A DNA stretch of 64,000 nucleotides, taken from Streptococcaceae bacterium ESL0729. GTDB taxonomy: Bacteria > Bacillota > Bacilli > Lactobacillales > Streptococcaceae. Position numbers and translations under genes: made by a program. Positions 1 to 64,000 of the stretch are shown here, piece after piece. The number at the start of each line of letters is the position of its first letter. Within the stretch, counting starts at the first letter, position 1. The stretch lies in assembly GCA_029391995.1 (NCBI GenBank), contig CP113924.1, positions 713,001 to 777,000 of the forward strand, written 5' to 3'. The notes under the pieces were generated by a model. The model searched no databases. It was not told the origin of the DNA and worked only from the letters and a program-made list of their open reading frames with translations.

Positions 1-375
1 AAATATAAATATTATTAATATACTTAAATATATAAAATATATTAATTAAAATAATAAAAAAATTAACTATATTAAATATATTTAAAAATAAATATTATAA
101 TTAACATCTACTTCCGCAAATAAGCATTAGCGGAAGTAGAAAAGAAAACCAAAATTAAGATATGTAATATATATTATTTTACAAAATCAATTAGTAAAAA
201 ACTTAAATATATAAAATAAATTAAATATTTAAATTAAATGCACAAAATAATAAATACTTATATTAAAATGTAAACTTTCAACTTTTTTCTTCTTTTCTTA
301 AATAAAGTTGATAATACAAAAAAATCAATCTGTAAAATGCAGAAGAGAGATAAATGAAGTAGATTCTAAAAAATA
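1..375. other. AT-rich intergenic stretch
   Basis: No gene is visible. The first 280 bases are almost pure A/T runs apart from one G/C-containing inverted repeat at 107-140. It lies downstream of the ldh terminator. I see no conserved coding signal on either strand. Confidence 0.6.
107..140. repeat. Isolated perfect hairpin in AT-rich DNA
   Basis: TCTACTTCCGC (107-117) is the exact reverse complement of GCGGAAGTAGA (130-140), with a 12-nt loop. The + side is followed by AAAAG rather than a T run, so it is not a classical terminator on that strand; the - side is followed by TGTTAATTATAA. Its function is unknown. Confidence 0.7.
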
Positions 376-409
376 CAATAAAAAACCTCCCTACACAAGT
401 AGAGAGGTT
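376..409 (-). terminator. ldh intrinsic terminator
   Basis: On the - strand AACCTCTCTAC pairs with GTAGGGAGGTT (one wobble pair) around a short loop and is followed by TTTTATTG. It lies 23 bases after the ldh stop codon. Confidence 0.85.
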
Positions 410-431
410 AATGTTAGTTATCGAATGACGA

Positions 432-1439
<1,008 letters not shown>

Positions 1440-1447
1440 TTAATTTG

Positions 1448-1471
1448 GATGGTTCTTGGAGAAAAACCATC
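1448..1471 (-). repeat. ldh 5'-UTR inverted repeat
   Basis: GATGGTT (1448-1454) and AACCATC (1465-1471) form a 7-bp stem with a 10-nt loop in the untranslated leader of ldh, between the promoter and the ribosome site. It could stabilise the mRNA or be fortuitous. Confidence 0.4.
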
Positions 1472-1481
1472 AGACAGGTCA

Positions 1482-1510
1482 ATTATACCACTTCGTTTAT
1501 GCTTTGTCAT
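1482..1510 (-). promoter_or_regulatory. ldh: ldh promoter
   Basis: On the - strand ATGACA, a 17-base spacer and TATAAT with an extended TGG just before the -10 box. This is the strongest promoter-like sequence upstream of ldh. Confidence 0.75.
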
Positions 1511-1550
1511 TCGATTAACAAAGATTTTAAGTAGATTTTAAAGACAGCCT

Positions 1551-1572
1551 CAAAAAATTGTTATAAACAATT
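1551..1572 (-). terminator. Weak terminator after rqcH
   Basis: On the - strand AATTGTT pairs with AACAATT around a 3-nt loop and runs into TTTT. The stem is AT-only, so efficiency may be low. Confidence 0.5.
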
Positions 1573-1615
1573 CACTTTATAATGCAACACCATACATAAT
1601 GCTAGGATGATAGGT

Positions 1616-3265
1616 TTAGCTTTCATCCTTCATTTCCTTGATTCTCTCAAGGTCAGGTGTAACCCGAAGGGTCTTTTGGCCAGTATAGGTGACAAAACCT
1701 GGAGCAGAGCCAGCAGGCTTATTTAATTTTTTAATCTCAATCATATCAACTTGGACCAGGTTTGACATTCTTGCCTTAGAGAAATAGGCAGCAAGCATGG
1801 CAGCTTCTGTAACGACCTCATCACTTGGACTAGGGTTATCTCTTAGGACAACATGACTTCCTGCAAGATCCTTGGCATGGAACCAAAGGTCATTTTTCCG
1901 GGCAATCTTATGGGTCAACTGCTCATTTTGCAGGTTGTTTTTCCCAACTAAGATTAGACTTCCATCACTTGCGATATATCGCTCAGGATCCTTAAGTTTC
2001 TGGCGTTTATTATCCCTTTTTCTAAGTTTAATATAGCCTGTTTGGATTAACTCTTCCTTGATTTCAGCGATTTCGGATAAGTCAGCCTGGGCCAGGGAAT
2101 TTTCAACACTTTCCAGGTATAAAATAGCCCGTTTGGTCTGTTCAATTTGACTGTTGAGATATTTAACTGCCTGCTTTAGCTTTTGATACTTGTGGAAGTA
2201 TTTTTGAGCATTTTGGTTGGGCGTTAAGGCCTTATTTAGAGCTATTTCAATCTTTTGGCCGTCATAGTAGTTATCAAGGATGACAGAATCCTTGTTGTTT
2301 GGTACCTGATGGAGGAAGGTTGTAAGAAGCTCTCCCTTTTGCCTGAAGCTTTCAGCCTTGTCGGTTGCCTTAAGTTCACGCTCTTGTTTCTTGAGTTTTT
2401 GGCGGTTCTTTTTAAGCTCATTGTCAACCTTACGGATAACCTCGCTTGCTACCTGGCGAACCCGGTCACGCTCAGCCTTATCTGAATAATAGGCATCTAA
2501 AAGCTCAGATAGATTATCATAAGCTAGATAATCATCGGCTAATTTGAGGGCCGAAAAATTGTCACTTGAGGGATAAAGAGATGGGCATAGATTGTTGATA
2601 AAATCATGGAAGGACTTTATCTTCTCATTGGGAAGAAGCCTTTTTTCAAGGGCTATTGCCGTATCTCGTCCTAGACCTTGAAAGGCCTTCTGCAAATTAT
2701 CCTCAGTATTTAAGATATCAAATAATTTATCATCACTTACAGTAAAAGGATTAATCTTACTGTCACTAGGTGGTGCCAAATAGGTACTTCCTGGAAGAAT
2801 GGTCCGGTAGGCATTTTGCGAGAATCCCACATGCTTGATTGATTCAAGAATCTTGTTTGATTTTCGATCAACCAAAAGAATATTTGAATGTTTACCCATA
2901 ATTTCACAGATTAGGGCAATCTCCATGGCATCTCCGATTTCATTCTTGCTGGAAATTTCAAAGATAATCTGCCTATCGTTTTCAACCTGCTCGATACTGT
3001 TAATGAGAGCACCATTTAGGTACTTTCTCAAAATCATTACAAAGGTTGTAGGAGTCTTTGGGTTCTCAAAAATGGTCTTGGTCAGCTGAATACGACCAAA
3101 ACTTGGGTGGGCAGACAAAAGAAGCTTGTGGGTCTTACCATTCCCCCTAATTGTTAAAACCAGCTCCTTATCAAAGGGTTGGTTTATTTTTTGAATTCGT
3201 CCACCAGTCAGACTACTCCTGAGTTCAGAGGTCATATAGTGGAGAAAAATACCATCAAAAGCCAT
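1616..3265 (-). CDS. rqcH: NFACT family protein RqcH / FbpA
   Basis: A 549-residue homologue of Rqc2. In Firmicutes RqcH binds obstructed 50S subunits carrying peptidyl-tRNA and adds C-terminal alanine tails that mark stalled nascent chains for degradation; streptococcal members were first named fibronectin-binding protein (FbpA/PavA). Visible are the N-terminal NFACT-N region (MAFDGIFLHYM start, about 1-180), helix-hairpin and long charged coiled coil (about 260-400), and the C-terminal NFACT-R domain with the DLWFHAKDLAGSHV motif. It starts one base after the stop of the upstream small gene, so the two are translationally coupled. A surface role cannot be judged from sequence; there is no signal peptide. 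Confidence 0.92.
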   Translation of the reverse strand: MAFDGIFLHYMTSELRSSLTGGRIQKINQPFDKELVLTIRGNGKTHKLLLSAHPSFGRIQLTKTIFENPKTPTTFVMILRKYLNGALINSIEQVENDRQIIFEISSKNEIGDAMEIALICEIMGKHSNILLVDRKSNKILESIKHVGFSQNAYRTILPGSTYLAPPSDSKINPFTVSDDKLFDILNTEDNLQKAFQGLGRDTAIALEKRLLPNEKIKSFHDFINNLCPSLYPSSDNFSALKLADDYLAYDNLSELLDAYYSDKAERDRVRQVASEVIRKVDNELKKNRQKLKKQERELKATDKAESFRQKGELLTTFLHQVPNNKDSVILDNYYDGQKIEIALNKALTPNQNAQKYFHKYQKLKQAVKYLNSQIEQTKRAILYLESVENSLAQADLSEIAEIKEELIQTGYIKLRKRDNKRQKLKDPERYIASDGSLILVGKNNLQNEQLTHKIARKNDLWFHAKDLAGSHVVLRDNPSPSDEVVTEAAMLAAYFSKARMSNLVQVDMIEIKKLNKPAGSAPGFVTYTGQKTLRVTPDLERIKEMKDES

Positions 3266-3266
3266 G

Positions 3267-3617
3267 TTATTTATTCCTAAAATCTATTATTTCGAAATTA
3301 CGATCAAGACTTTCATAGTCACATGTTAAGAAAAGCCTGTAATTTTCGAGTGATAGCTTCATTTTATCAGATAGATAATTCTTTGAATAGCCTTTAAAGG
3401 CCATAGACCCTAAATCACTATCCATCTCTTCATCATAAACAGGGTCTACAAAGTCAGGATCTACAATCAAGATTCTAAAGTGATTAAAGAGCGAACATGA
3501 ACCCTTTCTGGAATGAATTCCATTTCCATCATCCATGTCAAAGATTAGTTTTGCAGGCTGGTCACCAATCATTTTATTAATTTTTTCTTGTACATTTTCA
3601 GTCATTTTTAAATACAT
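3267..3617 (-). CDS. Iron-sulfur cluster biosynthesis (HesB/YadR-like) family protein
   Basis: A 116-residue protein of the type annotated in streptococci as iron-sulfur cluster biosynthesis family protein (related to B. subtilis YqkB). It shows the KLIFDMDDGNG block, the SRKGSCSLF block and the LGSMAFKGYSKNYL block; it lacks the three-cysteine pattern of true A-type carriers (only two Cys), so the biochemical role is uncertain. The start ATG (MYLK) has GGGAGG 5 bases upstream; a second ATG four codons later is too far from the site. It forms an operon with rqcH. Confidence 0.75.
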   Translation of the reverse strand: MYLKMTENVQEKINKMIGDQPAKLIFDMDDGNGIHSRKGSCSLFNHFRILIVDPDFVDPVYDEEMDSDLGSMAFKGYSKNYLSDKMKLSLENYRLFLTCDYESLDRNFEIIDFRNK

Positions 3618-3665
3618 AAATACCTCCCTTACCCCCTCATTCTATCACTTTAGGCACGAATTTTC

Positions 3666-3694
3666 TTGCGTGAGGACTTGCTTTTAGGTATAAT
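3666..3694 (+). promoter_or_regulatory. Promoter of the ABC importer operon
   Basis: TTGCGT, 17 bases, TATAAT. The leader is only about 40 bases long and holds no T-box or other recognisable riboswitch. Confidence 0.6.
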
Positions 3695-3741
3695 TAGGAA
3701 ATTAGTAATTTTCTAGTTATTTTAGGAGGGAGAAGGATGAT

Positions 3742-4227
3742 TTGAGAACCGATGCGAGGAAACTTTCAAGAGATTTGAAGCTTGTTTTAGGAATTTTGAT
3801 ACTTATTTTTCTATTTTTGATTCCAAGTTTCAGAAAAAATATCAGGGCCGAGCAACTTGATGCCATATTAAATGTTGCGACCAATGATAAGATTGAAGAC
3901 ATTTCCACCCAAGACATCAGCCAGCTTTTAGATAATAATCTAGCTACAACAGTTATTTTTATAAACCCCAAGAATGAGGCTTTAAATCAAAAATTTTATG
4001 ATTATGTCAGCCAAAGCAAGGGGAATACTAAATTAAACCGTAAGATCTATATTTACGAGGAAATTTACCCCAATAAGCTAGTTGAAGATTTAAAGGTTGA
4101 TATGGATAATAAAATCCCTGTTGTTTTCTTTGAGGGAGACAAGAAAACAAAGGTAATTTACTTTGACCTTTCAAGCAACCTTGATCAGGATTTTGCTGAC
4201 AAGCTTAATAAAATGTCATTACAATAG
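3742..4227 (+). CDS. Membrane-anchored protein of the TrpXYZ-like ABC operon
   Basis: 161 residues with one N-terminal membrane segment (about 14-28) and an extracytoplasmic domain. The order of strands and helices, with TTVIFINP followed by IPVVFFEG (a cis-proline-like position), looks thioredoxin-like, but there is no cysteine at all, so it cannot be a redox enzyme. The start is TTG with AAGGA 4 bases upstream (AGGAGGG lies further up); an ATG at 3737 hits a stop at once. It is first in an operon with an ABC importer, so an accessory or partner role is inferred. I do not recognise a named family. Confidence 0.6.
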   Translation: MRTDARKLSRDLKLVLGILILIFLFLIPSFRKNIRAEQLDAILNVATNDKIEDISTQDISQLLDNNLATTVIFINPKNEALNQKFYDYVSQSKGNTKLNRKIYIYEEIYPNKLVEDLKVDMDNKIPVVFFEGDKKTKVIYFDLSSNLDQDFADKLNKMSLQ

Positions 4228-4247
4228 GAAGAATTTAGGAGAAAACT

Positions 4248-5231
4248 ATGAAAAACAAGAAACTAGTCTTTACCGTCCTTGGTCTGGTAATCCTTACCTT
4301 GGGTGCCCTTATCCTGCCCCAGCTTAATAAGAAGAAGGAAGCAAAAGATGATAAGCAGCAAATCGGTGTTTTACAGTTTGTAACCCATCCAGCTCTTGAT
4401 GAAATATATAAGGGAGTCAAAGATGGTCTGGCTGAATCAGGTTTTAAGGATATTAAGATTAACTTTTTAAACGGTGAAGGAGACCAAAGCAAACTCCAAA
4501 CCATGAGTAAGGAGCTTGTAGCCCAGAAAAATGATGCCTTAATTGGGATTGCAACCCCAGCTGCCCAAAGCCTTGCTAACGCAACAACAAGTATTCCAAT
4601 CATTATGGGTGCTGTAAGTGACCCTGTGGGAGCTAAACTTATCAGTAATCTTGAAAAACCTGATAAGAATATTACAGGTGTATCAGACAAGTTCCCTGTG
4701 GACAAGCAGCTTGACCTTATGAAGGAGGTCCTACCAGATCTTAAGACTGTGGGTGTCCTTTACTCAAGTAGCGAGGATAATTCTAAGTCACAGGTGGCTG
4801 AATTTAAAAAAGCAGCAGAAGCTTCTGGTATTGAGGTCATTGAGTATGCGGTACCTTCAACAAATGAAATCTCAGCAACCATGGAGGTCGCAAGCTCTAA
4901 GGTTGATGCCTTCTACACACCGATGGATAACACTGTAGCTAGTGCCTTTCCAACAGTTATTAACATTGCCAACAAGGCCAAGAAACCTGTCTTCCCAAGT
5001 GTTGATACCATGGTTGAACAAGGTGGTCTAGCAGCTGTAGCCATTAACCAATACGATCTTGGTAAGGCTACTGGAAAAATGGCTGCCAAGGTTCTTAAGG
5101 GAGAAAAAATTTCAAGTCTTCCAGTTGAAGAATTTAGCGAAGTTAAGCCAGTTGTCAATGAAGATGCAGCACAAAAACTTGGCATTACCCTACCAGAAAA
5201 ATTACTGGCTGAGGCTGACAAGGTAAAATAA
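4248..5231 (+). CDS. ABC transporter substrate-binding protein (TrpX-like)
   Basis: 327 residues of the COG2984 binding-protein family, which in streptococci and lactococci includes the predicted tryptophan binder TrpX. The fold is visible from IGVLQFVTHPALDEIYKGV (about 39-57) onward, with the repeated two-lobed periplasmic-binding pattern. Unusually there is no cysteine anywhere, so it is not a lipoprotein; an uncleaved hydrophobic N-terminus (about 5-24) must anchor it. The ligand is unproven: no tryptophan T-box precedes the operon. A hairpin directly after the gene probably sets its excess over the permease and ATPase. Confidence 0.85.
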   Translation: MKNKKLVFTVLGLVILTLGALILPQLNKKKEAKDDKQQIGVLQFVTHPALDEIYKGVKDGLAESGFKDIKINFLNGEGDQSKLQTMSKELVAQKNDALIGIATPAAQSLANATTSIPIIMGAVSDPVGAKLISNLEKPDKNITGVSDKFPVDKQLDLMKEVLPDLKTVGVLYSSSEDNSKSQVAEFKKAAEASGIEVIEYAVPSTNEISATMEVASSKVDAFYTPMDNTVASAFPTVINIANKAKKPVFPSVDTMVEQGGLAAVAINQYDLGKATGKMAAKVLKGEKISSLPVEEFSEVKPVVNEDAAQKLGITLPEKLLAEADKVK

Positions 5232-5237
5232 AAGATA

Positions 5238-5265
5238 AAACTCGTGACCTTAATCGCGAGTTTTT
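5238..5265 (+). terminator. Intra-operon terminator/attenuator
   Basis: AAACTCG (5238-5244) pairs with CGAGTTT (5257-5263) and is followed by TTCC. It lies between the binding-protein and permease genes, a common arrangement for raising binding-protein stoichiometry. Confidence 0.65.
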
Positions 5266-5300
5266 CCTAATAAATCAAGTAAGAACACAGAGGATAATTT

Positions 5301-6179
5301 ATGATTTTATCAACCATCAATCAAGGTTTATTGTGGGCCATCTTAGGGCTTGGAATATACCTGACCTTCAGGATTTTAAACTTTCCTGATATGACCGCAG
5401 AAGGTTCTTTTCCCCTCGGAGGGGCTGTCGCTGTAACCATGATTAGCCATGGTTTTAACCCAGTCATCTCAACTCTTGCGGCCTTTTTAGCAGGAGCTCT
5501 TGCAGGACTTACTACAGGCCTTTTATATACCAAAGGGCGGGTTCCAACCCTTCTAGCAGGTATTCTTGTTATGACTTCTTGTAATTCCATCATGCTTATG
5601 ATTATGGGACGGGCTAATTTGGGCCTTTTAGACAATAAACGCCTGCAGGACTACCTACCCTTTGAAAACCCAGACCTTGCAATCTTGGTTCTTGGACTTT
5701 TGGCTGCAACTTTTGTCATTGGCCTTATGATTTTCTTCCTAAATACCAATTTAGGCCAGGCCTTTGTAGCCACTGGAGACAATTCAGACATGGCCCAATC
5801 TTTAGGGATTAATACAGGTAAGATGGAGCTTTTAGGCCTTGTTTTGTCAAATGGTATCATAGGTCTTGCTGGTGGCCTTATAAGCCAAAGTGACGGCTAT
5901 GCTGACATTAACAAGGGAATTGGAGTCATTGTAATCGGTCTTGCAAGTATTATCATTGGAGAGGTCTTCTTTGCCAATGTAAGCTTACTTGAGCGTTTAA
6001 TGGCCATTGTGATTGGAAGTATTTTCTACCAAATCATTATCATGCTGATTATTCGCTTAGGCTTCAATACCAACTACCTAAAATTATTCAGTGCAATCAT
6101 CCTTGCCATCTGTCTAATTATCCCAACATTAAAGGACAAATTTTTCAAGGGGGTCAAGATAAATGCAGGCAATAATTGA
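5301..6179 (+). CDS. ABC transporter permease (TrpY-like)
   Basis: 292 residues, about nine hydrophobic segments, of the COG4120 permease family that always pairs with COG2984 binding proteins and COG1101 ATPases. The N-terminus LSTINQGLLWAILGLGIYLTF and the DMTAEGSFPLGGAV block are typical. Its last 17 bases overlap the ATPase start, so the two are co-translated. Inner-membrane channel of the importer. Confidence 0.9.
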   Translation: MILSTINQGLLWAILGLGIYLTFRILNFPDMTAEGSFPLGGAVAVTMISHGFNPVISTLAAFLAGALAGLTTGLLYTKGRVPTLLAGILVMTSCNSIMLMIMGRANLGLLDNKRLQDYLPFENPDLAILVLGLLAATFVIGLMIFFLNTNLGQAFVATGDNSDMAQSLGINTGKMELLGLVLSNGIIGLAGGLISQSDGYADINKGIGVIVIGLASIIIGEVFFANVSLLERLMAIVIGSIFYQIIIMLIIRLGFNTNYLKLFSAIILAICLIIPTLKDKFFKGVKINAGNN

Positions 6180-6921
6180 GTTAAAAAACGCGACCAAGAT
6201 AGTTGATAATGGTAGCGATGAACAAAAGGTAATCCTAGATCAAGTAAACTTGACCATTAACCAGGGTGACTTCATTACAGTCCTTGGGGGAAATGGTGCT
6301 GGTAAGTCTACTCTCTTTAATACCATTGCTGGAAATCTGACTCTTACAAGCGGCCAGGTCTTCATCATGGGTGAGGATATGACCAAAAAAACACCTGAAG
6401 TTCGGGCCAAATACATTTCAAGGGTCTTTCAAGATCCTAAGATGGGAACAGCTCCCCGAATGACATTGGCTGAAAATCTAGCTGTGGCAAGACTTCGAGG
6501 TGAAAAAAGACGACTTGTGCCCAGACGACTTGCAAGCTATAAAAAAGAGTTTACTGAATTGGCCTCAAAAATCGGCAATGGCCTTGAAAAACACATTGAT
6601 ACGCCAGCAGGAAATCTTTCAGGCGGTCAAAGGCAGGCCCTAAGTCTTCTTATGGCAACCATTAAAAAACCAGATCTTCTACTCTTGGATGAACATACAG
6701 CAGCCCTTGATCCGAAAACAAGTAAGTCCTTAATGAAGCTTACTGATGAACTGGTCAAAAAAGACCAACTAACAGCCCTTATGATTACCCATCATATGGA
6801 AGATGCCCTAAAATACGGCAATCGCCTCCTAGTCATGCAGGACGGAAAAATCGCCCAGGACTTGAACAGTCAGGAAAAAGCTAAGCTAAGCATTCAGGAC
6901 TTTTATCAGATATTTGAGTAA
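6163..6921 (+). CDS. ABC transporter ATP-binding protein (TrpZ-like)
   Basis: 252 residues of the COG1101 family. Walker A GGNGAGKST is at 42-50, the signature LSGGQ at 152-156 and Walker B with DEH at 171-178, followed by TAALDP. It powers uptake by the preceding binding protein and permease. It overlaps the permease gene by 17 bases and ends at a strong terminator. Confidence 0.93.
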   Translation: MQAIIELKNATKIVDNGSDEQKVILDQVNLTINQGDFITVLGGNGAGKSTLFNTIAGNLTLTSGQVFIMGEDMTKKTPEVRAKYISRVFQDPKMGTAPRMTLAENLAVARLRGEKRRLVPRRLASYKKEFTELASKIGNGLEKHIDTPAGNLSGGQRQALSLLMATIKKPDLLLLDEHTAALDPKTSKSLMKLTDELVKKDQLTALMITHHMEDALKYGNRLLVMQDGKIAQDLNSQEKAKLSIQDFYQIFE

Positions 6922-6948
6922 AAAAACGTTCGCAAAGCGAACGTTTTT
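6922..6948 (+). terminator. Operon terminator
   Basis: AAAAACGTTCGC and GCGAACGTTTTT form a perfect 12-bp stem with a 3-nt loop that starts at the base after the ATPase stop codon. Confidence 0.95.
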
Positions 6949-7054
6949 AGTTTTCTATCCAAATCCTAAATTGTAAGTTTTTTTCTTTGGACTAGCTTAA
7001 ATATTACTAGGCACAGCAAGTAGATTAGCAATTGACCCAAACCTATATATCTAA

Positions 7055-7959
7055 TCAGGTATAAGTTTACAGGCTCAAAATCCTGAATTTAATGCTGAAA
7101 GGGCCAAGGGAATTGTAGATAAACTAACTACAGGCGACACTTTTTCAGATGTTTCGTGGATGTTAGGAGAACCTATTGTAAATTTCAGCCAATCTGTTGT
7201 AGATGATACTATTGAGGCCAACGCTCGTTTTCATTCAAAGGTTGGTTTAAGACCGCTTATTGTTAGGAGGACATCAGGACATGCTTGCGATTGGTGTGCT
7301 AACCTTGCTGGCAGCTATGATTATCCTTACGGTATGCCTAAAGATGTGTTTAGGAGACATGAACGTTGTAGGTGCGTGACTGAATATAAACCAGATAAAA
7401 ATAGAAAGCAAAATATTTGGTCAAAGGAATGGCAAGATAATAGAAAAAATGATAGAGTTGAGACAAAAAAGAGCAGGTTCCTGAAGCTTTTAAAATGCCG
7501 AAAATTAAGGCAAGTGGAGCTCTTAATAGGTATGGCAAAGAATTTGATGCTTTTGAGTCAATTGGTCATAAAGAAGCATTGGGAAAGAAGATGTATATCC
7601 AGTTTGCTCAAAGAAAGGACATGGATGCGGCGGGGCTTATCTCAAAGAATGGAGGTGTTCCGCTGAAGGATGCCCTCCAAGTTTACCAACATGTTTTTAG
7701 GGATGACCATCTTCTTGAAGTGGGAAAAATTGGGATGTTTGATCCTGACTATGATATAGCCCAGTCCTTTTCAAGGATTTTTGCAGGAAAGCCCGAATCT
7801 CACGACTTAACTATGATTAAGCATGAATTGTTAGAGTCAAAAATTATGAGAGCGAATCCGAATATGATTTACAATGATGCTCATAGGTTAACAAATAAGA
7901 CCTATAATTATTTGGAAGAATTAGACGAATGGAAAGACAGGAGGAGTGGCGGTGATTGA
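7055..7959 (+). pseudogene. Phage minor capsid (MuF-type) protein with C-terminal toxin-like domain, truncated and frameshifted
   Basis: Open from 7055 (a stop TAA precedes at 7052) with the 5' part missing. The first frame (7055 to about 7470) gives the end of a phage head-morphogenesis protein: EPIVNFSQSVVDDTIEANA, then SGHACDWC and HERCRCV, the Cys/His knot typical of these proteins. The C-terminal domain continues in the -1 frame to 7959 (KIKASGALNRYGKEFDAF and onward). The switch falls in an A run at 7465-7470 with the heptamer A AAA AAG. The second domain carries HELLE followed 16 residues later by H and then YNY, which I have seen as a conserved tail of phage minor capsid proteins but cannot assign to a named toxin family. 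Such MuF-toxin fusions are known in temperate phages. The missing N-terminus makes this a remnant whatever the frameshift does. Confidence 0.75.
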
Positions 7960-8203
7960 TTTAAAAAAGAATAAAGTAACAGATAAAGAAATTATTTATG
8001 ACTACTATCTTTCTGATCTTGGTGATTTTTCTGATGAGGGGATTCATGGTATAATTTCGGTTAAAAAATCCGACCTTAGTTATAAGGTTATTAAAAACGA
8101 TGAACATCCCTGGTTTAAGTCAACGCATTCTAAAGTAAGGCGTGCAATCCATGGTTTTATAAAAAAGGATTCGTATCCTGAAACATGGTTCACTCCAGAC
8201 TAA
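7952..8203 (+). CDS. Small acidic protein, candidate immunity to the preceding toxin domain
   Basis: 83 residues from GTG at 7952, which has AGGAGG 7 bases upstream; a GTG at 7946 is too close to the site. It overlaps the toxin reading frame by 8 bases and is followed at once by a terminator, the usual place of an immunity gene in a toxin-immunity cassette. I recognise no domain: the sequence begins MIDLKKNKVTDKE and ends ETWFTPD, mixed alpha/beta with several aromatic residues, no membrane segment. The immunity role is inferred only from position. Confidence 0.55.
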   Translation: MIDLKKNKVTDKEIIYDYYLSDLGDFSDEGIHGIISVKKSDLSYKVIKNDEHPWFKSTHSKVRRAIHGFIKKDSYPETWFTPD

Positions 8204-8204
8204 C

Positions 8205-8234
8205 AAGCACTAGCATGAGCTAAGTGCTTTTTTT
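8205..8234 (+). terminator. Phage-type terminator
   Basis: AAGCACTAGC pairs with GCT(A)AGTGCTT (one bulge) followed by TTTTTTT. It belongs to a set of similar terminators in both phage islands (AGCACT...AGTGCT). Confidence 0.85.
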
Positions 8235-8257
8235 GTGCAGTCAGGAGGACGAATGCA

Positions 8258-8413
8258 ATGAACACAGAAGAATTTATTGAAAAAGTAAAGAAAGAAATCA
8301 GTAACTATGTAAGAGTAACTGAACGAGAAGACCTAGTAACGCCTGAAGACATTTACACAGTTTGGTACTGCAAGACTATTCAGAATCACAAAGGCCTATT
8401 TGGTACTCCTTAG
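8258..8413 (+). pseudogene. Truncated DUF6275-type phage protein
   Basis: ATG at 8258 with AGGAGG 9 bases upstream opens a 51-codon frame (MNTEEFIEKVKKEISNYV...IYTVWYCKTIQNHKGLF) resembling the small DUF6275 phage proteins found beside minor capsid genes. The conserved C-terminal third is missing: the frame stops at a junction (about 8412) where sequence homologous to the second phage island begins. Confidence 0.6.
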
Positions 8414-8571
8414 AGAGAAGTACAATAAAAACCCCGATGTCAGGGAAAAGAATAAAACTCAATATTATAGCGATCTTGAGCGTGACCGTACGAAGTACCG
8501 AGAAGTCAAGAATATTTTAGGTAAATCAGCACCCAAAACATTGGAGGAATACCGAAATATTAGGTATAATG
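8412..8571 (+). repeat. 160-bp dispersed inverted repeat, left copy
   Basis: Aligns without gaps to the complement of 25691-25850. The last 120 bases differ at a single position (GCGTGACC against GCATGACC); the first 40 differ at about seven. Both copies encode the same stretch of a minor capsid protein (KNKTQYYSDLE, EVKNILGKSAPKTLEEY). Confidence 0.9.
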
Positions 8572-8938
8572 GTGATAGTAAGTACAAGGAATTAATGCAG
8601 AATTACCGTGATTTCATAAAATGGAGTAATTCTAATTTCCCTAGTGAAAAATCGCTTAATGGACATTACAAAACCCATGGAAAAGAGTTCGGGAATATTT
8701 CTAAAGAAGAGTATATAAATAAAGCTGTTAATCTACTAGCTGAACCTATTTCAGATAAAATATTGGGTTATGAGTATAACGGAAGACGTGTACGCTACGA
8801 TAAAGAAAAAATATATTTAGTCTGGGTAATTTAATTAAAGGAAGTATTACTACGTTATTTAAACCAGATGAGGGAGTTGATTATTTTGAAAAGAATAAAG
8901 AGCGAGACACCAGAAATTCAAAAAGTAAAATGGATTGA
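8412..8938 (+). pseudogene. Minor capsid fragment with BECR-type (barnase/EndoU/colicin-like) toxin domain, frameshifted
   Basis: A minor-capsid linker (REKYNKNPDVREKNKT) leads into a C-terminal domain with LNGHYKTHGKEFG, EYINKAVNLL and RVRYDKEK, the pattern of phage toxins of the barnase-EndoU-colicin-RelE (BECR) group. The frame ends early at 8834. Adding one A to the six-A run at 8806-8811 restores a continuous reading to TGA at 8936-8938 (NLIKGSITTLFKPDEG...), which is the expected end of this domain. So a one-base loss broke it. The upstream part is fused to a truncated DUF6275 gene at the repeat boundary. Confidence 0.7.
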
Positions 8939-9110
8939 CGGAGAAGAGTATGTAAATTGTCCGGTGTGTGGTACTATGACGGCTGTATATGATATTTGTG
9001 ACAATTGCGGGTGGCAAAATACTGGTGAAACAAATATCGACGGTGGCCCCAACAAAATGAAATTAGTTGAAGCACAGGAAGCTTACAAGCAAGGTTTACC
9101 AATTAGATAA
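8886..9110 (+). CDS. CPCC-type zinc-ribbon protein, candidate immunity
   Basis: 74 residues from TTG 8886, with AGGGAG 9 bases upstream; an in-frame ATG at 8868 has no ribosome site. The protein carries NCPVCG...CDNCGWQ and GPN, the pattern of the cysteine-rich CPCC family, with four cysteines placed for one zinc. It overlaps the 3' end of the reconstructed toxin frame by 53 bases and ends at a terminator, so it sits where an immunity gene is expected. Intact, unlike the toxin. Confidence 0.65.
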   Translation: MKRIKSETPEIQKVKWIDGEEYVNCPVCGTMTAVYDICDNCGWQNTGETNIDGGPNKMKLVEAQEAYKQGLPIR

Positions 9111-9121
9111 CAAAATAGGTT

Positions 9122-9150
9122 AGCACTGGCATAAGCCGAGTGCTTTTTTT
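9122..9150 (+). terminator. Phage-type terminator
   Basis: AGCACT-GGC-ATAA-GCC-GAGTGCT followed by TTTTTTT; same family as the one at 8205. Confidence 0.9.
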
Positions 9151-9180
9151 ATGCCTTGAACAAAGTACAAAAAGAATCAT

Positions 9181-9222
9181 CGTGTGTACACGTTTTTAAA
9201 AGATTGCCAAAGATGGTATAAT
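9181..9222 (+). promoter_or_regulatory. Promoter and possible operator of the small HTH gene
   Basis: TATAAT at 9217-9222 with an extended TGG; no good -35 box. Just upstream CGTGT-GT-ACACG (9181-9192) is a 5+2+5 palindrome near the -35 region and may bind a regulator, perhaps the HTH protein itself. The leader to the start codon is about 97 bases. Confidence 0.5.
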
Positions 9223-9326
9223 AGACGTGGTGGGAAATAACATATATACAATTTTGATAAGTGATCTTTTGGTTGTTTTTATAATTCAAATTATTAAGTT
9301 AACCTTAGAAAAAGAAAGGATTGAAA

Positions 9327-9530
9327 ATGAGAAAAAATGAGATTGCGGATATCCAACTTATTAAGTGGCTTTTGGAAAATCAAACAGCTTATAGGATAGG
9401 TAAGGCTACTGGAATAGGAGATACAACTATTAGCCGCTGGAATACTGGGAAAACAGAACTCAAAAAGATGTCTTTTGACAATGCCATCAAGTTAACCGAT
9501 TATGCAAGAGAGCTGAAGGAAGAACTTTAG
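9327..9530 (+). CDS. Small XRE-like helix-turn-helix protein (paralogue 1)
   Basis: 67 residues from ATG 9327, with AAAGGA 6 bases upstream (a TTG two codons earlier abuts the site). The whole protein is one HTH: AYRIGKATGIGDTTISRWNTGK is the helix-turn-helix, followed by an amphipathic helix. It matches a second 67-residue protein at 50443-50646 along its full length (IAD-LIxWxLExQT, KTxLxKMxxxNAxKLTxYAxxLK). It is the last gene of the left phage island and has its own promoter and terminator. DNA target unknown. Confidence 0.8.
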   Translation: MRKNEIADIQLIKWLLENQTAYRIGKATGIGDTTISRWNTGKTELKKMSFDNAIKLTDYARELKEEL

Positions 9531-9549
9531 TTTTTGGATATTTTACTTT

Positions 9550-9575
9550 AACCACCCTTTGGGCGTGGTTTTTTA
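9550..9575 (+). terminator. Terminator of the HTH gene
   Basis: AACCAC (9550-9555) pairs with GTGGTT (9565-9570), with extra inner CC/GG pairs, followed by TTTT. Confidence 0.75.
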
Positions 9576-9641
9576 TTTACCTTGCTAATGTTTCAAATCT
9601 TTCAGTAAAATTTTCTATAAATTTAGAATAATGTAAATTCT

Positions 9642-9669
9642 TTGAAAATATGTGATTACATGATATGAT
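9642..9669 (+). promoter_or_regulatory. serC-serA promoter
   Basis: TTGAAA, 16 bases, TATGAT with extended TGA. Transcription would start near 9676, downstream of an in-frame ATG at 9677, which supports the serC start at 9719. Confidence 0.65.
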
Positions 9670-9718
9670 ATTTTAAATGAATATTAAGTTCATTAATAAA
9701 CAAGAAGAGGAAATTACT

Positions 9719-10804
9719 ATGACGACTTATAATTTTTCAGCCGGTCCAGCAGTTTTACCAGAAGATGTTTTAAAAAAAGCTCAAGAGGAGCTTCTTAACT
9801 ATAAAGCTAGCCAAATGTCCGTGATGGAATTAAGTCACCGCTCCAAACTCTTTGAAGACATTATCAAGGGTGCGGAAGATTTACTCAGAAAATTAATGAA
9901 TATTCCAGATAACTATAAGGTTCTTTTCCTCCAGGGGGGAGCAAGCCTTCAGTTCACAATGATTCCTCTTAATCTTGCCCAAAATGGCAAGGCCCTTTAT
10001 GTCAATACGGGAGCTTGGGCTAAAAAAGCCATCGCAGCAGCCAAGGAATTAGATAATGTCCAGGTGGAGGTCATCGCAACGAGTGAGGATAAGAATTTTA
10101 CTTACGTGCCGCAGATTGACCCTCAAAAGATTGACCAGGATGCTCGCTACCTTCATATCACGACCAATGAAACCATTGGAGGGATTGCCTACAAGGAGAT
10201 TCCAGACACTGGTAGGGTGCCTCTAGTGGCTGACATGTCATCAAATATCTTAGCCAATGACTATCAGGTGGAAGATTTTGGACTAATCTATGCAGGAGCT
10301 CAAAAAAATATTGGTCCTGCAGGGCTGACACTTGTCATTATTAGAGAAGATTTAATAAAAGATGATTTGAATCTACCACCCATGCTTGACTACAGCGTAT
10401 TAGCCGAAAATGACTCTATGTACAACACACCTCCGACATATGCTATCTATGTGGCAGGACTTGTCTTTGAGTGGCTAGACGGCTTAGGGGGACTTGAAAA
10501 TATCCTTAAAAAGGACCAAGAAAAGGCCAAAATCCTCTATGACTACATTGATTCAAGTGACTTTTACCAAAGTCCCGTTGATGTACGCTTTCGCTCAATA
10601 ACCAATATTCCCTTTATTACAGGGGATGCTGAGCTTGATAAAAAATTCAATGAGGAAGCTAAAAAAAGAGGTTTTGAAAACCTAAAGGGGCACAGATCAG
10701 TCGGTGGGATGAGGGCCAGCCTTTACAACGCCTTTCCTTATGAGGGTGTTCTTGCTCTAGTTGATTTTATGAAAGAATTTGAAGAAGAAAATAGGGAGAA
10801 ATAG
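9719..10804 (+). CDS. serC: Phosphoserine aminotransferase
   Basis: Pyridoxal-phosphate enzyme that makes 3-phosphoserine from 3-phosphohydroxypyruvate and glutamate, step two of serine synthesis. 361 residues from ATG 9719 (AGAGGAAA upstream), which matches the family; the longer frame from 9677 would begin at the transcription start. [10 protein letters not shown] is the family N-terminus and K196 in AGAQKNIGP is the cofactor-binding lysine. The stop codon abuts the serA start, so serC-serA are co-translated. Confidence 0.96.
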
Positions 10805-11983
10805 ATGTACAATTTAAAAACCTTTAATGCCATTGCCCAGGAGGGACTGGATAAATTTGATAAAAGACGCTATCAAATTAATAAAAGTGACCAGCCAGAT
10901 GGAATCATCCTTAGAAGTCAAAATCTAAAGGACTATGACTTTCCAAAGTCTACTCTTGCTGTGGCAAGGGCAGGTGCTGGGACTAATAATATCCCTGTTG
11001 ACCTTTGTAGCGATAAGGGAATTGTTGTCTTTAATACACCAGGAGCCAATGCTAATGCCGTTAAGGAGCTGGTCCTTGCCAGTCTTCTTTTGAGTGTTCG
11101 CCCCATCCTCCAGGGGGCCAACTGGGTTAAAACCCTTAAGGGCGAGGACACTGAAAAGCAGGTTGAAGACAATAAGAAGCAATTTGCAGGACATGAGCTT
11201 TTAGGTAAAAAGCTAGGCGTTATCGGCCTTGGGTCAATCGGGGCCATGGTCGCAAATGATGCCTACAGGCTTGGGATGGACGTAACAGGATATGATCCTC
11301 ATGTATCAGTAGATGTTGCCTGGTCTATCTCAAGGCGGGTCAAAAGGGCTAAAAGTATGGCCGAGGTCTTAAAAAATAGCGATTTCGTTACCATTCACGT
11401 CCCTCTTTTAGACTCAACCAGAGATTTAATTGGTCTAGAGGAGCTTTCTATGATGAAAGAATCAGCAAGCCTTCTTAATTTTTCTCGTGGCGAGATTGTA
11501 AATGTTGAAGAAGTCATTGAAGCCTTGGAAGCTAACATGATTTCAGAATATATCTCAGACTTTGCTGACCCAAGGCTAATCCAAGCAGATAAGGTCTTGG
11601 TCCTCCCACATCTAGGTGCATCGACTGAAGAAGCTGAGGTCAACTGTGCCAAAATGGCTGCCTCAACCCTCAAAAAATTCCTCGAAACTGGTAACATCAA
11701 GAACTCTGTCAATTTTCCTAATGTCGAGATGGACTTCCAATCACCCTACCGTTTAACCATTATTAACAAAAACATTCCCAACATGCTTGGGGTCATCTCT
11801 TCTTTAATTGCCCAGGAAGAGATTAATATCGACAACATGGTTAATAGGGGTAAGGGAGAATATGCCTATACTCTAGTTGATATAGCCAACAGTTCTGATG
11901 ATAAGATTGAAAAAATAATTGAAAAATTAGGCCAAGATGAGAATATTATCAGAGTCCGTGCCATTAAAAATAAGGAGGTTTAA
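10805..11983 (+). CDS. serA: D-3-phosphoglycerate dehydrogenase
   Basis: Oxidises 3-phosphoglycerate with NAD to start serine synthesis. 392 residues: substrate/NAD domains with GLGSIG at 141-146, catalytic Arg in FSRGEIVN, the Glu/Asp block around DFADPRL and His in LPHLGAST, then a C-terminal ACT domain (about 318-392, RLTIINKNIPNMLGVISS) that normally binds serine for feedback inhibition. It lies directly between serC and a DUF1015 gene. Confidence 0.96.
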   Translation: MYNLKTFNAIAQEGLDKFDKRRYQINKSDQPDGIILRSQNLKDYDFPKSTLAVARAGAGTNNIPVDLCSDKGIVVFNTPGANANAVKELVLASLLLSVRPILQGANWVKTLKGEDTEKQVEDNKKQFAGHELLGKKLGVIGLGSIGAMVANDAYRLGMDVTGYDPHVSVDVAWSISRRVKRAKSMAEVLKNSDFVTIHVPLLDSTRDLIGLEELSMMKESASLLNFSRGEIVNVEEVIEALEANMISEYISDFADPRLIQADKVLVLPHLGASTEEAEVNCAKMAASTLKKFLETGNIKNSVNFPNVEMDFQSPYRLTIINKNIPNMLGVISSLIAQEEINIDNMVNRGKGEYAYTLVDIANSSDDKIEKIIEKLGQDENIIRVRAIKNKEV

Positions 11984-11984
11984 G

Positions 11985-13211
11985 GTGGTTCAAGTAAAAG
12001 CATTTAAAGCAATTAGACCAAATGAGGAGCTGGCTTCTAAGGTCGCAAGCCTTCCCTATGACGTTGTATCTTCTTTGGAGGCTAAAGAGCTTGCTGAAGG
12101 TAATCCCTATTCATTCTTCCATATAGATAAGGCTGAGATTGACCTGCCAGAAGATTTGTCACCCTATGATGACAAGGTCTATAAAGAAGCTGATGACAAG
12201 CTTACTTCCTTCAAGGACAAGGGCTGGTTTATTCAAGACGAAAGTAACAAATACTATATCTATCAGCTAACCATGAACGGAAGGGCTCAGACGGGACTAG
12301 TTGCCACAACCTCAATTGATGACTATATTGATGGGAAAATCAAGAAGCATGAATATACCCGCCATGAAAAAGAAATTGACCGGATTAATCACATTAAGGC
12401 AACTGATGCCAATACAAGTCCCATCTTTTTAACCTATAGGGGGCTGCCTACTATAAGTACAATCATCAATGACTGGAAGAAAGCTCATGCTCCCATCTAT
12501 GATTTTTCAAGTTACTATGATGTCAACCACCAGGTTTGGCTCCTAGATGACCCCCAAATTATTACTGACTTAGAAGAAGCCTTTAGTCAGGTCGCAAGCC
12601 TTTATATAGCGGACGGTCACCACAGGACAGAGTCAGCAGTCAAGGTTGGGATTGAAAAAAGGGAAGCAGGACAAGGAAGCCCTGAAAGTGATTACTTCCT
12701 TTCCATTCTTTTCCCAGATCAGGAGCTTGAAATCTTAGAATACAACCGTGTTTTAAAGGTTGATTTACCAGTTGACTTCATGGAGCAGCTGGCTCAATCC
12801 TTTGATATAAAAGAAACTGAATCAACTAAACCTGAAGAAGCAGGAGTTATAAACATGTACCTGGCTGGTAAATGGTATCAATTGACCATTAAAAAAGAGC
12901 TTCTAGCAGATGATCCAGTTGATGGACTAGATGTTTCCTACTTACAGGCCAAAGTCTTTCATGATATATTTGGTATTGAGGATATTAGAAGTGATAAGAG
13001 GATTGACTTTGTTGGAGGAATCAGAGGAAGTGCGGAACTTGTTAAATTAGTTGATTCAGGTGAGTGGGATTTAGCCTTTGCCATGTATCCAACACAGATG
13101 AAGGACCTATTAGAGGTAGCTGACGCAGGACTCATCATGCCACCTAAGTCAACCTGGTTTGAACCCAAGCTTTTATCAGGCCTTTTCCTACATGATTTGG
13201 AAACCAGATAG
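11985..13211 (+). CDS. DUF1015 family protein in the serine operon
   Basis: 408 residues from GTG 11985, with AAGGAGG 6 bases upstream, one base after the serA stop. DUF1015 proteins often follow serC-serA in Firmicutes. The sequence has the N-terminal VKAFKAIRP and SLPYDVVS motifs and a central YIADGHHRTESA (208-219). The DGHHR pattern resembles the ParB/SbnI-like serine kinase fold, so a role in serine or phosphoserine metabolism is plausible, but the reaction is not established from this sequence. Confidence 0.85.
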   Translation: MVQVKAFKAIRPNEELASKVASLPYDVVSSLEAKELAEGNPYSFFHIDKAEIDLPEDLSPYDDKVYKEADDKLTSFKDKGWFIQDESNKYYIYQLTMNGRAQTGLVATTSIDDYIDGKIKKHEYTRHEKEIDRINHIKATDANTSPIFLTYRGLPTISTIINDWKKAHAPIYDFSSYYDVNHQVWLLDDPQIITDLEEAFSQVASLYIADGHHRTESAVKVGIEKREAGQGSPESDYFLSILFPDQELEILEYNRVLKVDLPVDFMEQLAQSFDIKETESTKPEEAGVINMYLAGKWYQLTIKKELLADDPVDGLDVSYLQAKVFHDIFGIEDIRSDKRIDFVGGIRGSAELVKLVDSGEWDLAFAMYPTQMKDLLEVADAGLIMPPKSTWFEPKLLSGLFLHDLETR

Positions 13212-13223
13212 CTTACCAGTAAT

Positions 13224-13253
13224 AAAAAATTAGCCTTTTTGGTTAATTTTTTT
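13224..13253 (+). terminator. Terminator of the ser operon
   Basis: AAAAAATTAGCC pairs with GGTTAATTTTTT (one wobble) around TTTTT, then further T. Confidence 0.8.
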
Positions 13254-13273
13254 ATTTTTTTGCAAAAAAAGAC

Positions 13274-13302
13274 TTGCCAAATGCGTTTTTCCATGTTAAT
13301 AT
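13274..13302 (+). promoter_or_regulatory. rplJ-rplL promoter
   Basis: TTGCCA, 17 bases, TAATAT with extended TGT. Confidence 0.6.
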
Positions 13303-13317
13303 AACAAAGGTTTAATA

Positions 13318-13442
13318 ACAACCGTACCAAAGACAGTAGGGGGAGCAATCCGTAATTCCTACCGAGGACGAAGATTATCGATGAAATAAATGATATTTTT
13401 TGTACTCTCTATGTCTTGGGCAAGAGGGTTTTATTTTGCCCA
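13318..13442 (+). promoter_or_regulatory. Ribosomal protein L10 leader
   Basis: The segment ACCAAAGACAGTAGG at 13327-13341, then TTCCTACCGAGGACG (about 13356-13370) and the inverted repeat TGGGCAA (13417-13423) / TTGCCCA (13436-13442) reproduce the Firmicute L10 leader, where free L10(L12)4 binds and represses its own operon. Confidence 0.88.
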
Positions 13443-13467
13443 CAGAAATAATAATGGAGGTAAAAAA

Positions 13468-13968
13468 ATGAGTGAAGCAACAATTGCTAAAAAAGCAGAA
13501 CTAGTTGAAGTTTATGCACAAAAATTTGCTGACGCTACAAGTGTTGTAGTTGCAGATTCACGTGGACTTACTGTTGAGCAAGATACTGTATTACGTAAAC
13601 AATTACGTGAAGCTGGTGTTGAATTCAAAGTAGTTAAAAACTCAATTCTACGTCGTGCAGCTGAGAAAGCTGGACTTAACGAACTTGCTGAATCTTTCGT
13701 AGGACCAAGTGCTGTAGCATTCTCAAATGAAGATGCAATCGCACCTGCTAAAATCCTTAGCGAATTCGCAAAAACTGCTGACGCACTAGAAATTAAAGCT
13801 GGTGTAATCGACGGACAAATCTCTTCAAAAGAAGAAATTGCTGCAATCGCATCTCTACCAGGACGCGAAGGATTACTATCTATGCTACTTTCAGTACTTC
13901 AAGCTCCTGTCCGCAACGTGGCATACGCTATCAACGCCGTGGCAGAATCAAAAGAAGACGTGGCATAA
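13468..13968 (+). CDS. rplJ: 50S ribosomal protein L10
   Basis: 166 residues from ATG 13468, with GGAGG 7 bases upstream; the frame is open further up but that lies inside the leader RNA. It forms the base of the L7/L12 stalk and represses its own operon through the L10 leader. [20 protein letters not shown] and the conserved [10 protein letters not shown] block are family features. Strong codon bias as in ldh. Not preceded by rplK-rplA, as usual in streptococci and lactococci. Confidence 0.97.
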
Positions 13969-14030
13969 TTTTAGACTTTTGGTTTAAAAATAACTACGCA
14001 TATTAAAATTTAAAAAATAGGAGAATAACA

Positions 14031-14393
14031 ATGGCATTAAACATTGAAAACATTATTGCTGAAATTAAAGAAGCAACAATCTTAGAACTTAACGATCTTG
14101 TAAAAGCAATCGAAGAAGAATTTGGTGTATCAGCTGCTGCGCCTGTAGCTGCTGCTGGACCTGCTGCTGCCGCTGAAGAAAAAACTGACTTCGACGTTGA
14201 ACTTATCTCTGCTGGAGATAAAAAAGTTGCAGTTATCAAAGCTGTACGTGAAATCACAGGTCTTGGACTTAAAGAAGCTAAAGAACTTGTTGATGGAGCT
14301 CCTGCAATGCTTAAAGAAGGTGCATCTAAAGACGAAGCTGAAGAAATCAAAGAAAAAATCGAAGCTGCTGGTGGAGCAGTTACACTTAAATAA
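14031..14393 (+). CDS. rplL: 50S ribosomal protein L7/L12
   Basis: 120 residues: the N-terminal dimerisation helix binding L10, an alanine-rich hinge (about 35-48) and the C-terminal factor-binding domain with [23 protein letters not shown]-type sequence. Recruits translation GTPases to the ribosome. Operon partner of rplJ. Confidence 0.97.
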
Positions 14394-14410
14394 TCTTTTC
14401 TTAGATTTTG

Positions 14411-14443
14411 AAAAAGAAGAACCTCGTGTTCTTCTTTTTTTGT
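14411..14443 (+). terminator. rplJL terminator
   Basis: AAAAAGAAGAAC and GTTCTTCTTTTT form a 12-bp stem with a 5-nt loop, then T. Confidence 0.93.
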
Positions 14444-14546
14444 ACCAAAAAATCCCATTAAGACTCATTGGTGTTCTTTTTGTGTTTTTTGTAAAAACTC
14501 CTTGACAAAGCTGTAAAAGACCCTAGACACTGGCCTTATCTCATTC

Positions 14547-14576
14547 TTGACTTTAAATGGGCACTTAATTTACTAT
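14547..14576 (+). promoter_or_regulatory. Promoter of the metal ATPase
   Basis: TTGACT, 18 bases, TACTAT. A second TTGACA lies at 14512 but has no good -10 at the right distance. No metal-sensor palindrome was evident. Confidence 0.5.
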
Positions 14577-14623
14577 AGATAAATAGGATATATGTTAAAA
14601 AAATCATATGAAAAGGAGAAAAA

Positions 14624-16429
14624 ATGAAAAATTGGCAAAAACTTATTCTAGTATTTGTAGTAGCAATTATTGCCCTCTTTAGCAGGTTTGTCCTCCATAA
14701 TAATGGTCTGGCTGAGCTCATAGTCACAGTCGTTGGACTTTTGTTGGCTGGATCGATGTTTATTGGGATGATAAAAACCATTAAATCAGGTTCTTACGGG
14801 GTCGATATCTTAGCCATTACGGCAATATTGTCAACCTTGGCCATTGGGGAGTACTGGGCAAGTCTTATCATTATTGTAATGCTTGTTGGCGGAGATTCTT
14901 TGGAGGACTATGCAGCTCACAGGGCCAGCCGTGAGCTTGACTTACTGATTTCAAAGAGTCCTGTCAGGGCTCACCTGCAAACTAGTGATGGTCAAATTAA
15001 AGATATTGATGTCACAGAAATCAAGGTTGGCGACACCCTTCTTGTTAAGCCTCTTGAACTGGTTCCAGTTGACGGGAAGCTTCTATCAGCTGAAGGAGAA
15101 TTTGACCAATCATCTCTTACGGGAGAGAGTAAGCCCGTTAAGATTGGGAAAAATCAAGAAGTCCTCTCAGGGTCGATTAATGGTGACGCTAAAGTCTTAA
15201 TTCAGGCAAGCAAGCTTGCTAAGGATTCAAAATATCAGCAAATTGTTTCCCTTGTTCAAGACATTAAGGATAAACCAGCCCACTTTGTAAGAATGGCTGA
15301 CCAATATGCTGTTCCCTTTACCATTATTTCCTATACAATTGCCGGACTAGCTTGGATTTTTACTAAAGATGTCCACCGCTTTGTTGAAGTTTTGGTGGTA
15401 GCAAGTCCCTGTCCTTTGATTTTAGCAGCTCCCATAGCCTTTATTGCAGGAATGAGCCGGCTTTCAAGGAACAATGTTCTGGTCAAAAATGGTACCGTTA
15501 TTGAAAAACTTGCAGCCATCAAAACTGCCTATTTTGATAAAACAGGAACTCTTACCAAGGGAGATATGGCCATTGATCAAATAATCCCTGCAGCTGATAA
15601 TTACAGCCAAGATGACCTTTTAAAGGTGGCTGCAAGCCTTGAAGAGGCTAGTAACCATATTCTTTCTCAGTCGATTATTAAAGGAGCCAGGGATAGGAAT
15701 TTAGAGCTTCCTCAGGCCGATAACCTTAAGGAGATTGCAGGAGAAGGGCTTACAGGTCAAGTACAAGGAAAAAGCTATAAGATTGGCCGCGATAGCTTTA
15801 TTGGTCTTAAAACAGCCCCAGATGCCTCAACAAGCGTTTATCTTTCAGAAGATGGCAGATACATTGGAAAAATTATCTTCACAGATGAGTTAAGGCCCGA
15901 TGCCAAGGAAGTTATCAGTGACATGACAGGCCAACTTGACATCAAAAATGTCATCATGCTTACAGGTGATGACAAAACTGTTGCCTCAAAAGTTGCTGGA
16001 GAGCTTGGTATCCCCAAATTTTACGGGGAGCTTATGCCCGAAGAGAAGCTTGATATCATTAAGAAGACACCTGCTGATCAAAAACCAACTATGATGGTCG
16101 GAGACGGAATAAATGATGCCCCATCCCTTGCCTTTGCAGACGTTGGTGTGGCCATTGGTAGCAAGGGAGATTCAACCATAGCCAGCGAAAGTGCTGACCT
16201 TGTCATCCTTAAAAATGACCTATCTAGTTTAGTTAAATCAATCACAATCAGCCGTGACACCATGAATATCGCTAGACAAAGTGTTTGGATTGGGATTTCA
16301 ATCTGTATAATCCTGATGCTTGTCGCAAGTACAGGACTAATTCCAGCCATTGTTGGAGCCTGCCTGCAGGAAGTTGTTGACACCATAACCATCCTCCATG
16401 CCTTAACAGCCTTGAAAGACAGGAAATAA
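14624..16429 (+). CDS. Heavy-metal translocating P-type ATPase (no N-terminal metal domain)
   Basis: 601 residues. TGES at 166-169, membrane motif SPCP at 261-264, phosphorylated Asp in DKTGT at 305-309, and VGDGIND near the C-terminus. It lacks any HMA or His-rich N-terminal metal-binding domain. The SPC motif resembles the cobalt/zinc-type branch, but the last membrane helices carry QEVVDT rather than the HEGG/S motif, so the metal cannot be named. Probably a divalent-cation exporter. Single gene with its own promoter and terminator and no regulator beside it. Confidence 0.85.
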   Translation: MKNWQKLILVFVVAIIALFSRFVLHNNGLAELIVTVVGLLLAGSMFIGMIKTIKSGSYGVDILAITAILSTLAIGEYWASLIIIVMLVGGDSLEDYAAHRASRELDLLISKSPVRAHLQTSDGQIKDIDVTEIKVGDTLLVKPLELVPVDGKLLSAEGEFDQSSLTGESKPVKIGKNQEVLSGSINGDAKVLIQASKLAKDSKYQQIVSLVQDIKDKPAHFVRMADQYAVPFTIISYTIAGLAWIFTKDVHRFVEVLVVASPCPLILAAPIAFIAGMSRLSRNNVLVKNGTVIEKLAAIKTAYFDKTGTLTKGDMAIDQIIPAADNYSQDDLLKVAASLEEASNHILSQSIIKGARDRNLELPQADNLKEIAGEGLTGQVQGKSYKIGRDSFIGLKTAPDASTSVYLSEDGRYIGKIIFTDELRPDAKEVISDMTGQLDIKNVIMLTGDDKTVASKVAGELGIPKFYGELMPEEKLDIIKKTPADQKPTMMVGDGINDAPSLAFADVGVAIGSKGDSTIASESADLVILKNDLSSLVKSITISRDTMNIARQSVWIGISICIILMLVASTGLIPAIVGACLQEVVDTITILHALTALKDRK

Positions 16430-16498
16430 GGAAATATTTTAATTGATATGGCAAAAAATACCTTATAAAAGAATTAAGTAAAAATACCTAAGATAGAT

Positions 16499-16541
16499 AA
16501 GAAAACCCAGCAGATAAATTCCTTACTGGGTTTTCTTTTTT
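16499..16541 (+). terminator. Terminator of the metal ATPase gene
   Basis: AAGAAAACCCAG (16499-16510) and CTGGGTTTTCTT (16526-16537) form a perfect 12-bp stem followed by TTTT. Confidence 0.92.
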
Positions 16542-16696
16542 CTTAGATGACATTTTAATTTCTAGCTTATTAGTAGTTGGGATTAGGAAAAGCAGGTAAA
16601 AAATTTTAAAATAAAGAAAAAATTATTATAAAAAAATAAAAGTTGCGACCTTGAAGAAATGCCTATAAATAAGGGTCTTAGTTATTAGCTTATAAC

Positions 16697-16727
16697 ATCT
16701 TTCCGAAAAACTATAATTTTCTTGAAA
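16697..16727 (+). other. difSL-type chromosome dimer resolution site
   Basis: A 31-bp site with left part ATCTTTCCGAAAAACT and right part ATAATTTTCTTGAAA, matching my memory of the lactococcal/streptococcal difSL. The arms extend outward as a perfect inverted repeat, ACATCTTTC (16695-16703) and GAAAGATGT (16724-16732). It lies 77 bases upstream of xerS, exactly where difSL is found. Gene strand polarity switches next to it. It marks the replication terminus. Confidence 0.9.
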
Positions 16728-16750
16728 GATGTTTAGGTCTATGATAGACT
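16722..16750 (+). promoter_or_regulatory. Possible xerS promoter
   Basis: TTGAAA inside the right arm of the dif site, 17 bases, TAGACT. If used, XerS bound at dif could repress its own gene. Confidence 0.35.
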
Positions 16751-16803
16751 ACTATTAGAATTGTTTACTCAAAATTTTAATTAAATTAGAAAGAAATTAT
16801 TTT

Positions 16804-17874
16804 ATGAAACGTGAACGTCTGCTTGAAAATATTGAAGATTTGAAAAAGATCATGCCCACCTATGTCCTCGAATACTACCAATCAAAATTAACAGTTCCCT
16901 ATAGCCTGACCACCTTATATGAATATCTCAAGGAATATAATCGATTTTTTACCTGGATGATTGAATCTGGTGTCTCTAAGGCACTTAAAATCTCAGATAT
17001 TCCCCTTGATGAGCTGGAACATCTGGCTAAAAAGGACCTAGAGGCCTATATTAACTATCTAAGGGAACGTCCTAGACTTAATACCCACTCAACCCAGTAC
17101 GGGGTCTCTCAGACGACCATTAATCGTACCTTGACCTCTTTGTCCTCTCTTTTTAATTACCTGACTGAGGAGGTTGAGGATGAGTTTGGTGAGCCCTACT
17201 TCCACCGTAATGTCATGAAGAAGGTTGCTACCAAGAAAAAAAGGGAAACTTTGGCTGCAAGGGCTGCAAACATTAAAAACAAGCTCTTTTTGGGTGATGA
17301 AAGCCAAGAATTTTTGGATTTTATAGCTGATACTTATGAGGAAGGCTTAAGTCCCAGGGCTCGGTCATCCTTTAGAAAAAATATGGAGCGAGATTTGGCC
17401 ATTATTGCCCTCATGCTGGCTTCTGGAATCAGGCTATCTGAAGCCGTTAATATGGATATTCGGGATATTAATCTAAATATTATGACCGCTGAAATAACTA
17501 GAAAGGGAGGAAAACGTGATGCTGTAGCTATTGCTCCTTTTGCAGGCCCCTACTTGGAAGAATATCTAACCATTAGGGAAAATCGCTACAAGCCTGAAAA
17601 AAGGAATACGGCTTTTTTCCTAACGACTTACAAGGGAGTTGCTAATAGAATGGATGCTTCTTCTATTGAAAAAATGGTAGCCAAATACTCTCAGGCCTTT
17701 AAGGTTCGAATTACCCCCCATAAACTCCGCCATACGCTAGCAACTAGACTCTATGCTGAGACCAACTCCCAGGTACTTGTTAGCCATCAACTGGGTCATT
17801 CTAGCACCCAAGTAACTGACCTTTATACCCACATTATCGATGAGGAGCAAAAAAATGCCCTGGATAAATTGTAA
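16804..17874 (+). CDS. xerS: Tyrosine recombinase XerS
   Basis: The single-protein Xer recombinase of streptococci and lactococci that resolves chromosome dimers at difSL. 356 residues, exactly the usual XerS length. The catalytic set is complete: R210 in GIRLSE, Lys in ITRKGGKR (about 233-237), H306-x-x-R309 in HKLRH, H332 and nucleophile Y341 in DLYTHI. N-terminal SAM-like core-binding domain about 15-150. It faces the convergent trmFO gene across a shared terminator. Confidence 0.96.
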
Positions 17875-17876
17875 AT

Positions 17877-17907
17877 AAAAAACGAAGGACTAATCCTTCG
17901 TTTTTTT
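17877..17907. terminator. Bidirectional terminator between xerS and trmFO
   Basis: AAAAAACGAAGGA and TCCTTCGTTTTTT form a perfect 13-bp stem with a 4-nt loop; A and T runs on both sides serve both convergent genes. Confidence 0.93.
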
Positions 17908-17912
17908 CTTTT

Positions 17913-19241
17913 TTATAGAACTTTATAGTCCTCTAAGGCGTCAAGGGCACGATTGGCAATATTTGTATAACGTTCTTTCTTATCACGAATGCGTTCTGGC
18001 CACTCCTCAATAATACCAAAGTTTACATTCATTGGCTGGAAGTTTTTGCTGTTGGCATGGGTGACATAGTAAGGAAGGGCTCCAAGTGCTGTAGTACGTG
18101 GTAAAACAACCTCATCTTCTCCTTTAAAGAGACGGGCTGCATTAATTCCAGCTACAAGTCCACTCGCTGCCGATTCAACATACCCTTCAACTCCCGTCAT
18201 TTGACCCGCAAAGTAAAGGTTGTCTTGTTTTTTCGAACGGAAGGTTTGCGTAAGCAGATTTGGCGAATCCATGTATGAATTACGGTGCATTACCCCGTAA
18301 CGGACAAATTCAGCATTTTCAAGGCCTGGAATCATTCGGAAGACCCGTTTTTGCTCACCCCATTTTAAGTGGGTTTGGAATCCTACAATGTTATAAAGGC
18401 TTGCTGCTGCATCATCCTGACGGAGTTGAACCACTGCATAAGGAGTTTTAAAATCACCATCACGTTTTCCTGTGTACTCATCTGGATACTCAAGCCCAAC
18501 AGGTTTCATGGGCCCGTAAAGCATGGTTTTAAAGCCACGGGCTGCCATAACTTCAATAGGCATACATCCTTCAAAGTATTTTTCCTTTTCAAACTCAGAA
18601 AGTTTGGCAACCTCAGCTTCAATTAGGGCCTCCTGGAAGGCCACAAATTCTTCCTTGGTCATGGGACAGTTTAAGTAGGCTGCTTCACCCTTGTCGTAGC
18701 GGCTCTTCAAATAAACCTTGTCCATATCAACTGTTGCAATATCGACAATTGGAGCTGCTGCATCGTAAAAATAAAAACCATCACCATCATTAAGGGCATG
18801 AATCTTTTCAGCAAGGGTATCGCTAGTTAGAGGACCTGTTGCAACGATTGTAATTGCATCTGTTGGCAGTTCTGTAATTTCATCACGAATAACCTCGATT
18901 AATGGGTTATTGTAGATCTTATCTGTTACAAGTTGTGAAAATCCTTCACGATCAACAGCTAAAGCTCCGCCAGCAGGAACACGAGTTTCATCAGCTGAAT
19001 TAATAATAAGACTATCCATCTGACGCATTTCTTCCTTCAAAAGACCTACGGCATTAGTGATTGAGTCCCCACGAAGGGAATTTGAACAAACAAGCTCAGC
19101 GAAATTATCTGTCTTATGTTGAGGAGTTGGCTTAACCCCACGCATTTCATATAGTTTTACCGGAATGCCACGTTTAGCAATCTGATAGGCTGCCTCAGAA
19201 CCAGCAAGACCAGCCCCTATAACATTAATATAATCTTTCAT
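17913..19241 (-). CDS. trmFO: Methylenetetrahydrofolate-tRNA-(uracil-5-)-methyltransferase TrmFO
   Basis: FAD- and folate-dependent enzyme that makes ribothymidine at position 54 of tRNA (formerly Gid). 442 residues with the FAD motif [12 protein letters not shown] (8-19), the CSNSLRGDS block and the [17 protein letters not shown] block near the C-terminus. It follows topA in the same direction with a terminator between them. Confidence 0.96.
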
Positions 19242-19272
19242 TTTAAATCCTATACTTATTTATTTTGGAATA

Positions 19273-19300
19273 GAAAAAACATGAATGATCATGCTTTTTC
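19273..19300 (-). terminator. topA terminator
   Basis: On the - strand GAAAAAGCATGA and TCATGTTTTTTC pair (one wobble) around a 4-nt loop. Confidence 0.85.
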
Positions 19301-19311
19301 ATCCGTAATTT

Positions 19312-21429
19312 CTATTTTACCACATTTTCCTCATAGTCTCCCTGGCTACAAACAACTTGTTTGCCTCCACCGCGAACTTTTTTCTCTACTAGATAGTGAC
19401 CACATTTAGGACAATCGCGGCCAATTGGCTTATCCCAGCTGGTGAATTCGCAGTCAGGATACCTATTACATCCATAGAAAAGACGATTCTTCTTGGTCTT
19501 ACGTTCAATAACTTGCCCTTCCTTACATAGGGGACAGGTCACGCCAATCTCCTTGACGATTGCTTTGGTATTATGGCAGTCAGGAAAATTGCTACAAGCA
19601 TAAAATTTACCGTATTTACCAAGTTTTATGACCATGGGATGACCACAGACATCACAGTCAAAACCTGCTGGCTCATCCTTGATTTGGATTTTTTCCATCT
19701 GGTCTTCAGCAGTCTCAAGCTCCCTTGAAAAGGGCTTATAAAATTGATCTACTACTTCAACCCATTTCCTTTGGCCTTCTTCAATCTTATCAAGATTATC
19801 TTCCATCTCAGCTGTAAATTTAGCATTTACAATATTAGGGAAGAAATCAACGATTAGGGTATTAACAATCTCACCCAACTCAGTTGGTTCAAAACGTTTG
19901 GCATTGAGTTTTACATAATAACGCCTTTGAATGGTTTCAAGGGTTGGTGCGTAGGTTGATGGACGACCGATACCATTTTCTTCCATGGTTTTAATCAGGG
20001 TTGCTTCGCTATAACGAGCCTGCGGTTGAGTAAAGTGCTGCTCAGGTTTTAGGCTGTCTTTTACTACAGTATCACCTTCAACCATGTCAGGAAGCATCTT
20101 ATTCTTGTCAGCGTCATTATAAACAGCCATATAACCATTAAATTTGACCTGACTACCGTTAGCCACAAACATAACCCCATTTTGCGACAAATTAACCTTC
20201 ATGGTATCAAAAACTGCAGGTGTCATCTGGCTGGCTACAAAACGATTCCAAATCAAGGTATAAAGCTTGAGTTGATCCTTATCCAAATACTTGGCAATAG
20301 CCTCAGGAGTATTTTGAACATTAGAAGGACGGACAGCTTCATGGGCATCTTGGGCTCCACTGGCATTTTTGACCTTACTTCCGTGCTTACTGTATTCAGG
20401 CCCAAAATTATCTGTAATATAGGCTGCAGCTGCGTTTTGTGCTAGGGGGCTTATCCTGGTTGAGTCAGTACGCATGTAGGTGATGAGACCCTGCTGGCCT
20501 TGAGTCCCTAGAGTAATCCCCTCATAAAGCTGCTGGGCAATCATCATGGTCTTACGGGTTCTAAAATTGATTTTATTGGCCGCATCCTGCTGGAGACTAC
20601 TGGTTGTATAAGGTAGAGGGGCATTACGCTTACGCTCCCTTTTTTCAACCTTATCAACCCTGAAATCTTTGCCGTCCAAACGATCCATAACTTCCAAAAC
20701 ATCTTCATTATTATGAAGTTTTTTCTTTTTCCCGTCTACTCCGTAGAAGGCAGCTGGAAATTTCTTGGCACCTTTTTTAAAGTTACCATCAATTGTCCAG
20801 TACTCTTCGGGGACAAAGGCATTAATTTCCTGCTCGCGGTCAATGATAAGCTTTAAGGCAATGGACTGTACACGTCCAGCAGAAAGTCCCTTTTTGACCT
20901 TCTTCCAAAGGATGGGGCTGATTGAATAACCAACCAGGCGGTCAAGAATCCTCCGAGCCTGCTGGGCATCAACTAGGTCTACATCGATTTTTCTGGGATG
21001 ATTGAAGGCTTCCTTAACAGCATCCTTTGTAATTTCATTGAAGACCACCCTGTTGTCATCTTCAAGATCAAGTCCTAGAATGTGAGCCAGATGCCAGGCA
21101 ATAGCTTCTCCTTCTCTATCCGGGTCACTTGCCAGATAGACTTTTTTAGCATTTTTAGCTTCTTTTTTAAGCTCTTTAATAAGGGGACCTTTCCCTCTTA
21201 TATTTATATATTCAGGTTCATAATTATTTTCAATATCGACTGACATGGCAGATTTTTTTAAATCTCGCACATGACCAACACTTGCTACCACCCTATAGTT
21301 GCGGCCTAGGTACTTCTCAATTGTCTTAGCCTTTGCTGGTGACTCAACAATGACAAGGTTCTTCTTAACCTTACCTCTTTTTTTCGCCACCTTTTTCTTA
21401 GGTGTTTTACTTGTAGTTTTAGTTACCAT
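19312..21429 (-). CDS. topA: DNA topoisomerase I
   Basis: Type IA topoisomerase that relaxes negative supercoils. 705 residues: a Lys-rich N-terminus, Toprim domain ([18 protein letters not shown], then [12 protein letters not shown]), active-site Tyr in [14 protein letters not shown], and two or three C-terminal C4 zinc ribbons ([25 protein letters not shown]). Complete. Promoter TTGACA-17-TATCAT upstream. Confidence 0.97.
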
Positions 21430-21476
21430 TATTCTTCTTTCTTTAGTAAAAAGTATTCTCTAAAAGATTCCAACTA

Positions 21477-21505
21477 ATGATAATAGCTTTTTTGTCACTT
21501 GTCAA
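21477..21505 (-). promoter_or_regulatory. topA promoter
   Basis: On the - strand TTGACA, 17 bases, TATCAT. Confidence 0.75.
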
Positions 21506-21625
21506 TAATATTATTTGACTTCATGTTTTTCTTATAGGAGAAAGTGATTTTTATTTTTTCAGAAAAAACTATGAAAAACCTTTATTTATAGGAACCCAGA
21601 CCAGTTTACAAGCATTTTTTAATAA

Positions 21626-22465
21626 TTAAATTGAATACTCTTCTAAAATATCTTGGCCGCCTGCTATGAGCTTGGCTCCATCTTGAATTAATTTATTACA
21701 ACCACTAAAATAACCCTCGATAATAGATCCTGGGACGGCAAAAACATCCCGTCCTTCTTCCATGGCCCGCATAGAGGTTATAAGGCTACCGCTTCTAATT
21801 TTGGCTTCGACTACTACTACACCTAGGGCTAAGCCTGCTAAAATCCTATTACGCTCTGGAAAATGAAACTTTTTAGCATCCTCATCCGGAAGATATTCAC
21901 TTATTAATAGATGCTTCGTGGCAATAAAATCTTGAAGCTTTTTATTTTCCTTGGGATAATATCTATTGAGGCCTGTAGCAATGACGGCTATGGTTTGACC
22001 GCCATTTTTAAGAGTCGACATGTGGCTGGCTGTATCGATTCCTCGGGCGAGTCCTGACGCGATTACAAATCTATTTCCAAGTTCTCGAATTAGCTTGTAG
22101 CTTGCCTTAAGTCCCAACTCACTAGCCTGCCTGCTTCCCACAAAGGATAAAATTGGCCTTTCAAGAAGGTCTATATCACCCGAGTAAAAAATTAAGGCAG
22201 GCGGATTGTAAATCTCCCTAAGTCTTGAGGGATACTTGTCATCAAAGATTGAAAGGGATGAGTATTGTAAGTATTTTTTCCTCTCTTCCTTGATGTCTAA
22301 TGATTTATAGTTGTCCAAAAATATTTCAGGATTTTTCACTCCTGCAATTCTAGCTGCCTGTCTCAAGGAAATATTATAGTCTATTGAAGTAAGTTTTAAA
22401 ATTCCTAGATTGGTCATCCCAGCTCTTTTTAGCTTATAGATGTCAAAGCCATTTGTTAGTCGCAT
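21626..22465 (-). CDS. dprA: DNA-processing protein DprA
   Basis: Loads RecA on incoming single-stranded DNA during transformation and protects it. 279 residues, with a SAM-like N-terminus and the Rossmann-like DprA core: FVGSRQAS, ASGLARGIDTASH, AVIATGLNRYYP, SEY, FPERNRILAGLA, VVEAKIRSGSLITSMRA, AVPGSI. Length and motifs indicate an intact gene, so the organism keeps at least this part of the competence system. Confidence 0.96.
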   Translation of the reverse strand: MRLTNGFDIYKLKRAGMTNLGILKLTSIDYNISLRQAARIAGVKNPEIFLDNYKSLDIKEERKKYLQYSSLSIFDDKYPSRLREIYNPPALIFYSGDIDLLERPILSFVGSRQASELGLKASYKLIRELGNRFVIASGLARGIDTASHMSTLKNGGQTIAVIATGLNRYYPKENKKLQDFIATKHLLISEYLPDEDAKKFHFPERNRILAGLALGVVVVEAKIRSGSLITSMRAMEEGRDVFAVPGSIIEGYFSGCNKLIQDGAKLIAGGQDILEEYSI

Positions 22466-22516
22466 AGCATTCTAGCCTCCTTTATGATACATACGAAATT
22501 TAAAGAAAATTCTACC

Positions 22517-22543
22517 AAAAAAAGCACCTATAAGTGCTTTTTT
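22517..22543 (-). terminator. rnhB terminator
   Basis: On the - strand AAGCAC and GTGCTT (6 nt loop) followed by TTTTTT; the A side overlaps the rnhB stop codon. Confidence 0.75.
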
Positions 22544-23315
22544 ATTCGACCATACTTTTGATGGGCTCAAATGATTTACGGTGAATGGGAGTAAGCCCTA
22601 ATTTTTCAAGGCCTTCCAGATGATTTTTCGTACCATAGCCTGCATTGTGGATAAAATCATACCCAGGGTAGATTTTATCATAGTCAGCCATCATTTTATC
22701 CCTGGTAACCTTGGCCACAATACTTGCAGCAGCAATCGACATGCTCCTTGAGTCACCCTTGATAATACTTGTCTGAGGAATTGGCAGGTCAAGTTTCATG
22801 GCATCAATCAAAAGATGCTCAGGTAGGAACTTCAGCTTTTTTATGGCTTCAAGCATGGCAAGCTTGGTTGCTTCATAAATATTAACCTGATCAATGATTT
22901 GACTGTCAATAATACCTATTCCGATGCCTAAAGCCCTATCAAGCACCCTCTGATAGACCTCTTCATGTTTTGATTTAGGAATTTGCTTGCTGTCATTTAG
23001 GCCCTTAATTTTTATATTCTTGGGCAAAATAACGGCGGCTGCGACAACAGGACCTGCTAGAGGGCCGCGACCTACCTCATCAATCCCAGCTATTAAATCA
23101 AAGCCTTCTTGATAGAGAATCCTTTCAAATTCAAGTAGGCCGTCCAAACGGGCTGCTTCAGCTTTTACAGCCTCAAGTTCCCTTCTCCTTTTTTTCAAGG
23201 CAGCTTGAACGCCAGCCCTTGGATCTTGCTCATACTCTTTGAGGGTCAAATCATCCAAACAAGTTATTAAGGCTAGCTCTTCCTTGATGTCTTTAATTGT
23301 CTTTTTCTTGGTCAC
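22542..23315 (-). CDS. rnhB: Ribonuclease HII
   Basis: Cleaves RNA in RNA/DNA hybrids and at single ribonucleotides in DNA. 257 residues: an N-terminal helical extension, then [21 protein letters not shown] with the first catalytic Asp and Glu, the third Asp in LLIDAMKL and the fourth in [12 protein letters not shown]. Two bases separate it from the upstream rbgA stop, so rbgA-rnhB form an operon. Confidence 0.96.
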
Positions 23316-23317
23316 TT

Positions 23318-24184
23318 CTAATCTTCTTCGCCTTCTAGGACAAAATCACTAACCAGATCCAGTGTGAACCTACCCAGTTTTCCATCCCTTATATCCTTGA
23401 TAAAAAGATCATAAAAACGGTCATAATCCTCTTTAAAGCCAAGCTTTTTAGTCAGATGGATAATTAAATCAACTGGACTTAGCTCTAAATCCTGGGCATT
23501 TAGTTTATATCTTTTAACCAAATCAGCCTGATAATTTTCAAGGAAATACTCCATTCCAAAGATTGTAATCTCATCCTTTGGAATCAAGTCATCCTTGATT
23601 GCTCCCGTAAGAGCAAGCTTAAGTCCTACTAGTTGGTCCTCAAACTTTGGCCATAAAATCCCTGGTGTGTCCAAGATTTCAAGATCCTTATTGCTGCGGA
23701 TCCACTGTTGACCTTTAGTAACTCCTGGACGATTTCCGACCTGGGCAGCTTTTTTCCCAGCCAGACGGTTGAGGATTGTTGATTTACCAACATTTGGAAT
23801 CCCTATAACCATAACCCTAATGGCACGCTCCTTTATACCACGCGCCTTGTCACGGGCAATCTTTTCAGCCAGAACATTCTTGGCAGCAGCCGTTACCTTT
23901 TTAACTGTAGCCTGCTCCTTTGAATCAATTAAAAGGCTATTTAATCCTTCTTTTCTAAAGTAGTTCTGCCATTCAATAGACACTTTTTCATCAGCCAAGT
24001 CTTTTTTATTTAAAATTAACAGACGGGGTTTATCACCAATAATTTTCCCCAGCATGGGATTTCTTGACGACATGGGAAGTCTTGCGTCAACAAGCTCAAA
24101 GACAATATCTACATATTTTAAGTTCTCCTGCACCTGACGGCGAGCCTTGGACATGTGCCCTGGGAACCACTGGATTGTTGCCAT
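23318..24184 (-). CDS. rbgA: Ribosome biogenesis GTPase RbgA (YlqF)
   Basis: GTPase needed for late 50S subunit assembly. 288 residues with the circularly permuted G motifs: NKKD (G4) before GIPNVGKST (G1) and DTPG (G3), and the [13 protein letters not shown]-terminus with the catalytic-His region typical of RbgA. C-terminal ANTAR-like domain. First gene of rbgA-rnhB. Confidence 0.96.
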
Positions 24185-24245
24185 ATTTATAACTCCTTGT
24201 TTCTTAATAATTTATTAATTTTTTGCGTGATACCAAATCCCCCTT

Positions 24246-24274
24246 ATTATACCAAAATTTAAGTAGCTTTTCAG
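24246..24274 (-). promoter_or_regulatory. rbgA promoter
   Basis: On the - strand CTGAAA, 17 bases, TATAAT with extended TGG. Confidence 0.6.
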
Positions 24275-24373
24275 GTGGATTGTAGGGTTATGAAATTAAA
24301 AAACTTTTTAGGCATTCTTTTATTCCATGATTATATATTTAATGTATTATTAATACGATTAATATAAATTTTT

Positions 24374-24526
24374 TTACTGGTCTTGATTAACTACAAAATT
24401 ACTGATATTAGAAACCCCTTGGTTATTGGTATCTGCTGTAATTTGTTTGACAATTACTGGATCATTACCATCTTCTTTTACCAAAAGGGTAATCGTTGTA
24501 CGTCTTGACCTATCTACTCTAATCAT
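24374..24526 (-). CDS. Small phage-derived protein, unknown function
   Basis: A 50-codon frame (MIRVDRSRRTTITLLVKED...FVVNQDQ) at the inner edge of the right phage island. The ribosome site (AGAAAGA) is weak. It starts 14 bases beyond the stop of the truncated scaffold gene. I do not recognise the family. Confidence 0.4.
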   Translation of the reverse strand: MIRVDRSRRTTITLLVKEDGNDPVIVKQITADTNNQGVSNISNFVVNQDQ

Positions 24527-24539
24527 ATTTTCATTCTTT

Positions 24540-24779
24540 CTATATCACCCAATGTAGGTCTTGAAGTTTTGCTGTTAATTCTTCGTTGTCACGAGCTCCT
24601 TCTTTCAGGGCCGTAAGTTCTTCTTGGTACTTATTGATATTGCTTGTCGCTACATCGCGCTCATTGGTTAATTCCTCAATTTGACCTTTTAGATCAGTTA
24701 CGGTCTTACCGTGCATGGTCATGATTGCTTGAACAGCCTCGTCACTTAACCCAAGTTCTCTAAGTTCTTCTCGTTTCAT
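24540..24779 (-). pseudogene. Truncated phage capsid scaffolding protein
   Basis: 79 residues that begin like phage minor structural GP20/scaffolding proteins: MKREELRELGLSDEAVQAIM, HGKTV and then a coiled coil. Whole family members are about 180-200 residues, so the C-terminal half is missing; the frame ends in unrelated sequence (DLHWVI). Follows minor capsid remnants on the same strand, the normal phage order. Confidence 0.7.
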
Positions 24780-24854
24780 AGTGTTTTCCTTTCGTTTTTT
24801 AACGTGGCAACAACCACGATTGGATTGAATAGTTTTACGCCGTGTTCAGGGCAC

Positions 24855-24874
24855 AAAAAAAGCCCGTGTGGGCT
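24855..24874 (-). terminator. Phage-type terminator (variant)
   Basis: On the - strand AGCCC-ACAC-GGGCT followed by TTTTTT. Confidence 0.75.
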
Positions 24875-24880
24875 GGTTGG

Positions 24881-25072
24881 TTAATCGGTTGAATAACCTA
24901 AGATATTATCTAAATTGAACAGTGCTTCCATCCTCTTATCTTCATCCTCATCGTAGTAAGAGAACTTTATAAATCTTGAATATTCCGTAAAAAGTGAATC
25001 AAACTCTTGTACTTGTTTAAACTCCGTACCGCTTCCGTTAGGGTTCCAAATAATTACAATATTTTCTTCCAT
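24881..25072 (-). CDS. Small acidic phage-island protein
   Basis: 63 residues from ATG 25072, which has AGGAGG 5 bases upstream; the frame extends further but into the preceding terminator. Begins MEENIVIIWNPNGSG and is rich in Asp, Glu and Phe. Not recognised. It occupies the slot just after a toxin-LSM cassette, as the DUF6275 fragment does in the left island. Confidence 0.6.
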   Translation of the reverse strand: MEENIVIIWNPNGSGTEFKQVQEFDSLFTEYSRFIKFSYYDEDEDKRMEALFNLDNILGYSTD

Positions 25073-25091
25073 CAAATCCTCCTGATTGTAC

Positions 25092-25121
25092 AAAAAAAGC
25101 ACTCGGCCTGTGCCAGTGCTT
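25092..25121 (-). terminator. Phage-type terminator
   Basis: On the - strand AAGCACT-GGC...GCC-GAGTGCT then TTTTTTT, nearly identical to the hairpin at 9122-9150. Confidence 0.9.
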
Positions 25122-25131
25122 AGCGGTTATT

Positions 25132-25332
25132 CTATTTGATTACTTCAATTGATTTGATTTCTGATTCGTCAAATCCAATGTATTTATGTTTATCTGTTTC
25201 AATGGTTATTTCATCATACAATTCTTTTTCTGTATCTTCTTTCGGGGTATACCCATTACAGTACCCTTGTAACACCTGATTATCAGTAAAGGTAACCCTG
25301 ATATGTTTACCTAAGCATTCTATAAGTTTCAC
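25132..25332 (-). CDS. LSM/Sm-like small protein 1, candidate immunity
   Basis: 66 residues with a single small beta-barrel pattern (MKLIECLGKHIRVTFTDNQ, LQGYCNGYTP, ITIETD, ESEIKSIEVIK) as in phage-encoded LSM-domain proteins. It overlaps the end of the Ntox50-type toxin gene by 4 bases and is followed by a terminator. A second copy lies at 26525-26734. Immunity is inferred from position and repetition. Confidence 0.65.
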   Translation of the reverse strand: MKLIECLGKHIRVTFTDNQVLQGYCNGYTPKEDTEKELYDEITIETDKHKYIGFDESEIKSIEVIK

Positions 25333-26471
25333 TCTGGCCTCCTTAAATATGGGACAATATGCGTTCTTTTCTTCGAATGATGAATTTTAAAAGAATTGGT
25401 TTTTGCGGAGCCGTTAAGACTCACTGCTATACCATAAAAATCTTCAACCGTGATAATCTCTGTATTCTTGCGCCGTCCATTTTTATCTAATTCCATGGAA
25501 CCAGTACCTGCATACTTATCAAACAAAGCCTGAACATCGACGTCATCATTAAAATAACTTCCGCCAGGTTTTACCGTTGATTTCATGTGAGGTGCCTGTT
25601 TCTCAGGATTTATAGTATCCCCATAAATCCCTTCTTGAATCCTCTTGCGGACAAAAACATTATCTCTAAGTCTACTATATGCCTCACTGTCATTATACCT
25701 AATATTTCGGTATTCCTCCAATGTTTTGGGTGCTGATTTACCTAAAATATTCTTGACTTCTCGGTACTTCGTACGGTCATGCTCAAGATCGCTATAATAT
25801 TGAGTTTTATTCTTTTCCTTGACATCGAAGTTCTTATAATACTTCTCCCTCGCATAGTCACGGTGCAGGAAGCTGTTATCTCTAACAATCCCCCTTAGTT
25901 TCGCCTGGAATAGCTTAACTTTATTGCCATATTTGCTTACTAATTCATCATCACCTAGTTCGCGAGCCAAATTTAACTTACCTTTATAATCTCTTACTGT
26001 ACGCTCTAGGGCTCGTTGTTTGGCTTGAACATTCGCATTCTTAATGGCGTCTTCTTCTGATATGTTCTTGATGTCGTCGCCTTGGTCAGATAGTTCATTC
26101 ACACCCACAATAAAAGGGGTCATGATGTGACCACAGTTAATACCACGTCAGCCGTCAGGGGTCCCATAACCGTAATCATTCAAAGATAAAACCTTGACAC
26201 CTTCAATCGTCCTAGCCTCGCCAGTCGTTACGATTTTACCCTGTAATGGTGCACACATTGGGCGTGCTGTTGCTTTCTTAGAGTAGTAATAGGTATCTAT
26301 CCCCAACTCTTCAGCTGGTCTCATCCGCATTTCATTGTAAACACGGTAGGTCGTTGACTTAATGATGGTACGAGCATACACATCAGCCTTCCAGCGTTTG
26401 CCTGCCTTATCAGTAAAGCCGTAAAAGCCTTTGTCAAACCAACGCATGATAGTATGATATCGTTTTGTGCT
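25329..26471 (-). pseudogene. Phage minor capsid protein 2 with Ntox50-type toxin domain, interrupted by TGA
   Basis: Two frames in register, separated by one TGA at 26148-26150 (GTPDG, stop, RGINCGH). Upstream part: GFTDKAGKRWKADVYARTIIKSTTY...CAPLQGKIV; downstream: ITPFIVGVNE-like block, FLHRDYAREK, then a C-terminal domain with VDVQALFDKYAGTG and KIHHSKKRTHIVP, the signature of polymorphic toxin type 50 (Ntox50, a BECR-fold nuclease group). The N-terminus is also missing: the homologous sequence begins just after a terminator at 26484. The toxin domain itself looks intact and could be made only from an internal start such as ATG 26121-26123. Confidence 0.75.
25691..25850 (-). repeat. 160-bp dispersed inverted repeat, right copy
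   Basis: Reverse complement of 8412-8571; one mismatch over the 120 bases at the low-coordinate end and about seven in the remaining 40. Lies inside the minor capsid pseudogene. Confidence 0.9.
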
Positions 26472-26483
26472 CTCTTTAGGGCA

Positions 26484-26514
26484 CAAAAAAAGCACTCGGC
26501 CTATACCTGTGCTT
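26484..26514 (-). terminator. Phage-type terminator
   Basis: On the - strand AAGCACAGG...GCCGAGTGCTT followed by TTTTTT; downstream of the second LSM-like gene and directly before the truncated capsid gene, so a deletion end lies here. Confidence 0.88.
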
Positions 26515-26524
26515 AGTAGTTATT

Positions 26525-26734
26525 CTATTTGATTACTTCGATTGAATTGATTTCTGATTCTCCAATTGTTAGTTCGGTGAACTTTTTCGAATATGGATAA
26601 TCGATATATATTGTAACCATATCTTCATCTCCAACATCTTCTTCATCTATGTAATCTACTACAGTTCCAGTAAATTCAAATCCATCAGTTAAAGTCAGCT
26701 TAACCCTACCACCTAAAAAAGTCCACAATTTCAT
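26525..26734 (-). CDS. LSM/Sm-like small protein 2
   Basis: 69 residues (MKLWTFLGGRVKLTLTDG, FTGTVVDYID, ESEINSIEVIK), paralogous to the protein at 25132-25332; the last ten residues are almost the same. AAGGA lies 9 bases before the ATG. Its own toxin partner is absent: upstream sequence is non-coding. It is probably an orphan immunity gene left after loss of a cassette. Confidence 0.65.
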   Translation of the reverse strand: MKLWTFLGGRVKLTLTDGFEFTGTVVDYIDEEDVGDEDMVTIYIDYPYSKKFTELTIGESEINSIEVIK

Positions 26735-27140
26735 TTTGTGCTATCCTTTCTTCTCTTAAGAAGAATACCCTAAGCTATCAAGCTTCTTATTATCCTAGTA
26801 TCCCAACAAGCTTGCTAATTTTAATAGTATAGAAATAGATAATACTATTATCAATACTATGAGTAGTAAATTTATTTTTTTCATTTTTTCCATAACTATT
26901 TAATGAAAAAGTGATAAAATAACAGCAGGTGTCGAGGCCTTTAGCCCACATCTTACTTACTGAACAATTTTAGAAGAAGGTCGACTACTTTATCAAGTAT
27001 CTCTAGTACGAGCAATATTATAGTTAACCTAAGAGCTAGCTCCTTTCTCTTCTTTGGTTGTTCTTTTTTATTCTATCTTTTTTTCCTGCCTTCCTCCTTT
27101 CTTCATGAGATATAAATATTTACTAACCAAACAAACTAAC
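26735..27140. other. Intergenic stretch with possible peptide genes
   Basis: No ordinary gene. On the - strand it holds two short hydrophobic frames (26795-26893 and 26953-27072); on the + strand TGATAAAAT near 26910 could be an extended -10 box for an RNA running over the second frame. It marks the outer edge of the right phage island. Confidence 0.4.
26795..26893 (-). CDS. Possible 32-aa hydrophobic peptide
   Basis: ATG 26893 opens MEKMKKINLLLIVLIIVLSI and on to LLGY, one membrane helix with a basic N-terminus, as in type I toxins or small phage membrane peptides. There is no good ribosome site, so it may not be expressed. Confidence 0.3.
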   Translation of the reverse strand: MEKMKKINLLLIVLIIVLSISILLKLASLLGY

Positions 27141-27164
27141 AAAAAAGAGGAATTTCCTCTTTTT
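27141..27164 (-). terminator. Terminator of the 5'-nucleotidase gene
   Basis: AAAAAGAGGAA and TTCCTCTTTTT pair around a single-base to 3-base loop, 13 bases after the stop codon, with T on the - strand side. Confidence 0.8.
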
Positions 27165-27176
27165 CTTTTTAAACAT

Positions 27177-28730
27177 CTATTTGATAATCTTAAAATTGTC
27201 GTTACTTGTAGCTTGGATGAGTGGATTGGCTCTTAGGTAGTCGGCAATAAGCTCCATCATATCAATTTGAACTTCTTTGATTATTTTGTCAGCTGTAAAC
27301 ATGCTGTAATCGCCCCCACCTACTGCACGGTACTGGTTGACGGCAACATCAAGAATGTCCGTATCTTCTAGGTCACGCCCATTTAAGCTGAGGCTTACAA
27401 GACGCTCTCCTTCAGGTCTTGAAAGGTCAATAGTGTAGTCAACCCCCTCATACATATCATAGTTATAGTACTGGGGTTTTGGATCAACAAAGCGTGGATT
27501 AAAGATTACTTGGCCTTCCTCATCAAGGGTAAGGAAGATGGCTGTTCTTTCAAGGGCACGGCGAAGGTCAAGCCCACTTACACGTAGGACAGCAAGAGTA
27601 TTGGGGTAGATATAGTTTGTAATAATATCACGCATGGTGATGACCGGTTCAAAGCCACGCCCGTCATTGTTGAAAAGGGAAGTCCCAGATATTTGAGCAC
27701 CTGTAGCATCCATCTGCACACGGTTGATAAACTCAATGTAAGGATGCTCCTTGAGACGTGCTGCCATGGGATCAGTAATGGTCATATCCCCATCAACCTT
27801 ACCCATAGGCTGATCAAGCCATTCTTCTACCTGCTTGTTTAAATCATCGATTAAGGACACAATCTCCTGATCAGGCTCCATATCAGCCACTGATTCAAGG
27901 CTTGCTGAAGAATTTACCACCTTATAACCACTAGCTGTTTTTTCAAGGTCAAGAACGATATGGCCGATATTTGCTCCGCGGTATCCCGGCTGGACAAGGG
28001 GAACCCCGTTGACCTCGGCTGCGAGTTCACGGTGCTGGTGGCCTGTTAGGAAGGCATCAATTCCTGGAACTTCTTGGATGATTGCATAACCCTCATTTTC
28101 CCCAGTCAGGCTTTCAGTAGGCTCACCCGTAACAAGATCACGCTCAAATCCCCCGTGATATGAGACAAGGACAACATCAGCCTCCTTACGAATGATTGGG
28201 ACATATTTTTTGGCAGTCTCAAGAGCTGAAATAAAGTGCATGCCTTCTATATGAGAAGGACGCTCCCAGTGAGGTATATACTGAGTTGTAAGACCAAGTA
28301 CCCCAATTTTTAGGCCGTCTTTTTCGATAATATCATAGGCCCGACCATAGTAAAGTTCCCCTTCATCGTCCAAAATATTTGCTGCAAGAATAGGATAATT
28401 GTAAGAATCAATGGCCCCCTTTAAGTACTCAGGACCATAGTTGAACTCATGATTTCCAAGAATTCCGTAATCATAATCCATGGCATTTGTAATATCAGCC
28501 AAAGGACTTGCTCCCTCAGCTTGTTTTGAGATGAAATAGCTAAGAGGTGAGCCTTGAATATAATCCCCATTTTCAATCTGGATGACAGGGCCGTCTGCTT
28601 GGGCCCGTAATTCACGCATCTTACTTGCTACCTTGGCCGTTCCAAGGGGCATGTTCATGTCTTTTTCAGTGAAATTAGTCGGCATAATGTAGCCGTGCAT
28701 GTCACTAGTTTCTAAAATCGTTAAACGCAT
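27177..28730 (-). CDS. Bifunctional metallophosphatase / 5'-nucleotidase family protein
   Basis: 517 residues: a calcineurin-like metallophosphatase domain (TSDMHGY at 9-15, ENGDYIQGSP, LGNHEFNYG, SYHGG, GHQHRE, all metal ligands present) and a C-terminal 5'-nucleotidase substrate domain (about 290-480, NNDGRGFEP, NQYRAVGGGDYSMF). There is no signal peptide or wall anchor, so it acts in the cytosol, like YunD rather than UshA. Likely substrates are nucleotide monophosphates or cyclic nucleotides; the exact one is not visible. Single gene. Confidence 0.88.
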   Translation of the reverse strand: MRLTILETSDMHGYIMPTNFTEKDMNMPLGTAKVASKMRELRAQADGPVIQIENGDYIQGSPLSYFISKQAEGASPLADITNAMDYDYGILGNHEFNYGPEYLKGAIDSYNYPILAANILDDEGELYYGRAYDIIEKDGLKIGVLGLTTQYIPHWERPSHIEGMHFISALETAKKYVPIIRKEADVVLVSYHGGFERDLVTGEPTESLTGENEGYAIIQEVPGIDAFLTGHQHRELAAEVNGVPLVQPGYRGANIGHIVLDLEKTASGYKVVNSSASLESVADMEPDQEIVSLIDDLNKQVEEWLDQPMGKVDGDMTITDPMAARLKEHPYIEFINRVQMDATGAQISGTSLFNNDGRGFEPVITMRDIITNYIYPNTLAVLRVSGLDLRRALERTAIFLTLDEEGQVIFNPRFVDPKPQYYNYDMYEGVDYTIDLSRPEGERLVSLSLNGRDLEDTDILDVAVNQYRAVGGGDYSMFTADKIIKEVQIDMMELIADYLRANPLIQATSNDNFKIIK

Positions 28731-28825
28731 TTAGATCTCCTTATAAATAATCATATATGGCTATTATAGCACTAAGCTTGGGCTAAAACAGTGAAAACTT
28801 GCAAAAAATAAGAATTTATTTCATG

Positions 28826-28852
28826 AAAAAAAGAAGCTAGATTAGCTTCTTT
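28826..28852 (-). terminator. Terminator of the MFS gene
   Basis: On the - strand AAAGAAGCTA and TAGCTTCTTT pair around 3 bases, followed by TTTT; the upstream arm overlaps the MFS stop codon. Confidence 0.85.
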
Positions 28853-30314
28853 ACTTGTCATCTTTTTTAATGGTTTGGGTAATAATTAAAGATAGAACAA
28901 CCAGGATAACCCCCGTTGTAAATACCCCGTGAATTCCCTGGAAAAGAATCCCCTTAAGTGGCTTGAGTAAGTCTTTTGGTATATTTTGAGCTGTATGGGG
29001 GTTTACTAGCTGATTGAGGATGCTACGATCAATATCTAACTTTTCATTAGTAAGGGCACTATTCATTCTTGTATTACTTACAATCCCATAAACAGAAATC
29101 ATGATGGTTTGACCAATGACCCTTGATAGAGTATTAAATGATGTAGCCACTCCCAGCTGGTTTTGAGGTACTACATTTTGAGCCACGATGGTTGTCGCAA
29201 CAATTACCACTCCAAGACTAACCCCTAGTACAGCAGATATAACCACGAAAACTAGGTAAGGAGTGTCAGCTGGCATGATGATTAGAGGAAGAGATGCTAG
29301 AAGGGTGATGAAAAGACTCATAAACATTACCCACTTGATAGAATGTTTATCAAGCCAGTCACCTGCAAGATTTGACCCGTAAATCCACAAGATGGACATG
29401 GGAGCAAGAACCAGCCCCCCAATTCCTGCCTGATAACCTAGGACTCCTTGCATCCACATGGGAATGTAGACGTCAAAACACATGAGAAAGCCACTAATTA
29501 GAGCAGCAATCAAGTTTACAACGATAAAAATCTTACTGCTAAACAGGTCTAAGGAAATAACAGGATCTTCCGCTCTTTTTTCAGCCCTAATGAAAAAGAG
29601 CAGGAAGAGAATACTTGCTATGAATAAGAGGATGACAGCAAGGTTTATACCCTCATCTCCTAGAATTTGAAAGGCCGCAAGTAGGGAGGTTAAAATAAGC
29701 ATTAAGCTAAGACTTCCACTTATATCCATCTTCTTAGGCTCAAGATCAGGCTTCTCCTCATTGAGGAAGTACCAAATCATCGCAATAAGTAAAATTCCGA
29801 TAGGGACATTAAGGAAGAAAACCCAGTGCCAGCCGATGGTGTCAACAATGATACCACCTGCTAAAGGACCTGCAACACTTGCAATCCCCCAAGCTGTACT
29901 GGTTAGACCGATGACCTTGGCTCTTTTTTCGGGTGAATAAAGATCAGCAATGATGGTCAAAGACACAGGTGTCATGGAAGCTGCCCCAAATCCTTGAATG
30001 GCACGTGCCACAATCAAGGTCATCATTGAGTTTGAAAAGCCACACAGGGCTGAGCCGATTACAAAAAGAATTATTCCAAAAATAAAGACAGGTTTTCGCC
30101 CAATCTTATCAGCCAATTTACCATAAATGGGCGTAAGCATGGCACTGGTCAGAAGATATATTGAAAATACCCAGTTCATAATCTCAATACCTTGCAGGCT
30201 ACCAACGATTGTAGGCATGGCTGTTGTAACGATTGTTCCTTCGATTGCGGTCATAAAGGTTGCCACAAAAACCGCTATGGTAACCATTAGGACATTTGTT
30301 TTCCTTTTTTGCAT
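28851..30314 (-). CDS. MFS drug transporter, DHA2 (EmrB/QacA) family
   Basis: 487 residues with 14 hydrophobic segments. Motif A-like GKLADKIGRKPVF follows helix 2 and the motif C region (GPLAGGIIVDTIGWHWVFFLNVPIG) is in helix 5, which identifies the 14-helix proton-driven drug efflux family. Substrate unknown. No regulator beside it; the promoter region has a long leader and a direct repeat (30374-30399). Confidence 0.9.
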   Translation of the reverse strand: MQKRKTNVLMVTIAVFVATFMTAIEGTIVTTAMPTIVGSLQGIEIMNWVFSIYLLTSAMLTPIYGKLADKIGRKPVFIFGIILFVIGSALCGFSNSMMTLIVARAIQGFGAASMTPVSLTIIADLYSPEKRAKVIGLTSTAWGIASVAGPLAGGIIVDTIGWHWVFFLNVPIGILLIAMIWYFLNEEKPDLEPKKMDISGSLSLMLILTSLLAAFQILGDEGINLAVILLFIASILFLLFFIRAEKRAEDPVISLDLFSSKIFIVVNLIAALISGFLMCFDVYIPMWMQGVLGYQAGIGGLVLAPMSILWIYGSNLAGDWLDKHSIKWVMFMSLFITLLASLPLIIMPADTPYLVFVVISAVLGVSLGVVIVATTIVAQNVVPQNQLGVATSFNTLSRVIGQTIMISVYGIVSNTRMNSALTNEKLDIDRSILNQLVNPHTAQNIPKDLLKPLKGILFQGIHGVFTTGVILVVLSLIITQTIKKDDK

Positions 30315-30373
30315 TACATCTCCTTATGAATTATATTTTAACCACAAAAATAACCCCCACCTTAAATAAAAAA

Positions 30374-30399
30374 TTGTAGGTAGGAATCATTTGTAGGTA
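30374..30399. promoter_or_regulatory. Direct repeat upstream of the MFS gene
   Basis: TTGTAGGTA occurs at 30374-30382 and 30391-30399, 17 bp apart centre to centre, in the leader between a TGCTATAAT promoter (near 30456 on the - strand) and the gene. Possible regulator site. Confidence 0.4.
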
Positions 30400-30560
30400 T
30401 TTTAGTAAATTATTTGGCAGCCTGACTTTAGTTTATCTGCCGGCAACCAAGATTTTATTATAGCACAGTCTTATCACAAAATATATAGGTGGTCATGACT
30501 TTTAATTTCATACCTTGGCTCGATCGGCTTAATGGTCAGATTAATTTTGCCTAATTTTGC

Positions 30561-30566
30561 TATAAT
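30561..30566 (+). promoter_or_regulatory. -10 box of the thiamine pyrophosphokinase gene
   Basis: TATAAT with extended TGC; no clear -35 box. Confidence 0.5.
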
Positions 30567-30602
30567 AGGATTAAACAAACTAAGAAGGGATTGGGTGAAA
30601 AA

Positions 30603-31217
30603 ATGAAGGAAAATAAGGTGTTGGTTGTCTGTAGCTCAACAGAAATCAATCTTGTGCGTGATTATAAGGATTATTACACGATTGGGGTTGAAAGAGGCTG
30701 CCTTGATTTAATCAAGGCAGGTCTTCCCATCAACTATGCCATAGGAGATTTTGACTCAGTAAGTCAAGAGGAATTTAAGCTCATTAAGTCCTACGTCCGT
30801 GATTTAATCAAACTTCCAGCTGAAAAAGATCTCCTTGACGGAGAGGAAGCTCTCATCTATGCCCAAACTCTTAGGCCAGACCAGCTTACCCTAATAAGCC
30901 AGGGGCCAAGGTTTGACATGACCTTAGCCAGTCTTGCCTTCATAAGAGATTACAAGCTTACCCTAAGAAATGACCACAACTATTGTTTTCTCCTCAAAAA
31001 GGGGATGAATGTTTTACACCCCCTAGATGGATTTAAGTACCTATCCTTTATTGCCCTAAAAGAAAGTAGCCTTAGTATAAAAGATTTAGCCTACACCGCT
31101 CAAGACCTCAAACTTCAGCCCCTGTCAGCAAGTGCCATCAGCAATGAATTTGTCCCAGGGCAAGCTGGACTTGTAAGTCTTCTTGAGGGTCAAGTTATAG
31201 CCATCTATACCCGCTAA
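30603..31217 (+). CDS. Thiamine pyrophosphokinase-like protein (diverged)
   Basis: 204 residues from ATG 30603. The order of blocks matches thiamine diphosphokinase: VERGCLDLIKAGLPINYAIGDFDSV (metal site D at 49 and 51), EKDLLDG at 74-80, GPRFDM at 101-106 and SNEF near the C-terminus. In typical enzymes the last two central motifs are EKDxTDT and GGRxDH; here the Thr, one Asp and the His are replaced. It may be a weak or re-purposed enzyme. The product would be thiamine diphosphate. It is the only + gene between 17.9 and 46 kb. Confidence 0.75.
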   Translation: MKENKVLVVCSSTEINLVRDYKDYYTIGVERGCLDLIKAGLPINYAIGDFDSVSQEEFKLIKSYVRDLIKLPAEKDLLDGEEALIYAQTLRPDQLTLISQGPRFDMTLASLAFIRDYKLTLRNDHNYCFLLKKGMNVLHPLDGFKYLSFIALKESSLSIKDLAYTAQDLKLQPLSASAISNEFVPGQAGLVSLLEGQVIAIYTR

Positions 31218-31236
31218 ATGGATTCATGTAAATAAT

Positions 31237-33474
31237 CTATAAGTTTACAAACCAGCTAACCACAAGGAATAAAATAACCATAACCAGTAAAATCATTACC
31301 ACATTGTAGAAACGATGAAACCTAAAATTCTTATCATAATCCCTAGTCAAGGTCTCCCTGCCTTTAGCTTTTTCTGAAGATTTGGGACCCTTTATTTTTT
31401 TAATATTTACTGACTCAAGTTTTTTACCCTCTTCAGCAAGCTGCATAAAGGTTTCCTGGGCACTGGCACCACCTGGTAAACTAAGCTTATTGTAACTACC
31501 TTTTCGGTCCAAATAAGAAGCATCCTTAAAGTCATTTTCATAGATTCTAATTATCTTTGCAAGCTTCTCCTTTAGCCTTAAATCAATGAGAGGAGCCGCA
31601 ACTTCAATCCTATCATCCATGTTTCTGGTCATCAAATCAGCCGATGAGATCCACATGTCAGCTTGATTAATATCGCTATCTTCCCTCCAGTAAAAGGCAT
31701 AGATTCGACTATGTTCCAAAAAGCGTCCGACAATGCTTGAAATAACAACATTTTCCTTGGGACCACATAGGCCAAGCTTCATACAATTTGCCCCCCTTAC
31801 GACCATCCTAATGGGTAGGCCTGTTTTGGCAGCACTGTAGAGGGCATCAATAATCTCCCTATCAGTTAGGGCATTGCTTTTGAAGAAGATTTTACCCTGA
31901 CCTGTCTTCAAATAATGAAGCTTCATGGCCTTTATCTTCTCAATCAAATTATTTTTTAATAGATTGGGTGAGGTTGAAAGTAAATCATATTCGGGCCTTT
32001 CAATGTCATTAACAATATAGTTGAAAAACTTTTCAACATCATTTACATATCTTGTGTCAGATGTAAGTAAAGAAAGGTCAATATAAGCCTTAGAAGTGTC
32101 CTCATTGTAGTTACCACTAGCAATGTGAACATAGGATTTGGTGGTATTTTTTTCCCTTTTAACAATCAAAAGTAATTTACCGTGCGTTTTATAGCCTTCT
32201 TTACCAAAACTTACATAGCAGCCTGCTTCAAGCAAGCGATCAACCAAGGCCAGATTCATCTCCTCATTAAACCGAGCCTTTAACTCAATCACCACTGTGA
32301 CCTGAATGCCATTTTTAGCGGCCTCAATTAGGCCTTCGATAATTTTTGAATTCTCAGCCACCCTGTAAATGGTCTGCTTAATGGCCAGGGTATTTTTGTC
32401 ATTTGCTGCCTGGTGTAAAAGCTTAACTACATAGTCAAAAGACTCAAAGGGATGTTCCAAAAGGAGGGATTTTTGGTCAATCTTTTGGAAGATATCCTCA
32501 TCCTTGAGGGGTTCGATGGGACTAAACTTTTTATAAACCAAGTCCTTATGGCTTGAAGCATATCTTTTAACCAAGCCAAAAAGGAAGGTCAAATCAAGGG
32601 GGCCAGGTATGTGATAGCTTGATTTTTTATCCAAATTTAAACTATCAGACAAAAGGTCAGTATCAGCAGAATGTTTGTTCACACTAGATCCTGTATACTC
32701 AATCCTTGAAGGTCGTCCCTTCTCCCTTTCTTCCAGGTATTTTTCAACCGACTCAAAAATGCTTGCATCTATCTCTGAATCAATCTCTATATCCTTGTCC
32801 CTTGTTACCCTAAAGACAAACTTACTTAATATTTCATGATTAATCAGTATTTTTGAAAGATTATTTACCAGCAAGTCTTCCAGAAAAATATAGCGGTCTC
32901 TAGTTGAGAGAGGAATCAGGCGGTCAAGCTTGTCTGACAGGGGAATAATAGTTATAAACTGGCTACCTTCATAAATCGATTTTACAAAAATATTTAACTC
33001 CCCATCAACATAGTGAGATCTTGCATGGTAGTGGTCAAATTGAATGGTTGTCAGACAGGGAAAGACATTACTCTTAAAGTATTCATCCAGCTGTTCTTTT
33101 TCCCTTGCTTCTAAACTATCATAGCTTTCCAGGGAAAAAATTCCCTTCCTTTGAGCCTTCTTGGTTAAATAATCATAATTTCCATATTGAAGTTTGATAT
33201 TTTTCCGGTTACGCTCACAAATCTTCTTGCGAACATCCCTTTGGAGGAGGCCCGTTTTTTTGTCCCTGGCCTGGGGGTCGATGGCTAAAACCTCCTGGAT
33301 ACCAGGAACACGAACACTATAAAACTCATCTAGGTTGTTGGATGCTATGGCTAAAAATTTCAGCCGCTCAAGCAAGGGAACGGAAGAATTATGGGATTGC
33401 TTGATGACCCTTCGGTTGAAAAGAAGCCAGCTCAAGTCACGATTATAATATTTTGAAAAAATTTTATCAGTCAT
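31237..33474 (-). CDS. ppk: Polyphosphate kinase 1 with C-terminal membrane anchor
   Basis: Makes polyphosphate from ATP and reverses the reaction. 745 residues: N-terminal PPK domain (YYNRDLSWLLFNRRVI; LAIASNNLDEFYSVRV), head domain, and two PLD-like catalytic domains with the autophosphorylated His in KTHGKLLLIV and the second conserved set in HIASGNYNED. The C-terminus adds a basic linker and one hydrophobic helix (about 722-743) not usual in soluble PPK1, suggesting membrane attachment. It overlaps the stop of the upstream DUF2252 gene by 4 bases. Confidence 0.93.
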   Translation of the reverse strand: MTDKIFSKYYNRDLSWLLFNRRVIKQSHNSSVPLLERLKFLAIASNNLDEFYSVRVPGIQEVLAIDPQARDKKTGLLQRDVRKKICERNRKNIKLQYGNYDYLTKKAQRKGIFSLESYDSLEAREKEQLDEYFKSNVFPCLTTIQFDHYHARSHYVDGELNIFVKSIYEGSQFITIIPLSDKLDRLIPLSTRDRYIFLEDLLVNNLSKILINHEILSKFVFRVTRDKDIEIDSEIDASIFESVEKYLEEREKGRPSRIEYTGSSVNKHSADTDLLSDSLNLDKKSSYHIPGPLDLTFLFGLVKRYASSHKDLVYKKFSPIEPLKDEDIFQKIDQKSLLLEHPFESFDYVVKLLHQAANDKNTLAIKQTIYRVAENSKIIEGLIEAAKNGIQVTVVIELKARFNEEMNLALVDRLLEAGCYVSFGKEGYKTHGKLLLIVKREKNTTKSYVHIASGNYNEDTSKAYIDLSLLTSDTRYVNDVEKFFNYIVNDIERPEYDLLSTSPNLLKNNLIEKIKAMKLHYLKTGQGKIFFKSNALTDREIIDALYSAAKTGLPIRMVVRGANCMKLGLCGPKENVVISSIVGRFLEHSRIYAFYWREDSDINQADMWISSADLMTRNMDDRIEVAAPLIDLRLKEKLAKIIRIYENDFKDASYLDRKGSYNKLSLPGGASAQETFMQLAEEGKKLESVNIKKIKGPKSSEKAKGRETLTRDYDKNFRFHRFYNVVMILLVMVILFLVVSWFVNL

Positions 33475-34835
33475 TTATTCAACCTGTGTAAAAAGTCCTT
33501 ATAGTCACTAAGCACTTGCTTTCTATAATTTTTTGCATAGGCCACAAGAGCCTTTACCATCCAGTCCTGGCCTTCTAGGTAGCCAATAATCATGGGAAAT
33601 GAGGGAGATTTACTATGGGCCCTTGCCAGTAGAATAATACAAATATCGACATAGCCCCTAAAGGAATCCCAATCCAATTTTTCAAGCTTAATTGACCCCT
33701 TCATATCCCTAAATTGACGAACATAAAAATATTTTCCAGCACTCTTAAAGTTGCCTAAAAAGGGATCAGAAGCTGTTTGGAGGATTCTTTGGCTGTTCAC
33801 GATATTTAGCCCCTGCTCATCCTTGTTGGCGTAAACCTCGTGACCATCAGTAATGGGAAGAGCCTCTTTGACCTGAAGGATCAAAAAACTTCCATCATTG
33901 TTTTGCAGAAGAATCAGATAGCACAAGGTACCCACACTTCCAACACCCACACTATGGCGAACAATATCAACAATCTTACACTGAGACAGGTAAAGCTTGA
34001 TATTACTTCTCATACTGTCCTTATAAATCTCAAAACCTGCCACAATTTTTTGGTAGTCATCTGGATCAATATGCTTGGTTACAGGCGGATTTTCAATAAA
34101 AAGTCGCTTATTTTGCTCATTGACCTGGGTGAATTTTAGAAGGGCCGAGTTAGAATCCCTTTGGACTGCCTTTTTGACCGCCTTTTTGACTACCTTTTGT
34201 GTACTTTCATCGTTGACTCTAGTAAAAGGTCCCAGGATATTTTCGACCGTATTGGGGAAGATGATTCTTTCGATTGAAGGCAGGCTGGCCATATTTTTGA
34301 GGCTTTCCTTGTAGACTAAAAGAGCCTTTTCAAGAAATTTTTCAGTCTTGTCCTCAGGTAAATTTTGACTGCTACTAACTAAGAGGGCACTAACTAAAAA
34401 TCGCTTCAAATCGTACTCCCAAATACTAACGCGGGACTCATCAAAGTCATTGACGTCAAATAAAAGTTGCCGCTCAGGCGATGAATAAAAACCAAAATTA
34501 GCCAGATGGGCATCCCCACAAATGATGGCTTCAATGCCTGATGAGTAGCCACTTATTAAATCATAATTCATCAAGTCAGCTGTTCCCCTGAAAAAGGAGA
34601 AGGCATTAGTCGACATTCTTTGATACTTAAGGGGTAAAAGTTCCTTGACCAGAAGCTTCTCCCTTAAGTCTAAAATTTCAAATATATTTCTCTTTTGAAG
34701 GACAAATTGGCTGACCTCTTCATAGGTAGTCAGTTTACCTATTCTTTGACCCTCCTTGATTAAAAAATCATGACTTTCATAAAAATCGGTTGATTCAAAA
34801 TCATAGGGTGATATTTTCTTTAACTTATTTTCCAC
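33471..34835 (-). CDS. DUF2252 family protein
   Basis: 454 residues from GTG 34835, which has GGAGG 5 bases upstream; a TTG four codons earlier overlaps that site. Family motifs: FSFFRGTADLMNYDL, ICGDAHLANFGF and LFDVNDFDES, a kinase-like (aminoglycoside phosphotransferase-like) arrangement with candidate catalytic Asp residues, then KEALP and FYVRQFRDMKG. The 4-base ATGA overlap with ppk shows co-translation. Function is unknown; the link to polyphosphate is inferred from the operon. Confidence 0.88.
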   Translation of the reverse strand: MENKLKKISPYDFESTDFYESHDFLIKEGQRIGKLTTYEEVSQFVLQKRNIFEILDLREKLLVKELLPLKYQRMSTNAFSFFRGTADLMNYDLISGYSSGIEAIICGDAHLANFGFYSSPERQLLFDVNDFDESRVSIWEYDLKRFLVSALLVSSSQNLPEDKTEKFLEKALLVYKESLKNMASLPSIERIIFPNTVENILGPFTRVNDESTQKVVKKAVKKAVQRDSNSALLKFTQVNEQNKRLFIENPPVTKHIDPDDYQKIVAGFEIYKDSMRSNIKLYLSQCKIVDIVRHSVGVGSVGTLCYLILLQNNDGSFLILQVKEALPITDGHEVYANKDEQGLNIVNSQRILQTASDPFLGNFKSAGKYFYVRQFRDMKGSIKLEKLDWDSFRGYVDICIILLARAHSKSPSFPMIIGYLEGQDWMVKALVAYAKNYRKQVLSDYKDFLHRLNK

Positions 34836-34873
34836 AGGAGCCTCCAAAGTTATCAGGATATAAACTTAGGCTT

Positions 34874-34902
34874 ATTATAAATAAAATGTCCATCTAATTC
34901 AA
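34874..34902 (-). promoter_or_regulatory. Promoter of the DUF2252-ppk operon
   Basis: On the - strand TTGAAT, 17 bases, TATAAT. Confidence 0.75.
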
Positions 34903-34942
34903 ATATCTTACCACCGAGCTGTAAAATATAGGGATTGTAAAT

Positions 34943-34966
34943 AAAAAAAGAATCCGAAGATTCTTT
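34943..34966 (-). terminator. yitT-family gene terminator
   Basis: On the - strand AAAGAATC-TTCG-GATTCTTT then TTTT: an 8-bp stem capped by a stable UUCG tetraloop. Confidence 0.92.
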
Positions 34967-34984
34967 AGATTCTATTTGATAATC

Positions 34985-35827
34985 TTACTCAACATGACTG
35001 TAGGTAAAACCACGGCCAAGGACTTCTGACACATTATTTACGATTACAAAGGCTTTAGGGTCAACTTCTGAAATAATTTTTTTGATGGTATTAAATTCCT
35101 GGTCATCAACCACAATCATCAGGATTTCCTTACTTTCATCCTTGTAACCACCTCGGGCATCAAAGAAGGTCGATCCTCGGTCAATCTCATTTTTAAGACG
35201 ATTTTGGATTTCTTTCAAGTGGTGTTCGCTCATAATCCACAAGGTCTTCTTACGGTTAAGACCTGTCTCAATGTAGGACATGACGAGGGAGGTTATGACA
35301 ATCGACAAGATGGCGTACAAGAATTCCTCAAAGCCAAAAACAACCAGGTTTAGGGATACAACGATGGCATCTGTTAAAAGGAGGCCAACTGAGGTATCAA
35401 CGCCAAAGTATTTTTGAAGAATTAGTGGTGGAATGGTGGTTCCACCTGCTGAGGAGTTGTTATTGTATAAAATGGTAACTCCAAAGGCAAAGATTGCACT
35501 CCCGAAAATAACTGATAAAAGGCGGTCAGATGTTAGGGCAACTTCTGGTAAGATGGCTAGGCTTACAGGGAAGGCCAGGCTTCCAAATAACACCTTCATG
35601 AATGATTCTTTACCAAGAAAAATAAGAGCAAGAACTAACATAAGAATATTCATGACAAGGACAACCAAGGCCTTATTTACACCCAGGGCATATTCCATAA
35701 TAACCCCAAGTCCACTAACTCCCCCTGCTGCTATATGATGTGGGGCCAAAAACATATTTATGGCAAATGACAAAAGCATTAGGCCAGCGATAATTTTTAC
35801 ATAAGATATAATTTTACTATTTTTCAC
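34985..35827 (-). CDS. YitT family membrane protein
   Basis: 280 residues: five or six membrane helices (DUF161-type, with SFAINMFLAPHHIAAGGVSGL and NNNSSAGGTTIPPL) and a cytosolic C-terminal DUF2179 domain (about 200-275, FFDARGGYKDESKEILMIVV). Transport or regulatory role unknown. Single gene with promoter and palindromic upstream site. Confidence 0.9.
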   Translation of the reverse strand: MKNSKIISYVKIIAGLMLLSFAINMFLAPHHIAAGGVSGLGVIMEYALGVNKALVVLVMNILMLVLALIFLGKESFMKVLFGSLAFPVSLAILPEVALTSDRLLSVIFGSAIFAFGVTILYNNNSSAGGTTIPPLILQKYFGVDTSVGLLLTDAIVVSLNLVVFGFEEFLYAILSIVITSLVMSYIETGLNRKKTLWIMSEHHLKEIQNRLKNEIDRGSTFFDARGGYKDESKEILMIVVDDQEFNTIKKIISEVDPKAFVIVNNVSEVLGRGFTYSHVE

Positions 35828-35854
35828 ATATCCACCTCTTCCTATTACCTCCTA

Positions 35855-35922
35855 ATCATACCATCACTTTTAATTAAAGCGCAACCAATTTTTGGAAAAT
35901 TCATACTAAGGTATGATTTAAA
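35855..35922 (-). promoter_or_regulatory. yitT-family promoter and upstream palindrome
   Basis: On the - strand TTGCGC, 18 bases, TATGAT with extended TGG (35855-35884). Upstream, TCATAC-CTTA-GTATGA (about 35907-35922) is a perfect 6+4+6 palindrome that could bind a regulator. Confidence 0.55.
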
Positions 35923-35975
35923 ACTTGTAAAATCCTATTTTTTCCTTTTTATCAGCTCTTATGGCTCAACCACAA

Positions 35976-36000
35976 AAATAAAGAGCTGACGCGTCAGCTC
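35976..36000 (-). terminator. Terminator of the YtrA-type operon
   Basis: GAGCTGACGC and GCGTCAGCTC form a 9- to 10-bp palindromic hairpin (35983-36000) with T-rich sequence on the - strand side. Confidence 0.8.
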
Positions 36001-36001
36001 C

Positions 36002-37273
36002 TTATTTTCTTAACAATTTACCAGCTTCAAATTTTGGTCTGAAAATCAGAAAGCCAAAGACAAGTAATATTCCGACAGCCAGAACAATTACTAGTAGGCC
36101 AAGCTCATTTGAAAGTTTATTAGAGTGAGTTGGGTAGATCAAATCGACAATCACTAAAATAAAAATTAACAGGTAGAAAGGAATTTTTAGGAAGTTAAGT
36201 CTGATATAATTTTTGTCCTGTTCCAGGGAATAACTCTTATTCATGAGATAAATTAAAGGAGCAAAAATCAGAGTAAGAATCAGAAAGGCCAGTCCAAGGG
36301 CGATTACACCATCTGAAAGCTTGGCATCTAAAATATGCCTGGTCAAAAAGAATCTCGGCTCATCGAAATTTTGAAGAATTAGAGATAGGGCTGGAACTCC
36401 CATAATAGCTGTTAAAAATTTATAAATAGGGCGGCCAACCAAAGCATCTATAAAGAGGACATAGACCGCTGAAATTAAAGCTATAAATATATAGGCAATA
36501 TTTATCAAAAGTAGGGGTTCGAAGGGAACATTAGCAAACTCCTTAGGGATTACAAGCCCTCTGCTTAGATGGGTAATGAGGGAGAGAAGGCTTATCAAAA
36601 ATAGGGGTAGGCCTACAAAGAAGACCAGTTGACCAAAGACAAGCTTATTGCGATTGCGTCCCCTTTGAACAAAGAAGAGTCCAAGATTTTTTGCTTGGTC
36701 AAAGCTTACAAGAAGTAAGAGGATGGGTGCTACTAGTAGACTATATGAGAGGATAGCTATATTGTTTAGGCTGGTATAGCCAAAGTACAAACTCTTACTA
36801 TTTCTAGTCAGGTTAAGCTCATCCTTGTCCAGGTAAAAATTATATAAAACCTTCTTATAGGCCTCATAGCTCTCAGGCAGGAAGTTGATAACATAGCTGG
36901 CCTTACTTTCATCGTCCACATTCCGCCGTGCCCTAGCAGTCCAAAGGGAAACAGATATAGGATCAAGGTAGTTGGGTCTTACATCAGCCTTAGTGGTAGT
37001 TCCTGCTGTCAAATTATCAAACCTTGCCAGAGTTTCAATACTAGCATCACCCTTACCGTTCTTGATTAAATCTTCAATTTCTGCCCTAAAATTTTGATAG
37101 TCCTCCTTGGAATAATTATTGTTAATAAGGAACTCATCAATGGCTTCCTTATCGTTGTGCCACTTCATCTGGTCTCCAATAATGCCAAATAAACCTAGGG
37201 CAACAATTATCAGACTAAGACCGATAATTAAATTTTTTCTTAGTCTCCAGTATGCAATTACAGATTTTTTCAC
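36002..37273 (-). CDS. ABC transporter membrane protein of a YtrA-type operon
   Basis: 423 residues: one N-terminal helix, a large extracytoplasmic region (about 45-165), then about eight helices, a layout seen in bacterial ABC-2-type permeases such as those of YtrBC loci. No further motif recognised. It is the last gene of GntR-ATPase-permease; substrate unknown, often linked to cell-wall antibiotic stress in relatives. Confidence 0.7.
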   Translation of the reverse strand: MKKSVIAYWRLRKNLIIGLSLIIVALGLFGIIGDQMKWHNDKEAIDEFLINNNYSKEDYQNFRAEIEDLIKNGKGDASIETLARFDNLTAGTTTKADVRPNYLDPISVSLWTARARRNVDDESKASYVINFLPESYEAYKKVLYNFYLDKDELNLTRNSKSLYFGYTSLNNIAILSYSLLVAPILLLLVSFDQAKNLGLFFVQRGRNRNKLVFGQLVFFVGLPLFLISLLSLITHLSRGLVIPKEFANVPFEPLLLINIAYIFIALISAVYVLFIDALVGRPIYKFLTAIMGVPALSLILQNFDEPRFFLTRHILDAKLSDGVIALGLAFLILTLIFAPLIYLMNKSYSLEQDKNYIRLNFLKIPFYLLIFILVIVDLIYPTHSNKLSNELGLLVIVLAVGILLVFGFLIFRPKFEAGKLLRK

Positions 37274-37291
37274 CTGATTCTCCTATCTATC

Positions 37292-38125
37292 TTACTTGCC
37301 TTGTCCCAATTCAACCCTAAAGACATCTTCTGTCGTTAGCTGTAAAACTTCAACAAACTTATAATTACTTGTATTTGAAAACATTTCATCAATCCTGTCT
37401 TCTGGAATAATAATCAGCCAAACACTTCCCCTATTATCAATTACCTGGGCAACCTCAAGAAGTTCACTTGGAAGGTTTTCCCCTTCGTAGACAAATTGGA
37501 CCTTAACATTTTCAAGTCTTTCTGGGTCATAAATTTCAATCTTTTGGTCCTTGATTAAAATAATACTGTCAGCAAGACCATCAAGCTCGCTCAAATTGTG
37601 GGTCGCGATAATGAATGTTGATGAGCCTTGATCAATGCTTGCAATCAAAAGTTCCTTAACTCGGTCCTTAATAAAAAGATCAAGACCATCAAGGGGTTCA
37701 TCCAAAAGAACATACCTTGCCTTACTTGCAATCCCGCAAGCAATGTAGATAAGAGCTTCTTGTCCCTTCGAAAAGCTAGCCACGCTCTTTTTAAGGTCTA
37801 ACTTAGACTCTTCAAGAAGTCTAAAGAAAAGTTCCCTATCAAAATCAGGCAGATAAACCTGCATAACCTTGGCTATTTCCTGAGCACAATAAGACTTCAT
37901 GAAATTTTGGCTGGGGTTAACATAGAAAACATCGTCTACAGGAACTTCGATTTTCCCACTAGTCGGAGTCATTTCACTAGAAATCAACCTCATAAGGGTC
38001 GTCTTCCCTGAGCCATTTCGTCCAACCAGGCCAATAATTTTGGCCTTAGGGATATCAAGACTAATGTCATCTAAAATCAGCCTTCCATCTATTTTTTTAC
38101 TTACCTTTTCAAGCCTCAAAGTCAT
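37292..38125 (-). CDS. ABC transporter ATP-binding protein (YtrB-like)
   Basis: 277 residues. Walker A GRNGSGKT at 35-42, Walker B YVLLDEPLDGLD, switch His in IIATHNLSELDGLAD. The signature loop is FSKGQ in place of LSGGQ, as in many single-domain YtrB/EcsA-like ATPases. Overlaps the GntR gene by 17 bases and pairs with the downstream membrane protein. Confidence 0.88.
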   Translation of the reverse strand: MTLRLEKVSKKIDGRLILDDISLDIPKAKIIGLVGRNGSGKTTLMRLISSEMTPTSGKIEVPVDDVFYVNPSQNFMKSYCAQEIAKVMQVYLPDFDRELFFRLLEESKLDLKKSVASFSKGQEALIYIACGIASKARYVLLDEPLDGLDLFIKDRVKELLIASIDQGSSTFIIATHNLSELDGLADSIILIKDQKIEIYDPERLENVKVQFVYEGENLPSELLEVAQVIDNRGSVWLIIIPEDRIDEMFSNTSNYKFVEVLQLTTEDVFRVELGQGK

Positions 38126-38465
38126 TTTGTACCTTCCTAACTAAATCATGCAGTGTATCTTCATCTATCCCAAGCTTCAAAGCCTCCAAAAGTGAATCTG
38201 AGAGACTACGAAGCTTATCCTCTTTCTCAACTTCCTTAAGTTTTAAAACATCTTCGCTGATAAATGATCCCTTGTGGGGAATGGAGATGATCACTCCCTC
38301 CCTTTCTAAAACCTGGTAACTTTTTACAATTGTGTTAGGATTGACCCGCTCCTTAATGGCCATGGCCCTAACTGAAAGAATTTGGTCACCAGGTTGAAGT
38401 ATTCCCTTGGTCACGTCAGCCTTAATTTTTTCGGCGACCTGTTCATAAATGGGTAACTTATTCAT
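38109..38465 (-). CDS. GntR family regulator (YtrA subfamily)
   Basis: 118 residues: winged HTH (IYEQVAEKIKADVTKGILQPGDQILSVR family start, then NTIVKSYQVLEREGVI) and only a short helical C-terminal tail, which defines the YtrA subfamily. Such regulators repress their own ABC operon; here a palindrome covers the promoter -10 box. Confidence 0.9.
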   Translation of the reverse strand: MNKLPIYEQVAEKIKADVTKGILQPGDQILSVRAMAIKERVNPNTIVKSYQVLEREGVIISIPHKGSFISEDVLKLKEVEKEDKLRSLSDSLLEALKLGIDEDTLHDLVRKVQNDFEA

Positions 38466-38488
38466 CTGCTCTCCTTTACCTATAATAT

Positions 38489-38524
38489 GTGTATTATTAT
38501 AAGTAATACACTAATCATTGTCAA
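38489..38524 (-). promoter_or_regulatory. YtrA-type promoter with overlapping operator
   Basis: On the - strand a consensus TTGACA (38519-38524), 17 bases, TATAAT (38496-38501). The palindrome GTGTATTA-N7-TAATACAC (38489-38511) lies across the -10 box and is the probable site of the GntR repressor. Confidence 0.85.
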
Positions 38525-38525
38525 G

Positions 38526-38557
38526 AAAAACCCACCAATTTATATTTTGGCAGGTTT
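38526..38557 (-). terminator. Terminator of the APC permease gene
   Basis: On the - strand AAACCTGCCAA and TTGGTGGGTTT pair with two wobble pairs around an 8-nt loop, then TTTT. Confidence 0.8.
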
Positions 38558-38573
38558 TTTTACTTTTTAAGAC

Positions 38574-39932
38574 CTAGTCTTTTTTAATTTTTCTGCTAAG
38601 AACAAACATCAGACTGTACCAGAAGATGGCTAGAAGGGCCGCAAATCTTGTCTCCTTCATGCTTAATAAAATAATGAAAATTCCAGCTAGAAAGGCCAAG
38701 GTTAGATAATTGGTATAAGGGGCACCAGGCATCTTGAATTTTTGTGGCCCTCTTTTAAAGTCCTCTGACTTACGATACTTAAGGTGGGTGTAAACCAGGG
38801 TCATGTAAATCCCGATAAATCCAGCTGAGGCAATTGACGTGATAATTTCAAAGGCTCCTTCAGGCAAGATGACATTTACAACCGCAGCAGACCCAATCAA
38901 AAGGGTTGAAAATAAAATGGCATTTAGGGGCAAATTATTTCGGCTAAGTTTGGCAAAGGGACTATTTGCTTTTTTATGGGTTAGGGAATAAAGCATGCGA
39001 CCTGTGGCAAAGATTCCGCTATTTAAAGATGAAGCTGCAGCAGTTAAGACAACAAAGTTAATAACTCCTGCTGCTACTGTAATCCCAATACCTGCAAAGA
39101 CCTGAACAAAGGGTGATTCATTGGCACTATAGTTGGTCCAAGGTTGGATGGACATAATGGCTACCAAAGCTCCCACATAAAAAATAAGGATTCGAATGAT
39201 AATCGAGTTGATGGCCTTAGGAATTACCTGATCTGGATCCTTAGCTTCAGCGGCCGTCGTTCCGACAAATTCAATACCCAAGAAGGCAAAGAAAACCATT
39301 TTAAAGGCCAAAAGAAGGTTGCTACCGCCGTCTGCGACAAAACCATACTTCCAAAGATTGGTAAGACTTGCGTAACCAGCTGAAGTCTTTGTGTGGGCAA
39401 CCACCATGACCGCACCGGTCACTATCATGGCCACAATGGCTACAACCTTAATCATGGAAAACCAGAACTCTGCTTCCCCAAAAGCTCCTACGGCAATAAC
39501 ATTTATACCCAAGAGGACAATCAGGAAGGCAATTTCCCAAATCCAAATGGGAACACTTGGAAACCAATATTTCATGTAGATTCCAATAGCCGTAAGCTCT
39601 GCCATGGCAATAACAATCCAGCCAATCCAGTAGGTCCAACCCATGATAAATTGTGCCCTCTTACCCAGATATTTTTCAATAAAGGCTATAAAAGTTGGTT
39701 GGTTGGTATCCGTTAAAAGAAGCTCTCCAAGGGCCCGCATCATCCAGAACATAAAAAGTCCCGTAATCATATAAATTATGATGATTGCAGGTCCTGCTGT
39801 TTGGATAGAACCTCCTGCACCCAAGAATAAACCAGTTCCTATGGTCCCACCAAGGGCAATCATCTCGACATGGCGGCCACTAAGTCCCCTTTCTAAGCTG
39901 GCCTTACCATCCTTATTACTAGTGTCTTCCAA
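38574..39932 (-). CDS. Amino acid permease (APC superfamily, AAT family)
   Basis: 452 residues, 12 hydrophobic segments. The N-terminal LSGRHVEMIALGGTIGTGLFLGAG and FLGIEFVGTTAAEAKDP blocks are hallmarks of the proton-coupled AAT family (LysP, CycA, GabP, ProY). The substrate amino acid is not clear. Start TTG with AGGA 8 bases upstream. Single gene with promoter and terminator. Confidence 0.9.
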   Translation of the reverse strand: MEDTSNKDGKASLERGLSGRHVEMIALGGTIGTGLFLGAGGSIQTAGPAIIIIYMITGLFMFWMMRALGELLLTDTNQPTFIAFIEKYLGKRAQFIMGWTYWIGWIVIAMAELTAIGIYMKYWFPSVPIWIWEIAFLIVLLGINVIAVGAFGEAEFWFSMIKVVAIVAMIVTGAVMVVAHTKTSAGYASLTNLWKYGFVADGGSNLLLAFKMVFFAFLGIEFVGTTAAEAKDPDQVIPKAINSIIIRILIFYVGALVAIMSIQPWTNYSANESPFVQVFAGIGITVAAGVINFVVLTAAASSLNSGIFATGRMLYSLTHKKANSPFAKLSRNNLPLNAILFSTLLIGSAAVVNVILPEGAFEIITSIASAGFIGIYMTLVYTHLKYRKSEDFKRGPQKFKMPGAPYTNYLTLAFLAGIFIILLSMKETRFAALLAIFWYSLMFVLSRKIKKD

Positions 39933-39992
39933 TATTTTTTCCTCACTTTCAACACTCTTTTGCAGTCAAATAATTTCGACTCTTAGGCTATT

Positions 39993-40021
39993 ATTATAAG
40001 GCAAGATTGGACAAATTACAA
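39993..40021 (-). promoter_or_regulatory. Promoter of the APC permease gene
   Basis: On the - strand TTGTAA, 17 bases, TATAAT. Confidence 0.7.
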
Positions 40022-40028
40022 ATCGCTT

Positions 40029-40059
40029 TCAAAAAAAAACAACCCCACTAAGTGGAGTT
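40029..40059 (-). terminator. alsS terminator
   Basis: On the - strand AACTCCACT and AGTGGGGTT pair around a short loop and run into a long T tract. Confidence 0.88.
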
Positions 40060-40082
40060 ATTTAAGCAATCTTTTTAAGGAT

Positions 40083-41741
40083 TTAGTAAAATTCATCTGG
40101 AAGAATGGTCTTTCCAAGGTTGATATTGTCTGAATAGTCGATAGGAATATCAATTACTACAGGGCCTGTTGATGCATCAATTGATTCTAAGACCTGGTCG
40201 AGTTCTGACTTAGATTTAACCCTAATTCCTCGGGCTCCAAATGCCTCAGCATACTTAACAAAATCAACTGGACCAAGATCAACCCCACTAGAGCGACCGT
40301 ACTTCATAATCTCTTGAAATTCAACCATGTTATAGCGGCCATCATTCCAAATCAAGTGAATGATTGGAAGTTTTAGTCTAACAGCTGTTTCAAGCTCTTG
40401 GGCAGAAAAGAGGAAGCCTCCATCTCCTGACACAGAGTAAACCTTTTGACCTGGACGGACAAGGCTTGCTGAAATGGCCCAAGGAAGGGCAACACCTAAG
40501 GTCTGCATTCCATTTGAGAAGAGCAGGTGGCGAGGACTATAGGAGCGAAACTTACGAGCCATCCAAATGTAGTGGCTACCTACGTCAACTGTGACTGTTT
40601 CCTGATCACTTACGTGTTTTTGAAGGACTGCGACCACATCTTGGGGATGAAGAATCCCTTCTTTTTCAGTAACTGATAAATCAGGAAAGTTCAAAATCTC
40701 CCTTAAATCAATCAGATAGTTTTTAGATTCTTGGGGCAAGTCATAGCCATAAATTTTTGGTGCCAACAGGTCAAGGGTACTTGCAATATCTCCAATCAAC
40801 TCCCTTTCAGGTTGGAAGTAGGTATCAATCTCAGCCAAGGTGGAATCAATGGCAATCACCCTGCTGTCAATTTCAGCATTCCAGTTGCGGGCCTCATATT
40901 CAATGGGGTCATAGCCCACAGCTATAACTAGATCAGATTTTTTAAGGAGCATGTCTCCTGGCTGATTTCTAAAGAGACCAACCCGACCAAAGAAATTTTC
41001 CTCCAAGTCTCTTGAAATAATACCAGCCCCTTGGAAGGTTTCAACAACGGGTAGGGCTACCTTAGAAAGAAGATTTCTGACTGCTTGGGTAACTCGCTCA
41101 TTTGAAGCCCCACTACCAAGTAAGAAGACTGGAAGCTTGGCTTCTTTTATCTGCTCACTTAGGTAGTCAATAAATTCTTCTGTCGCTGAACCTAAAATTG
41201 GGTCTTTAAGGGCTTTAACCGCGTCAACAGTAACTCTAGCATCAACCACATCTTGGGGAATGGATACAAAACTTGCTCCAGCCTTACCAAACTTAGCCTG
41301 ACGGTAGGCATTTGCAATGGTCTCTGATAGATTTTCAGGGTCCTGCACCTCTGCTGAATATTTGGTAATTGGCTCAAATAGGGCAGCATTATCCATACTT
41401 TGATGGGTTCGCTTTAAAAGGTCAGACCTCTTAACCTGACCACCAATGGCAAGGACTGGGTCTCCTTCGGCTGTTGCCGTAACAAGTCCTGTAGCAAGAT
41501 TACTAGCTCCAGGTCCACTCGTCGCAATAACAAGACCAGGTTCCCCTGTAATTCGGCCAATGGCTTGGGCCATGAAGGCAGCATTTTGCTCGTGGCGGGC
41601 AACAATCAGCTGAGGCCCCTTATCTTCTAGGGTGTCAAAAACCTTGTCAATCTTTGCTCCCGGGATACCAAAAACGTATTTCACATGATGATTAATGAGA
41701 CTATCGACGACTAGGTCAGCTCCAAATTTTTCTTCTAGCAT
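40083..41741 (-). CDS. alsS: Acetolactate synthase, catabolic type
   Basis: Thiamine-diphosphate enzyme that condenses two pyruvates to 2-acetolactate, the route to acetoin and diacetyl. 552 residues: N-terminal ThDP-binding domain with the catalytic Glu in [13 protein letters not shown], central domain, and C-terminal ThDP motif GDGGFLF...WNDGRYNM. The RFDFASGEW-type FAD signature of anabolic enzymes is absent. The gene is single; no alsD or small subunit lies beside it. AGGAGGAG precedes the ATG. Confidence 0.94.
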
Positions 41742-41757
41742 TTTCTCCTCCTGACTT

Positions 41758-41778
41758 TTAGTGCCAGTATAGCACTAA
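41758..41778 (-). promoter_or_regulatory. alsS -10 box inside a perfect palindrome
   Basis: TTAGTGC-N7-GCACTAA (7+7+7). The central bases on the - strand contain TATACT with extended TGC, the likely -10 box, so a bound repressor would block the promoter. Confidence 0.65.
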
Positions 41779-41822
41779 TAAAAAAATAAAACTAACATTC
41801 TAACTTGTTATAAAAATACCAT

Positions 41823-42848
41823 TTAAGAATGATTCATCTCTGATTGACTTATTCGCTCCTTAAGGAAGGCTACCATGGCTTCAAAATTGGCCAAACCACT
41901 TTGATCAAGAACGAATTGATTTTCATGCTTTTGCACAGGCTCATAGTCATGGGGGTAAAATAGCTCCCTTACTTCAACCCCTAAATCCTTTAATTTTTCT
42001 GAAAAAGGAAGGGACTGGGTCTTGGTTAGGCCATCCCCATTTCCCCCACTGATAAATGTTTGAGGGAAGTCTTTATTTACATATTGATCGGGCGAACTTT
42101 CCAGGTAGAGGGGATTATTTATGTCCTTACTTCCTAGATAGGCCCAGGTAGCTGTCTTAAAGCCCCAGGAGATGATGGCTGATGAGCTTGCATCCCCCTG
42201 GGCTAAAGTCTTCATGTCATAAATCCCGCAGTAAAGAACCGTTGCCAGGAGATTTTCCCGGGCTAGGTTAGCTTTAATTCCAAGTTTGCTGGCATAGGTT
42301 TCATTGGTGATAAGGGTTGCCATCTGGGCAGAAAGTTGTGCACCAGCTGAGTCTCCTGCAAGAATAATTTTACTGCTATCAAAATGATAGCTGCTTGCTT
42401 GATCATTGATAAATTTATAGGCCGCGTTCAATTGATTGAGGGCTGTTGGATACTTCTTTTGGGGGGCTAAATCATAATTCAGGGCCACGACAGCAAATCC
42501 ACTAGCTGCAAGCATCTTAAAATAGGGACTCGTATCACTTTTATCGCCTGATATCCAGGCTCCTCCGTGGGTCCAAACAATTACTGGAAGCTTCCCTTCA
42601 AATTTAGTTGGCAGGTAAATATCCAAAAGAGACTTGGAATTTGCTGACTGATAATTTATATTTTCCTTAAGCTCTACATCAAAAGAGGGCAAGACTTGCT
42701 CCATCTCCTCCTTCTTTTTTCTGGCATCAAGGTCAAAAACTTGTCGAATGATGAAGGCCCCAGGTCTTGGTGATTGATAAAACCAGACAAAAAGTCCTAG
42801 GACAGTCAAAATAATAACCAGTAAAATTTTAAGTAATATCTTTTTCAT
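41823..42848 (-). CDS. Membrane-anchored alpha/beta hydrolase (carboxylesterase-like)
   Basis: 341 residues. N-terminal membrane anchor (about 3-24), then an esterase of the HSL/carboxylesterase type: oxyanion motif HGGAW at 94-98, nucleophile S167 in GDSAGA, and C-terminal Asp/His region (GGNGDGL, YPHDYEP). Acts outside the cytoplasmic membrane, substrate unknown. No clear terminator follows. Confidence 0.85.
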   Translation of the reverse strand: MKKILLKILLVIILTVLGLFVWFYQSPRPGAFIIRQVFDLDARKKKEEMEQVLPSFDVELKENINYQSANSKSLLDIYLPTKFEGKLPVIVWTHGGAWISGDKSDTSPYFKMLAASGFAVVALNYDLAPQKKYPTALNQLNAAYKFINDQASSYHFDSSKIILAGDSAGAQLSAQMATLITNETYASKLGIKANLARENLLATVLYCGIYDMKTLAQGDASSSAIISWGFKTATWAYLGSKDINNPLYLESSPDQYVNKDFPQTFISGGNGDGLTKTQSLPFSEKLKDLGVEVRELFYPHDYEPVQKHENQFVLDQSGLANFEAMVAFLKERISQSEMNHS

Positions 42849-42935
42849 TTAATCTCCTTGAAAGCACTTTCTCTTTTTTATGATATCATTTTCACAGCTT
42901 GATTCCTATTTTTAACTAATGGCTAGTAATTTTTA

Positions 42936-42964
42936 AATAAAAAAACCTCCCCAGGGAGGTTTTT
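42936..42964 (-). terminator. Terminator of the AI-2E/TPR operon
   Basis: On the - strand AAAACCTCCC-TG-GGGAGGTTTT followed by TTT; 10-bp stem. Confidence 0.9.
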
Positions 42965-42977
42965 ATGCTTACGACTA

Positions 42978-44234
42978 TTAATACCAATCTTGATCAAAAT
43001 CAGCCAAAAGGGCCTGCATTTTTTCATCATCTGGTACAAGTTTAAGGTAGGCTTCAAGTTGATTTTTAAAGTCATTATGACGACCCACCCTCTTTAAGAG
43101 CTCCATATAGTCGAGTAGGAAATCAGGATTGTTTGAGAGGTATTGCTTGAGATTATCAAATATCTCCTCAGCCTCATCCTCCTCATCAAGCTCCAAGTGT
43201 GCCTTAGCGAAATTCCATGAGCTTAAAAGGTGTTCTTCATCCAACAAACTCTTTAGATTTAAAACAGCCTGATAGTCTTCTTGGTCAAGGTAGAGATTAC
43301 TTAAAAGAAAGACTGTTTCATCATGCATGTCCGCAAAATCAAGGGCTTGAATCAGATATTTTTCGGCATCATTAAAATCATGGAGCTGGAAGGAAAGTTT
43401 TGACAAAAGATGAAGGAGGGGGACATCTTGATTGTTCTTTTTAAGGCCTTCAAGGGCAATCGACTTGGCTTCCTTATAATCACCTTCTTTGTCCAAAACT
43501 TGAGCATAAAGGTAATTATAGCCATGAAAATCAGGATTTAAAAGATCAAGTTGCTTAAAGTAGGCAATTGATCTTTTATTTTCTCCAAGTTCCATGTTGA
43601 TATTTGCCAGCTCAAAAAGAACATTGTCATCATGGAAGAGGTCAAGAGACTTTTCAAGGTATTCTAGGGATAACTCAAACTTGCCAAGGCTTGCATAGGC
43701 TGTTCCTATCCTTTGATAGATGGAAATTTTAGTGGCCTGGTAGATTTCTTCCACATCAAGTTTTACATAAGTATCAATGGCAGCCTTAAAGTTTCCTTGG
43801 CTATATAAAAGCTCAGCCAGGGCAAAATTGACAAGAGGCGTGTCTGAAAGCCTCTGTGCCTCCTTAAGTTTTTCAAGGGCTGCCTCGTAAAAACCTTCCA
43901 TTTGGTAAAGGTCAGCAGTCTCAACCAAGGCTGCCAGATAATTCTCATCATCTTCTGGAATTTCTGCCAAATACTCATAAGCCTTATCAAAATCCCCATC
44001 ATCTGCTGCCATGCTGGCCAGATTGATGTAAATTCCTGTATCATCTGAGCTGCTACTTATAAGCTTGTCGTAAACCCTGCGACTTTCCTCCTGAAAACCC
44101 ATATATTCAAGGTACTCAGCCAAATCAACCAGGATTTCTCGGTCGTCAAATTTTAAGGCCTGACTTAAAAGCTCACTAGCTAAATCAAGGTCTTGGCCGT
44201 GCAAGGCCTCAATCATTTGTTCTGCATAAGACAT
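42978..44234 (-). CDS. Tetratricopeptide repeat protein
   Basis: 418 residues made of about ten TPR-like helical pairs from the N-terminus on (for example AEYLEYMGFQEESRRVYDKL, ANINMELGENKRSIAYFKQL). Highly acidic, no membrane segment. A scaffold or protein-interaction role is likely; partner unknown. Two bases separate it from the upstream AI-2E-family gene. Confidence 0.88.
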   Translation of the reverse strand: MSYAEQMIEALHGQDLDLASELLSQALKFDDREILVDLAEYLEYMGFQEESRRVYDKLISSSSDDTGIYINLASMAADDGDFDKAYEYLAEIPEDDENYLAALVETADLYQMEGFYEAALEKLKEAQRLSDTPLVNFALAELLYSQGNFKAAIDTYVKLDVEEIYQATKISIYQRIGTAYASLGKFELSLEYLEKSLDLFHDDNVLFELANINMELGENKRSIAYFKQLDLLNPDFHGYNYLYAQVLDKEGDYKEAKSIALEGLKKNNQDVPLLHLLSKLSFQLHDFNDAEKYLIQALDFADMHDETVFLLSNLYLDQEDYQAVLNLKSLLDEEHLLSSWNFAKAHLELDEEDEAEEIFDNLKQYLSNNPDFLLDYMELLKRVGRHNDFKNQLEAYLKLVPDDEKMQALLADFDQDWY

Positions 44235-44236
44235 TC

Positions 44237-45430
44237 TTACTTGTCCTCCTTACTTTTTAAATCCTTTATTTCAACCTCAACAGTAAGCTCCAAGGGCTTA
44301 CTATAAAGGCCTGAAACCCTACGATACCAGGTATAAAAATAAGATATAATAACCTTGATTGATGCGTAAACAGGTATCCCTAAAAGCACCCCCCAAAGGC
44401 CCAATAATTTTCCTGATGTCAAGAGAACAATCAGAACAGTTACCGGATGAATCTTAAGCTTGTTACCGAGGACTAAAGGTGATATTAAATGCCCCTCGAT
44501 AAATTGTTCAAGGGCAAAGCAGACTAAAACCTTGACAATCATAATGGGACCCGTTGCTGAAGCGACTAAAAGTGCTGTCAAAAGGGCTACAAATGACCCC
44601 AAGTAAGGAATTAGATTTAAAAATCCAGCCACTACACCGATGGTTATCCCGTACCTAAGCCCAATAATTGAGAATAAGATACTCAAGGTTACAGCTACAG
44701 AAAAGGCTACAATGACCTGTCCCCTGACATAGTTAGAGAGGGTATTGTTGACATCAACCAAGATTTCAGCTGTCTGATGGCGGATTTTGTCAGGTAAAAA
44801 TTTGGTAACATAGCCCTTTAATTTTCGACCATCACGTAGGAGGTAAAATAGGATAAAAGGCATGATGGCTATTGAGACAAAGACGCTGGTTGCCGTTGAA
44901 ACAAAGCCTGTAACGCTACTTACAGCAGTTCGTGAGATATCTCTTGAAGCCTCAATTAATTTACTGGCTGTATTATTTATGAATTCTTCAATCTGCGGCC
45001 GGTACTGCTCAAAAAGAGGTTGCTTGATAAGCTCACTAATCCTTTTTTGACCGCTACTTACATAATTAGGAATATTAACTAAAAAACTCTGAACATGGTC
45101 AATAAGGCTTGGGATAAAGACAGCCAAAGAAAAAATGATAAGACCAATCAAGAAGAGGAAGAGAAAAATAATTGAAATGGATCTTGAGATTCCTTTTTTC
45201 TCCAGCCAGTCAACGACTGGATTTAAAATATAGTAAAATATCGAGGCTAGGACGATTGGAAGCAAGATAACTCCCAAAAATTCTAGGATGGGCTCGAAGA
45301 TAAAACCAAGCTTACTGATTAAGAAAAGATTAATTAGCAGTAAAAGCGAGACTACAAGGGTTGTTGTAACCCGGTTATTGATGAAAAGTTTATAGAACCA
45401 GGAAGTTCTAAAGGACCTGTTTTGATTCAT
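44237..45430 (-). CDS. AI-2E family transporter
   Basis: 397 residues with seven to eight membrane helices and the family blocks LASIFYYILNPVVDWLEKKG, FLNLIPYLGSFVAL and LLGIPVYASIKV. These proteins export small solutes (autoinducer-2, sodium/proton exchange in some members); the substrate here is open. Operon with the TPR gene. Confidence 0.9.
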   Translation of the reverse strand: MNQNRSFRTSWFYKLFINNRVTTTLVVSLLLLINLFLISKLGFIFEPILEFLGVILLPIVLASIFYYILNPVVDWLEKKGISRSISIIFLFLFLIGLIIFSLAVFIPSLIDHVQSFLVNIPNYVSSGQKRISELIKQPLFEQYRPQIEEFINNTASKLIEASRDISRTAVSSVTGFVSTATSVFVSIAIMPFILFYLLRDGRKLKGYVTKFLPDKIRHQTAEILVDVNNTLSNYVRGQVIVAFSVAVTLSILFSIIGLRYGITIGVVAGFLNLIPYLGSFVALLTALLVASATGPIMIVKVLVCFALEQFIEGHLISPLVLGNKLKIHPVTVLIVLLTSGKLLGLWGVLLGIPVYASIKVIISYFYTWYRRVSGLYSKPLELTVEVEIKDLKSKEDK

Positions 45431-45512
45431 TCATGTACCTACAATTCTTTTGATTTGTCCTTAAATTATACCACATTCTGGAGGTAAAGCTAAAATGTCA
45501 GAATCTTTTAAA

Positions 45513-45534
45513 CAAAAAAAGACCTAAGGTCTTT
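45513..45534 (-). terminator. Terminator of the small membrane protein gene
   Basis: AAAGACC-TTA-GGTCTTT type hairpin on the - strand followed by TTTT. Confidence 0.8.
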
Positions 45535-45535
45535 A

Positions 45536-45853
45536 TTAATTGATCTTTATTAATTTTTTTACAAGAAGATCAAAGCGGGGATTGGGTGAAAAAAGGCTGG
45601 GTAGGAATAAAAGATTATAAAATAGACCAAGCTTAAAGTTTGTTAGATAGGCACAAATAAATACTAATAAACAAGTAACCCAAAAGAATATCACCTTAAA
45701 AATATCAGCCTTAATCCTTATTTTAGGCAGGTAAAAAAGATTTGCTACCAGTAAAATTATCAAAAAATACCAGTAGGGAATAAGGTCTGAAAACTCCAAA
45801 AGACCAATAAAAAATATGAAATTTAACCACAGGTACTTACTTAAAAAACTCAT
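45536..45853 (-). CDS. Small membrane protein, unknown function
   Basis: 105 residues with three hydrophobic segments (about 8-25, 28-45, 55-75) and a basic C-terminal tail. Has its own terminator. I recognise no family. Confidence 0.65.
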   Translation of the reverse strand: MSFLSKYLWLNFIFFIGLLEFSDLIPYWYFLIILLVANLFYLPKIRIKADIFKVIFFWVTCLLVFICAYLTNFKLGLFYNLLFLPSLFSPNPRFDLLVKKLIKIN

Positions 45854-46004
45854 CTACTCCTCCTTGAAAAAACAACCTATGCTACCAGTCTACTCTTTTT
45901 GGGCAATCTTTCAAGCTTGAACTAAGGGTCATATAGTTTGAAATCATAAATTTTTTTAAAATATGCTATGATAAAGATAAATAAATCACAGAAGGGGTAA
46001 TTTT

Positions 46005-47021
46005 ATGGAAGAGAAAATTTATTTTGGATGCTACACTCGCCGCGAGGCCAAGGGGATTTATAGGGCAGATCTTGATACTGAAAGTGGGCTTTTGAGCAAT
46101 TTAGAGGCCTATATTGAAGAGCCAAGTCCCACTTATCTGGCTATTGACCAAGAAAGGCACCTTTATAGCGTTGGTGCTGTCGAACAAGAAGGTGGGGTTG
46201 CAGCCTTTGATAAGAATGGGAAGCTCATCAATCATGTGGTTGAAGCTGGTGCTCCCCTTTGCTACCTGTCTGTCGATGAAAAAAGGGACTTAGTCTACGG
46301 GGCTAACTACCACAAGGGGCAACTCTTGGCCTATAAACGCCTAGAAAACGGTGCTCTAGTTCTAAGGGACAAGGTTGAACACCTGGGTTCTGGTCCCCAT
46401 GAAAATCAAGCAAGTTCTCACATTCACTTTGCTGACTTGACTCCTGATGGCTATCTAGTAACTTGTGATTTAGGAATTGATCAGGTGGTGACCTATGACC
46501 CTAGTGAAAAATTAACTGAGATCAACCGCTACACAACAAGTCCTGGTGCTGGTCCTCGTCATATAGTTTTCAAGAAAAACGATAATATTGCCTACCTCAT
46601 TTGTGAGCTTGATTCAACAATTGAAGTGCTGTCTTATGAGGGAATGGGTGCTTTTACCTTCATTCAAAAGGTAAGTCTACTGCCAGCTGACCACCAAGGA
46701 TTTAACGGGGCAGCAGCAATCAGAATTTCAGCTGATGACCGCTTTGTTTACGCAAGTAATCGGGGACATGACAGTATCGCTGCCTTTAAAACTCTGGCTG
46801 ATGGAAGTCTTGAGCACCTACAGACAATCTCAACCTTTGGTAATACTCCAAGGGACATTAACCTTTCATCTGATGGCAAAATCTTGATTGCAGCCAACCA
46901 GGATAGTGATAATGTTACTAGCTACGCAGTCGATGGAAAAACAGGGCTTTTGACTGAAATTCAACATGACTTTAAAGTTCCTGAAGCCGTTTGTGTGTAC
47001 ATTGAAGGGCAAAAGAGTTAA
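46005..47021 (+). CDS. Lactonase family protein (6-phosphogluconolactonase type)
   Basis: 338 residues of the seven-bladed beta-propeller lactonase family (Pgl/YkgB): IYFGCYTR start, SYLAIDQ-type repeats, HENQASSHIH, GAGPRHIVF, NRGHDSIAAF, TFGNTPRDINL. Would hydrolyse 6-phosphogluconolactone in the pentose phosphate pathway. Promoter with TGCTATGAT; GAAGGGG ribosome site. Confidence 0.88.
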   Translation: MEEKIYFGCYTRREAKGIYRADLDTESGLLSNLEAYIEEPSPTYLAIDQERHLYSVGAVEQEGGVAAFDKNGKLINHVVEAGAPLCYLSVDEKRDLVYGANYHKGQLLAYKRLENGALVLRDKVEHLGSGPHENQASSHIHFADLTPDGYLVTCDLGIDQVVTYDPSEKLTEINRYTTSPGAGPRHIVFKKNDNIAYLICELDSTIEVLSYEGMGAFTFIQKVSLLPADHQGFNGAAAIRISADDRFVYASNRGHDSIAAFKTLADGSLEHLQTISTFGNTPRDINLSSDGKILIAANQDSDNVTSYAVDGKTGLLTEIQHDFKVPEAVCVYIEGQKS

Positions 47022-47057
47022 AATACCCCTAGATTGACGAGAAAAGAGGTTATTCAT

Positions 47058-47366
47058 ATGGATTTTAAGGAATATACTAATCAAACAATTGATTTTTATA
47101 GGGATAAGGGTTGGTATGAGTACGATCCTGATGTTAGAATCAACTTCCTCAGGCAGGGAGTTGACCAACTGATTAGGTCAGTGGATGAGACAGAGAAAGT
47201 CTTGGCTGAGCCGCTTGAAAATAAGCAGAAAATTGCTGAAACAAAGGAGCTTTTGTCTGACGATTTGGGTAAACTTTTGGACAATCTGATTATTTTGGCC
47301 GACAAGTACGACCTAAATCTTGAAAAATTGATGGATGACCACCAAAATAAGCGTGGAATCAATTAA
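47058..47366 (+). CDS. MazG-like nucleotide pyrophosphohydrolase-like protein
   Basis: 102 residues from ATG 47058 (AGAGG upstream; the frame opens earlier at a TTG without a site). All-alpha pattern with DDLGKLLDNLIILADKYDLNLEKLMDDHQNKRG, as in the small MazG-like family in Lactobacillales. The acidic metal residues are only partly conserved, so activity is uncertain. Confidence 0.75.
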   Translation: MDFKEYTNQTIDFYRDKGWYEYDPDVRINFLRQGVDQLIRSVDETEKVLAEPLENKQKIAETKELLSDDLGKLLDNLIILADKYDLNLEKLMDDHQNKRGIN

Positions 47367-47392
47367 AAAAACGACCTCAAGGTCGTTTTTTT
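47365..47392. terminator. Bidirectional terminator
   Basis: AAAAAAACGACCT and AGGTCGTTTTTTT around a 2-nt loop between convergent genes; both stop codons touch it. Confidence 0.93.
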
Positions 47393-48800
47393 AATGATTT
47401 AAGGCATCAAACTTTTCCTGCATGGTAGGGTTATTGCGGGTTAGTTTTTTGATGGTTAGGTTATCAAGTTTATTTTCAGCTGTTCCTAGATTATTGCGGG
47501 CCTTCCTCAGCTCATCACGGGCTGTGGTCAGACTTTTAATGCTCTTCTCAAGTTCCTTGTCAAGTTTTTCTAAATTTCCATTGAAGTTTTTGGCTGTTAT
47601 GCCAAAGCTTTTTTTGAATTCACCAAGTTCCCTTTCAAAATTTGTCACATCCTCATTTTGCTTTCGCATCTGAGCTAGTTCCTGGCGGTACTTCATTGAA
47701 TTTAGGGCTGCATTCCGCAAAAGGGTAATCATGGGGATAAAGAACTGAGGTCTTATAACATACATTTTTTCATACTTGTAGGAAACATCCACAATTCCCG
47801 TATTATAAAGGTCATCATCTGCCTCCAAAAGACTAACTAAAATGGCATACTCGCAATCTTTCTGCCTGCGGTCCTTATCAAGCTCCTTAAAGAAGTGCTC
47901 ATTTTTCTTTTTGCTGGCTGTCTGGTCACTTTCATTTTTCATCTCAAACATAATAGAGATTATTTCTTGGTCGTAATCATCGACCTCCCGGTAGATATAA
48001 TCTCCCTTGCTGCCACTTTTAGCGTCGTTATCTTTTGCAAAATAAGCATTCTTAAAGGCTGTCATCCGAAGCTTATTGAATTCAAGCTCACAGTGCTGCT
48101 CCAAGCTTTCTCCAACCATTTTAGTAGATTGTTTGGCCTTTAGATCCTTATAAAAGTCAATCTCTGTATCCTTTTGCTTGAGTTCATGCTCATGTTCCAG
48201 CATAAGATTATTTTTTTCCAGCTCAAATGCACTTTTTTGAAATTGGAGTTCATTAGTAAGACTTGCAAGATTTTTTTCCTGCTCAAGTTTTACTTCCTTA
48301 ATCATGGAATTTTTTTCAGCTTCAATCTGCTTAATCTGATGGTCAAGGTTTAAAATTTCCTGGTTCTTTGAAGTCAATTCTTCTTTCAACTCACTTTTAG
48401 CACGCTCAACCGCAAGTTCTAAGTTTGTTTTTCCGTTGTCTACAAGGTTTTTTAAACTCTCAATTTCAGCTTGTTTTTTAGCCAAATCCCTTTCAAGCTG
48501 ACCTTTAAAGTCACTTTCTTCCTTCTCAAGCCTTTGTTTTTCCTCAAAATGCTTGTGCTCCATCTTAAGGATTTCTTCAGCCTTTTTCTGCTGCATCTTT
48601 GAAATTTGATTTTCAAACTCCGCCCTTAACTCTGCCTCTTCAAGTTTTTTGTCTTTCAAGAAGTTTTCTTTTTGATTTTTTAGCTTCTCCTCAACTTCAC
48701 GCTTAAACTCCTTGGTGTGAACCTGTCTTAGGATGTCAGCATAGCTGTTTTCATCAATTGTAATTTGTTCACCGCAGTGGGGGCAGACTATATTTTCCAT
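47391..48800 (-). CDS. DUF2130 domain protein with zinc ribbon and coiled coil
   Basis: 469 residues: N-terminal CPHCGE zinc-knuckle half, a long charged coiled coil (about 25-225), the DUF2130 core (about 230-380, EFNKLRMTAFKNAYF, GDYIYRE, SIMFEMKNESDQT) and a second coiled coil. The spacing of Asp in GDYIY and the ExK in FEMKNE resembles a PD-(D/E)xK nuclease core; that is my inference. Function unknown. Confidence 0.85.
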   Translation of the reverse strand: MENIVCPHCGEQITIDENSYADILRQVHTKEFKREVEEKLKNQKENFLKDKKLEEAELRAEFENQISKMQQKKAEEILKMEHKHFEEKQRLEKEESDFKGQLERDLAKKQAEIESLKNLVDNGKTNLELAVERAKSELKEELTSKNQEILNLDHQIKQIEAEKNSMIKEVKLEQEKNLASLTNELQFQKSAFELEKNNLMLEHEHELKQKDTEIDFYKDLKAKQSTKMVGESLEQHCELEFNKLRMTAFKNAYFAKDNDAKSGSKGDYIYREVDDYDQEIISIMFEMKNESDQTASKKKNEHFFKELDKDRRQKDCEYAILVSLLEADDDLYNTGIVDVSYKYEKMYVIRPQFFIPMITLLRNAALNSMKYRQELAQMRKQNEDVTNFERELGEFKKSFGITAKNFNGNLEKLDKELEKSIKSLTTARDELRKARNNLGTAENKLDNLTIKKLTRNNPTMQEKFDALNH

Positions 48801-48822
48801 TTTGTTTCCTCAATTATTTTTC

Positions 48823-49572
48823 CTAAAGGAGATACATCTCCTTAAAGGTAGCTTCATAAGTTGCTGGTAGGTCAAGACCTTCCAAGAGATAGTTTTCAAA
48901 GCTTCCGTACTTGTCATTAATAGTTTTAATGGCGTGATTTAGGTACTCCTCCTTAACGGTCAGGGCAGATTCTAAGGCAGCAACTTCCTCATCAGTTATT
49001 TGATCCCTGTACTGGTTGATAATGAAATCATTTGCTTCCTTTCTGGCTTGATTGGTCTTCAAGTAGTCTTCAAGGATATCCTCTTCTGACACACCGGCTA
49101 TTTTTAAAATCAAGTAGGCTCCCCAACCTGTCCTATCCTTGCCTGCAAAACAGTGGAAGATTCGACTTTCTTTTTTATCAATCAAATCCAACAAAAATTT
49201 ATGGTAGGAGCTTCTAGCCGATTTGCTTAAAACAATCTCTTCATAGGTTCTAAGCATGGCTTCTTCAATATCGCCGAGTTCAGCAAACATATCCTCAAGG
49301 GAAGCTGAACTTCCATCATTTAAGTCAGCCAAGACATCAAGGTGGACATAGTCAACTGACGGTAAAGATGTATCAGGGTCCTTTTTGACCTCATCTTGAT
49401 TCCTAAAATCATAAATTTTATCAAGCTTACAGGTATCTTCCAAGAATTGCTCCTGAACCTCATTAAGGTCAACGAGCTGCCCACTCCTGAAAAAAATACC
49501 CTTTTCCAAGCGACCACCCTGACCTTCGTAGCCCCCAATATCCCTAAAATTTGTAATCATAGCCTCTCTCAT
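48823..49572 (-). CDS. Tyrosine-protein phosphatase (IphP-like)
   Basis: 249 residues. NFRDIGG at 8-14 and the catalytic P-loop HCFAGKDRTG at 140-149 (C141, R147) define the Y_phosphatase3/IphP family of dual-specificity or phosphoinositide-type phosphatases. No signal peptide. Substrate unknown. AAAGGAAAG precedes the ATG. Confidence 0.9.
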   Translation of the reverse strand: MREAMITNFRDIGGYEGQGGRLEKGIFFRSGQLVDLNEVQEQFLEDTCKLDKIYDFRNQDEVKKDPDTSLPSVDYVHLDVLADLNDGSSASLEDMFAELGDIEEAMLRTYEEIVLSKSARSSYHKFLLDLIDKKESRIFHCFAGKDRTGWGAYLILKIAGVSEEDILEDYLKTNQARKEANDFIINQYRDQITDEEVAALESALTVKEEYLNHAIKTINDKYGSFENYLLEGLDLPATYEATFKEMYLL

Positions 49573-49687
49573 TTCAACTTTCCTTTCTTTCTAAACATAT
49601 TCTTACTTAATCTTAGGGTAAAGGAGTTTTTTTGTCAATTATCTAAAGAGAAGTTAGGTGTTACCAGCTTTTTTAAGCCAACTTATG

Positions 49688-49713
49688 GTAAAAGCCATGA
49701 CTTTTGCATGGCT
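49688..49713 (-). terminator. Terminator of the 47-aa/62-aa gene pair
   Basis: On the - strand AGCCATG-N7-CATGGCT followed by TTTTACC. Confidence 0.75.
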
Positions 49714-49734
49714 AAATAATGATATTTACTTGTT

Positions 49735-49923
49735 TCAAGAATCTTTTTGAATATTCTCCTCGGCAAGCCTTTCGTCTATAAGTTTCTTAAGCTCAAGTAG
49801 GTCTTCCTGAGTCGCCTTATTTTTAATGAAACTGCGTGACCTTGAACGCTCATTTAAATAGCGAGTTCGCTCCTTATTCTTTTCCTGCCAACGTTTATTG
49901 GCTTCGGTCTGTGATGTTGCCAT
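49735..49923 (-). CDS. Small charged protein of an unassigned locus
   Basis: 62 residues from ATG 49923, with GGAGG 10 bases upstream inside the preceding gene. Sequence ATSQTEANKRWQEKNKERTR then RSFIKNKATQEDLLELKKLIDERL; highly charged, helical. Similar short proteins occur on streptococcal mobile elements and prophages as far as I recall, without known function. Its start overlaps the stop of the 47-aa membrane protein (TAATG), so the two are co-translated. Confidence 0.65.
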   Translation of the reverse strand: MATSQTEANKRWQEKNKERTRYLNERSRSRSFIKNKATQEDLLELKKLIDERLAEENIQKDS

Positions 49924-50066
49924 TAGTTGAAGTACCTCCATAATATGATTAGGATAGCAATTATCACTAACCCTATCAAAAAATCGATTTTTTCTTTTCT
50001 GGTTGTCTTTCTTATTATAAAAGTAGATTCAACTTTTCCGATTCTCTTTTTAAATTTTTTTGCCAT
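49923..50066 (-). CDS. 47-aa membrane protein
   Basis: ATG 50066 opens MAKKFKKRIGKVESTFIIRK..., a very basic N-terminus, followed by one hydrophobic helix (IDFLIGLVIIAILIILWRYF) at the C-terminus. Coupled to the 62-aa gene by a stop-start overlap. No clear ribosome site of its own. Function unknown; size and layout resemble small membrane toxins or regulators. Confidence 0.55.
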   Translation of the reverse strand: MAKKFKKRIGKVESTFIIRKTTRKEKIDFLIGLVIIAILIILWRYFN

Positions 50067-50093
50067 TGTATTTTTTATAGTCTAGTGTATAAT
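50066..50093 (+). promoter_or_regulatory. Promoter of putative RNA A
   Basis: TTGTAT, 16 bases, TATAAT. Confidence 0.6.
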
Positions 50094-50099
50094 TATATA

Positions 50100-50209
50100 A
50101 AATGTAGAAGGGGATTAACCCCCCCGCTACTAAAATTTTATTTTCCATTCAAACGAGATAATGAAAAGTTGCACCTTTATCGTAATCTTATGTTTGAATG
50201 GTTTTTTAT
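50100..50209 (+). ncRNA. Putative structured small RNA A
   Basis: About 110 nt from the promoter above. 5' hairpin GTAG..GGGG-ATTAA-CCCC..CTAC (about 50104-50130), then a long terminator stem CCATTCAAAC (50145-50154) / GTTTGAATGG (50192-50201) followed by TTTTTTATT. The apical part may pair further (GATAA/TTATC). No ribosome site with a sensible frame. No family recognised. Confidence 0.6.
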
Positions 50210-50272
50210 TACCTTTATTCACGCGACTATTTCCTTTGTTTTTATTTAGGACCAATTCCTTAACTGTTTTTT

Positions 50273-50301
50273 CTTACATCTTTATCTACACATGGTATAA
50301 T
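50273..50301 (+). promoter_or_regulatory. Promoter of putative RNA B
   Basis: CTTACA, 17 bases, TATAAT with extended TGG. Confidence 0.65.
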
Positions 50302-50307
50302 GAACGA

Positions 50308-50437
50308 AATAGTAAGAAGAGGCTGAGTCTCTTTGCTTACTTGTCTAAAAGTTTAGCAATCAATTGGTTTAATCGTAATCATATTAGTACAGCGATTACG
50401 ATTAAACCTTTTGTTTCAATGCTAAACTTTTTTTGTT
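50308..50437 (+). ncRNA. Putative structured small RNA B
   Basis: About 130 nt. Hairpin 1: AGTAAG-AAGAG ... CTCTT-CTTACT (50311-50341). Hairpin 2 is nested: an outer 12-bp perfect stem AAAAGTTTAGCA (50347-50358) / TGCTAAACTTTT (50420-50431) enclosing a 15-bp perfect stem GGTTTAATCGTAATC (50366-50380) / GATTACGATTAAACC (50394-50408) with a 13-nt loop. It ends in TTTTTTTG. Convergent with the HTH gene, whose stop lies at 50443. No family recognised. Confidence 0.7.
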
Positions 50438-50442
50438 TTTTC

Positions 50443-50646
50443 TTAAACTTGCTCATCCTTCAATTTTTTTGCGTAATTGGTCAACTTGACGGCATTCGCA
50501 AGTGTCATCTTCTCAAGCAAGGTTTTCCCTTTTTTCCAGTCACTAATAGTAGATTGGGCGATACCTGTCCCCTTAAAAATCTTATAGCCTGTTTGGGTTT
50601 CCAGTACCCACTCTATTAGGTCTAAATCTGCTATCTTTTGGCTCAT
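50443..50646 (-). CDS. Small XRE-like helix-turn-helix protein (paralogue 2)
   Basis: 67 residues from ATG 50646 (GGAGG 6 bases upstream; an ATG four codons earlier lies at the site itself). HTH: GYKIFKGTGIAQSTISDWKKGK. Same length and about half identical to the HTH protein at 9327-9530. It has its own TGCTATAAT promoter (50686-50694) and its transcript would run antisense into RNA B. Likely regulator of the two RNAs or of itself, by inference. Confidence 0.8.
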   Translation of the reverse strand: MSQKIADLDLIEWVLETQTGYKIFKGTGIAQSTISDWKKGKTLLEKMTLANAVKLTNYAKKLKDEQV

Positions 50647-50685
50647 ATTGTCCTCCATTCCTATCCTACAGTTTAGTCATACTTC

Positions 50686-50694
50686 ATTATAGCA
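50686..50694 (-). promoter_or_regulatory. Extended -10 promoter of HTH paralogue 2
   Basis: On the - strand TGCTATAAT; no good -35 box. Confidence 0.5.
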
Positions 50695-50715
50695 GATATA
50701 CAAACACTTTTTTCC

Positions 50716-50749
50716 AAAAAAAGACCCTCAAAATTGAGGGTCTTTTCTT
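50716..50749. terminator. copZ terminator (hairpin usable in both directions)
   Basis: AAAAGACCCTCA and TGAGGGTCTTTT form a perfect 12-bp stem with a 4-nt loop. Confidence 0.92.
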
Positions 50750-50944
50750 TTAAATAAGGGAATAGTTTGTTCCTGCAAGAGCTTGGGCTAAATCTTGAGG
50801 CGATACCTGTCCCTCTACTTGGACACTTTTATCAGCCAGATTAATTTTAAGGTCTTCTACTCCAGCAACTTTTTGGAATCTCTCTTTGACTGTCTTGGCA
50901 CAGCCTTCACACTTCATGCCAGAGATTTCATATGTTTTAATCAT
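50750..50944 (-). CDS. copZ: Copper chaperone CopZ
   Basis: 64 residues, a single HMA domain with Cu(I)-binding GMKCEGC (9-15) and the usual beta-alpha-beta-beta-alpha-beta pattern. Carries copper to CopA and CopY. 49 bases downstream of copA, GGGAGG site. Operon copA-copZ. Confidence 0.93.
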   Translation of the reverse strand: MIKTYEISGMKCEGCAKTVKERFQKVAGVEDLKINLADKSVQVEGQVSPQDLAQALAGTNYSLI

Positions 50945-50993
50945 TTATCATTCTCCTCCCATTTATTAAATTTTATACTTCTATTCTTATGTC

Positions 50994-53444
50994 TTATGGT
51001 TTAAATCTTTTTAGACGTAAGGCATTGAGGAGGACCGAAATTGAGCTAAAGCTCATAGCAGCTCCTGCAAGCATTGGATTTAAGAGGGGACCACCAAAGA
51101 AGTGAAGAACCCCCATGGCCACTGGAATCCCTAAAAGGTTGTAACCAAAGGCCCAGACAAGATTTTCCTTAATGTTCTTAATGGTCGCCCGACTTAGCTC
51201 AATAGCAATAGGTACCTCAAGCAGGTCACTTCTCATCAACACGATGTCAGCAGATTCAATGGCCACATCAGTCCCTGAACCTATGGCTAGCCCAATATCT
51301 GCTTGGGCAAGGGCTGGAGCGTCATTAATTCCGTCCCCGACCATGGCAACTGTATAGCCTTGAGCCTGAAGTTTTTTGACCTCGTCAACCTTGCCTTCAG
51401 GTAGTACGCCACTTATAACTTGATCAATTCCCACCTGACTAGCTATTGCTTGGGCCGTTTTAGCGTTATCTCCAGTCACCATGGCAACCTTAATTCCCAT
51501 CTTATGAAGCCTTGCGACAGCTTCCTTGCTGTCATGTTTAAGGGCATCAGCCACAGCTATTATACCAATTAATTTACCATTATAGGCAATGAAAATTGGT
51601 GTTTTAGCTTGACTAGATAATTTTTCTGCATCATTTAAAGCCTGGCTATCAACTGCGATTTTATTATCCGCCATCAAGCTAGGATTTCCAATGAAGATTT
51701 CTTGGCCATCAATTTGACCCTTAATTCCATGGCCTGTGACTGCTTCAAAGTTTGTCAGGTCTGAAAAGTTAACATTTTGAGCCTTGGCCCTGTCAGTTAT
51801 AGCTTGAGCAAGAGGGTGCTCTGATGATTTTTCAGCAGATCCAGCAAGGCGTAAGAGATCGTCTTGACTTGCTCCACCGTAAACTAATAAATCTGTAACC
51901 TGAGGTTTACCTTGAGTAATGGTCCCAGTCTTATCAAGCATAACGGCTGTGATTTTACCAGCTCCTTCAAGGGCTGGCCCACTCTTAATTAGGACACCGT
52001 TTTCAGCTCCCTTACCAGTTCCTACCATAATTGATGTAGGGGTTGCAAGTCCCAAGGCACAAGGACAGGCAATTACAAGAACAGAGATTGTAATGGTTAG
52101 GGCAAAAATCCATGACTCATGACCCAGGAAGTACCAAAAGAGACCTGATATAAGGGCTAAGACCATTACGATTGGTACAAAAACACCAGAAACCTGGTCA
52201 GCAAGTTTGGCAATTGGGGCCTTAGAAGCCTGAGCATCTTCGACTAATTTAATAATTTGGGCAAGGGCTGTGTCCTGGCCGACTTTTTCAACCTTGAAGT
52301 CAAAGCTTCCATTCTTGTTGATGCTTGCCCCAATAACTTGGCTTCCCACCTTCTTTTCAACCGGAGTACTTTCCCCACTTATCATTGATTCATCAACATA
52401 AGAAGATCCCTTGGTTACGACACCATCGACGGGGATTTTTTCTCCTGGATGGACCAAAATCAAGTCTCCAACTTGCACCTGGCTGACTGGAACTTCAACT
52501 TCTTGGCCATCCTTAAGAACAGTTGCTTTTTTAGGGGCCAAATTAACCAGTTTACTAATGGCTTCTGAGGTTTTGCCGGTCGATACGGCCTCAAAGTATT
52601 TTCCAAGGGTAATCAGGGTAAGAACGACAGCTGCTGACTCATAGTAAAGACTCATGGTAAACTCATGGTTTCCAAGGAAGGTCTCCACACTGCCGTAAAA
52701 ACTGTATAAAAAGGCGGCACTGGTCCCTAGAACCACTAGAGAATCCATATTAGGATGTCCCCTGAAAAGAGACTTCATCCCTCCTACCAACATAGGACGT
52801 CCAAGAACCATCACTGGCAAAGTCAAAAGAAACTGGATGGTCACAAATCCCTTGGGGTGAGTCATGGGATTAATAAAATCAGGCAGGGGCAAACCTATCA
52901 TGTGGCCCATTGACACATATAAAAGAGGGACGGTGAAAATAGCTGAATAAACAAACCTCTTCCAGAGATTCTTCATCCGCTCGTCCTTATTGTTACCAAG
53001 CCCCATGTCTCCCATATCGTCCATGTCCATCCCTGCCATGTCCATATCATCCATGTTCATATTAGACATGTTAGAATGATCCATCTTCATACCAGGCATA
53101 TCCATATTAGACATGTTAGAATGATCCATCTTCATGCCAGACATGTTCATATCTTGATGATCCATCTTCATATCAGACATATCACCTTGGTGCATGTCCA
53201 TCCCTTTCATGGGAGCACTTGCTCCTTTAGGCTTCTGACTAAAAGCCTTATAGCCTGCCTTATCAACAGCCTTTATAATATCAGCATCAGTCACCAAATC
53301 TGGATTGATTTCAACTGTCAATCGCTCAGTAATCAGATTAACACTTGCACTATCAACTCCCTTTAATTTACCGACAACTTTTTCAATTGTTTGAGCACAA
53401 GAGGCACATGACATACCTTCTAAATTAAAAACTTCCTTAGCCAA
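50994..53444 (-). CDS. copA: Copper-exporting P-type ATPase with Met-rich linker
   Basis: Exports Cu(I). 816 residues: HMA domain with GMSCASC (10-16), a linker at 79-149 with 24 Met and 4 His, then eight helices with the CPC ion-binding motif in [11 protein letters not shown], phosphorylation site DKTGT, TGES, HP in SSEHPLA and GDGINDAP. Longer than usual CopA (about 740) because of the linker, which is encoded by tandem repeats. Cop-box palindrome upstream; no copY in the window. Confidence 0.95.
53058..53135 (-). repeat. Tandem repeat in copA
   Basis: A 33-bp perfect copy at 53058-53090 recurs at 53103-53135, period 45 bp (15 residues), coding for [10 protein letters not shown]-type units; weaker copies flank it. 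Confidence 0.9.
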
Positions 53445-53484
53445 AATAACACCTCCATCTTACTTGGAAAAGTTCAATATAATT

Positions 53485-53500
53485 GTTTACATATGTAAAC
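53485..53500. promoter_or_regulatory. CopY operator (cop box)
   Basis: GTTTACATATGTAAAC is a perfect 16-bp palindrome containing TACA-N2-TGTA, the CopY-type operator of lactic acid bacteria, 41 bases upstream of copA. The repressor gene must be elsewhere. Confidence 0.85.
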
Positions 53501-53565
53501 TTCATCATATCTGCATGATATACCAATAAGCCTAGTAAGTCAAATTATTCGAATATAAATTCAAG

Positions 53566-53596
53566 AAAAAAACAAGGCCCAAGGCCTTGTTTTTTT
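53566..53596 (-). terminator. Terminator of the sugar ABC operon
   Basis: AAAAAAACAAGGCC and GGCCTTGTTTTTTT form a 14-bp stem around CAA just after the binding-protein gene. Confidence 0.93.
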
Positions 53597-53599
53597 ATC

Positions 53600-54892
53600 T
53601 TATTGGTTCCAAACGTCATCTAGTTGTTTTGCACCATCTTTATACATTTTTTCACGGTCTCCCTTAGGATTTGTAAGAATGTTTTCGATGATTGAACGAA
53701 CTTCTGTGTTTAGGGCTGCGTTAGCATTTGTTGTAACTGGGAATGAGATAAGGTGTTCAGTATCTTTTTCTAGGATAGCTGGAACCTTAGTATTTGCAGA
53801 TTCTTGGTATTCTTTGCTCTTGATTACAGAGTCAAGGATAGGCATGTAACCTGTTTTTTGTGCCCAGTAAAGTTGAACATCTGGAGATGAAAGGTATTTC
53901 ATGAATTCAAAGGCAGCTGTTTTTTGCTCATCGCTTGCACTTGAGAACATGTAAACATCTGTACCTTGTTGGAGGTCGTATTTAGCAGGACGTACTGCTA
54001 CACCGTATTTGAAGCCAGCACTTGCTGCATCTTTAGCTACATAAGTTTCACCAGCAATACTTCCGATGAACATTGCAACTTTTTGGCTAGCAAATGGAAC
54101 AGACATGTATTTGTCAGAACCTGGTGTACGGAAGTATCCTTCTTGAACACCGTCAGCATAGTAGTTTACAACCTTTTGAGATTCCTTGCTGTCGAATTTA
54201 GTATCTTTACTTACGTCAATTCCTTCGTTTTTCATACCAAGTAGGTAGTAGTTAGATAGGGAATCAAATCCAGCACCAACAACTTTTCCACCAGATTTTT
54301 CGTAGATTGTTTTAGATGCTTGTTTAAGTTCTTCCATGGTTGTTGGAACTTTTACACCGTATTCATTTAGAAGGTCTTCATTGTAAAAAAGAGCTTCTGT
54401 TGACTTGTTGAAAGGAATACCGTATTGAACATCATTGATTTTTGCCCCATCAAGAAGGCTATCTTTGATTTTTTCTTGTTTACCCCATCCAATTGTCTCA
54501 TTTTCAATATAAGGAGTTAGGTCAACTAATTTTTCATTTTCAGAAGCGTCATACAACCAACCTGGGTAGGCTTGTGAAATTGTTGGAAGATCTTTTGGCG
54601 ACTGTAGGGTTGAGTTGATTTTTGCTTGAAGGTCTGGGTAAGCTTGTTGGTTTTGTAGGGTAACTTTAATCTTTGGATTAGCTTTTTCAAAATCTTCAGT
54701 GATTTTTGTAAGAGCTTTTTCCTGTTCACCGTTCATGGCATGCCAGAAAGTGATTGTTGTGTCGTCCTTGATTTCAGTAACGATACTTGCATCACTTTTG
54801 CTGGCCTTAGAATCACTTTTCCCACCACAGGCTGCTAAGCTTGTAATGCTTGCTGCTGTAAGTGCAAGAGTTGCCAATTTTTTGAGTTTCAT
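53600..54892 (-). CDS. Sugar/glycerol-phosphate ABC transporter substrate-binding lipoprotein
   Basis: 430 residues from ATG 54892 (AAGGAG 7 bases upstream); a longer frame has no site. Lipoprotein signal with LAACG (lipid-attached Cys at about 22). Family 1 solute-binding protein: ITFWHAMNGEQEKALTKI, PTISQAYPGWLYDASE, YGIPFNKSTEALFYN, resembling UgpB-type binders. Last gene of the five-gene operon. High codon bias suggests strong expression. Exact ligand not known. Confidence 0.88.
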   Translation of the reverse strand: MKLKKLATLALTAASITSLAACGGKSDSKASKSDASIVTEIKDDTTITFWHAMNGEQEKALTKITEDFEKANPKIKVTLQNQQAYPDLQAKINSTLQSPKDLPTISQAYPGWLYDASENEKLVDLTPYIENETIGWGKQEKIKDSLLDGAKINDVQYGIPFNKSTEALFYNEDLLNEYGVKVPTTMEELKQASKTIYEKSGGKVVGAGFDSLSNYYLLGMKNEGIDVSKDTKFDSKESQKVVNYYADGVQEGYFRTPGSDKYMSVPFASQKVAMFIGSIAGETYVAKDAASAGFKYGVAVRPAKYDLQQGTDVYMFSSASDEQKTAAFEFMKYLSSPDVQLYWAQKTGYMPILDSVIKSKEYQESANTKVPAILEKDTEHLISFPVTTNANAALNTEVRSIIENILTNPKGDREKMYKDGAKQLDDVWNQ

Positions 54893-54902
54893 TCTACTCT
54901 CC

Positions 54903-56204
54903 TTATAAGATAATTTTTTGCCCACGTTGGGGTAATATTCTTTCACCGTACGGGTTGTCCAGATTTTCTGGTTTCAGCGTATGGATTGGAACCAATAGTT
55001 TGGGTTGAATCATAGAAATAATTTTATCTAAATCGCGTGGTCTAGCATGCCCTGAGCAGGCCAGACGGACGAATTCGATTTTTTTACTAGCTAGAAGATC
55101 TAAAAACTTAGCATAGGCTGGATCAAAGTCCCCCAAGGGTTCAGCATCACTATGGATGTAGAGGGATCCGTCCTGTAAGTTTTCATGCTGGTCAACTACC
55201 TGCCAGAGGTAGTCACCCTTATCTTCCAATAGGATGTCATAAGGAACTTCCAGACTTTCGTCTAAAATTGAAAGTTTTTCCCCCTCACTTTTAGTAAAGG
55301 AATAGTAGTAAGGTACATTTAAGCCAAAAATATCTAAAAGTAAGGCTGCCATTTGGGCCTCAAGAACTACCGTTCGAGGGGACTTTTCAATAATTTTTTC
55401 AAAACGCTTAAGATTGGCTGGATACCCATTAAAGGTAATCTGACGATTTGGATTTTCAAGCTCTAGTTCTACCAAAGTTTCAATTAAATCATCCTCAGTA
55501 AAGGTCTTAACATCAAGCTCACGGGCATTGTCAGAAAAACTAATGCTTACACCTTCCATCATAAGTAGGTCACAACCCTTGGCCTCAGCACAAAAGTTGA
55601 TGGTGTCCTTAGCATCATGACCATGAAGACGCAAGTCGCCAGTATAGACGATAAATTTGTCAGGTGTGCGAATAAGAAAGGCACTTGCCCCGTAAGCATC
55701 ATGGTCAACTGGGGTCATCTCAACAGTGATTTGACCAATTTGGACCTTTTCACCCTTAACAACCTTGGTAACAGGTCTTACAAAATTCTTTTCCTCAAAG
55801 GGTGAAGGAATTAAGAAGCTGCCCTTACGGTTTAAGGACTTTAAAAGTTTTTCTGTTTCCTCGTAAGCATAAAGGGGAATACTTGGGTCCAAATAGTTAA
55901 TCATCTTCGAGTGATCCAAATGAACATGGGACATGAAGACTGCTGTGTCTTCAAAATCATCTGCTACCACTGGTAAATTTTCTGATAGTCTTGAATCATA
56001 GACATTTGACAGCTCTGGGATTAATCTGTTTTCAAGCAGGGTATCAAGTTTTTCATCTTTTAGGTCAAGCTCTGGACGGAATTCTGTTCCAAAGTCAAAG
56101 AAGATTCTTGATTTATTATAAGAAACCTCGATTACTGTCCCACCGATAGTCATTATTCCGCTATGAAAGCGGACGATTGTTTTGTTTTTATCCTTTAATT
56201 CCAT
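54903..56204 (-). CDS. Metallo-beta-lactamase fold hydrolase, beta-CASP/RNase J-like
   Basis: 433 residues. Metal site HVHLDHSK (in FMSHVHLDHSKMINYLD), D in YTGDLRLHGHD, and C-terminal RLACSGHARPRDLDKIISMIQPKLLVPIHTLKPEN, the arrangement of beta-CASP nucleases. It lacks the dimerisation domain of RNase J. It overlaps the upstream permease gene by 17 bases, so it is part of the ABC operon. A role in hydrolysing an imported phosphodiester or an RNA is possible; not known. Confidence 0.82.
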   Translation of the reverse strand: MELKDKNKTIVRFHSGIMTIGGTVIEVSYNKSRIFFDFGTEFRPELDLKDEKLDTLLENRLIPELSNVYDSRLSENLPVVADDFEDTAVFMSHVHLDHSKMINYLDPSIPLYAYEETEKLLKSLNRKGSFLIPSPFEEKNFVRPVTKVVKGEKVQIGQITVEMTPVDHDAYGASAFLIRTPDKFIVYTGDLRLHGHDAKDTINFCAEAKGCDLLMMEGVSISFSDNARELDVKTFTEDDLIETLVELELENPNRQITFNGYPANLKRFEKIIEKSPRTVVLEAQMAALLLDIFGLNVPYYYSFTKSEGEKLSILDESLEVPYDILLEDKGDYLWQVVDQHENLQDGSLYIHSDAEPLGDFDPAYAKFLDLLASKKIEFVRLACSGHARPRDLDKIISMIQPKLLVPIHTLKPENLDNPYGERILPQRGQKIIL

Positions 56205-57006
56205 TTTTGGTTACCCCTCTAATAATTTCTTTCCTAAAGATGAAGTAGATAATCAAAATTGGAATGACTGTTAGGGTAGCAGCCGCCATTTGAAGGTGAA
56301 CATCATTCCCACTTTCACTTGTAAAGGCTGATAGTCCATTATTTAGTAGACGGTAGGTCTTATCATTGGTCACAAGAAGCGGCCACAAGAATGAATTCCA
56401 ACTTGAAATGAAGGTCAAGATTCCAACTGTTACTAAAGCTGGCTTAATCATAGGAATTAAAATTCGCCAGATGTACTCAAGATCACTTGCTCCGTCAATT
56501 TTTGCTGCCTTATAAAAGGTTATTGGAATGGCTTTTAAGTACCCGTTCAGATAGTAGATGTAGAATATACTGGTCAAGAAAGGAATGATTAAGGCCGTGT
56601 AGGTATTTAGTAGACCCATGCGAGCAATTGTGTTGTAGTTGGTAAAAATAATTGATTCATAGGGTACCATCAGAAGGGCTACCATGATAAATAAGACAAT
56701 CTTTTTACCCTTGAACTGAAGACTTGTTAAAGCAAATGATGCTAGAACTGAGGTTACAAGAGTGGCAACTGTTATGGCTAAAGATACAAAGACTGTATTA
56801 AAGAAATAACGAATGAAGGGTGCCTTTTCAAAAACCTGAGCATAGTTGGTAAACTGGAAGGTTTTTGGAATAAAGGTAGGTGGCATACTTGTTGCTTCAC
56901 TATAGGTCATAAGACCTGCTAAAATCATATAAATGAAGGGGAACAAGGTCATAAGGGCCAGAGCTATAATAAAGGTATAAGATAGGATGGTTGATACTTT
57001 CTTCAT
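56188..57006 (-). CDS. ABC sugar permease (MalG/UgpE type)
   Basis: 272 residues, six helices, with the EAA loop KAAKIDGASDLEYIWRILIPMIKPAL that docks on the ATPase. Second permease of the importer; one base after the stop of the first permease gene. Confidence 0.92.
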   Translation of the reverse strand: MKKVSTILSYTFIIALALMTLFPFIYMILAGLMTYSEATSMPPTFIPKTFQFTNYAQVFEKAPFIRYFFNTVFVSLAITVATLVTSVLASFALTSLQFKGKKIVLFIMVALLMVPYESIIFTNYNTIARMGLLNTYTALIIPFLTSIFYIYYLNGYLKAIPITFYKAAKIDGASDLEYIWRILIPMIKPALVTVGILTFISSWNSFLWPLLVTNDKTYRLLNNGLSAFTSESGNDVHLQMAAATLTVIPILIIYFIFRKEIIRGVTKNGIKG

Positions 57007-57885
57007 CTATTTATTCACCTTTTCTAGTAGTTTGTTTTGGATAAAGGTTACAAGCAGGATAATTCCAAAGAGGATAACTGTTGCAGCCATAGCAATACCA
57101 GGACGTCCTACCACATGGAATTTATCATAGATGTAGTAAACGGCGGTTGTGGCACTATTGGCAACACCTGCTTGACCATTAAAGAGGGCATAAACCTGGG
57201 TATAAACCTTAAATGATCCAATTAAGTTGACTGTAATTAAGAAGGCAATGGTTGGAATAAGTTGTGGGAAGGTGATTCTTCTGAAAATCTCCCAGTCAGT
57301 TGCCCCAAACATTTTAGCAATTTTATAATGCTCTTCATCAATATTTCTAAAACCTGATAAAAGGATGATGATATTGAAGGCAAGACTGCCCCAAATCCCA
57401 AAAATTATCAGGGTCGGAATACTCATCCCGGTACTGTTAAGCCAGTTGATTGGTTTAACACCGAAAAAGCCAAGAAAATAGTTGATAATCCCGTAGTTTT
57501 CATTGAAAAAGTATCTGAAGACAATCCCTACTGCAATTGTTGATGTTACATAGGGCATGAAGAAGATTGTTTCAAAGAGACTTTTATTCTTAACCTTTTC
57601 AAAAATTATCCAAGCAATAACAAGGGAGAGGATAAGGGCTATTGGCACCACGGAAAAGGCATAAATGGCCGTGTTTTTTAAGGCCTTATGAAAAACTGGA
57701 TCCTGGATGACCTTCTTGTAGTTATCAACCCCTGCATAGCTATGATTTAAGAGGTTTCCCTTTTGAAAACTAAGCATGAAAGATTTATAGAGCGAATAAA
57801 TATTAAAAATAAAGATTACAGCCAAAGATGGTAGTAAGAATAACCAAGCCTTGAGCTGATTTTCTGGCTTATATTTTTTAAACAT
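57007..57885 (-). CDS. ABC sugar permease (MalF/UgpA type)
   Basis: 292 residues, six helices, EAA loop HYKIAKMFGATDWEIFRRITFPQLIP. First permease of the importer; shares one base with the ATPase stop codon (ATP-binding gene ends at 57885). Confidence 0.92.
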   Translation of the reverse strand: MFKKYKPENQLKAWLFLLPSLAVIFIFNIYSLYKSFMLSFQKGNLLNHSYAGVDNYKKVIQDPVFHKALKNTAIYAFSVVPIALILSLVIAWIIFEKVKNKSLFETIFFMPYVTSTIAVGIVFRYFFNENYGIINYFLGFFGVKPINWLNSTGMSIPTLIIFGIWGSLAFNIIILLSGFRNIDEEHYKIAKMFGATDWEIFRRITFPQLIPTIAFLITVNLIGSFKVYTQVYALFNGQAGVANSATTAVYYIYDKFHVVGRPGIAMAATVILFGIILLVTFIQNKLLEKVNK

Positions 57886-58955
57886 TAATAAACCCTTTCA
57901 CCATCTTCTTTGAAAATAAAGGCCTTATTGTAAGCAAAGTCAAAAGATAGGTTTTGTCCTACTTCAATTGCTTGTTCTATACTTACGATTGATTTCAGGC
58001 GGTCATTATTTAAGAAGAAGTTAAGAATACGCTCACGACCGATTAACTCAACCTGGCTTATTTCAGCAGTGAAAATTCCATTTTCAACTGGGATTACATC
58101 CTCAGGACGAATACCTAAAACATATTTTCCGTCAGTAAGTTGAGTCTTAAATCTTGAATTTTCAAACTTTGTTAGCGGAAGTGAGTAACCATCAAAGCTA
58201 AGAAGGCCATCTTTTACCTCAACATCAAAGGTATTAATGATTGGATTACCAATGAACTTAGCCACAAAAAGGTTATTTGGTTCCAAATAAAGATTTTGCG
58301 GATCATCATTTTGTTGGACAATTCCCTGATCCAAAAGAATAATCTTATCACTGATTGAAAGGGCTTCTTCCTGGTCATGGGTTACAAAAATTGTTGTAAT
58401 CCCAACTTCCTTAACCAGGCGGCGAATTTCTTCACGAATTTTAAGGCGAAGCCTTGCATCAAGGTTACTTAGGGGCTCATCCAATAAGAGAACCTCTGGC
58501 TGTTGGACAAGGGCACGAGTGATGGCTACCCGCTGCTGCTGTCCGCCTGACAAAGTACCAGGTTTTTTATCAGCCAACTCTTCAATGTTGGTAAGAGCCA
58601 TGTACTCTTCAGCAATGGCACGGGCCTCAGCCTTATCTTTTTTCTTAGCTCCCACAGTTAGGGGAAACATGATGTTTTCAAGAACGGTCATGTGGGGATA
58701 AAGGGCATAGTTTTGGAAGACAAAGCCGATATTCCTATCCTTAGGCTCAACTTCAACCACAGACCTTTCATCAAATTTTATATCACCATTACTTGGGCTC
58801 AAAAGACCAGCTATAATATTTAGGATGGTTGATTTACCACAACCACTTGGACCCAATAAACAAACCAAATCCCCAGTTTCAATCTTAAAATTAATTGATT
58901 TTAGGGCTTCAAATCCATTATCGAATGTCTTATTGATATCGATAACTTCTAGCAT
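57885..58955 (-). CDS. ABC transporter ATP-binding protein (UgpC/MsmK/MalK type)
   Basis: 356 residues from ATG 58955, which has CGGAGG 7 bases upstream; the frame extends 27 codons further without a site. Walker A GPSGCGKST (35-43), LSGGQQQR signature, Walker B VLLLDEPLSNLDA, switch H in FVTHDQEEA, and a C-terminal TOBE/regulatory domain (IRPEDV). Energises uptake by the two permeases. First gene of the operon. Confidence 0.94.
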   Translation of the reverse strand: MLEVIDINKTFDNGFEALKSINFKIETGDLVCLLGPSGCGKSTILNIIAGLLSPSNGDIKFDERSVVEVEPKDRNIGFVFQNYALYPHMTVLENIMFPLTVGAKKKDKAEARAIAEEYMALTNIEELADKKPGTLSGGQQQRVAITRALVQQPEVLLLDEPLSNLDARLRLKIREEIRRLVKEVGITTIFVTHDQEEALSISDKIILLDQGIVQQNDDPQNLYLEPNNLFVAKFIGNPIINTFDVEVKDGLLSFDGYSLPLTKFENSRFKTQLTDGKYVLGIRPEDVIPVENGIFTAEISQVELIGRERILNFFLNNDRLKSIVSIEQAIEVGQNLSFDFAYNKAFIFKEDGERVY

Positions 58956-59036
58956 AAAACTTCCTCCGCTCTTTTTAGTACATATTCTTAACAATAAGTA
59001 CACGTTTTTCATAAAATATAAGTATTTACTCGACAA

Positions 59037-59172
59037 TTATATCACTATCCTTTTAAATATTCAGTTATTTTTCCTAAAAAAACACAAAAAAACTTTCAAG
59101 AATAAGTAAATGTTAAGTAAATTTTAAGTAAACTTATAACTCAATATAAAATCTATGTAAAATCATTACAAT
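59037..59172. other. Operon promoter region
   Basis: On the - strand TGATATAAT (about 59037-59045) is the best extended -10 box; the -35 (CTGAAT) is weak. No palindromic operator is evident. Confidence 0.4.
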
Positions 59173-59206
59173 AAAAAGCTAGAATTGACAAAAATTCTAG
59201 CTTTTT
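59173..59206 (-). terminator. ribU terminator
   Basis: AAAAAGCTAGAATT and AATTCTAGCTTTTT form a perfect 14-bp stem with a 6-nt loop. Confidence 0.93.
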
Positions 59207-59208
59207 AT

Positions 59209-59781
59209 TTATTTGAGACCCTTCTCCATCATTGGAAGCTGTTTGGCAACACCCAAAATAAGAGCAAGACTCCCTGTATATATAAGACCTTGGACAAGGT
59301 TAAAAGGTGCAACCATGGCAAGTAAATACTTACCTACACCGATAAATTGTTTGATATCAAAACCTGCAAACTTGGCATACAAGGGAATGGCATAAAAATA
59401 GTTCATGAGAACCATGGCAAGGGTCATTACAAGACTTGCACCAATCCCACCCAGAATGAATTTACGTCCACCAAAAGACTTACCAGCTATAAGGGCAAAA
59501 ATTGTTACAAAAACTCCTACAGCAAGCATGTTCATGGGAAGTCCAATCATGGTATTTACACCTTCATTATTAATGAGCAGCTTGAGCAGTGACCGTAAAA
59601 GAATAATCACATAGGCTGTCTTTAAATCGAAGATAAAATAACCAATCATAATCGGAATGATTGAAAACTCAACCTTTAAGAAATCAGCTCCTGGAATAAT
59701 CGGAAACTGTGGGAAAATCATAAGAACTGTGGAAACAGCACTTAAAATGGCGATATACGCCAGACGTTTGGTATCTTTCAT
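59209..59781 (-). CDS. ribU: Riboflavin ECF transporter S component RibU
   Basis: 190 residues, six membrane helices. FPQFPIIPGADFLKVEFSIIP, GLPMNMLAVGVF and YAIPLYAKFAGFD closely match the lactococcal RibU as I recall it. Binds riboflavin and uses the shared EcfAA'T module encoded elsewhere. The upstream FMN riboswitch confirms the vitamin. GGAGG site 7 bases before the ATG lies inside a hairpin. Confidence 0.93.
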   Translation of the reverse strand: MKDTKRLAYIAILSAVSTVLMIFPQFPIIPGADFLKVEFSIIPIMIGYFIFDLKTAYVIILLRSLLKLLINNEGVNTMIGLPMNMLAVGVFVTIFALIAGKSFGGRKFILGGIGASLVMTLAMVLMNYFYAIPLYAKFAGFDIKQFIGVGKYLLAMVAPFNLVQGLIYTGSLALILGVAKQLPMMEKGLK

Positions 59782-59786
59782 GGGTT

Positions 59787-59809
59787 CCTCCTAAATTTTA
59801 TTTAGAAGA
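59787..59809 (-). promoter_or_regulatory. SD-sequestering hairpin of ribU
   Basis: On the - strand TCTTCTAAAT pairs with ATTTAGGAGG (two wobble pairs, 3-nt loop). The 3' arm contains the ribosome site, so this is the likely expression platform of the riboswitch, acting on translation. Confidence 0.65.
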
Positions 59810-59845
59810 CTTGCAAAAAAATAAAGTGATATTAAATTTTTCCTT

Positions 59846-59957
59846 GTCTCCTCTTCATCCTGACTTTAACAGTTGGTACTGGAATTTTACCAGTTCGGCC
59901 GAAAATTTCGGTTCATGGACTTTACCACCAGTGGGGAAACGACCCCCGCCCTGAAGA
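59846..59957 (-). promoter_or_regulatory. FMN riboswitch (RFN element)
   Basis: On the - strand the conserved blocks CTTCAGGGCGGGG, CCCCACTGGTGGT, AGTCCATGAACC, TGGTAAAATTCCAGTACC and AAAGTCAGGATGAAGAG occur in RFN order. FMN binding represses ribU. Confidence 0.92.
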
Positions 59958-59959
59958 CA

Positions 59960-59977
59960 TGTCTAAACATTTAGACA
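59960..59977. repeat. Perfect palindrome at the ribU transcription start
   Basis: TGTCTAAA-CA-TTTAGACA (8+2+8) lies between the -10 box and the aptamer, about +1 to +18 of the transcript. Confidence 0.75.
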
Positions 59978-59982
59978 AAGTA

Positions 59983-60010
59983 ATTCTACCACAAAAGAGA
60001 TTGATAACAA
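59983..60010 (-). promoter_or_regulatory. ribU promoter
   Basis: On the - strand TTGTTA, 16 bases, TAGAAT with extended TGG. Confidence 0.6.
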
Positions 60011-60030
60011 AATAGAAACTATTAGTATGC

Positions 60031-60057
60031 AAAAAAACCTGCCCTAGGCAGGTTTTT
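60031..60057 (-). terminator. infC operon terminator
   Basis: AAAAACCTGCC and GGCAGGTTTTT form an 11-bp stem, with a T run on the - strand. Confidence 0.92.
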
Positions 60058-60073
60058 GTTGACCTAATAATGC

Positions 60074-60433
60074 TTAAGCTGCAAGAGCTTTTTTAGCTGC
60101 TTCTGCAAGAGAAGTGAAAGCTGCTGCATCGTTAACAGCTAGGTCAGCAAGCATTTTACGGTTAACTTCGATTTCAGCAAGTTTTAAACCGTGCATCATC
60201 TTAGAGTAGCTAAGTCCGTTCATACGGGCTGCTGCATTGATACGAGCGATCCAAAGTTTACGGAAATCGCGTTTCTTTTGACGACGATCGCGGTATGCAT
60301 AGTTGTATGAGTTCATTACTTGCTCTTTAGCAGTACGGAACAATGTGTGTTTTGATCCATAGTAACCTTTTGCAAGTTTTAGAGTACGTTTACGACGTTT
60401 GCGGCTTACAACGCCACCTTTAACACGTGCCAT
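60074..60433 (-). CDS. rplT: 50S ribosomal protein L20
   Basis: 119 residues, [28 protein letters not shown] start; needed for early 50S assembly and binder of the operon leader for autoregulation. Last gene of infC-rpmI-rplT. Confidence 0.97.
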
Positions 60434-60488
60434 TTATATATATCCTCCGAGTATTTCTTTAATTAAGTTTCTTACAAATGAATTCTGA

Positions 60489-60689
60489 TTAACGCATTTG
60501 TGTAAGCATTGCTTTGATACGTTTGAAGTCACCAGAACTTACCATTGATGGTTTACGAAGGTGACGACGTTGTTTTTTAGTTTTTCCGTGGAAACGGTGA
60601 GAAGTGTAAGCACTGAAACGTTTTAGTCCTCCACTACCAGTACGTTTAAAACGTTTTGCGCTTCCGCGGTGAGTTTTTTGTTTAGGCAT
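60489..60689 (-). CDS. rpmI: 50S ribosomal protein L35
   Basis: 66 residues, [23 protein letters not shown] start, highly basic. Middle gene of the operon. Confidence 0.97.
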
Positions 60690-60707
60690 TTTTATGATTC
60701 CTCCGAA

Positions 60708-61226
60708 TTATTTTTTGTCTGCTGATGGAGCTAGTTGCATAAACATTGAGCGTCCATCCATTTTTGCACGTTGCTCAACGACTGCAATTTCTTTAGTCGC
60801 TTGGGCAAAGTCATCAAGAACTTTCTGTCCAACTTCTTTGTGGGTAATCATACGACCCTTGAAGCGGATTGAAACCTTAACCTTATTTCCTTTTGCAAGG
60901 AATTTTTCAGCTTGACGTAATTTAGTATCAAAGTCATTTTTGTCAATTACTGGACTTAAACGAACTTCTTTGACAGTAACTACTGTTTGATTTTTCTTCT
61001 GTTCTTTTAATTTTTTCTTTTGCTCAAATTTGAACTTACTGAAGTCCATGATTTTCGCTACAGGCGGTTTAGCTTGTGGTGAAATTAATACCAAGTCCAA
61101 ATCTAAATCTCCAGCTTGACGCAAGGCGTCTGAAGTTTGAACAATACCAAGTTGTTCACCATCTGCACTAATTAAACGAACTTCGCGAGCACGAATCTGT
61201 CCGTTCATAAACAAATCTTTTGCTAT
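60708..61226 (-). CDS. infC: Translation initiation factor IF-3 (non-canonical start)
   Basis: Binds the 30S subunit and proofreads the start codon. About 172 residues: N domain ([18 protein letters not shown]), linker and C domain ([20 protein letters not shown]). There is no ATG, GTG or TTG after the strong AAGGAG site (61234-61239): the codons in place are ATC (61227-61229, 4 nt) and ATA (61224-61226, 7 nt). I take ATA. A TTG at 61244 precedes the site. Such rare starts allow IF-3 to repress its own synthesis. Confidence 0.9.
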
Positions 61227-61264
61227 GATATCTCTCCTTACCAATTAAATATTTAGTTTCAAGC

Positions 61265-61388
61265 AAGAAAAAGCGAGCCTTCAATTGAAAGCTCGCTTTT
61301 ATTCTTTACCTAACGGGTAAAGATAATCCTGATCTCAGCCCAGCATTATCCACACTTAGGCGAGAAGCTTCTGCTTCTGCTTTCAACT
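61265..61388 (-). promoter_or_regulatory. infC operon leader (L20-type) with terminator
   Basis: About 125 nt of leader. It contains an AGAAGCAGAAGCTTCT-type helix near its 5' end, several mid-leader stems (TTTACC-CGTTA-GGTAAA) and a terminator hairpin AAAAGCGAGC...GCTCGCTTTTT at 61269-61301 ahead of infC. This fits the Firmicute L20 leader that attenuates transcription. Confidence 0.8.
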
Positions 61389-61393
61389 TTTTA

Positions 61394-61421
61394 AGTATAG
61401 CAAATTATAGCAATTTGTCAA
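61394..61421 (-). promoter_or_regulatory. infC operon promoter
   Basis: On the - strand TTGACA, 16 bases, TATACT with extended TGC. Confidence 0.8.
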
Positions 61422-61443
61422 CTACTTTTTAAAATTAACTTGG

Positions 61444-62352
61444 TTATAAGTGAATATTTTCAAGCTCCATATTTAAGATAGTCCTTTTCTGGCTAACATT
61501 TTGGAAGAAAATATTTACTGATGCTGGAATCAATGGGTCCTTATCATAATTACAAACAACCATATAACAAAAAACATGTCGGCCCTTGGATTTTTTAATA
61601 TATTCGCTGGCAAAGGCTTCAATATCAGCCAAGGAATACCTTAAATTTCCCTCAAAAGTAGCATCTAAAGTTGGACGATTAACCAAAAGCTTCTGCTCCC
61701 TGTTGTTTATCCTAATACTTTCAGCACGCCTATGAATGGAATGACGCTCCCTCTTATCGTGACTGGTAACAATATCAAGACTTAGGAGGTCACCATGATT
61801 CAAATAAGAGCTGCCCGTTATCAGTAAAAAAGGCATGTCAAGTCCTTCGCTCTGACTAAAAATAAAGGGAAGTAAGTGGGTTCTGTGATAGGGATAAACC
61901 TGCCCAACTCGGCTATTATCTATTTTTTCCCAGCCTGGTGGATTAGGAAGCCTTGTAAATTTCCTTTGACTTGCATGACTAGCCAGCTTCTTCTTGGTCA
62001 AATAAATTAAAGCTCCCTGACTACCACTTTTATCAACAATATAAGGATGATCTAAAATATAATCATAGGGACTATAGAATTGCTGGACAAGTTCCCTTTG
62101 AGACCTCAAGGATATATAAGTCCCCTTAAATTTCCGGCTCCTAGTAAGGGACTTCTGCCCTTCCAAATACTGGTAAACTGTCTGAATAAATGCCTGATTT
62201 AAAAATTTAAGGAGTAGTAAAATAAGATAGACTACTAGAAAACTTACTAAGATACTTATGAATGTAGGTATTTCAGCCAAGTTACTGGCTAGGCTGGCTG
62301 GTAAAGGAAGCAATAAGCTTACTAATAAGGATATTAGAAGCCTGATTTTCAT
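61444..62352 (-). CDS. Membrane-anchored DNA/RNA non-specific endonuclease-like protein
   Basis: 302 residues: two N-terminal hydrophobic segments (about 5-22 and 30-58), then a domain with GWEKI, YPYHRTHLLPF (about 154-164), LITGSSYLNHGDL and VFCYMVVCNYDKDPLIPASVNIFF. The order resembles the EndA/NucA group (RNHL...GTR..N...Y...P), with His in RTHLL as a candidate catalytic residue, but the DRGH motif is not exact. The catalytic domain would be outside the cell. A role in DNA processing for uptake or nutrition is possible; moderate certainty. Confidence 0.5.
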   Translation of the reverse strand: MKIRLLISLLVSLLLPLPASLASNLAEIPTFISILVSFLVVYLILLLLKFLNQAFIQTVYQYLEGQKSLTRSRKFKGTYISLRSQRELVQQFYSPYDYILDHPYIVDKSGSQGALIYLTKKKLASHASQRKFTRLPNPPGWEKIDNSRVGQVYPYHRTHLLPFIFSQSEGLDMPFLLITGSSYLNHGDLLSLDIVTSHDKRERHSIHRRAESIRINNREQKLLVNRPTLDATFEGNLRYSLADIEAFASEYIKKSKGRHVFCYMVVCNYDKDPLIPASVNIFFQNVSQKRTILNMELENIHL

Positions 62353-62513
62353 AATATAAGCTCTCCCTTTTCTAAGAATTTTTTACTAATTTTACCCTCA
62401 TAATCTTACTAGTAACATACTAGGATAGACGGATTATAGGTAAAGAATCCTCAGCTAGCTTACACCAGTAAGCCCTATAAGTCAATCTAAATAAATTAAT
62501 TAAGCCTTGTAGG

Positions 62514-63698
62514 CTACTTTTTGATTAAACGGGCCTGAAAATTATAAATAGGTCGGGACTGGCCTACTGTTCCTGACAGACCACCATTACTTGTCCACTC
62601 CTGCCAACCAGAGTCCTTGAGAAAACTTCGGTACATGACATGATAATTTTTGGCTAAATCTCCTGTAAGTCTGATTTCAACTGCCTCCATGGCCTTTGAT
62701 TGACCCGTAGTTCCAGCCATTTGGCCATCTTTTACAAATCCCTGCCAGCCAACATTTGCTACGTGGGCTCGATATTCAATTGAATCTGACAGACCAAAAT
62801 TTTCAACCCTAAGGGCCAAGGCTTCCATATTTCTGAAGTCGTCTGTTCCAGAGAATCCTCCGTCTGACACCCAGTCCTTCCAGCCAACATTTGATATGTG
62901 GGAGACATAATTTAGGCCTTGAACTGGATGGGAATTTGCTGGAACCTGGGACTGTGAATCCACTTGTTCGACAGCAATATACCTCCTTTTGCCGCTGCCT
63001 GCAATGTAGGAAATCCACAAGTAGCCATCTGCCTGAGTAAGTTGGTCGTAGATAACTGTATCACCTGGGTAATAGCTGGCAAGAGAGGGGCTTGAAAGCC
63101 TTGGCTCAGCCCTAACGTGAGAGCTTGTTTTAAAGCGATAAAGACCGCTCGGAGCAAGCTTATGAGAGTTATCAGGACTAGGACTTGGATTGGTTGGGCC
63201 AATGGCATTTGTGAGGTCCTTGAAGTGGATAAAACCCGAGACATCATGCTTACTAATCCAGCGGGACTTGTAGTTCCCCGTGTAGCCGTAGTTATACTCC
63301 TCTATCAAAACCCTATCCCCGCTTACCTCAGCCACCCAGGCCACATGCATGGATGACCACCAGGCAACAGAACCCACAGCCGGCTTGTTATCAACCACAA
63401 AACCCTGGCTACGAGCCGTATTGCCCCAGGTGTTGGCATTGCCATAACCCCTTGGAAGCATAAAACCATTAATCTTATCCAGGCGATGGGCAACAAATGA
63501 TGTACACTGACGAACGTACATGCCATAAGTATCTGCAACTAGTGAACCAACGGGATAAGACTTCCAGTAGGAGGGGTAATCATCCCCAACAGGAGCTGCC
63601 TCAACCTCTCCTACACAAAGGCTTGAAAAGCCTAAAACAAGGCAGCCAGTTAATAGGACTGAACCCTTAAATCTAAATTTCTTCTTAAGTATCTGCAA
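62514..63698 (-). CDS. Secreted CHAP domain wall hydrolase with SH3 and ChW repeats
   Basis: 394 residues from TTG 63698 (GGAGG 7 bases upstream). Signal peptide ending near AEA/AP (about 35), CHAP domain with catalytic Cys in YVRQCTSFVAH and His in SMHVAWV, a Pro-rich linker, a bacterial SH3 domain (about 185-245, SSHVRAEPRLSS) and three clostridial hydrophobic repeats with W (about 257-394; GWKDWVSDGG, GWQGFVKDGQ, GWQEWTSNGG). Probably cuts peptidoglycan cross-links or stem peptides. Own terminator. Confidence 0.9.
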   Translation of the reverse strand: MQILKKKFRFKGSVLLTGCLVLGFSSLCVGEVEAAPVGDDYPSYWKSYPVGSLVADTYGMYVRQCTSFVAHRLDKINGFMLPRGYGNANTWGNTARSQGFVVDNKPAVGSVAWWSSMHVAWVAEVSGDRVLIEEYNYGYTGNYKSRWISKHDVSGFIHFKDLTNAIGPTNPSPSPDNSHKLAPSGLYRFKTSSHVRAEPRLSSPSLASYYPGDTVIYDQLTQADGYLWISYIAGSGKRRYIAVEQVDSQSQVPANSHPVQGLNYVSHISNVGWKDWVSDGGFSGTDDFRNMEALALRVENFGLSDSIEYRAHVANVGWQGFVKDGQMAGTTGQSKAMEAVEIRLTGDLAKNYHVMYRSFLKDSGWQEWTSNGGLSGTVGQSRPIYNFQARLIKK

Positions 63699-63788
63699 AT
63701 AGTATCCTCCATAAATTTTTACCAATTTTTAAGTCTATCCTAAAAATGGCCTATCTACATATACGAAAACAAAGTAAGAAGCTAACAA

Positions 63789-63817
63789 AAAACCTCCTTT
63801 ATTTTTAAAAGAGGTTT
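63789..63817 (-). terminator. Terminator before the CHAP gene
   Basis: On the - strand AAACCTC-N13-GAGGTTT followed by TTTG; it ends the upstream membrane-protein gene. Confidence 0.75.
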
Positions 63818-63826
63818 AAAGAAATC

Positions 63827-64000
63827 TTATTTTTCAAGGGCTCCCCTGAGTCCGTATGACCAAGACATGATATGGGAGAAAAGGAAGAGGGAGATGATTG
63901 TCCCCTCCCTAATATAAATGGGAAGGCTGAAGGCAAAAGATAGGATTAAAGACCCACTCACTCCTATCACATCAATTCCATACCTGTAAAATTTCATTGA
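63827..64000 (-). CDS. Partial membrane protein (YczE/YitT-like C-terminus)
   Basis: 57 codons plus stop, open to the window edge. The end SGSLILSFAFSLPIYIREGT and WSYGLRGALEK fits the C-terminal helices of YczE/YyaS-type membrane proteins (IREGT motif). Start lies outside the window. Confidence 0.5.
   Translation of the reverse strand, partial: SMKFYRYGIDVIGVSGSLILSFAFSLPIYIREGTIISLFLFSHIMSWSYGLRGALEK

Follow-up and report, generated by a model that had tools for sequence, protein, structure and literature searches.

The stretch at 50308-50437 on the plus strand of the window (the whole 64,000-nt segment of the genome of Streptococcaceae bacterium ESL0729 that was analyzed) is likely, with a probability that we put at roughly 0.8, to specify a cis-encoded, type I antisense RNA antitoxin that originates from a phage-derived module built much like yonT/yoyJ/SR6. 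The predicted RNA, denoted RNA B, would be about 130 nt long, with the start inferred from a -10 box and the end from a U-run. The first-pass annotation of this DNA, which had called the region a dedicated structured RNA, missed its probable function: the sequence makes it very probable that RNA B lies antisense to an ORF for a small peptide. In the mechanism that we envisage, RNA B would be transcribed and would pair with the peptide mRNA; the duplex would then be cut or would block translation, as with SR6 and the yonT mRNA, and the peptide would be a membrane toxin that helps to keep the element.

RNA B and the ORF on the opposite strand

The predicted structure of RNA B consists of a 5' hairpin (50311-50341), which is also found in the consensus of seven relatives, and a nested hairpin (50347-50431), in which a perfect 12-bp outer stem (50347-50358/50420-50431) encloses a perfect 15-bp inner stem (50366-50380/50394-50408) with a 13-nt loop. 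RNA folding thus recovered both the nested stems and the upstream hairpin that the first-pass annotation had described. The folding energy of 50308-50437 is -45.2 kcal/mol, compared with -20.3 kcal/mol (SD 3.3) for 200 dinucleotide shuffles (z = -7.58; 0/200 as good). Perfect inverted repeats of at least 13 bp with loops of at most 40 nt number five in the window versus none in six simulated first-order Markov windows; the other four have loops of 3-6 nt and look terminator-like by eye. The U-rich tail (50428-50441; T7, G, T6) shares its first four T with the outer stem and is antisense to lysine-rich codons near the start of the toxin-like ORF. Because this T-run lies 3' of the stems on the plus strand, RNA B is taken to be read rightwards. 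The promoter-like site named in the first-pass annotation (CTTACA, 17 nt, TATAAT with TG) does sit upstream, at 50273-50301, with the -10 box at 50296-50301; it is weak evidence taken alone because the surrounding 1.2-kb region contains seven such sites against 3.8 (SD 2.3) in shuffles.

The DNA of RNA B is present as a single copy in its own 1.45-Mb genome. Among the matches listed for 97 other genomes, with at most the best eight candidates per genome scored, only 19-36 bases matched; four of these short matches were inspected, and by eye they fall within what resembles a transketolase-type coding region. A search of plasmid and phage records gave no match at E 1e-5. No Rfam family covers RNA B or the neighboring RNA A (see below) at gathering score, and at a loose threshold the only models to hit RNA B were two of microRNA hairpins, both scoring well under their cut-offs.

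On the minus strand, RNA B faces an unannotated toxin-like ORF (50337-50456) with a lysine-rich start and a hydrophobic end. Its ATG (50456-50454) lies within the 3' end of a small HTH-type gene, with an overlap of 14 nt, and 25 codons are followed by an in-frame TGA (50381-50379; codon 26 of 39) and a further 13 codons to the TAA at 50339-50337. RNA B is a predicted antisense RNA gene over a small opposite-strand ORF, as expected of a type I toxin-antitoxin system. A peptide profile of 12 relatives, from which the RNA B peptide was excluded, gave 15.1 bits for the read-through ORF and 12.6 bits for the 25-aa form, compared with 11.2 bits for the best of 2000 shuffles. Genome-wide searches with the peptide profiles A2 and A3 (one reported to E 10) listed only a second copy near 27 kb and not this ORF, so the peptide link of the ORF rests on the score of the 12-relative profile. 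The 25-aa peptide had no Pfam match, Hol_Tox (PF16935) included; the peptides opposite RNA B and RNA A had no NCBIfam match, and the Fst model NF033608 did not match the RNA B peptide.

By eye, no well-placed ribosome site or promoter lies directly upstream of this ORF. The in-frame TGA and the failure of the genome-wide profile search to find the ORF suggest that the toxin gene copy opposite RNA B is probably disarmed. The TGA falls in the loop of the inner stem and hence leaves the fold of RNA B unharmed. RNA B is thus probably either an antitoxin RNA left over after the loss of its toxin, and may then be an orphan antitoxin, or the guard of a shortened 25-aa peptide.

Antisense signals and covariation in related modules

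Upstream of phrog_2277 or HTH-type genes, loci from phages and genomes have ORFs that are equipped with ribosome sites and encode peptides of similar length, lysine/arginine-rich and then hydrophobic. The layout of these modules is peptide 1, a hairpin, often a second membrane peptide, and then a phrog_2277 or small HTH-like gene, and it was found in loci of Floricoccus, Enterococcus, Weissella, and streptococcal-family genomes and of Listeria-type phages. The A3 profile matched 23 of the 335 genomes of the family at E 0.01; a search of named phage records for the streptococcal toxin peptide gave no match. We scored 29 relatives that were chosen for likeness, not at random, and are not fully independent (L143 and L148 have the same peptide). 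The choice fell on ten phage or genome rows because their peptides start rich in lysine/arginine, on L036 and L040 because their peptides are of the RNA A type, and on L035 and G002 because of their likeness. Among 21 profile-search matches, L177, L186, L187, L188, and L190 were excluded because they lacked a start codon accompanied by a ribosome site or because the frame was overly long or dissimilar, and L181 is the copy of the window itself; the A3 matches L189, L192, L194, and L195 were left out, and L167 and L168 duplicate L086 and G002.

In all 29 chosen relatives, the strand opposite the peptide ORF has a U-run located +16 to +41 relative to the ORF start, U-runs being partly forced by lysine codons. 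The hairpin that ends at the U-run reaches back to 23 nt or less from the ORF end in 28/29; in the exception, L144, the hairpin is short and stops 60 nt from the ORF end. The best -10-like hexamer within 60 nt is an exact TATAAT in 15 relatives and agrees in five of six letters in 13 and in four of six in one; agreement in 4-5 letters is expected by chance, an exact TATAAT is not. A 5' hairpin was seen by eye in folds of the relatives and was left uncounted.

As a control for coding constraint, we compared the native fold with those of sequences in which the protein was fixed and synonymous codons were drawn at random. The mean z over the 29 relatives was -2.9, with 21/29 at -2 or below; RNA B reached -5.61 and RNA A -3.11 (0/300 as good for each). 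This run replaced, after the result had been seen, an earlier one with a poor U-run choice (mean z -1.76; 12/29 at -2 or below; RNA B -4.38). Given that the 29 relatives were selected for likeness, all non-redundant ORF1 loci were counted as well (85 upstream regions, 56 non-redundant, 44 with an ORF1 by rule). An antisense terminator ends at +5 to +44 of ORF1 in 19/44 of these unselected loci versus 1/44 for the sense strand. The antisense strand shows a further peak, of 16, at +85 to +124, its other 40-nt bins holding 0 to 5; on the sense strand, terminators peak upstream of ORF1 (13, at -115 to -76).

Alignment was possible for seven streptococcal-family copies, which have 36 consensus pairs in common; these make up a 5' hairpin plus two helices, one nested in the other, as in RNA B. 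Both sides have changed in 12/36 pairs, and 22 cells hold double changes, numbers that 0/500 shuffles attained in either case. Pairing is retained in 89.7% of cells compared with 83.2% in shuffles, and 0/500 shuffles reached either this figure or the covariation score; slid-alignment controls yielded 0-4 double-change pairs. The 24 pair types observed are not unusual (21.0 in shuffles; 49/500 reach 24). The covariation search that the first-pass annotation proposed as a check thus came out positive for the family, with compensatory changes across it, and not for RNA B itself, for which no alignable orthologue was found.

Two covariance models, neither of which contains sequence from the window, place RNA B in the antisense-RNA family. 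With the first model, R1 (seven rows), the two best matches in the window were RNA A (28.5 bits, E 0.003) and RNA B (27.3 bits, E 0.0053), the next having E 0.64; in the whole genome, RNA B was the sole match listed (E 0.12). Of 22 sources outside the training set, R1 matched the predicted RNA in 10 and missed it in 12 at E 0.05. The second model, R2, has 22 rows, one of which is the orthologue of RNA A in the sister species G002 and three of which are off predicted sites. R2 gave RNA B 42.8 bits (E 1.1e-5) in the window, and in the genome, where the best 150 of 1030 candidates were scored, RNA B was the best match listed (E 2.5e-4; next 0.21; RNA A was not among the matches listed). E-values are rough, as a terminator-like hairpin at 17865 receives E 0.014 with R2. 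All four genomes of the genus contain an R2-family match at E 0.1, G003 only at 0.024. In the fitted alignment, A7, 33/36 pairs show double changes; A7 was fitted to the model and so leans toward structure, and three of its rows lie off predicted sites (L143 2464-2551, L191 895-1023, and L183 78-205). The L191 and L183 segments are also R1 matches away from the starting modules and are possibly second copies. The compensatory changes in relatives with the same nested layout, which had been located through the opposite-strand peptide, together with the matches of their models to RNA B, support the proposal of a dedicated structured RNA.

Neighborhood of RNA B and a second module near 27 kb

The HTH-type gene next to RNA B (50443-50658, minus strand) encodes 71 aa and matches phrog_1529, a family of unknown function (E 1.6e-18); Pfam HTH_3 is below cut-off, and no relative was found among viral contigs. 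A paralogue with 57% identity is located at 9327-9530 of the window, with no such module noticed around it; the gene just downstream resembles serC.

RNA A, the second predicted antisense RNA of the same family, maps to 50088-50214 on the plus strand; R2, the training set of which includes its G002 orthologue, gave it 59.1 bits (E 8.4e-9). On the minus strand, RNA A faces a toxin-like ORF of 30 codons (50130-50222) that has only a GTG start and by eye resembles the L036 and L040 peptides; the G002 counterpart has an internal GTG only. This ORF is followed on the same strand by a second membrane-type peptide of 47 aa (49923-50066; no Pfam family above cut-off). It overlaps the beginning of a phrog_2277 gene of unknown function (49735-49923; E 2.3e-24), which comes third in the module. 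The module of RNA B has no second peptide before the ORF of RNA A. An initial treatment of RNA A and RNA B as independent RNAs was dropped once the opposite-strand ORFs were found. A near-identical stretch is shared by RNA A (50176-50191, TTTATCGTAATCTTAT) and RNA B (50368-50384, TTTAATCGTAATCATAT); the 3' arm of the inner stem of RNA B could therefore pair with RNA A, making cross-talk possible.

The module in this genome is a remnant array that adjoins copZ. Between the same neighbors, G002 has three tandem modules with three such RNAs and keeps RNA A at 95% identity. In G001, a genome of the same genus, the module is by eye indistinguishable from the one in Floricoccus penangensis (NZ_MKIQ01000027.1) and has an identical position in its contig; the genus is probably Floricoccus in GTDB terms.

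A second module of like kind is present at 26525-27091. It comprises a predicted antisense RNA (26915-27091, plus strand; R2 E 0.17) and, on the minus strand, a second membrane peptide (26795-26893) and a phrog_1865 gene (26525-26734). The toxin-like ORF of this copy is the best window match of the 12-relative peptide profile (25.6 bits) and is broken, with no start codon in place and an early stop; the synonymous-codon fold z is -0.93, which is no excess of structure. Because the module lies beside a minor head protein gene (25329-26123, phrog_581), it is probably a prophage remnant.

Known systems and alternative explanations

In layout, the modules resemble yonT/yoyJ/SR6 of the Bacillus subtilis prophage SPbeta, where, as described in parts of PMC5848175, a toxin, a second small toxic peptide, and the products of additional genes are encoded by one polycistronic mRNA, and an antisense RNA of 100 nt overlaps the toxin gene in its 3' part as well as the beginning of the second toxin gene in the same operon. 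The same passages report that the yonT and yoyJ peptides are both toxins and that SR6 promotes decay of the yonT toxin mRNA by RNase III (PMC5848175). The likeness is one of layout, with differences: RNA B covers nearly the whole toxin ORF, and whereas SR6 also overlaps the 5' end of yoyJ, the antisense -10 box in L061 is upstream of the start of the second peptide. A shared terminator together with direct repeats is characteristic of the par locus. A small toxic peptide and a cis antisense RNA are likewise combined in Fst/par of plasmid pAD1 and in its streptococcal relatives, according to PMC7472228 and PMC3543317; the RNA B peptide differs from Fst in lacking a match to the Fst model. The txpA/ratA type and Hol_Tox with rli28 are represented by L068 (Enterococcus sp. 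PF1-24), in which a Pfam Hol_Tox peptide (E 2.1e-8) occupies the place of ORF1 in a phrog_2277 module; unlike it, the 25-aa peptide of RNA B has no such family match. At 2192-2351 of L068, an Rfam rli28 match on the toxin strand spans the upstream region together with most of the Hol_Tox ORF, and an overlap of rli28 with a toxin gene on Listeria plasmids has already been suggested in a passage of PMC9484302.

An Rfam scan of 40 loci showed that five with a Listeria-type peptide (L117, L122, L132, L134, and L141) carry the Listeria sRNA rli48 (RF01479; 167-177 bits). These loci are taken to be from Listeria on account of the rli48 matches and of near peptide matches in 14 named Listeria phage records. 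In all five, rli48 is antisense to ORF1, upstream of phrog_2277, with the 3' end 1 nt beyond the start codon and the 5' end 45-47 nt beyond the ORF, and so has the same place and anatomy as RNA B with respect to its ORF. The connection is one of place and anatomy, not sequence: RF01479 had no match at gathering score anywhere in the window, RNA B included, and R2 listed 0/5 of the Listeria-type loci at E 0.05. ORF1 bears no annotated feature in nine of the 14 phage records and one in three, the remaining two being without annotation. The sRNAs rli98 and rli48 are antisense to each other according to a passage of a review (PMC4179725), and the passages on rli48 in two other papers assign it no toxin-antitoxin role. 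We suggest that rli48/rli98 may be a type I toxin-antitoxin pair.

Three other explanations of RNA B were weighed against a type I antitoxin. It is unlikely, in our estimate, that the antisense RNA regulates a non-toxin peptide (a holin-like, superinfection, or signaling membrane peptide of a phage) in a module that acts as a lysogeny switch with its small third gene. Several third genes do resemble small DNA-binding proteins by eye (profile scans covered those of the window), and in the record of phage LP-101, the module is located between integrase and endolysin. The size, charge, and hydrophobic stretch of the peptide, with an antisense RNA over the ORF, nevertheless fit type I toxins, as do the Hol_Tox peptide at the same place in L068 and the similar arrangement of yonT/yoyJ, both products of which are reported as toxic in the part of PMC5848175 cited above.

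We consider it less probable still that the hairpin is a terminator only, which ends transcription from the convergent HTH-type gene or a spurious promoter and has no target. The hairpin does lie 11 nt past the stop codon of the HTH gene, with a U-rich tail at its end, and promoter-like sites are common in the region; however, this tail is on the plus strand, facing away from the HTH gene, and the minus strand has a 4-T tail only. Moreover, a terminator would need neither the 15-bp inner stem nor the 5' hairpin, and the entire unit, -10 box included, fits the covariance models of antisense RNAs. The remaining explanation, that the long inverted repeat is a DNA element, was raised in the first-pass annotation as a protein site or single-strand origin and could be extended to a mobile-repeat (MITE) copy. 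It appears highly improbable: the letters of the stems change among relatives while the pairing persists, accompanied by a -10-like box and a U-run, and the repeat is single in the genome, with the plasmid and phage records giving no match at the threshold stated above.

The type I kind is already known, but the RNA and peptide families seem to be unnamed, considering the lack of matches of RNA A and RNA B to Rfam at gathering score, of the RNA B peptide to Pfam, and of both peptides to NCBIfam. In the literature searched, which included few subscription papers, we found no description of the module as a toxin-antitoxin family. More speculatively, these modules (toxin, second membrane peptide, phrog_2277 or small DNA-binding protein, and covarying antisense RNA) could belong to an unnamed Firmicutes superfamily of phage-borne type I modules that would also explain rli48/rli98; we regard this as possible, if doubtful. 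Under such a scheme, the toxins here would have decayed and the antitoxin RNAs would have been kept, perhaps as anti-addiction immunity against phages or plasmids with live copies. If RNA B is read as a type I antitoxin, a puzzling hairpin becomes a gene that can be put to the test, namely an antisense RNA whose opposite-strand target can be named, and a function is offered for Listeria rli48. The covariance model could find further antitoxins of this type, and arrays with broken toxins and sound antitoxin RNAs provide a way into the anti-addiction idea. Elsewhere in the window, Rfam matches correspond to an FMN riboswitch (59842-59962, minus strand) and a ribosomal protein L10 leader (13309-13443, plus strand), both ordinary.
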